NCBI GenBank assembly: GCA_947453715.1
Contig: CANGHX010000009.1
Coordinates: forward strand, 1 to 34,213
From: Flavobacteriales bacterium
Lineage (GTDB): Bacteria; Bacteroidota; Bacteroidia; Flavobacteriales_D; Crocinitomicaceae
Direction of reading: 5' to 3'
DNA length: 34,213 nt
In this document: in pieces, positions 1 through 34,213 of the stretch
How positions within the stretch are numbered: position 1 is the first letter of the stretch
How the letters are laid out: each line of letters begins with the position of its first letter
The notes under the pieces: model-generated
What the model was told of the DNA's origin: nothing
Database searches by the model: none
The model's input: only the letters and a program-made list of their open reading frames with translations
Position numbers and translations under genes: made by a program

Positions 1-138
1 CATTATTTAACAACTCATCAAGATAAAATTCAAGTTGTTATAGGTCAAGATCATACTGCATTTGGAGTTGCGCAATGTCCAACACTTTCAGATTACGCAG
101 ATGGTATTGATGTGATGACTTGGTTAGGAACTCTTTAA
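1..138 (+). CDS. 3' end of acyl-CoA reductase (LuxC-like) protein, truncated by window edge
   Basis: Open frame from base 1 to TAA at 136-138: HYLTTHQDKIQVVIGQDHTAFGVAQCPTLSDYADGIDVMTWLGTL*. C-terminus resembles the 'FG..Q.P.L.DYADGVDTM.FL' ending of Bacteroidota acyl-CoA reductases. Confidence 0.55.
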   Translation, partial: HYLTTHQDKIQVVIGQDHTAFGVAQCPTLSDYADGIDVMTWLGTL

Positions 139-231
139 TTATGAAATTGATATAAATATTACGGATTAAAAGAATTCATTATAAAATATTTATGTAATTT
201 TAATTCGTTTGTTATAAATAAAAAAGTGTTT

Positions 232-855
232 ATGAAATATATTTTTATTCTTTCGCTAGTTATATTTACGTTTACTTCATGTAAAAAAAAGGAGGTAAAT
301 TTTGTTATAAAAGGTACAATAACTGATAATTCCTTCAATGTTCCATTAACCGATGTGACTGCTTATTTGTATAAAATTCCAGCAGGAACGAGTCAAGAAG
401 AATTGGTGACAACAACAACTTTATCTTCTACTGGAGAATATTCTTTCAGTGTCGTAAGAGATAAAACGACATCATTTATTGTTCGAATTGATAAGACAAA
501 TTATTTTCCAATTGAAGGGACTATTAATTTTTCTGATTTAACAACTGATCATGATAATGTTTATAATTATTCGACAACAGCAAAATCATGGGTAAATCTA
601 CATTTTAATAACTCAAACGGTGTTCCAACTGATGAATTGACGTTTACAAAACAGTCAGGAAAAGTTGGTTGTGCAGAATGTTGTACAGCAGGAGAAGTTA
701 TTTTATCAGGTGCGATTGATACAAATATTTACTGCATCAATGATGGCAATTCTATTTATTCTTACTTGTATTTTGTAACTGGCACAAGTAATTCTGGAAT
801 TAGACAAGTTACCACTGTACCATTTGATACTGTTGAAATATATTTACAATATTAA
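232..855 (+). CDS. Putative lipoprotein, unknown function
   Basis: ATG at 232 (ORF track starts at GTG 226). N-terminus MKYIFILSLVIFTFTSCKKKE is a type II signal peptide with lipobox Cys; C-terminal part has a CAECC motif. Confidence 0.75.
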   Translation: MKYIFILSLVIFTFTSCKKKEVNFVIKGTITDNSFNVPLTDVTAYLYKIPAGTSQEELVTTTTLSSTGEYSFSVVRDKTTSFIVRIDKTNYFPIEGTINFSDLTTDHDNVYNYSTTAKSWVNLHFNNSNGVPTDELTFTKQSGKVGCAECCTAGEVILSGAIDTNIYCINDGNSIYSYLYFVTGTSNSGIRQVTTVPFDTVEIYLQY

Positions 856-861
856 TTATTA

Positions 862-1404
862 ATGAAAGGCTTTTTATTTTGGATTTTAAAGGTTGCAGGT
901 TGGAAAATTGATGACCATGTTCCAAGTGGTATTGATAAATGTGTGGTTGTTGTTGGTCCACATACTTCTAATTGGGATTTTATCATTGGAAGAATTGCAT
1001 TTTTAAAATACGGTGTAAATGCAAAATTCTTAATAAAAAAAGATTTATTCTTTCCACCATTAGGTTGGATTCTAAAAGCGATGGGAGGACTACCTGTAGA
1101 TCGCAAACAAAAGAATAACATTACTGAATTAGCAGTTAAATTATTTGATGAACACGAAAAATTGTATTTAGTTTTTACGCCTGAAGGAACTCGTTCATAC
1201 AATCCAAAATGGAAAAAAGGTTTTTATTACATTGCAATTAAAGCGCAAGTTCCAATTTACATTGCTTATATGGATTACTCTAAAAAGATTGGAGGATTTG
1301 AGCGCATTTTCGAACCTACAGGAGACGCAGATAAAGACATTGAAGCTATTAAGGTTATTTTGTCAAAATACAAAGGTAAGTTTCCAGAAAATGGGATTTA
1401 TTAA
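862..1404 (+). CDS. 1-acyl-sn-glycerol-3-phosphate acyltransferase family (PlsC-like)
   Basis: Motifs GPHTSNWDFIIGR (HX4D variant), GGLPVDR and FTPEGTRS typical of PlsC-like acyltransferases. Confidence 0.85.
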   Translation: MKGFLFWILKVAGWKIDDHVPSGIDKCVVVVGPHTSNWDFIIGRIAFLKYGVNAKFLIKKDLFFPPLGWILKAMGGLPVDRKQKNNITELAVKLFDEHEKLYLVFTPEGTRSYNPKWKKGFYYIAIKAQVPIYIAYMDYSKKIGGFERIFEPTGDADKDIEAIKVILSKYKGKFPENGIY

Positions 1405-1602
1405 TTACTTTAAAGCTAACAATCAACACCAATTCAGTATTCAATTTGACTGTGTAAACTCTGTGAATAACTCTTTATTTAACGCTGTTTAGTGCAATTG
1501 AATATTTCTTATTTTTGAGTGGATTTAATTAAAAGAGATAAATTAATACTTTTTAACTTTATATCGTTAAAAGTTTATCAATTATCAAAATAAATAATTG
1601 AT

Positions 1603-1610
1603 TACTTTTG
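1603..1610 (+). promoter_or_regulatory. Candidate Bacteroidota -7 promoter element for purL
   Basis: TACTTTTG matches TAnnTTTG about 18 nt upstream of the ATG at 1629; no clear -33 TTG identified. Confidence 0.4.
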
Positions 1611-1628
1611 CAACACATTATATATTTT

Positions 1629-3866
1629 ATGGAAAGCACTTTACAACAAGAAGCAACTTTAGAGCAAGCAGTAGAATTGGGATTACGCCCAGAAGAATTT
1701 GAGATGATTAAAGGGGTTTTAGGAAGAACTCCTAATTTCACTGAAACAAGTGTTTATTCAGTAATGTGGTCTGAGCACTGTTCTTACAAGAATTCAATCT
1801 ATTGGTTGAAACAATTACCAAAAGATGGTCCACATATGTTAGTAAAAGCTGGTGAAGAAAACGCCGGTTTAGTTGATATAGGTGATGGATTAGGTTGTGC
1901 TTTCAAAATTGAATCACATAATCACCCAAGTGCATTAGAGCCTTACCAAGGTGCTGCAACTGGAGTTGGTGGAATTAACAGAGATATTTTCACAATGGGA
2001 GCTCGTCCTATTGCTCAATTAAATTCTTTACGTTTTGGTAACATCGAGTTAGATCGAACAAAATGGTTAGTAAAAGGTGTTGTTAAAGGTATTGGTGATT
2101 ATGGTAATGCGTTCGGTATTCCAATCGTTGGAGGAGAAGTTTTCTTTGATGATTCATATAATACAAACCCTTTGGTAAATGCTTTCTCAGCAGGTATCAT
2201 TGATTCTAAAAAAATTATTTCTGCAAAAGCAAAAGGTCCAGGTAATCCAGTTTTCATCGTTGGTTCGGCTACAGGTAAAGATGGTATTGCGGGTGCAGCG
2301 TTTGCTTCAAAAGATATAACAGAAGAGTCAGCTTCAGATTTACCATCAGTTCAAGTTGGAGATCCATTCATGGAGAAATTGTTACTTGAGGCTACAATGG
2401 AATTATTGAAAACGGATGCTGTCGTAGGTATGCAAGATATGGGTGCAGCAGGTATTACTTGTTCATCAAACGAGATGAGTGCAGGTGGTGGTGTAGGAAT
2501 GGATATTCATTTGGATAGAGTTCCAACACGTCAAGAAAACATGTTGCCATACGAAATCCTTTTATCTGAATCACAAGAACGTATGTTAGTGGTTGTTAAA
2601 AAAGGTGAAGAAAAAGTAGTTAAAGATATTTTTGATAAATGGGATTTACATGCAGAAGAAATTGGTGTTGTAACTGATTCTACGCAGGTAAGATATTTCA
2701 TGAATGGTGTTTTAGTAGGTGATGTTCCTGCTGAATCATTAGTTTTAGGTGGTGGCGCTCCTCAATACCAAAGAGAATACAAAGAGCCAGCATACTACCA
2801 AGAATTCAAAAAATTCTCAATTGATTCAATTGAACAACCTGAAGATTTAAAAGAAGTTGCTTATTTCTTATTACAACACCCAAATATCGCTTCAAAAAGA
2901 TGGGTTTATGAGCAATATGACTCAATGGTTGGGACAAAAAACATGACAACAAATCGTCCATCTGATGCAGGAGTTGTAAATATTAAAGGAACAAACAAAG
3001 CAATCGCAATGACAGTTGATTGTAATTCAAGATACGTAAATGCTGATCCAGAAGTAGGAACAATGATTGCTGTTTCTGAAGCAGCAAGAAACATTGTTTG
3101 TTCAGGTGGTGTTCCAAGTGCAATTACAAACTGTTTAAATTTCGGAAATCCATACAATCCAGAATCATATTGGCAATTTGTTGGAGCTATTAAAGGAATG
3201 TCAGCAGCTTGTTTGAAATTTAAAACACCTGTAACGGGAGGTAACGTTTCTTTCTACAATCAAACTTCAATAAATGGAGTAGAAGTTCCAGTTTTCCCTA
3301 CACCAACAATTGGTATGATTGGAATTTTAGAAGATAAAAACAAAGTGATGTCTTTGGATTTCAAACAAAAGGGAGATTTAATTTTTGTTTTAGGAGAATC
3401 TCATGATTGTATCAACTCTTCAGAATATTTAGCTTCTTACCATAAAATTAAAGCATCAGGTGCACCTTTCTTTGATTTAGAAAAAGAATTTGAAATGCAA
3501 GATGCTGTTAAAGGTTTAATTCAAAATGATTTGATCAATGCTGCACACGATGTTGCTGATGGAGGTTTGTTCATCACGTTAGCTGAAATGTCAATGCCAA
3601 GAGAATTAGGATTTGACATTGTTACTGACGCTGAAATCAGAGAAGATGCGTTCTTATTTGGTGAAGGTCAAGGAAGAGTTGTAGTAACTGTAAATGAGGA
3701 GTCTGAAGAAGATTTCTTAGAATTCATGATTGCTACAGGTGTTTCATTTACATTGTTAGGTCACGTTACTAAAGGTAAATTGATGGTTGATGATGAGCAT
3801 TATGGATTCATCACAGAAGCAAAAGAATTATTTAACAATGCGTTAGGTAAAAAACTTGAAAACTAG
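1629..3866 (+). CDS. purL: Phosphoribosylformylglycinamidine synthase subunit PurL (small type)
   Basis: ATG 1629 ([15 protein letters not shown]); motifs [54 protein letters not shown]. Confidence 0.95.
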
Positions 3867-3968
3867 ACATAAGGACTATAAGACTAAAGACTAAAAGAAA
3901 GATTTAATAATAATTAATACTGTCTTAATGTCTTTTGTCTTAAAATCTTTTATCTAAAAAAACTATAT

Positions 3969-4592
3969 ATGGAATACAATACAACAAGAGATAAATTAGT
4001 TTTACCAGAATACGGAAGAAACGTTCAAAACATGATTTGTCATGCGATGGAAATTGCTGATAGAGATGAACGTAATCGTGCTGCTCAAGCTATTATTGAA
4101 GTAATGGGACAGTTGAATCCACATTTAAGAGATGTAGATGATTACCGTCACAAACTTTGGACGCATTTATTCTTGATGTCTAATTTTCAATTAGATGTTG
4201 ACTCTCCATATGAAATTCCTAAAAAAGAAGAATTAGCAACGAAACCTGAACGATTAGAATATCCTTCAAGTAAAATTCGTTTCGGACATTATGGAAAATA
4301 TACTCAAAGAATCCTAGAAGGTGCTTCTGAAGTTACTGATGAAGGAGAAAAAGAGTATTTGAAACGTTCGATGGCTAATTTCATGAAAAAACAGTTTTTG
4401 GTTTATAATAATGATGCTGTTGAAAATCATGTAATTGCAAATCAATTATCTGAATTATCTAAAAAAGCATTGATTCTTGAAAATCCAGATGATTTAATGA
4501 GTACAAACTCAATTTTAAAATCATACGGAATTCAACAGAATAAAAACAACAAGAACAAGCAACAACAAAATAAAAAGAAATTTAAAAAATAA
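3969..4592 (+). CDS. DUF4290 domain-containing protein
   Basis: MEYNTTRDKLVLPEYGRNVQNMICHAMEI...LRDVDDYRHKLWTHLFLMS is characteristic of the Bacteroidota DUF4290 family; Lys/Asn/Gln-rich C-terminal tail. Confidence 0.85.
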   Translation: MEYNTTRDKLVLPEYGRNVQNMICHAMEIADRDERNRAAQAIIEVMGQLNPHLRDVDDYRHKLWTHLFLMSNFQLDVDSPYEIPKKEELATKPERLEYPSSKIRFGHYGKYTQRILEGASEVTDEGEKEYLKRSMANFMKKQFLVYNNDAVENHVIANQLSELSKKALILENPDDLMSTNSILKSYGIQQNKNNKNKQQQNKKKFKK

Positions 4593-4597
4593 TCTAA

Positions 4598-5905
4598 ATG
4601 GCGTCTTTTGAAATTCATGGTGGTAAGCCTTTAAAAGGGGAATTAGTTCCTCAAGGTGCAAAAAATGAAGCTTTGCAAATTTTATGTGCTGTTTTATTAA
4701 CGCCAGATAAGGTTACTATTTCTAATATTCCAGATATCATTGATGTAAATAAATTGATCGATTTATTGCAAACAATGGGAGTGAAAGTTGAAAAAGTAGA
4801 AAAAGGGACTTATATTTTTCAAGCGAAAGACATCAACTTAGATTATTTAGAATCAGAAGATTTCAAAAAAAGAGCGGCTTCTTTAAGAGGTTCAATTATG
4901 ATTGTTGGACCTTTATTGGCACGATTCGGAAGAGGATATATTCCAAAACCAGGAGGTGATAAAATTGGAAGAAGAAGATTAGATACTCATTTTGAAGGTT
5001 TTGTTAAATTAGGAGCGACTTTTAATTATGATGCAGGAGCACATTTCTATGCCGTAGATGCTAAAGAATTAAAAGGAACTTACATCCATTTAGATGAAGC
5101 TTCAGTTACTGGAACAGCTAACGTATTAATGGCTGCTGTTTTAGCAAAAGGCACAACAACAATTTACAATGCTGCATGTGAACCATATTTACAACAGTTA
5201 TGTAAAATGTTAAATTCAATGGGAGCGAAAATTAGTGGAATCGCTTCTAATATGTTAACGATTGAAGGTGTTACTGAATTAAATGGATGTTTTCATAGAA
5301 TTCTTCCAGATATGATTGAAATTGGAAGTTTTATTGGTTTAGCAGCAATGACTAAATCTGAAATTACAATTAAAGATGTTAGTTATGATGATTTAGGTAT
5401 TATCCCAGATGTTTTTAGAAAATTAGGAATAATTGTAGAAAGAAAAGGCGATGATATTTTTGTTCCTGCTCAAGATCATTATGAAATTGACACCTTTATT
5501 GATGGTTCAATCTTGACAATTGCTGATGCACCTTGGCCTGGATTTACACCTGATTTATTATCTATCATTTTGGTTGTTGCTACACAAGCAAAAGGAAGTG
5601 TATTGATTCACCAGAAAATGTTTGAATCACGTTTATTCTTTGTGGATAAATTGATTGATATGGGAGCGCAAATTATCTTATGTGATCCACATAGAGCAAC
5701 TGTAATTGGATTAAACAATGAACATTCATTAAAAGGAATATCAATGACTTCACCTGATATTCGTGCAGGAGTTTCATTATTAATTGCAGCTTTATCAGCA
5801 AAAGGGAAAAGTACAATTCACAACATAGAACAAATTGATAGAGGGTATCAAGATATTGATATTCGTTTGAGAAATTTAGGAGCAGATATTAGAAGAATTA
5901 GCTAA
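4598..5905 (+). CDS. murA: UDP-N-acetylglucosamine 1-carboxyvinyltransferase (MurA)
   Basis: Starts 6 bp after the DUF4290 gene; N-terminal [36 protein letters not shown], and [36 protein letters not shown]. Confidence 0.95.
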
Positions 5906-5951
5906 TTTTTTCTTGGCATTATTTTAGTTAAAACTACAAGAAAAAAATACT

Positions 5952-6458
5952 ATGAAATTAATTGCAGCTTTTTTATTACTATCGAGTTTTGCTTTTTTGA
6001 CTTCTCCTACTAATGGATCCAAAGCTCCTGAGATTGAATTAAAAAATCCTTCTGGTAAAACGATTAAACTGTCTGATTTAAAAGGCAAAATTGTATTAAT
6101 TGACTTTTGGGCTTCTTGGTGTGGACCTTGTAGAAGAGAAAATCCAAATGTAGTTGAAGCTTATGCTAAATACAATAAAAAGAAATTCAAAAACGCTAAA
6201 GGTTTCGAAGTTTTCAGTGTTTCATTGGATCGACAAGAAGAGCCTTGGAAAAAAGCAATCGAAGATGATAAATTATCTTGGTCGAATCATGGTTGGGATA
6301 AAGATGGTACAGCAGCAAGAGCATATGGTGCTAGTTCAATACCATTTGGTGTTTTGATTAATGAAGAAGGTGTTATAATAGCACAAGGACAAGCACTTAG
6401 AGGACTTGGATTACATATTGAATTAGATAAATTAGTCAAACAATTTAGAACAGATTAA
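5952..6458 (+). CDS. TlpA-like thioredoxin/redoxin, secreted
   Basis: Signal peptide MKLIAAFLLLSSFAFLTS; redox motif FWASWCGPCRRENP. Confidence 0.9.
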   Translation: MKLIAAFLLLSSFAFLTSPTNGSKAPEIELKNPSGKTIKLSDLKGKIVLIDFWASWCGPCRRENPNVVEAYAKYNKKKFKNAKGFEVFSVSLDRQEEPWKKAIEDDKLSWSNHGWDKDGTAARAYGASSIPFGVLINEEGVIIAQGQALRGLGLHIELDKLVKQFRTD

Positions 6459-6474
6459 ACTACTATAAACAAAC

Positions 6475-7836
6475 ATGAAAATTTACAATAACATTCTTGA
6501 AACAATTGGAAATACTCCTTTAGTTCGATTAAATAAAGTTACAAAAGATGTTAAAGCAACAGTTTTAGCAAAAGTTGAAACAACAAATCCTGGAAATTCT
6601 ATTAAAGATAGAATGGCAGTTAAAATGGTAGAAGATGCTGAAAAAGCTGGAATTTTAAAACCAGGCGGAACAATCATTGAAGGTACTTCAGGGAATACAG
6701 GAATGGGATTGGCTTTAGCAGCAATCATTAAAGGATACAAATTAATTTGTGTTTTAAATGATAAGCAGTCAAAAGAAAAAATGGATATTTTACGTGCAGT
6801 AGGAGCAGAAGTAGTTGTATGTCCTACAGCTGTTGAGCCAACAGATCCACGTTCATACTATTCTGTTTCAAGAAGATTGGCTTCAGAAATACCAAATTCT
6901 TGGTATGTTAATCAATATGATAACTTATCAAATAGACAAGCACATTACGAACAAACAGGTCCTGAAATTTGGGAACAAACAGAAGGTAAGATCACACATT
7001 TAGTAGTTGGTGTCGGAACTGGAGGTACAATTTCAGGTACAGGAAAATATTTAAAAGAAAAAAATCCAAATATTAAGATTATTGGTATTGATACATATGG
7101 TTCTGTATTCAAAAAATACAAAGAAACAGGTGTATTTGATGAAAATGAAATTTACCCATATATTACAGAAGGAATTGGAGAAGATATACTTCCAGCAAAT
7201 GTTGATTTTGATGTAATTGATAAATTCGAAAAAGTTACAGATAAAGATGCAGCTGTATTAACACGTAAATTAGCTCGTGAAGAAGGGATTTTTGTAGGTA
7301 ATTCTGCTGGATCAGCAATTGGAGGGATTTTACAGTTGAAAGATGAATTCAAAGAGGATGATGTAGTTGTTGTTATTTTTCATGATCATGGAAGTCGTTA
7401 TGTTGGAAAGATCTTCAATGACGAATGGATGCGTGAAAGAGGATTCTTAGATGAAGAATTAAAAACAGCTGGAGATTTAATTTCTGGTCATAAAGATGAA
7501 CCTTTGGTTTCATTGTATGCTGAAGAGTTACTTTCTCATGCAATTGCAAAAATGAGAAAATTCGGTATTTCTCAAATTCCAGTAATGAAGGATAATAAAT
7601 TTGCTGGTTCTTTAGATGATAGCCATTTATTCCAGTTGTTAATTGACAATCCAGAATTAAAAGATTCTCCGATATCAAGCGTGATGCAAGCACCTTTTCC
7701 AATTGTAAAAACTTCTACTTCAGTTGAAGAGGTTTCAAAATTGATTAACAAAAATACACATGCAGTATTAGTTGAAATGGATAACGGTAAACATCACATT
7801 ATCACACGTTACGATATAATTTCTTCACTTTCTTAA
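6475..7836 (+). CDS. PLP-dependent cystathionine beta-synthase/cysteine synthase with C-terminal CBS domains
   Basis: ETIGNTPLVRLNKV, NPGNSIKDRMAVKM, EGTSGNTGMGLA, GTGGTISGTGKYLKE; C-terminal ~120 aa resembles a CBS pair (ISQIPVMKDNKFAGSL, HAVLVEMDNGKHHIITRYDII). Confidence 0.9.
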   Translation: MKIYNNILETIGNTPLVRLNKVTKDVKATVLAKVETTNPGNSIKDRMAVKMVEDAEKAGILKPGGTIIEGTSGNTGMGLALAAIIKGYKLICVLNDKQSKEKMDILRAVGAEVVVCPTAVEPTDPRSYYSVSRRLASEIPNSWYVNQYDNLSNRQAHYEQTGPEIWEQTEGKITHLVVGVGTGGTISGTGKYLKEKNPNIKIIGIDTYGSVFKKYKETGVFDENEIYPYITEGIGEDILPANVDFDVIDKFEKVTDKDAAVLTRKLAREEGIFVGNSAGSAIGGILQLKDEFKEDDVVVVIFHDHGSRYVGKIFNDEWMRERGFLDEELKTAGDLISGHKDEPLVSLYAEELLSHAIAKMRKFGISQIPVMKDNKFAGSLDDSHLFQLLIDNPELKDSPISSVMQAPFPIVKTSTSVEEVSKLINKNTHAVLVEMDNGKHHIITRYDIISSLS

Positions 7837-8631
7837 ATGAAAGAATATAAAGATCAAATGAATCAAACAATCCGTCTTAGTGCTTCACCAAGACGGATTG
7901 TTTCGTTAGTACCTTCCCAAACTGAATTACTATATGATTTAGGATTGAACGAGGAAGTTATTGGGATAACAAAGTTTTGTATCCATCCAAAAGAATGGTT
8001 TAAATTGAAAACTAGAGTAGGTGGTACAAAAGACATTTCTTTAGCAAAAGTTTCAAAACTCAATCCTGATTTATTAATTGGGAATAAAGAGGAAAATGAA
8101 AAAGAGAACATTGAAAGTTTAAAGTCGCAATATCCTGTTTGGATGAGTGATATTTATACACTTCAAGATGCAATTGAAATGATTGAGCAAATTGGTGAAT
8201 TAGTTGATAAATCAGAAAAAGCTATTGAGATTTCAACTTCTATAAAGAATTCATTCGATCAATTTAAAACAGAAAATTCAACAAGATTTAAAGGGAATTC
8301 TCCAACAGTTTTGTATTTAATTTGGCGTAATCCTTATTTATCAGCAGGAAAAAACACTTTTATTGATTCAATTCTAAGTGAATGTGGATTTTCAAATTTC
8401 ATGAAAGAAGAAAGATACCCAGAAATAAATTTAGACTCAAAGATTTCACCTGATTATATCTTTTTAAGCTCTGAACCTTATCCATTTAAAGTTAAACATA
8501 TTAAAGAGTTAAGTCTAAATTATCCAAATTCAAAAATTCTACTTGTAGATGGTGAAATGTTTTCGTGGTATGGGTCAAGATTATTGAAAGCAACTAATTA
8601 CTTTAATCATTTGATAAATAAATTATTATAA
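7837..8631 (+). CDS. BtuF/helical-backbone substrate-binding-like protein, apparently without signal peptide
   Basis: SPRRIVSLVPSQTELLYDLGLNEEVIGITKFCIHP typical of the cobalamin/iron-siderophore binding fold. Start abuts the previous stop (TAAATG). Confidence 0.85.
   Translation: MKEYKDQMNQTIRLSASPRRIVSLVPSQTELLYDLGLNEEVIGITKFCIHPKEWFKLKTRVGGTKDISLAKVSKLNPDLLIGNKEENEKENIESLKSQYPVWMSDIYTLQDAIEMIEQIGELVDKSEKAIEISTSIKNSFDQFKTENSTRFKGNSPTVLYLIWRNPYLSAGKNTFIDSILSECGFSNFMKEERYPEINLDSKISPDYIFLSSEPYPFKVKHIKELSLNYPNSKILLVDGEMFSWYGSRLLKATNYFNHLINKLL
7865..7903. repeat. Perfect 14-bp inverted repeat (hairpin) inside a CDS
   Basis: aaacaatccgtctt (7865-7878) / aagacggattgttt (7890-7903), 11-nt loop. 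Confidence 0.9.
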
Positions 8632-8637
8632 AAAAAA

Positions 8638-8661
8638 AACCTTGACAAAATTGCCAAGGTT
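8638..8661 (-). terminator. Rho-independent terminator for gcvT
   Basis: aaccttg (8638-8644) ... caaggtt (8655-8661), flanked on the left by an A-run that reads as a T-tract on the minus strand; lies between convergent genes. Confidence 0.75.
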
Positions 8662-8688
8662 CTAATTATTATAATTTTAGTCAAATAA

Positions 8689-9771
8689 TTACTTTTTATA
8701 AAAAGGTAATTTTACAACTTTAGCTTTAATTCCTTTATCACGAATATCGATGAATATTTCAGAATCTAATGCTGAATTATCAACTGTAACATAACCAAGT
8801 CCAATTCCAATTTTCATAGAAGGAGACATAGTTCCTGAAGTTACTTTACCAATCGTTTCACCTCCAGCATTTTTGATTAAATAATCATGACGAGGGATCC
8901 CTCTGTCGATCATTTCAAAAGCAACTAATTTACGAGAAACTCCTTCTTCTTTTTGTTTTTTCAAGAAATCTGCATCTGTAAAGTCTTTAGTAAATTTAGT
9001 AATCCATCCTAATCCTGCTTCTAGTGGAGAAGTTGTATCATCAATGTCATTTCCGTATAAACAGAATCCCATTTCTAAACGCAATGTATCACGAGCAGCT
9101 AAACCAATAGGTTTAATACCGAAACTAGCTCCTGCTTCAAATACTTTATCCCAAACTTGATTAACATCTTCATTTTTAACATAAATTTCAAAACCTCCTG
9201 AACCTGTATAACCTGTAGAAGAAATCATAACGTTCTCAATCCCTGCAAATGTTCCATATTGGAAAGTATAGTAAACCATATCTTTCAAGTTAACATTTGT
9301 CAATGATTGCATAGCTTCTGCTGCTTTAGGACCTTGAATAGCCAATAAAGAATATTCATCTGAAAGGTTTTCCATTTCAACACCTAAATCATTCAAAGAA
9401 GAAATCCAGTTCCAATCTTTTTCAATGTTTGAAGCGTTAACAACGATGAAAAATTCCTCTGCATTTACTCTGTAAATAATTAAATCATCAACAATTCCAC
9501 CTTTACCATTTGGCATACAAGAATATTGAGCTTTTCCATCTGCAATAACAGAAACATCATTTGAAGCAAATTTTTGAATCAAATCCAATGCTTTTGGACC
9601 TCTTAAAACAAATTCTCCCATATGAGAAACATCAAAAACACCAACTGCATTTCTTACAGTTTCATGCTCAATGTTAACTCCTTCATATTGAACGGGCATA
9701 TTGTAACCTGCAAACGGAACCATTTTCGCTCCTAAAGCAATGTGTTTATCTGATAATGCTGTATTTTTCAT
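8689..9771 (-). CDS. gcvT: Aminomethyltransferase (glycine cleavage system T protein)
   Basis: [54 protein letters not shown]. The ORF track start at 9792 is probably 7 codons too long, because a TATATTTG promoter-like element sits at 9790-9797. Confidence 0.95.
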
Positions 9772-9789
9772 TCTTTCTAATTTTGAGTT

Positions 9790-9797
9790 CAAATATA
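9790..9797 (-). promoter_or_regulatory. Candidate -7 element for gcvT
   Basis: Minus strand reads TATATTTG (TAnnTTTG) about 18 nt upstream of the likely ATG at 9771. Confidence 0.35.
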
Positions 9798-9882
9798 ATC
9801 AAAAAGGATTTTAAAAGTTTGAATTTTAATAATCTTGTATAGTCGTTAACATTTTTGATTTTATTTGTTAATTAACAGTTGG

Positions 9883-9948
9883 CTTCGACTTCGCTCAGCC
9901 AACTTGACTACACTAAGTAAACTCGACGGCGACTGAGCGAAGTCGAAG
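9883..9948. repeat. REP-like palindromic element
   Basis: Perfect 16-bp inverted repeat cttcgacttcgctcag (9883-9898) / ctgagcgaagtcgaag (9933-9948) with 34-bp spacer; GC-rich against an AT-rich background; intergenic. Confidence 0.85.
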
Positions 9949-10025
9949 TCGAGAGTTTGAAAAAAGTGATATTTATTCTATTTCTAAAAGAAATAATTAT
10001 TCATTTTTGTAGAAATAATATCAGG

Positions 10026-10862
10026 ATGATCAATTACAAAAATGAAATTGCCAATTATACGTATATTCTTTTAGGTAGTCTTGCTATGGCTTTTGGTGTA
10101 GTTGCATTTTTATCTCCAAATCATGTTGCTACAGGAGGAACAGCAGGATTAGCAATAGTATTGAGTAATGTTTTACCATTATCTGTTGGCTTACTAATGT
10201 TATTAATTAACATTCCTTTACTCTTAGTCAGCTTAAAATATCTTGGGAAAAAGTTTGCAATCAAAACCATTATCTGTATAGCCTTTATCGTGTTGTTTGT
10301 TGAATTATTAACTAAGATTCTAAGATTACCAAGTTTTAGTAATGATTTAATGCTTGCAACTTTATATGGTGGATTATCCGTTGGATTAGGCTTAGGATTA
10401 ATTTTTAAAGGTGGTTCTTCAGCTGGTGGTGGAACAATATTAGCTAAAATAATTTCTTCTAAAACTTCGATGAAAACGAGTACAGTTATTTTAATTTTAG
10501 ATGCATTAGTTGTACTATCAGCAGGTTACGTTTTTAAAAGTGTGGAATTGGCTTTATGGAGTTTAATTAGTATATATGTTGGTTCCAAAATTATTGACAC
10601 GATTTTAGTTGGCGGACAAAGTCAGAAAATTGTTCATATTTCTTCTTCAAAAAATCTAAATGAATTGAGTCGAATCATTTCTGAAAGTATAGGAGTTTCT
10701 GGAACAATCGTTAGTGGTAATGATTTAGAGCATTCAGAGTACAAGGATATTATTTTTATTATGATCGAAAAAAACAAATTAAATGTATTGAAGCAAATCG
10801 TGTCAAATTATGATAGTAAAGTGAAAATGATTGTCATGGAAGCAACTGAAATTTTAGGTTAA
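10026..10862 (+). CDS. YitT family membrane protein
   Basis: GSLAMAFGVVAFLSPNHVATGGTAGLAIVLS, GGSSAGGGTILAKI, multiple TM segments, C-terminal DUF2179-like region. ORF track start at 9957 includes part of the repeat flank; ATG 10026 preferred. Confidence 0.85.
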   Translation: MINYKNEIANYTYILLGSLAMAFGVVAFLSPNHVATGGTAGLAIVLSNVLPLSVGLLMLLINIPLLLVSLKYLGKKFAIKTIICIAFIVLFVELLTKILRLPSFSNDLMLATLYGGLSVGLGLGLIFKGGSSAGGGTILAKIISSKTSMKTSTVILILDALVVLSAGYVFKSVELALWSLISIYVGSKIIDTILVGGQSQKIVHISSSKNLNELSRIISESIGVSGTIVSGNDLEHSEYKDIIFIMIEKNKLNVLKQIVSNYDSKVKMIVMEATEILG

Positions 10863-10957
10863 TTCACATTTATTAACACTTTCTATGACACTTTGTCTCA
10901 ATTCGTAAGATGGCATTTGATTTGACAAATATTACTAAATTTATAAAAAATAAACAA

Positions 10958-11533
10958 ATGAAAAAATCAAATATTATATTATTAAGCATTGGGTTATTAG
11001 TTATCATATTATTCATGTCTTATCGATCAACTTATAATACAGCAATTAATTTACAGCAAAATGTAAAGAAGTCATTTTCAAATGTAGGTACAGAGTATCA
11101 AAGAAGAGCTGATATGATTCCTGATTTAGTTAAAGTTGTAAAAAAAGCTGCGTCTAATGAAAAGGATATATTAACAAGTGTTACAAATGCACGTGCTGGA
11201 ATTTCAAACTTTTCTAATGATATAAATTCAGCTAAAACACCTGAACAAATGGATTTGGTTGGTAAAAGGATTAATTCAGCTATTAATATTGCCGTTGAAG
11301 CATATCCTCAAATAACATCAACAGAAGTTTTTATGACATTTCAAACACAGCTAGAAGGAACTGAAAATAGAATCAAAAAAGCAAGACAAGATTATAATGA
11401 ATCTGTTCAAATTTATAATTCCCATATTTTGGGTTTTTTTAATAGTATGTTTTTAAACCCAGTGAAGTTTCCTGAAAAAGAACCATTTTCAGCTGCTTCA
11501 GGAACTGAAATTCATAAAGATATAGATTTATAA
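10958..11533 (+). CDS. lemA: LemA family protein
   Basis: N-terminal TM then NLQQNVKKSFSNVGTEYQRRADMIPDLVKVVKKAASNEKDILTSVTNARA; start at MKKSN (10958). Confidence 0.9.
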   Translation: MKKSNIILLSIGLLVIILFMSYRSTYNTAINLQQNVKKSFSNVGTEYQRRADMIPDLVKVVKKAASNEKDILTSVTNARAGISNFSNDINSAKTPEQMDLVGKRINSAINIAVEAYPQITSTEVFMTFQTQLEGTENRIKKARQDYNESVQIYNSHILGFFNSMFLNPVKFPEKEPFSAASGTEIHKDIDL

Positions 11534-11542
11534 ATCAAAAAA

Positions 11543-11573
11543 AATAAAGGCGATTCATTGAATCGCCTTTATT
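11543..11573. terminator. Hairpin, probable terminator/attenuator between lemA and the TPM gene
   Basis: Near-perfect stem aataaaggcgattc-att-gaatcgcctttatt with A-run upstream and AT-rich tail. Confidence 0.7.
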
Positions 11574-11587
11574 ATATTTAAAGAACA

Positions 11588-12025
11588 ATGGGAGTTAAAG
11601 ATTTTTTTACAGATATTCAACAACGATCAATTCGTAAAGCGATTGAAAGTGCAGAATTAAATACTTCAGGTGAAATCAGAGTTCACTTAGAATCAAAATG
11701 CAAAATTGAACCAAAGGAACGTGCAATTGAAGTTTTTGAGAAATTGAAAATGAACGAAACAGCTTTGCGAAATGGTGTTTTATTTTACTTAGCGGTTGAT
11801 GATAAGAAATTTGCAATAATTGGTGATAAAGGTATCAATGAGCAAGTTGGTGATCAATTTTGGGATGAAGTAAAAGAATTGATGCTACTAGAATTTAAAC
11901 GTGAACAGTTTTCAGTTGGTTTATGTCAAGGAATTGAAATGACTGGTTTCAAATTAAAAGCTCATTTTCCTCATCAAAAAGATGATGTAAATGAATTAAC
12001 AAATGATATTTCTTTCGAAGAATAG
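11588..12025 (+). CDS. TPM domain-containing protein (TPM phosphatase family)
   Basis: IRKAIESAELNTSGEIRVHLESKCKIEPKERAIEVFEKLKMNETALRNGVLFYLAVDDKKFAIIGDKGINEQVGDQFWDEV. Confidence 0.85.
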   Translation: MGVKDFFTDIQQRSIRKAIESAELNTSGEIRVHLESKCKIEPKERAIEVFEKLKMNETALRNGVLFYLAVDDKKFAIIGDKGINEQVGDQFWDEVKELMLLEFKREQFSVGLCQGIEMTGFKLKAHFPHQKDDVNELTNDISFEE

Positions 12026-12114
12026 AACAGGTTAGTTTATAGTTGATAATTTATAGATAAGAGTTATTTTTCTATTCAATTCTTATCTTTTCTAATTTAC
12101 ATAATACATTTTAG

Positions 12115-12900
12115 ATGTTTCAAAAATATTTTTATTCAATTACTGTAGTTCTATTTACAGTTTTTACAACTTTTGGTCAAGATGGTATTCCTGAAGCTCC
12201 AAATCCTCCAAGATTGGTAAACAATCTTTCAAAAGCATTTCCAGATTTTTTATCTCAAGGTGAAGAAGATGTATTAGAGCAAAAATTAGAAAAGTTCGCA
12301 GAAGAAACTTCGAATCAAATTGTTATCGTTATTGTTGATGATTTAAATGGTTTTGAACCAGCTGAATTTTCGTACAAGATTGGTGATAAATGGAAAATTG
12401 GACAAGAGAAAGAAGATAACGGAATTGTTATTTTAATCAAACCAACAGGTGGAAAAGGTGACCGGAAATATTTTATCGCAACTGGTAAAGGATTAGAAGG
12501 AGCTATTCCAGATGCAACTTGTCGAGAAATTGAAAACAATGAATTACTTCCCAATTTAAAACAAGGTAATTTTTATCAAGCATTAGATCAAACGACTGAT
12601 GTATTAATGAAATTAGCTAAAGGCGAATACAATTCCAAAGATTATGCAAAGAAAAACAATAAAGATTCAGTTCAAAATGTTATTGTCGTTATTATCATTA
12701 TAGTGATCATCATAATCGTGCTTTTCGGTAAAAAAGGTGGTGGAAGAGGAGGATACACAATGGGTTCTGGTGGAATCTTCTTTGGTGGCATGGGAATGGG
12801 AAGCGGTTTTGGTGGTGGAGGAAGTTCTTCTAGCGGCGGTGGATTTGGTGGATTTGGCGGCGGCGGTTTCGGCGGTGGTGGATCAGGTGGAAGCTGGTAA
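12115..12900 (+). CDS. TPM domain-containing secreted/membrane protein (YgcG-like) with Gly-rich tail
   Basis: Signal peptide, LSQGEEDVLEQKLEKFAEETSNQIVIVIVDDLNG, single TM, then Gly/Ser-rich C-terminus. Confidence 0.85.
   Translation: MFQKYFYSITVVLFTVFTTFGQDGIPEAPNPPRLVNNLSKAFPDFLSQGEEDVLEQKLEKFAEETSNQIVIVIVDDLNGFEPAEFSYKIGDKWKIGQEKEDNGIVILIKPTGGKGDRKYFIATGKGLEGAIPDATCREIENNELLPNLKQGNFYQALDQTTDVLMKLAKGEYNSKDYAKKNNKDSVQNVIVVIIIIVIIIIVLFGKKGGGRGGYTMGSGGIFFGGMGMGSGFGGGGSSSSGGGFGGFGGGGFGGGGSGGSW
12730..12897 (+). repeat. Low-complexity Gly-rich coding repeat
   Basis: KKGGGRGGYTMGSGG...GGGGSSSSGGGFGGFGGGGFGGGGSGGSW, iterated ggtggtgga-like codons. Confidence 0.8.
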
Positions 12901-12969
12901 ATTAGTTAAAAGTTGAAAGTTAATAATTGAATAAATATTTGATTAAATATTTGACTAAATTCAAAAAGG

Positions 12970-13668
12970 ATGGGAAATAAAATTTGTGCGATAAGTAAGA
13001 AAGAGTATCCTGAAAGCAATTTGGTTTTAGGTGCGAATATCATGTTTTCAATTCGAGAAACGATTCAAAAAGAACACCCTGAATTCACAACAGAAAGCTG
13101 GATAGAAAAATCAATCTTACATGAATACCGTAGGAAATATTTAGAAAATTTAGTAAAAGATGAGTTAGGTCAGATACAAAAAATGGAATCTGAAGTTATT
13201 GATGCCATTGATTCGAACCAATTAATTACTGAAAAACTAAATTTAGAAGTAGATAGTGAATTTACATTTGGTGAACGACTTTCTGATAAAATAGCTGAAT
13301 TCGGAGGGAGTTGGTCGTTCATACTGTCTTTTTTATTTTTTATGATGCTATGGATAACAGCGAATGTTGTTCTATTAGCAAATAAAGGATTTGATCCATA
13401 TCCCTTTATTTTATTGAATTTAATTCTTTCATGTTTGGCAGCACTTCAAGCTCCAATTATTATGATGAGTCAGAATAGACAAGAACAGAAAGACCGTAAG
13501 CGAGCTGAAAATGATTATAAAACGAATTTGAAAGCAGAACTTGAAATTCGTCAATTGCATGATAAGATTGATCATTTAATTCAACATCAGAATAAAAAAA
13601 TAATGGAAATTCAAGAAATCCAATCTGATTATTTAAATGAAATAGTGAAGTTTCATAGAAAAGATTAA
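12970..13668 (+). CDS. DUF1003 domain-containing membrane protein
   Basis: LSDKIAEFGGSWSFILSFLFFMMLWITANVVLL...FDPYPFILLNLILSCLAALQAPIIMMSQNRQEQKDR is the DUF1003 signature. Confidence 0.9.
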   Translation: MGNKICAISKKEYPESNLVLGANIMFSIRETIQKEHPEFTTESWIEKSILHEYRRKYLENLVKDELGQIQKMESEVIDAIDSNQLITEKLNLEVDSEFTFGERLSDKIAEFGGSWSFILSFLFFMMLWITANVVLLANKGFDPYPFILLNLILSCLAALQAPIIMMSQNRQEQKDRKRAENDYKTNLKAELEIRQLHDKIDHLIQHQNKKIMEIQEIQSDYLNEIVKFHRKD

Positions 13669-13745
13669 AATTTTCTTCAAACATGATTCTAATCACAATT
13701 ATTCTGAATTAAACAAACGAAATTTGTTGTATCAAATAAAATACA

Positions 13746-14990
13746 ATGAGTTGGGTAAAGAAAAGTCAGGAAGAAATTAGAAGTCAGATTTTTGAAGCAT
13801 TATCAAAAAATGTAAATTATCAAAAAGAATCTATTATTGGTGTACCTGGTTCATTTTTAGATGAGAAGGTTTTTCATCCTGATAAATTTAATCTAGCAGA
13901 AGCTCCTTTTCTTTCAACGCTGTTACAAAATCCAAACCATATCGGTTGTCACACCTTGGGTGAATCAGAAAGTTTTTTTGCAGGGACTCAAGAAATAGAA
14001 CGCGATGTAATTGATATTTGCGCGAAGGATATTTTAAAAGGAGGTTCTGATGAATTCGATGGATATGTTGCATCAGGCGGAACAGAAGCGAATATCCAAG
14101 CATTCTGGATTTATCGAAATTATTTTGTTCGTGAGAAAGGAGCGAAATTAGATGAAATATCGATTTTGTGTTCAGCTGATTGTCATTATTCAATGCCTAA
14201 AGGGGCGAATCTTCTAAGTATTGGTATTCAGTATATTGCTATAGATTTTGAAACTAGATCTATTTCAAAAGAACGAATTCAAGATGCCGTTCAAGAAGCA
14301 AAAAACAATGGCAAAAAATATTTTATTGTCGTTTCAAATATGATGACAACGATGTTTGGTTCTGTTGATGATGTGGATCTTTATGTAAATGTACTAACTA
14401 CTGATAATTTGAATTTTAAAATTCACATCGATGGTGCTTATGGTGGATTTTATTATCCTTTTTCAAATGAGGAAAGCAAATTGAATTTTTCAAATCCTTG
14501 GGTAAATTCTGTAACATTGGACGCTCATAAAATGGCTCAAGCTCCATATGGAACTGGTATTTTTATTGTCAGAAAAGGTTATATGCAATATGCGACAACA
14601 CAAGAAGCAAGTTATGTTGAAGGTGAAGATTGTACTTTGATAGGAAGTCGTTCAGGCGCAAATGCTATAGCTATTTGGATGATTTTATATACTTATGGAC
14701 CAAACGGTTGGTATGAGAAAATATTAGTTTTACAAAAACGAACTGAAAAAGTATGTAAACACTTGGATGAATTAGGAGTAGAGTATTATCGAAACTTACA
14801 TTCTAATATCATCACAATGAAAAGTAATTTTATTTCTGAAGAAATTGCTCATAAATATGGATTAGTACCTGATAATCATCACCAACCAAATTGGTGTAAA
14901 ATTGTTGTGATGGAACATGTTACTATGGAAAAACTAAACCCATTTTTAGAAGATTTGAAAAATAGTTTATTAGTTAATCAATTAAGCTAA
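13746..14990 (+). CDS. Group II PLP-dependent decarboxylase (histidine/aromatic/glutamate decarboxylase-like)
   Basis: GYVASGGTEANIQAFWIYR, HIDGAYGGFYYPF, PLP lysine in VTLDAHKMAQAPYGTG. Confidence 0.85.
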   Translation: MSWVKKSQEEIRSQIFEALSKNVNYQKESIIGVPGSFLDEKVFHPDKFNLAEAPFLSTLLQNPNHIGCHTLGESESFFAGTQEIERDVIDICAKDILKGGSDEFDGYVASGGTEANIQAFWIYRNYFVREKGAKLDEISILCSADCHYSMPKGANLLSIGIQYIAIDFETRSISKERIQDAVQEAKNNGKKYFIVVSNMMTTMFGSVDDVDLYVNVLTTDNLNFKIHIDGAYGGFYYPFSNEESKLNFSNPWVNSVTLDAHKMAQAPYGTGIFIVRKGYMQYATTQEASYVEGEDCTLIGSRSGANAIAIWMILYTYGPNGWYEKILVLQKRTEKVCKHLDELGVEYYRNLHSNIITMKSNFISEEIAHKYGLVPDNHHQPNWCKIVVMEHVTMEKLNPFLEDLKNSLLVNQLS

Positions 14991-16104
14991 TAAAAGAATT
15001 ATCTACAGCGTATTCGACCAAATTTTCAAATTCAAGACTTAAATCAGGTTTGATGTAATCTTGCATTAATTCATTCAAAACGGTCACATCAAATTCATGA
15101 ACAGGCGTTGATAGATAGTTGTTTAATTGATCTCCAACTGTTTTGTAGTAGATTTGTTCAATATGATTTAGATTATCAGGTGTTTCAGTGATTATTTCAA
15201 ATGAGCTCCATCCAACTTGTTTTAATAATTGAGGTAATGCGATTTTGTTTGGTAAACATTTATTGCTTGCAATGGTTAATTCGGTTAAATCTGTTTCAAT
15301 TGCTTTTGTGATCGCTTTTGCAGCATAATCGACAGGAATTAAATTCAAACCTGAATCTTTGTTCATTGCTATTCTAATATGTTGTTGTCCATGTGACTCT
15401 TTGAATCTTAGAAAAAAAGCTCCAAATAGATAGAAAACCAAAAATTTAGGAACAACAAATAATGGAGTATCATACAAACGACCACAAATGATACTTGGTC
15501 TAATTATTTGATGCTTAATGTTATTTTTTATGCAAAATGAAATTAATTCGCTTTCTGTCTTGGATTTATATTCTTCGTATGGATTTCTATACTTTGTTAA
15601 TCTTGAATCAAAATTAAAATAATTCGGAATCAAACCTTTTTGATGACCTGACGAAAATGCAGTACTTATGTAGGTGATTTGTGAGATGAATGGTGCTAAT
15701 TTTTTGATTAAGAAAAAAGTGCCAATATAATTTGTTTTTTGTATTTCTTCAGTAGTACTAAGGTTTGTACCTAAATTTACCGAAGCAGCAGAGTGAATTA
15801 ATGTATATTTAATGTCATTATTCAATTCTCCTAAGTTTATCTGCTCATCAAGTAAATCATGTTTTATTAAGGTGAAGTTTTCCTCTATAATTCTTTTGAA
15901 ATCAATTGTATGCAGAAAATCAGGAACCAATTCAGGTTTAAATAATTCTTTCAATCGTTTTTTAAGAGTAACGTTTTTCTTTTCACGAATTAGCAATACT
16001 ATTGAACCATGATAATCATTTAAATGAATTTTCATCATCAATTCATATAGAATATGTGAACCTAAAATTCCTGTACTACCTGTTAAAATATAGTTGTGAT
16101 TCAT
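14974..16104 (-). CDS. Extended SDR/thioester-reductase-like NAD-dependent oxidoreductase
   Basis: N-terminal NYILTGSTGILGSHILYEL Rossmann motif, HSAASVNLG, YEEYKSKTE (YxxxK), IRPSIICGR. Confidence 0.8.
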   Translation of the reverse strand: MNHNYILTGSTGILGSHILYELMMKIHLNDYHGSIVLLIREKKNVTLKKRLKELFKPELVPDFLHTIDFKRIIEENFTLIKHDLLDEQINLGELNNDIKYTLIHSAASVNLGTNLSTTEEIQKTNYIGTFFLIKKLAPFISQITYISTAFSSGHQKGLIPNYFNFDSRLTKYRNPYEEYKSKTESELISFCIKNNIKHQIIRPSIICGRLYDTPLFVVPKFLVFYLFGAFFLRFKESHGQQHIRIAMNKDSGLNLIPVDYAAKAITKAIETDLTELTIASNKCLPNKIALPQLLKQVGWSSFEIITETPDNLNHIEQIYYKTVGDQLNNYLSTPVHEFDVTVLNELMQDYIKPDLSLEFENLVEYAVDNSFISLID

Positions 16105-16412
16105 TAAAAAGCATCGAGTAAATATTTAAATGTATGAATATGAGCGTTTTATTTAGATGGAGTAATATTTGTATTCCATTGAAAAATAGTGACTTAATAC
16201 TTCTTACATCATAAAATTAACAAATAATTCGGAACCTTTACTTAGTTGATTTAAATAATAAAAATCATTCATTTTTAACCCCAACAAATGTAAGTTTCCT
16301 GATTCAAAGTTTTTTAAAAAAAATGAGTTTGTATTATTGATTTTCACCAAATAATTAGCTCATTTATATTCAATATGTATTAAATGAAATTTTAAGACTC
16401 GATAAATTCCAA

Positions 16413-18038
16413 TTAACGAATAATCATTTTAGTTTTAGTAACTGTATTTTCGTTGGTAACAGTGATATAATAAATCCCAACAGGAAAATCAGTCATATCA
16501 AATGAAACTACTGAATCTGAAGCAATTGCTTGATTAACTTTTTCCCCAACTGCTTTATAAATCTCTATAACATCACCAGCTATTAATCCAGTTAAGAAGA
16601 AAACACCTGAAGTGGGATTTGGAATAACTTTTATAGCTTTATTTGAAAATTCTTTACAATTAACGTTCTCAATTTTTGAATAAGTAATTTCTCCGTCTAA
16701 TGATGTTTGTTTTAATCGGTAATAAATGTCTTTGAACAGCACTTTTTCATCTATATAGCTGTAGTCTTGTAAATGATTATTATTCCCAGTCACATTTATT
16801 TGTTTAACTTTTTCCCAGCTCGTCCCATCTTCGCTTTTTTCAATTGTAAAAAAGTTCATATCCTCTTCAGTTGCTGTTTGCCATTTAATCTCATTTCCAT
16901 TATCAATACAATTCACCTTAAAGTCTAAAAGTTTTAGAGGTAATACAACTTGAGTTCCTGAAATTCCAGTTATATAAAATGGTGAAATAGCACCACCACT
17001 TCCATCAATAACTAGATAATATGTTTGCCCAATATTTGCTGCAAAACAATTATTTTGATTTCTACTTGTCCCAGAAGAAGTTGTTGGATAAATGCTATCT
17101 CTCGGACAATTAACAACTGTCCAATATGTTCCGGCACCTGCTCCAGTACACGCGTTGTTATCTCCATCAGAGTTTGGATCTGTTACAATTATCGATTGAA
17201 GTGTGTTTGATAAACCGCTTATTGCAATGCTAACATAAGATTTGGTTGCTTGAAATTTAATCCAAGTATCGTTATCATTTGAGCCATTCCATAAACAATT
17301 GACAAATGAACTACCATTATAGCATGGCATATTTGAACTTGGTGTCATTCCATTGGTGCTAGCACAGATTGGTGAACCATCCCAAACAATTGCACCAGTA
17401 CAATCATCACCCATTGAAGTTTTATCTGTAATTGTAGGGTCACCAAAATAAATACTACCTCCCAATACACAAGGCGCAGCTGAAGTATTATCGTAAAAAT
17501 AGATTGTCCAAGTTCCATTTGCATTTTCACCATTAAATGCAGTTGCAACATCAACATAAGTTGAAAAAACACCGTATTGACCATCTAAGTCTTTTTCTGA
17601 TACTATAAGTGAATTAGTTGAAACATAATTCGGAGCTTTATTTAAACAAGCAGTGACGATATTTCTAAAGGTATAATCAAGTTTTGCATCAGGCATTACA
17701 GAATAATCAGTAGATGTTCCCATTGTATTTGCTATTTGAGCACAAGTTCCAGTAGGTGATTTAATATAACATTTTACTTTACTGATATTACCACCGCAAG
17801 AAGCATCTAATCGAATATTGATTTCAGCCAATTGTTTTGTAGTTAAATTTAATACTCCAACACTTGAAACATTAAAAGTTATAGCATTGGTTCCAGGTGA
17901 TGCACAAGATGAATATGATGTTCCTGCATCAAGATCAAATGGTAATGAAGTATTTGTTGTAAATACTTGACTTTCAATTAAACTAATATGTAAAACAATT
18001 AGTAGGAAAGCAATAATCGGAGTGAGGTACTTTTTCAT
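16413..18038 (-). CDS. Secreted protein with T9SS type A C-terminal sorting domain
   Basis: Signal peptide; ANGTWTIYFYDNTS resembles a proprotein-convertase P-domain-like element; C-terminal VIPNPTSGVFFLTG...FPVGIYYITVTNENTVTKTKMIIR is a typical T9SS sorting domain. Confidence 0.85.
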   Translation of the reverse strand: MKKYLTPIIAFLLIVLHISLIESQVFTTNTSLPFDLDAGTSYSSCASPGTNAITFNVSSVGVLNLTTKQLAEINIRLDASCGGNISKVKCYIKSPTGTCAQIANTMGTSTDYSVMPDAKLDYTFRNIVTACLNKAPNYVSTNSLIVSEKDLDGQYGVFSTYVDVATAFNGENANGTWTIYFYDNTSAAPCVLGGSIYFGDPTITDKTSMGDDCTGAIVWDGSPICASTNGMTPSSNMPCYNGSSFVNCLWNGSNDNDTWIKFQATKSYVSIAISGLSNTLQSIIVTDPNSDGDNNACTGAGAGTYWTVVNCPRDSIYPTTSSGTSRNQNNCFAANIGQTYYLVIDGSGGAISPFYITGISGTQVVLPLKLLDFKVNCIDNGNEIKWQTATEEDMNFFTIEKSEDGTSWEKVKQINVTGNNNHLQDYSYIDEKVLFKDIYYRLKQTSLDGEITYSKIENVNCKEFSNKAIKVIPNPTSGVFFLTGLIAGDVIEIYKAVGEKVNQAIASDSVVSFDMTDFPVGIYYITVTNENTVTKTKMIIR

Positions 18039-18190
18039 AATACAATGATTTAAAAGCCTAAATCAAAGTTCATGAATGTTAATTCAAAATATTAAGAAAT
18101 CTTTCAGAATTGATTTTATAATGTTTAAATCGGTTCTTTCATTGATAATAAAAATCGGTTTAGTTAGATTAATCTATATATTTTATAGAC

Positions 18191-18236
18191 AATTAAGGAC
18201 TAACTTCAAAAAGATAGTCCTTAATTGAAATTGAAA
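18191..18236 (-). terminator. Hairpin downstream of DUF1573 gene
   Basis: Perfect 11-bp stem aattaaggact / agtccttaatt just 3' of the minus-strand CDS stop; weak T-tail. Confidence 0.55.
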
Positions 18237-18242
18237 TTAATA

Positions 18243-18740
18243 TTACTTAACAAACGCTTTAATTGTTAACACTGTAAGTCGCGGTTCTGTATTTGAGGTT
18301 ACTGTTACTTTTTTCTCAATTTCACCTTCTTGTCCAGGTTTTGGATGAAAAGAAACTTTCATTTTATCTGATTTACCAGGTAAAATTGGTTTCTCAGGTT
18401 TCTCAGGTGTTGTACAACCACAGCTTGCTTCAACATTTTCAATAATTAAAGGTTTTTTACCTGTGTTTGTTATCGTGAAATAAGTTGCATTATCCGAATC
18501 TGGTTTAACATTTCCATAATCATGAACCATTTTATCGAAAGAAATAGACGTTCTACTTTCAGCTTCTTCCTTTAATCTTTTGGCTTCTTCCTTTTCAAAC
18601 TCTTTCATGCTAGCTTTCAATTCAGCTTCGCTTTGATCATCAGCAGCAACAGCAGAAACAACTTCTTTATTACTTGAAGAATTGGAGCTACACGCGCTTA
18701 AAAATAAAATACTTGAGACGATAAAAACTGTTTTTTTCAT
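18243..18740 (-). CDS. DUF1573 domain-containing lipoprotein
   Basis: Lipobox LSACSS; FDKMVHDYGNVKPDSDNATYFTITNTGKKPLIIENVEASCGCTTPE. Confidence 0.9.
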   Translation of the reverse strand: MKKTVFIVSSILFLSACSSNSSSNKEVVSAVAADDQSEAELKASMKEFEKEEAKRLKEEAESRTSISFDKMVHDYGNVKPDSDNATYFTITNTGKKPLIIENVEASCGCTTPEKPEKPILPGKSDKMKVSFHPKPGQEGEIEKKVTVTSNTEPRLTVLTIKAFVK

Positions 18741-18784
18741 TTGATTTTTATTTACAAATAATTATAAATTATACTTATAGAAGA

Positions 18785-20389
18785 TTAATTTCTTCCGTTA
18801 TCTAAATTCATTTTTTCATACTCTTTCTTTTGAATCACCTCGACAGCTTTCATTAATATTTCGTTTGAATCATTGTATATTTCATAAAACTCATTATAAC
18901 CCCATAGATCTTGAGCTAAATAAGCTTTCAATCTTAATTTAATTAATTTCTCACTTGTCTTGTATTCAGCTTCTTTGAATTCTAGTTTCGAATCTTCTTT
19001 TTTAACATACTCAAAAAAGGCTTTCATGAATTTTTCATCATTATTGAATTTTGATTTAAAATCTTGAAAAGTAGGGTAGGACTTCAAAATTTCATCCCTA
19101 TTATCATTTACATATGTTAATGAAAAAGAATTGATATGACCACCTTGAACTAAATCTCTGAAATAATCAGTAATTTCAGTAGTATCTAATGGAACAAAAA
19201 TATCTGGCATTATCCCACCTCCATTGTAAACAGTTCTTTTGGTTAATAATGTAAAATGTTTCAATGAATCTGGTAAATGAATTGAATCAGCATGTTGAAA
19301 TTCACCATTTTTATATCTTTTTGATAAATCATCTTTGTAACCTTCCATATCAGTATAAGGTTTTTGAATGAATCTTCCTGCTGGTGTGTAATATCTTGCA
19401 ATCGTTAATCGAATTTGAGAACCATCCGTTAAGTCGATTGGACGTTGAACCAAACCTTTTCCAAAAGTTCGTCTTCCAACTATTAATCCTCTGTCCCAAT
19501 CTTGAATCGCACCTGAAACAATTTCACTAGCAGAAGCTGAATATTCATCAGTTAATATGATTAGATTTCCATTTTCCCAATTACCTTTATCTCCAGCTTT
19601 TAAATCGCTTCGCGGTTGTGCTTTACCTTCAGAATACACTATTAACTTGTCTTTTGATAAAAATTCATCGGCAACCTTTTGAGCAGCATATAACAAACCA
19701 CCACCGTTTCCTTGTAAATCGAAGATTAAGTTTTTCATTCCTTTATCTTTCAATTCTTTTACACTTTTATGAATTTCTTCAACAGTTGAACGAGAAAAGC
19801 TGTTTAATTTGATGTAACCAATCTCTGGAGTTACCATGTAATAACAATCAACTGAGTTTACAGGAATTTTATCACGTGTAATAACATAATTCAATGGCTT
19901 TTTAGAGTTTTTTCTTAAAATCTCAACACGAACTTTTGAACCTAATTCACCTAACAAATTTTCTCTAACTTGGGCATTTTTCAAACCAATTCCAGCAATG
20001 TTTTTATCTTCAACTCGAATAATTTTATCTCCTGCTAAAATTCCTAATTTCTCAGATGGTCCTCCTGGAATAGTAGCAACAACCATCAATGTGTCTTTTA
20101 ATATTTGAAAACGAATTCCAATTCCAACAAAACTTCCCTCAATTTTCACATTGGCATCATCTACTTCTTCTTTAGAAATATATGTACTATGTGGATCTAA
20201 TTTTTCTAACATCGCTACTATAGCAGCATCTGTCAATGCCTTGTCATCAACAGTATCAACATATAATTTATTGACATACATTAAAACTTCATCAAATTTT
20301 TGATTTGTAGAAACTTTGTTCGGTTGAACTTGAGCGTATGAAATTGTAATTGATAAAAGTGATAAAAAGGAAATTAATTTATAAGTCAT
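18785..20389 (-). CDS. S41 family (C-terminal processing) peptidase with PDZ domain
   Basis: PDZ region GGPSEKLGILAGDKIIRVEDKNIAG; catalytic region ILTDEYSASASEIVSGAIQDWDRGLIVGRRTFGKGLVQ. Confidence 0.95.
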   Translation of the reverse strand: MTYKLISFLSLLSITISYAQVQPNKVSTNQKFDEVLMYVNKLYVDTVDDKALTDAAIVAMLEKLDPHSTYISKEEVDDANVKIEGSFVGIGIRFQILKDTLMVVATIPGGPSEKLGILAGDKIIRVEDKNIAGIGLKNAQVRENLLGELGSKVRVEILRKNSKKPLNYVITRDKIPVNSVDCYYMVTPEIGYIKLNSFSRSTVEEIHKSVKELKDKGMKNLIFDLQGNGGGLLYAAQKVADEFLSKDKLIVYSEGKAQPRSDLKAGDKGNWENGNLIILTDEYSASASEIVSGAIQDWDRGLIVGRRTFGKGLVQRPIDLTDGSQIRLTIARYYTPAGRFIQKPYTDMEGYKDDLSKRYKNGEFQHADSIHLPDSLKHFTLLTKRTVYNGGGIMPDIFVPLDTTEITDYFRDLVQGGHINSFSLTYVNDNRDEILKSYPTFQDFKSKFNNDEKFMKAFFEYVKKEDSKLEFKEAEYKTSEKLIKLRLKAYLAQDLWGYNEFYEIYNDSNEILMKAVEVIQKKEYEKMNLDNGRN

Positions 20390-20576
20390 ATTCTTGTATA
20401 TCTATTGTGAAAATCAAAACATAAATATAAGTAAATACTTCTAAAAATACTTTTTATTGTGTAGTTGAACTTTAAAAAATGTTAATTATTGAATAAACAT
20501 TTGAATGTTGAATGAATTAAAGTAATTGATTGAAAATGTTAAGCAATTTTCATTTTCTTCGTATTAATCAAAAGAC

Positions 20577-21470
20577 ATGAGTAGAATAAAATTAATAATC
20601 AGCATTGTTTTTATTGGAACGTTTTCAATATCAGCTTTTTCTCAAATTCCTGAATTTGATAAATTAGAAATGTTGTATGCTCAACAGCACTATAAATTGG
20701 TTTATAAAAAAGCAAACAATTTATTGGATGTTCCAGATTATGATTTTTCTTTACTTCCTAATTACTATAAAAGTATTAGTTTGTTTCAACTTTGTCAAAA
20801 TGAACGTTATTTAACAAAACACCCAAGTGCATTAATAGAAGCGAAAAAACTATTCACTGAAGTTAAAAAATCCAGTGATGGAAAAAAGATTTTCGAAGCA
20901 CATGAGAATGAAATAGCTTTTTTGAAAAATGATTTGTTAGCTTGGTCAGAAGAATTAAGGAGAAGTGAAAACAAAGAAACTTTCGATCAGCTTCAAATCA
21001 TTATGAAAGATTTGTTTGATTTTGTACCGACTATTGATAATCAAGGACAAATTAAAGAAGTTGCTAATAAAACCTATAAAGCAACTGGTATAATTCGTAA
21101 TGATTTAGCTAATTACGCAATGACATTTATTGGTACTCCTTACTTATGGGCAGGTTCAGATCCTAAAGGTTTTGATTGCAGTGGCTTTACAGGTTATGTT
21201 TTAAAAGAGTTTAATGTATCAACTCAAAGAAGGGCAGTCGATATGCAAAAAGAATGTGTTGAAGTCAAACAGAAAAATGTTCAAAAAGGGGATTTAGTTT
21301 TTTTTGATAATGGTTCGGGTATTTCACATGTTGGAATGATTATTTCAGAAAAAGATCAGCCTTTAGTAATGATTCACTCAAGTTCATCTAAAGGGGTGAT
21401 AATTACAGAATTAGACAAGTCTGAATACTGGTTAAATCGTATTCACTCTTTTGGAACTTACATAAAATAA
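20577..21470 (+). CDS. NlpC/P60 (C40) peptidase with helical N-terminal region
   Basis: GTPYLWAGSDPKGFDCSGFTGYVL, KGDLVFFDNGSGISHVGMI. Confidence 0.9.
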   Translation: MSRIKLIISIVFIGTFSISAFSQIPEFDKLEMLYAQQHYKLVYKKANNLLDVPDYDFSLLPNYYKSISLFQLCQNERYLTKHPSALIEAKKLFTEVKKSSDGKKIFEAHENEIAFLKNDLLAWSEELRRSENKETFDQLQIIMKDLFDFVPTIDNQGQIKEVANKTYKATGIIRNDLANYAMTFIGTPYLWAGSDPKGFDCSGFTGYVLKEFNVSTQRRAVDMQKECVEVKQKNVQKGDLVFFDNGSGISHVGMIISEKDQPLVMIHSSSSKGVIITELDKSEYWLNRIHSFGTYIK

Positions 21471-21487
21471 GACAAAATAATTAAGTC

Positions 21488-21973
21488 ATGAAACAAGAAA
21501 AATTATATGAAATCATTTCAAGTTTTTATGACTTTAAAATTAATCGTATTGAAAAAATAGAAACAGATTTAGTCATTGAAATTTCACTTCCTTGGAGCAA
21601 TGTCATTGGTCTAAATAGTGACTATTTATTGATTAAATTATCAGACTGTAATGAGTTTAAATGCGAATACTACAAAGTATTAAGTGATCAATTAATTGAA
21701 GCTTATCCCGGTAAATTCATTAAAGATTCTCAAGAAGTTAACACCTCTAATATTGATGAAATTAATAGTTTAGAATTAACAATAAATAACTGTACTTATA
21801 ATTATAATAACAGTTATACCTTTTGGTGTAAAAGTAATTTATCTGTTGAATTAGCTAAACTAATATTCACAACAACCGATATTCATTTTTTTGAAAAGGA
21901 GGGGAATGAAATTTCTATCGATGAATTTGAAAAATGGAAGACAATCTGGTGGCAGTCTAAATTTGAAGATTAA
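21488..21973 (+). CDS. Hypothetical protein
   Basis: Intact 161-aa ORF 17 bp after the C40 peptidase; no domain recognised. Confidence 0.65.
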   Translation: MKQEKLYEIISSFYDFKINRIEKIETDLVIEISLPWSNVIGLNSDYLLIKLSDCNEFKCEYYKVLSDQLIEAYPGKFIKDSQEVNTSNIDEINSLELTINNCTYNYNNSYTFWCKSNLSVELAKLIFTTTDIHFFEKEGNEISIDEFEKWKTIWWQSKFED

Positions 21974-22500
21974 TCTTCTTTTGATTTTGTTTTTAAAAAT
22001 ATATTAGAAGTAATCGAAAGGATTGATAAAATCATCAAAATAAACACACCTAATGACAAAATAATTGATGAATTCACTTTTATTAAAGTACTAATTATCA
22101 ATACACCCGCACTTAATCTAAATATCCACTTTGTAATTTTATAGTTGTAAAAAGATGTTAATGTCAATTTAAAATCCAATGCGGTAAATAATAAAAATAG
22201 AATTGCAGCTAATTGGATATGCCATGTTTGAATTAATAATTCAGTTTTTGAGAGCGATACAAAAAGAAATATTTGAACTAAATAACCAAAAATATAAAGA
22301 TTGATTGTTAAATTACTTTCTTTAATTCTTAAAGTATTTAGCGCAGAAAAAATAGCAATTGATGCAATTGATCCTAATAATAGTTGAGTTGTAAGTATTA
22401 AATTAATTGAAGTAAATTCATAGAAAATAACACCTGTAAAGAAAGTCAAAATAGCTAAAACTAAGCCTATTTTATTCAGAATATTAAACTTTTTAATCAT
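21970..22500 (-). CDS. Hypothetical membrane protein
   Basis: 176 aa with about five hydrophobic segments; no family recognised. Confidence 0.65.
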   Translation of the reverse strand: MIKKFNILNKIGLVLAILTFFTGVIFYEFTSINLILTTQLLLGSIASIAIFSALNTLRIKESNLTINLYIFGYLVQIFLFVSLSKTELLIQTWHIQLAAILFLLFTALDFKLTLTSFYNYKITKWIFRLSAGVLIISTLIKVNSSIILSLGVFILMILSILSITSNIFLKTKSKED

Positions 22501-22574
22501 GTTTATTGTAAAGCGATATTATCAAATATAAGAAATAATCTACAGAAACTATTTTAATCGCTTGATCCTTTTGA

Positions 22575-23624
22575 TTAAAGAAATAATCTTCTGTTTTTCT
22601 CAACTGCACAAACTAAATTCCATAATGCTCGTGCTCCTACATTTGCATCCCAATCACCATCAGAACCTGGAGACACTTCATTTAAATCAAACCCAACAAT
22701 TTTTTTACCTGATTCAATTAGTTTGAAAAATAAATAATTGATTTCTTCTAATTTAAAACCTCCTGCAACTGGCGTTCCTGTATTTGGACAAAGTTCAGGC
22801 ATCAAACCATCAATATCAAATGAAATGTAAACATTTTGAGGTAAATCAGAAATGATACGTTCAACTTGATTTTTCCAGGTTTGTCCTTCAAATTGCTCAT
22901 CTTTTAAAATCCAATCAAAATAAGTAGATACTCTACCATTACTGTTTTGAATTAATTCTATTTCCGAATTAGCAACATCACGAATACCAACTTGAACTAA
23001 TTTTGTTAAGTTTTTGCATTGTTTTAATGCATTAAACATAATGCTTGCGTGAGATTGCTCAAATCCTTCATAAGCATCTCTTAGATCTGCATGAGCATCT
23101 ACTTGAAGGATACCAAAAGATTCACCTTTTTCATCAATCGCTTCCAATAAACCTAATGGAACACTATGCTCACCACCTAAAACTCCAACAATTTTACCGT
23201 TTGCTATTAATTCTTTTGCTCTCTCTTTTAAATTGTTTTTTAAAGCATTCGAAGCATCATTAATTGTACTCACTGTTTGTTGGTAAGCTGGTTCTGTTTG
23301 AATATCTCCACCTTCTTCTAAAAAGTTAATATATTCAACAGCTTCAATACATAATTTTTCATTGATTGATTTCCAATCTTTTGAAATAGGAGTAAGGAAA
23401 ACTTTCGTTTCCCAGGCATTGGATAATTTAGGGTGGTAAAAATCCAATTGAGTTGATGCATCCAAAATTACTTGTGGACCATCACTTGTTCCCTTTCCAT
23501 AGGACGCCGTAGCATCCCATGGAATTGGAATAATGATTATATCTGCTTCAGATTCGGTTACAGGGAAACCGAAAATGTTACCATTTGCAATACCTACACC
23601 GTTTGGATCGAAGCTTTTAGACAT
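22575..23624 (-). CDS. Ureohydrolase (agmatinase/arginase family)
   Basis: Metal-binding motifs [45 protein letters not shown]. Confidence 0.9.
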
Positions 23625-24912
23625 ATTGTTCTTTTTTGATTAAATTTTTCACGAAGTTAGGAGTTGCAAAACTTCCTTTGTGAACATCAGCATTGTAATA
23701 ACGTAAGCCTTTTGCATCTACAAACGCATCAATTTCTGATTCATTTGAAATGTTTTTAGGGTGTTTATCTCCTTTAATTCCGTATTGGAAACTCCACATA
23801 CCAGTTGGGTACGTTGGAACGAAAAATAAAGAAACTGGAGCTTTATCAGTACCAAAAATATCTTGTAATGTATGGTTTAATTCAGAAAATGCTTTCTCAT
23901 TAAATTTAGGAGATTCTCCTTGAGCTAACATAATACCGTCTTTTTTCAAAGCATTGTAACAGTTTTGGTAGAATTCAACTGAGAATAAACCTTCAGCTGG
24001 TCCAACAGGATCAGAACCATCAACAATAATAATATCATACGATTCAGGAGCTGCATTTTTAATGAATTCAATTCCGTCATCTACTAATAATTCTAATTTA
24101 GGATTATCAAATGAAGCGGCAATTTGAGGTAAATGCTCTTTACAAGCTTTAATTACTTCACCATCAATTTCAACCATTGTTACTTTTTCAACACCTTCAT
24201 GGCGTAAAATCTCTCTTACAGTTCCACCATCACCACCGCCAATTACTAAAATATTTTTAGCATTTCCGTGGGTAAACATAGCTGGGTGAGAAATCATTTC
24301 ATGGTAATGGAATTCATCTTCAATTGTTGTCATTACCATATCATCTAACGCTAACATTTTACCATATTTGTATGATTCAATGATTCTAACACGTTGAAAT
24401 GGTGATTGAACATCATAGAAAACATCACCTGTAAAACGTAATGATAATGCTTGGTTTTCATCTTTATCTGTAAACCATACATTTCTAGTGAAAAATTCAG
24501 GATTTCTCCATTCACTCGCTTTTTGGCGCATAGTTGTCATGTCGAAATCGTTTCGGTTTAATAAGTTAACCGATCCTCTTTTCATTTCGATTGCAGAGTA
24601 AGACTTCGCTTGAAAAGCTTCTTTTAAAAAGTCAAAAGAAATCCACGCATCCATTTCTCCACAAGTAAATAAATCTACTGCAGCATAACCGTACTCTGGC
24701 CATGTATGAATTGCAAGATGACTTTCTTGAATTACGACTACTCCAGAAACACCATAAGGTGAAAAATGGTGAAATGTTGAGTTGATAACTGTTGCTCCAG
24801 CTTTTTGTGCTGCTGCAACCATGTCTCTCTCAATTGCCGCTACATCATTCATAATGTGCGGTTCACAGTTCATAAACTCTACAAGAATATGATTTCCAAG
24901 TGCTGTACTCAT
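23617..24912 (-). CDS. Fusion: N-terminal AdoMet decarboxylase (SpeD) + C-terminal spermidine synthase (SpeE)
   Basis: aa ~1-120: [28 protein letters not shown] (SpeD processing Ser and catalytic Cys context). aa ~140-431: [59 protein letters not shown] (SpeE). Confidence 0.93.
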
Positions 24913-24943
24913 TTTTTGTATGGTAATATTATAAATTTGAGTG

Positions 24944-24972
24944 CAAAAGTAGCGTTTTCAAACTAAAACAAA
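24944..24972 (-). promoter_or_regulatory. Bacteroidota-type promoter for the speD-speE fusion/ureohydrolase operon
   Basis: Minus strand reads TTTG-N17-TACTTTTG (-33 at 24969-24972, -7 at 24944-24951), 31 nt upstream of the ATG. Confidence 0.65.
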
Positions 24973-25054
24973 GTGATTTTCAATAAAAATGTTTTGTTAA
25001 GTTTTTGTTTACATTGAAATGAGAAAAAAACAAAACACTTTTTTATTTAAAAAT

Positions 25055-25543
25055 TTATGTTAAACTATGATGAAGCTCATTGAATTCATGGTTTAAAATA
25101 TTTTTACCAAGTTCAATTTCTTCTTCTGTACCATTTACGAAAATTAAATATTTCCCACTTTTTATATGTTCTTCATATTTTACAACATATTCATCCTTAA
25201 CACCTAACTCTAACAAAATGGATCCTAAGCCTCCTGCAACCAAGCCTGCATCTAAACCTCCAAATGCACCAACCAAAGCACCGGCTCCATAAAGAAAACC
25301 TAATCCTGGAACGGCAAAAACACCAATTCCAACTAATAAGCCTAATGTTGTTCCAATTGCAGTCCCTGCTATCAATGGAGAAGCAATTAATGGTTTATTT
25401 GATTTAATATGAATTTTATCATCTTCAATATCTGCTTTACCGATGATGGAGACTTTTTCTAATGGAAATTTCATTTCTTTTAGAATGTTTAATGCATGAA
25501 CAGCATCATCATGTGAATTGTAAATTGCTATACTAGTTTTCAT
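25055..25543 (-). CDS. General stress protein-like (Gly-zipper central region)
   Basis: MKTSIAIYNSHDDAVHALNILKEMKFPLEKVSIIGK N-terminus plus Gly/Ala-rich hydrophobic core GTAIGTTLGLLVGIGVFAVPGLGFLYGAGALVGAFGGL. Confidence 0.75.
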   Translation of the reverse strand: MKTSIAIYNSHDDAVHALNILKEMKFPLEKVSIIGKADIEDDKIHIKSNKPLIASPLIAGTAIGTTLGLLVGIGVFAVPGLGFLYGAGALVGAFGGLDAGLVAGGLGSILLELGVKDEYVVKYEEHIKSGKYLIFVNGTEEEIELGKNILNHEFNELHHSLT

Positions 25544-25636
25544 AATTATTGTATTTTAATTAAGCTAAACTAAATATTTGAGCAATATTAAAACATGATA
25601 TTTATCAATACTTTATATGATTCTAATAAAGAGTTA

Positions 25637-26884
25637 TTATGAATGTTTCTCCCAAATCTGAACTAATTCAACCATCGTTTGGATAGCTTTCCGCATATCT
25701 TGAACGCTCACATACTCATGACGTGAATGAATTGCCATTTCTCCTGTGAAAATATTTGGACAAGGCATTCCCATAAAAGATAAACGTGAACCATCCGTAC
25801 CGCCTCGGATAATAGTAGCTTCAGAATTGATCCCAACTTTTTTCATCGCTTGAATCGCATAATCTGTAACAAAAGGAACAGTATCTAAAACTTCTTTCAT
25901 GTTTCTATATTGTTCAGTTACTTTGAAAGTATATTCTAATTCCGGATAGTTTGATAAGGTATCGATTAATATGTTTTTCAAACGATCTTCGTATTCAGTT
26001 AATTTAGAAGTGATGTGATCTCTAATAATAAATGAAACAGTTGCTTCTTCTAGGTGACCTTCAAAAGAAGTGGGATGAACAAAACCTTCTCTTTTTTCAG
26101 TCGTTTCTGGTGACCATTCGTTTTTTGGTAAAGCTGCAACAAATTCTGATGCAACTTTAATAGCATTAACCATTTTATTTTTAGCATAACCTGGATGAGC
26201 ACTAATTCCCCGAATTGTAACGGTCACAGCATCAGCAGAAAATGATTCGTCTTCAATTGATCCTAAAGTGCCACCATCTAAAGTATAACCATAATCCGCA
26301 TTTAGTTTTTTCATATCTAATTGCTCAACACCTCGTCCAACTTCTTCATCTGGAGTAAATAAAATACGGATTTTACCATGTTTAATTTGAGGGTTATTTA
26401 CGATATAGTGACAGAAATCCATAATAATAGCAACTCCTGCTTTATCATCAGCACCAAGCAATGTTAAACCGCTAGCGGTGATTAAATCGTCTCCAATTTT
26501 TGATTTTAAATAAGGATGTCTTTCAGTAGTTATAATTTGCGTTGCATCATCTGGTAACGTAATTGGATTGCCATCATAATTTCTATGTACAATTGGTTTT
26601 ACATTCGTTCCAGAACAATCAGGTGCAGTGTCGATATGTGAGCAAAAACAAATTGTTGGCAAATCATTATTGTCTGAATTACTCTCAATTGTCGCATAAA
26701 CATATCCCCATTCATCCATATGTGCATCTTCAATCCCCATCTCTAATAGCTCTTCAACTAATACTTTTGATAAATCTTTTTGTTTTTCAGAAGAAGGGAA
26801 GCTAGGAGAAATAGGATCTGCTGTTGTATCAATTTGAACATATTTCACAAAACGTTCCTCAACTGTATATTTATAATTGTTCAT
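25637..26884 (-). CDS. pepT: Peptidase T (tripeptide aminopeptidase)
   Basis: FCSHIDTAPDCSGTNVKP, LLGADDKAGVAIIMDF, FTPDEEVGRGVEQLD, RGGTDGSRLSFMGMPCPNIFTG. Confidence 0.95.
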   Translation of the reverse strand: MNNYKYTVEERFVKYVQIDTTADPISPSFPSSEKQKDLSKVLVEELLEMGIEDAHMDEWGYVYATIESNSDNNDLPTICFCSHIDTAPDCSGTNVKPIVHRNYDGNPITLPDDATQIITTERHPYLKSKIGDDLITASGLTLLGADDKAGVAIIMDFCHYIVNNPQIKHGKIRILFTPDEEVGRGVEQLDMKKLNADYGYTLDGGTLGSIEDESFSADAVTVTIRGISAHPGYAKNKMVNAIKVASEFVAALPKNEWSPETTEKREGFVHPTSFEGHLEEATVSFIIRDHITSKLTEYEDRLKNILIDTLSNYPELEYTFKVTEQYRNMKEVLDTVPFVTDYAIQAMKKVGINSEATIIRGGTDGSRLSFMGMPCPNIFTGEMAIHSRHEYVSVQDMRKAIQTMVELVQIWEKHS

Positions 26885-26907
26885 ATTCTAAGAATTGTTA
26901 TTTTAGT

Positions 26908-26915
26908 CAAAGTTA
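26908..26915 (-). promoter_or_regulatory. Candidate -7 element for pepT
   Basis: Minus strand TAACTTTG (TAnnTTTG) 24 nt upstream of the ATG; no convincing -33. Confidence 0.4.
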
Positions 26916-26937
26916 ATAGAAAATCGTAAAAATTGTC

Positions 26938-27462
26938 ATGAGTTATTGTAGTTATTGTGAAACTTTACCATTAGATAATCACCATAGGATTTATCATGAT
27001 TACCACTATGGATTTGATATTGAAAGTGATGATGAATTGTTTGGACGATTAATCCTTGAAATAAATCAAGCTGGACTATCATGGAATACGATATTGTTAA
27101 AACAAGATAATTTTAGAGTGGCCTATGATCATTTTTCAATCATTAAAGTAGCAAATTATGATCAAACTAAAATTGATGAACTATTAAATAACGCTGGAAT
27201 CATTCGAAATCGTTTAAAAGTTTATGCTGCGATTCATAATGCCAATGAAATATTGAAAATTCAAAAAGAATTTGGTACTTTTAAGAATTGGATCTTGTTA
27301 AATAATGATAAAACTTTAGTTGAATGGGTTAAATTATTTAAAAAGTCATTTAAATTTGTTGGTGGTGAAATCGTTAATGAATTTTTAATGAGTATTGGCC
27401 AATTACCTGGAGCTCATGTCGAAACATGCCCCATTTTTATAAAATTAAACAGTGGTAAGTAA
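26938..27462 (+). CDS. tag: DNA-3-methyladenine glycosylase I
   Basis: HHRIYHDYHYGFDIESDDELFGRLILEINQAGLSWNTILLKQDNFRVAYDHF; C-terminal HVETC matches the Zn-binding HxxxC. Confidence 0.9.
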   Translation: MSYCSYCETLPLDNHHRIYHDYHYGFDIESDDELFGRLILEINQAGLSWNTILLKQDNFRVAYDHFSIIKVANYDQTKIDELLNNAGIIRNRLKVYAAIHNANEILKIQKEFGTFKNWILLNNDKTLVEWVKLFKKSFKFVGGEIVNEFLMSIGQLPGAHVETCPIFIKLNSGK

Positions 27463-27463
27463 A

Positions 27464-28111
27464 ATGAAAAAACTACTAAGTATACTTTTTTTAATGATTT
27501 GCATCACTTCTTTTGCTCAATACAGCATTTATGGAGGACCTACAGTGTTAAGACCTATTGGGATTGGTAAATCATTTGTTGGTTTAAATATCGGTGCGGA
27601 GATACCTAAAGATGATGAAAGTTCTGTTTATTTAAGAGCAAATTTATTTTTAAAGAAATCGGATAGTTCTGCTACATCAATTTATTTAACGAATATTGAT
27701 CCAAATGATTATACTTTAAACAGTGTTAGAACTAGAAATTCTTTAAATTACTTTTCATTTGAAGGTGGTTTAAGACGTTATTTAGGTGGAGGTTATGATA
27801 ATTCATTTGCTTTTTTTGGTGGAACAAATTTAATGGGAGTTGTTTATAGTTCTAAGTCAAAAATTGATTCATATGATCATACTAAATATACTTTACCAGC
27901 TTCAAGTCAAGTTGCAGGAAGTGTGTTAGCTTTGTGTATTGGTTTAAATGGAGGTGTGAAATACACCTTTCCTGGAATTGGGACAGTTTTTTATGACATG
28001 TCTTTGGATTATATGCTTAAATATGTTTTTACTTCACAGAATGTGCCAACTACCTATTTAAGTCCTTTATTGATTTCTTTTAATGTTGGGTTTAGAAAAG
28101 AATTTTATTAA
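27464..28111 (+). CDS. Hypothetical secreted/outer-membrane beta-barrel-like protein
   Basis: ATG 27464 (MKKLLSILFLMICITSFAQ signal peptide); alternating beta-like sequence ending FNVGFRKEFY. Confidence 0.7.
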   Translation: MKKLLSILFLMICITSFAQYSIYGGPTVLRPIGIGKSFVGLNIGAEIPKDDESSVYLRANLFLKKSDSSATSIYLTNIDPNDYTLNSVRTRNSLNYFSFEGGLRRYLGGGYDNSFAFFGGTNLMGVVYSSKSKIDSYDHTKYTLPASSQVAGSVLALCIGLNGGVKYTFPGIGTVFYDMSLDYMLKYVFTSQNVPTTYLSPLLISFNVGFRKEFY

Positions 28112-28999
28112 ATCTATTTTTCTTGTGTTCAAATATTTTGGAATCTTATTTAGTTCTACTATTATTTCTTCTAAATTCTGATATCGTTGTTGATTTATTT
28201 CATTGAGAAATAATGTGATGTTAGTTTTACTATACCTATTAGGAGGTAAATTAAAACAATGCTTTTTGCAGATCTTTTCAATAATATGGAAAAGTTGTTT
28301 TGGAATTTTTCGATGACTTTGAATTGGATGAGTTATTTGAAGATTAGTCATTATGCTTGGGTTTGGGTGTCTTAATGGCAATTCTCTCGTGAATAATTGA
28401 TAAATAATAATTCCTAATGAAAATAAATCTGTGGTATGATCTATTGAATTAATATCATTTAATATCAATTCTGGAGCTGCATAACCCAATGGAAAAAGCG
28501 TGTTACGATTATGTTTTTTTGTCAAATCAATTGCTAAACCAAAGTCAATAATATTAATCTTTAATTCATCTTCAATTTCTTCAACGATTAAATTTGAAGG
28601 TTTAAAATCACAATGTACGATCGATTTTGATTTTAATTCATTTAAAGGCTGTACTAAAGCTGTTAATATTTTTTCAAGAGTAGGAATTTGGTTTTTCTTT
28701 TTAATTGTATACCAATACTCATTCAAAGGCGTACCCTTAGAAAAAGAACGAATCAATTGAATTTTCGACTCGTTTTCAATCAAATCAATTGTTTTAGGTA
28801 ATGTAGGGTGGTCAAAACTGAATTCACTTTCTAATCTTAATTGATTAACAAGATGTTGGTTTTTAGATGTTTTTTTTAATTCCTTTAATACAAAAAACTC
28901 TTTCGTAGCTCTGTTTTGAATTAAATAAACAAAACCAAATTTTCGTTTTTTTTGATTCCCTAAAACACTTATTTTCTCATATTTTTCTTCTACAATCAA
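28067..28999 (-). CDS. Hanks-type Ser/Thr protein kinase
   Basis: FFVLKELKK (VAIK Lys), IVHCDFKPSNLIV (HRD-like), IIDFGLAID (DFG), GYAAPEL (APE); TTG start at 28999. Confidence 0.85.
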   Translation of the reverse strand: MIVEEKYEKISVLGNQKKRKFGFVYLIQNRATKEFFVLKELKKTSKNQHLVNQLRLESEFSFDHPTLPKTIDLIENESKIQLIRSFSKGTPLNEYWYTIKKKNQIPTLEKILTALVQPLNELKSKSIVHCDFKPSNLIVEEIEDELKINIIDFGLAIDLTKKHNRNTLFPLGYAAPELILNDINSIDHTTDLFSLGIIIYQLFTRELPLRHPNPSIMTNLQITHPIQSHRKIPKQLFHIIEKICKKHCFNLPPNRYSKTNITLFLNEINQQRYQNLEEIIVELNKIPKYLNTRKIDLIKFFSKPNIKRNQ

Positions 29000-29778
29000 A
29001 ATCTAATAATGAAATGTTCTTTTTCTTGTTGTTTACGAGGAATTATAATTCCCATTCGAAATAAATCCATTGTCAAATTATAATCTTTTGACTGAATAAT
29101 TTTATTCCAAGCTGCAAGCATTGAATCACTCCAGCGTATGTCATCTAAAATGAAAATGGTGTCGTTGTGTGAATTTTGTTTAAGTAGTTCTAAATAAATC
29201 AGTAAAGCCTCACCATCATGGTGACCGTCTATGAATATTAGGTCATATTTTTGATTCGTATTTGCTTTTAAATATTCTATAAAAGTGGAATTTACACAGG
29301 TAACATTTACACATTCTCTAATATTTAAGTTTTGAACTGCAACTTTATAAATTTCAGAACAACCATCTAAAGTGATAATTTGAGAATCGCTATTTGCTTT
29401 TGAAAAATGAAAACTACCAACTCCAAGTGAAGTACCTAATTCTAAAATGCTTTTTGGTTTATAGAACTTCGTTATTTTATACAAAAGAGTACCATATTTA
29501 CCTCTTGAAGTGTTTGTTTTGAAAATCGATTTTAAACTTCTAATATTTCCTAAACGTTTTGATCCCACTCCAAAATCTGTTATTTCAATAGTTTTTTTGT
29601 CTTTTTTTAAAGAATTGAATAGTTTTTTTCTTTCTAAAACAAAATTATTGTCCATATTTGTTTTTAGACATTCACTGACAAATTGATAAACAAAAGGTGA
29701 ATGCGTACCGTGACGTCCTTTTGCTTTTAAAAAATAGGATATGTATTCAGAAAGTATGTTCACAGTACAAATAAACAA
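28996..29778 (-). CDS. Class I SAM-dependent methyltransferase (O-methyltransferase-like)
   Basis: SILELGTSLGVGSFHFSKA, IITLDGCSE, YDLIFIDGHHDGEALLIYLELL. Confidence 0.8.
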   Translation of the reverse strand: MFICTVNILSEYISYFLKAKGRHGTHSPFVYQFVSECLKTNMDNNFVLERKKLFNSLKKDKKTIEITDFGVGSKRLGNIRSLKSIFKTNTSRGKYGTLLYKITKFYKPKSILELGTSLGVGSFHFSKANSDSQIITLDGCSEIYKVAVQNLNIRECVNVTCVNSTFIEYLKANTNQKYDLIFIDGHHDGEALLIYLELLKQNSHNDTIFILDDIRWSDSMLAAWNKIIQSKDYNLTMDLFRMGIIIPRKQQEKEHFIIRF

Positions 29779-29795
29779 AACTTTAGAATATTATC

Positions 29796-31190
29796 ATGAC
29801 AATTGTACCAAATTCAAAAATTGAGGAACAAAAAAATAAGGTTATTGGAAATCATCCAGAAGTAAAATTAGAAGCTCCATGTAAGATAAACGATGGTATT
29901 TTGTCGTTTTCTAAGAATGAGACTCTTGATAAAATAAAATTATTTGAAAATACAGATTTTACTTCTTGTTTTTTTATTCCTGCTTCAGGATCGGGTTCAA
30001 GAATGTTTCAATTCTTATTTGATTTTTTAGAAGAGCCAAATGAAGAGAATAGAGGACAAGTCGAACGTTTTTTAAATCATATTTCTGATTTTGCATTTTT
30101 TCAACAATTACCTATTTCAATTCGTAAAAAATTAAAAAATCACGATGTTGAATTAGATGAATTTGTTTCTTATTTATTGAATGGACACGGCATGGGGTAT
30201 GGTGATTTACCAAAAGGTTTAATTCCTTTCCATAAAAATGACCCGTTTATTTTGACTCCTTTTCAAGAACATGTTTTACAAGGTGCAAAAGTAATAGATG
30301 AAAATGTAAAATTTCACTTTACTGTTCAATCAAAATTTAAAGAGAAAATTGAACAAGTTATTCAAAACATTCAAGGTTTGACAGGTCAAGTATATAATAT
30401 CGAATTTTCTGAACAAGATCAAGCATCTAATGCTATTGCTTTCAAATTAGACGGTGAAGTTTGTATCAATGAAAAAAATGAAATATTAGAGCGTCCTGCT
30501 GGCCATGGAGCTTTATTAACTAATCTTAATGAAATTGATTCAGATTTAATTTTCATTAAAAACATTGATAATGTTCAACATATTTCAAAATCAAAAGAAA
30601 CAAGTGATACTTGGAAGTTTTTAGGAGGAATATTATTAGAATTTAAAAGAGAAGCAGGTAAAGTTTTTGAAAATCCGTCTTTAGAAGGGATCATTACATT
30701 GAACAAAAAATATCAAATCTATAATGAAGAATTGTTGAACAGATTGTCAATGAATGAATTGTTAGATCTATTAAATAGACCGGTTAGAGTTTGTGGAATG
30801 GTTCGAAACGAAGGTCAACCTGGAGGTGGTCCATTCTGGATTAATGATAATGGAGTCATTTCAAAACAAATCGTTGAGAAGTCTCAAATCACAATGCGTG
30901 GTGAACAATATAGATTAATGGTTCAAAGTAACTTCTTTAATCCTGTAATGATAGTTGCTTCTGGTAAAGATTTAAAAAACAACAAATTGGATTTAGAAAA
31001 TTACAAGGATGATTCCAAGTTTTTTCTGGTTAAAAAGAAATATAAAGGACAAGATATTCGATTTATTGAATTACCAGGATTATGGAATGGAAGTATGGCG
31101 CATTGGAATAGCTTATTCGTTGAAATCCCTTCAGATACATTTAGCCCTGTAAAAACAGTTTTAGATCTTTTAGATACAGCGCATATATAA
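29796..31190 (+). CDS. DUF4301 family protein
   Basis: FIPASGSGSRMFQFLFDFL (nucleotidyltransferase-like Gly loop), HGMGYGDLPKGLIPFHK, CGMVRNEGQPGGGPFWI typical of DUF4301. Confidence 0.85.
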   Translation: MTIVPNSKIEEQKNKVIGNHPEVKLEAPCKINDGILSFSKNETLDKIKLFENTDFTSCFFIPASGSGSRMFQFLFDFLEEPNEENRGQVERFLNHISDFAFFQQLPISIRKKLKNHDVELDEFVSYLLNGHGMGYGDLPKGLIPFHKNDPFILTPFQEHVLQGAKVIDENVKFHFTVQSKFKEKIEQVIQNIQGLTGQVYNIEFSEQDQASNAIAFKLDGEVCINEKNEILERPAGHGALLTNLNEIDSDLIFIKNIDNVQHISKSKETSDTWKFLGGILLEFKREAGKVFENPSLEGIITLNKKYQIYNEELLNRLSMNELLDLLNRPVRVCGMVRNEGQPGGGPFWINDNGVISKQIVEKSQITMRGEQYRLMVQSNFFNPVMIVASGKDLKNNKLDLENYKDDSKFFLVKKKYKGQDIRFIELPGLWNGSMAHWNSLFVEIPSDTFSPVKTVLDLLDTAHI

Positions 31191-31198
31191 GTTTGATA

Positions 31199-32158
31199 AT
31201 GAATTGGAAATTAAAATCATTTTTGAGTTTTAGTATATTCGTTTCTATATTATTATCTTCTTTTAGAAATAATGAAACGAAAACTGTTTCAAATCCGGTT
31301 TTTTATAAAACGGAGAATGTCATTGTTTTAGTTATTGATGGTCCACGTTTTTCCGAAACATTTGGTGATTCAACAAGAAAATACATTCCTCATTTGGCAA
31401 ATGATTTAGCACCAAAAGGTGTCTTATTAACAAATTTCAAAAATAATGGAACAACTACAACTGTTTCAGGACATGCTGCAATTACTTCAGGAGTTTATCA
31501 AAATTTAAAAAATAATGGTTTAGACTTCCCGAAAAACCCATCTTTTTTCCAGTATTATTTGAAAGAGAAACAACTTCCAAAAGATAAAGCTTGGATCATT
31601 TCGAGCAAAGGGAAATTAAATATCCTTTCAAACGCAAAAAAGAAAGAATGGAAAGATGTTTATTCTCCGATGTCATATTGTGGAATCAAAGGGTCTGGAA
31701 ATGGTTATGTTGGGGATGTAGAAACTTGGGGGGATGTTAAACGCATTATTTCAGACTACAAGCCTAATTTATTACTAATAAATCTTTTAAGTGTTGATGT
31801 TGCTGGTCATAATAACAATTGGGAAGGATATTTAGAAGCTTTGAAAAACACAGATAACTATGCGTTTGAATTGTGGAATCTTTTACAAAAAGATGAAAAA
31901 TACAAAGATAAAACAACATTGATTATCACAAATGATCATGGTCGACATTTAGATGGGCACAAAAATGGATTTGTTAGTCATGGTGATAAATGTGAAGGTT
32001 GTAAACATATCTATTGTATTGGATTAGGACCAGATTTCCAGGTTAATAATGTTTCAAATGAACCTTACGAATTGATAGATATCAGCCAAACAATCGCGAC
32101 TTTGCTTCAATTTCAGATGCCGACTTCAAAGGGAAAATTAATTAAGGATTTCTTTTAA
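31199..32158 (+). CDS. Alkaline phosphatase superfamily / type I phosphodiesterase-like secreted protein
   Basis: VIVLVIDGPRFSETFGDSTRKYIPHLANDLAPKGVLLTNF, TTTTVSGHAAITSG, LIITNDHGRHLDGHKNGFVSHGD. Confidence 0.8.
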   Translation: MNWKLKSFLSFSIFVSILLSSFRNNETKTVSNPVFYKTENVIVLVIDGPRFSETFGDSTRKYIPHLANDLAPKGVLLTNFKNNGTTTTVSGHAAITSGVYQNLKNNGLDFPKNPSFFQYYLKEKQLPKDKAWIISSKGKLNILSNAKKKEWKDVYSPMSYCGIKGSGNGYVGDVETWGDVKRIISDYKPNLLLINLLSVDVAGHNNNWEGYLEALKNTDNYAFELWNLLQKDEKYKDKTTLIITNDHGRHLDGHKNGFVSHGDKCEGCKHIYCIGLGPDFQVNNVSNEPYELIDISQTIATLLQFQMPTSKGKLIKDFF

Positions 32159-32159
32159 T

Positions 32160-32624
32160 TTATTTCTTTTCAATTCTTAAGCCTATTTCCATTGCTGAAG
32201 GTAAGCTTTTACTTGGGAATAATGATTCTATTTTATAGGTGTAGAGACCATCTTCTTTATATTTAATATTATCATTGATAAGATGTTCACTGTCCCAAAT
32301 TTCAAGTGCTGGTTCACCTTGGTATTCTCCATTATCATTAATAATCTTCAAATTTACTATTGTTGATTTTTCTTCATTTGAAGGTGATATTTCAGTTACT
32401 TTAACTTTAAATGATTTGTATTGAAATCCTTCAGTGAATCTAAATAGTAGAGTTGATTTGTAGGTCGCCTTTGAATCTTTTAAATCAAATTTAAAAGTCT
32501 TAATATCCTTGGTTAACCATTCCAAACCTGGTGACAACTGTTGATTTTCTTCAAAAACTACTTTTTTGGATTGACAACTGTATAAAACAGTTAAAAGAAT
32601 TGAAAGTGTAATAATTTTTTTCAT
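32160..32624 (-). CDS. Putative lipoprotein, unknown function
   Basis: MKKIITLSILLTVLYSCQSKK lipobox; 154 aa. Confidence 0.7.
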   Translation of the reverse strand: MKKIITLSILLTVLYSCQSKKVVFEENQQLSPGLEWLTKDIKTFKFDLKDSKATYKSTLLFRFTEGFQYKSFKVKVTEISPSNEEKSTIVNLKIINDNGEYQGEPALEIWDSEHLINDNIKYKEDGLYTYKIESLFPSKSLPSAMEIGLRIEKK

Positions 32625-32671
32625 GATACTTTTTATTATTTAAATCCAGTTATTTCTAAAAGTAACAAAAA

Positions 32672-32696
32672 AAGGTTGCCAAAAATTGACAACCTT
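32672..32696 (-). terminator. Rho-independent terminator of the 32717-33127 gene
   Basis: aaggttg ... caacctt stem with T-run on the minus strand, just 3' of the CDS. Confidence 0.75.
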
Positions 32697-32716
32697 CATA
32701 ATGTTTTATAATTATT

Positions 32717-33127
32717 TTAATGATTGGATGAAACTGGTTCTTCTAAAAATTCACCACATCCTATAAAGAATTGTGCATTTTCTGTAATCATGTAAGCTTT
32801 TCCTCTATTTAATCCTTCACCTAAATCGTGAAAACAAGGACAGCTTTCAGCACTTTCAGGATCAAAAAACTCCATAACCAACACGGCTGTTTTTCCATTT
32901 TCACCTTTCAATACCCATGATTCTGCAATATCTTTCGATGATCCTTCTGGACCAGGTTTGCTAACCAATGTATATGCGAATGAATTTTCCCCAACGTATA
33001 AAACTAAATTTTTCCCACCGTCATAATCCAAGGTCCAAGCAGGTTCTTGACCACTAGCTATAACTGATTGTGTTCTTCCTATTGAGGAAAAACCAATGAA
33101 TGCTGCAAAAAGAATAATTGATTTCAT
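32717..33127 (-). CDS. Small secreted protein (COG3650-like)
   Basis: Signal peptide; ASGQEPAWTLDYDGGKNLVLYVGENSFAY ... ESCPCFHDLG. Confidence 0.65.
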   Translation of the reverse strand: MKSIILFAAFIGFSSIGRTQSVIASGQEPAWTLDYDGGKNLVLYVGENSFAYTLVSKPGPEGSSKDIAESWVLKGENGKTAVLVMEFFDPESAESCPCFHDLGEGLNRGKAYMITENAQFFIGCGEFLEEPVSSNH

Positions 33128-33391
33128 GACCTTTGTTGTTTGTTGAGTTAATTTACGTATTTGAAATTGATATGTTTCATAATAAACGTGAAAATTATCA
33201 AAATCTTATTTTTGAGTCTTTAATTGGCTATTTGAATTAACATTCAAATGACGTAGAGATAATTTTGAATGATCAATCGAAAAATTAACCTAGTTAAATT
33301 GTATCATTATTGAGCTTTTATTGTGAATAATTCATTGATAAATAAATATAGGAATTAAATTGAATTCAATTGATTGAATTAACTTCGTAAT

Positions 33392-34213
33392 ATGAGAAAA
33401 TTAAGTACTTTTCATTATATTATTGTTGCTTTTTTATTGATTTCAACTTCGTTTGCATTGATTTCAAGCAAATCGAATTCGAAACAAAATAAAACTAAAA
33501 ATAAGCAACTAGATTCTTCAGAAACTTGGGCGAAAGAAAAATTAGCTTCTTTGTCGCTAGAAGAAAAAATAGGTCAATTCTTTATGGTTTCTGCCTATTC
33601 CAATCAAGGCGAACAACATTTAAAAGAAGTTGAAGGTCAAGTAGTCAATAATAAAGTTGGTGGAATTATCTTTTTTCAAGGTGAAAGAGATAATTTAGTT
33701 TCTTCAATCAATCGTTTTCAGCTTAAAAGTTCTGTTCCCTTGTTAATTGGATTAGATGCAGAGTGGGGAATACAGATGCGAATTTTTGGGGAACAACGTT
33801 TTCCATATGCATACACGATTGGCGCAGCTGATGATTTAGAATTAACAGAGCGAATTGGAGCAATGATGGCTCAAGAATGCAGAGAAGTTGGAATTCATAT
33901 GAATTTTTCACCCGTTGCTGATGTTAATAGTAATCCTGAAAATCCTGTGATTGGTTTCCGTTCATTTGGTGAGAATGCTCAAAAAGTTTCGGATCATGTT
34001 GTTGCAATGGTTAAAGGAATGGAAAAAAATGGTGTCCTAACAAGTATAAAACATTTTCAAGGACATGGATATACAGATAAAGATTCACATTTATAATTAA
34101 CAACAGTATCCTCAAGTTTAAAATCAATTAAAACAACTGATTTTAAACCATTTGAATCAGGAATTAAAGCTGGGTCAGGATCAGTTATGATTGGTCATTT
34201 AAATATTCCTGCC
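33392..34213 (+). pseudogene. Glycoside hydrolase family 3 (NagZ-like beta-N-acetylglucosaminidase), interrupted by an in-frame TAA at 34094-34096 and truncated by window edge
   Basis: GIIFFQGERDNLVSSINRFQ, LLIGLDAEWG, NFSPVADVNSNPENPVIGFRSFGE, KHFQGHGYTDKDSHL then TAA. The same frame continues LTTVSSSLKSIKTTDFKPFESGIKAGSGSVMIGHLNIPA for 39 codons with no further stop. Confidence 0.8.

Follow-up and report, generated by a model that had tools for sequence, protein, structure and literature searches.

An in-frame stop codon in a GH3 NagZ-type gene of a Fluviicola-like metagenome assembly is probably a contig-end artefact

Introduction

The NagZ of Bacillus subtilis (YbbD type; PDB 3BMX, 4GYJ, 3LK6) is a described enzyme to which the gene considered here can be compared directly. 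An intact relative of this gene aligns with YbbD over residues 47-418 (E=7e-58), and the likeness includes both the KHFPGHGxTDxDSHxxLP motif and the aspartate of ...SDALNMK. We take the DSH motif to provide the Asp-His general acid/base of GH3 NagZ enzymes, and the SDALNMK aspartate (residue 306 in relative G010) is presumably the nucleophile. Unlike YbbD, the intact gene has an additional C-terminal beta-lactamase/PBP4B-like domain. The same gene is found among the GH3 and beta-lactamase fusions of Flavobacteriales, and most of 39 relatives carry it as an intact homologue with a frame of about 970-1030 aa. The underlying fusion is thus an ordinary, conserved gene, with full-length forms across the order.

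A second point of comparison is technical. Breaks between contigs in short-read metagenomes show the same kind of dovetail overlap, with mismatches at the contig end, that is described below. According to passages of PMC7945042 and PMC11443906, the latter in an account of diversity and de Bruijn graphs, strain variation and sequencing errors are among the reasons why metagenome assemblies become fragmented or complex.

The stretch of DNA analysed here, referred to as the window, comprises 34,213 bases of contig C9 (C9:1-34213), and base 34213 is the physical end of that contig. The genome is metagenome-assembled (310 contigs, 3.3 Mb, 92.7% complete, 2.9% contamination), and its source is a Fluviicola-like bacterium. 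A preliminary description of the window had pointed to a stop codon inside the conserved motif of a NagZ-like gene near this contig end and had left three explanations standing: a nonsense mutation in a recent pseudogene, an error near the contig end, and recoding or readthrough.

Results

A stop codon interrupts the active-site motif of a NagZ-type frame

The features discussed below are as follows; C171 (7,411 bases) belongs to the same assembly as C9.

33392-34096, plus strand: truncated reading frame of 234 aa plus TAA, with an ATG start; N-terminal part of a GH3 NagZ-type protein (Pfam Glyco_hydro_3, PF00933)
34094-34096, plus strand: in-frame TAA; C171 and the nearest relatives have the sense codon GAA (Glu) at the same place
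33998-34213, plus strand: dovetail overlap of 216 bases with the start of C171 (C171:1-216), 206 of 216 bases identical (95.4%), no gaps
33998-34058, plus strand: first 61 bases of the overlap, the same in C9 and C171 in the contig alignment; C171 begins exactly here
34059-34213, plus strand: unreliable contig tail of 155 bases, with 10 differences from C171, delimited by comparison with C171 and relatives

The 234-residue product matches PF00933 (E=1.4e-40, profile positions 2-181 of 316). Its start is likely a signal peptide or membrane anchor segment, and its end reads ...SIKHFQGHGYTDKDSHL, followed by TAA. This stop sits inside the KHFxGHGxTxxDSHxxLP motif of the frame, and past it the same frame reads LTTVSSSLKSIKTTDFKPFESGIKAGSGSVMIGHLNIPA, up to base 34213. 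Both flanks of the TAA align without gaps to homologues, indicating that the in-frame stop is real as written and is not the chance end of an open reading frame. The preliminary description was therefore right that the homologous frame continues beyond the stop, and its reading of the motif as that of GH3 NagZ agrees with the form seen in the homologues. Since the alignments to C171 and to G010 are gap-free and the same frame extends to 34213, a frameshift was rejected, as had also been claimed.

In the window copy, the KH(F)PGHGxTxxDSHxxLP motif with its Asp-His pair is broken, and four departures from the family (Q, Y, stop and T) fall within a span of 42 bases. Compared with YbbD, the window version stops after 234 residues and is missing the rest of the barrel downstream, along with the equivalent of Asp306. 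The segment VISDALNMKGV, present in C171 and G010 and aligned with YbbD, is absent from the 234-aa product, which would thus end before the presumed nucleophile.

A second contig of the assembly carries the intact continuation

When the truncated protein was searched against its own genome, it also matched bases 1-96 of C171, in a frame that stays open for 775 residues. Over the motif region the C171 translation is KHFPGHGNTDKDSHLELP, with Glu in place of the stop, and the motif is intact, including the Asp-His pair. The C171 frame reads KHFPGHGNTDKDSHLELPIV and then runs through the remaining GH3 portion (PF00933, E=2.2e-48). A beta-lactamase domain follows (PF00144, E=9.2e-37), and the frame closes at a normal stop. 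Following the reading frame beyond the contig, a check that had been proposed at the outset, thus led through both domains, and the beta-lactamase-like domain that had been guessed is present. The two parts, scored separately against NCBIfam PRK05337 (beta-N-acetylhexosaminidase), reach 86.8 and 104.9 bits, against a cut-off of 207 bits. We read the intact gene as one of about 980 codons, whose probably secreted product joins a GH3 NagZ-type beta-N-acetylglucosaminidase to a serine beta-lactamase/PBP-like domain.

Within the overlap, C9 and C171 differ at 34059, 34070, 34094, 34100, 34102, 34104, 34108, 34111, 34123 and 34205. A third copy of the overlap sequence was looked for in the same assembly and was not found.

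Synteny places both contigs at a single locus

Relative G010, with 97% DNA identity, crosses the C9/C171 junction on one contig (L052, 11,560 bases). Window positions 29619-34213 match L052 1-4595 at 95.7% identity and C171 1-7182 matches L052 4380-11560 at 96.3%; the two matches overlap on L052 by 216 bases. A single intact gene of 980 aa spans the junction, the genes upstream of it matching C9 and those downstream matching C171. A second relative, G009 (L053), has the same arrangement at about 87-88% identity. This synteny indicates that C9 and C171 are chromosomal neighbours and that the gene is single.

That the assembly holds two versions of the sequence could also be explained by two paralogues, with the broken one on C9 and its intact counterpart on C171. 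We consider this very improbable, given that the two contigs overlap exactly end to start and that the C9 upstream genes and C171 downstream genes are contiguous around one gene in both relatives. Moreover, the only other GH3 match in the genome lies on C12, where a 405-aa frame with 28% identity represents a distant paralogue. With an intact version in the same assembly and synteny that implies one locus, the suggestion of a recent pseudogene is not supported for the source genome.

The intact version, not the window version, fits the family

We compared both versions with relatives from the order. The motif is intact in all 26 distinct homologous motifs. The residues that have become Q and T in the window are each P in 26 of 26, and the position of the window Y is occupied by D (20) or N (6). 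Where the window has its stop, these motifs have E, T, A, D, S, G and similar residues, and a stop was found at this position in 0 of 26. At the nucleotide level, the genus-level relatives that align in register (L010, L011, L012, L015, L017, L018 and L024) all share one base at each of 34059, 34094 and 34100, and it is C171, not the window, that has this base. At 34070 the window has T, whereas these relatives have A or G.

A natural truncation in the family was rejected. Homologues that end at DSHL would have removed the anomaly, as the preliminary description had recognised; no homologue does so and none has a stop there. Among the Flavobacteriales fusions in the relatives searched, the contig-end copy of the window is the only one with a stop at the motif. 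Stops had been flagged in the homologues of G039 (L029) and G025 (L037), and these were considered as parallels. They were rejected because neither lies at the motif; from well before it to several hundred codons past it, neither gene contains a stop.

These comparisons also bear on recoding or programmed readthrough at the TAA, which would account for a homologous frame that runs on past the stop with no frameshift. A recoded codon should be conserved as a stop at the same place, yet none of the 26 motifs has one, and C171, although it comes from the assembly that also contains the stop, shows a sense codon. Readthrough would also leave the neighbouring substitutions at conserved residues unexplained, and a general reassignment of TAA is untenable, as TAA is the terminator in 27 of 29 checked window genes. 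We regard recoding as excluded for practical purposes.

The contig tail holds both error-like changes and bases that relatives share

Differences from G010 are unevenly distributed along the window gene, with 14 in the first 667 bases (4 transversions) and 11 in the last 155 (8 transversions). Not all of the tail looks erroneous: bases 34102, 34104 and 34123 are common to the window and G010, and 34108 is common to the window and G009, in each case unlike C171. Part of the tail may therefore be genuine strain variation.

This mixture of error-like changes and relatives' bases raises the question of whether the stop is a genuine nonsense allele, a recent pseudogene in a minority strain, whose haplotype was joined to the C9 end, the intact majority allele having been assembled as C171. 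Some of the differences resemble natural polymorphism and others are synonymous, as would be expected of a real haplotype, and the entire tail, including the stop, could be real. However, the damage is confined to the last 155 bases, preceded by 222 stop-free codons with a good GH3 profile match. Four motif-breaking changes in 42 bases are dense for a young pseudogene, and in none of the relatives is the gene broken here. On balance, we consider such an allele unlikely. It is likewise doubtful that a co-occurring Fluviicola-like strain carries a nonsense NagZ-type allele, in which case loss of a probable peptidoglycan-recycling enzyme would be segregating in the population.

Discussion

The intact copy in C171, and the intact gene carried by every relative examined, point to an ordinary assembly artefact, in which an erroneous or minority-strain branch was joined to the end of C9. 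We put the probability of this explanation at roughly 0.8. Thus, among the possibilities raised initially, an error at the contig end is favoured by the C171 overlap, with its sense codon and a gene that continues to its normal end, and recoding is discarded.

The artefact could have arisen as follows. The chromosome would contain the gene once, intact and about 980 codons long, and the assembly graph would fork at 34059 between two versions of the sequence. C9 would then have followed a low-quality or minority-haplotype branch for 155 bases before ending, while the main version would have entered C171, whose first base lies 61 bases ahead of the fork and which holds the remainder of the gene intact. 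The overlap, the differences, the intact second copy, the synteny and the conservation were all observed, and the C9 branch would derive from few reads that were error-bearing or came from a minority strain. In principle, C171 and most of C9 could represent different strains.

These results suggest a caution for similar cases. When an apparent nonsense mutation lies within about 150 bases of the end of a metagenome contig, the other contigs of the assembly should be compared first, and this comparison should precede any proposal of pseudogenisation or recoding.

Several minor observations were made along the way. In two relatives from the order (G037:C3:1267949-1270311 and G034:C6:4979-7322), the match splits into adjacent GH3 and beta-lactamase frames, and the fusion in these genomes may exist as two neighbouring genes or be broken. 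Four further MAG records (L040, L041, L042 and L043) carry the gene, with a protein 72-96% identical to the Fluviicola-like query. Their titles name Candidatus Kuenenia stuttgartiensis, Actinomyces viscosus and Chryseobacterium gleum, and these organism names look wrong. Finally, at the other end of the window, bases 1-149 dovetail with bases 1-149 of C252 from the same assembly, on the opposite strand and with 100% identity. Both window ends look like breaks in the assembly graph, the one at 1-149 being free of mismatches.
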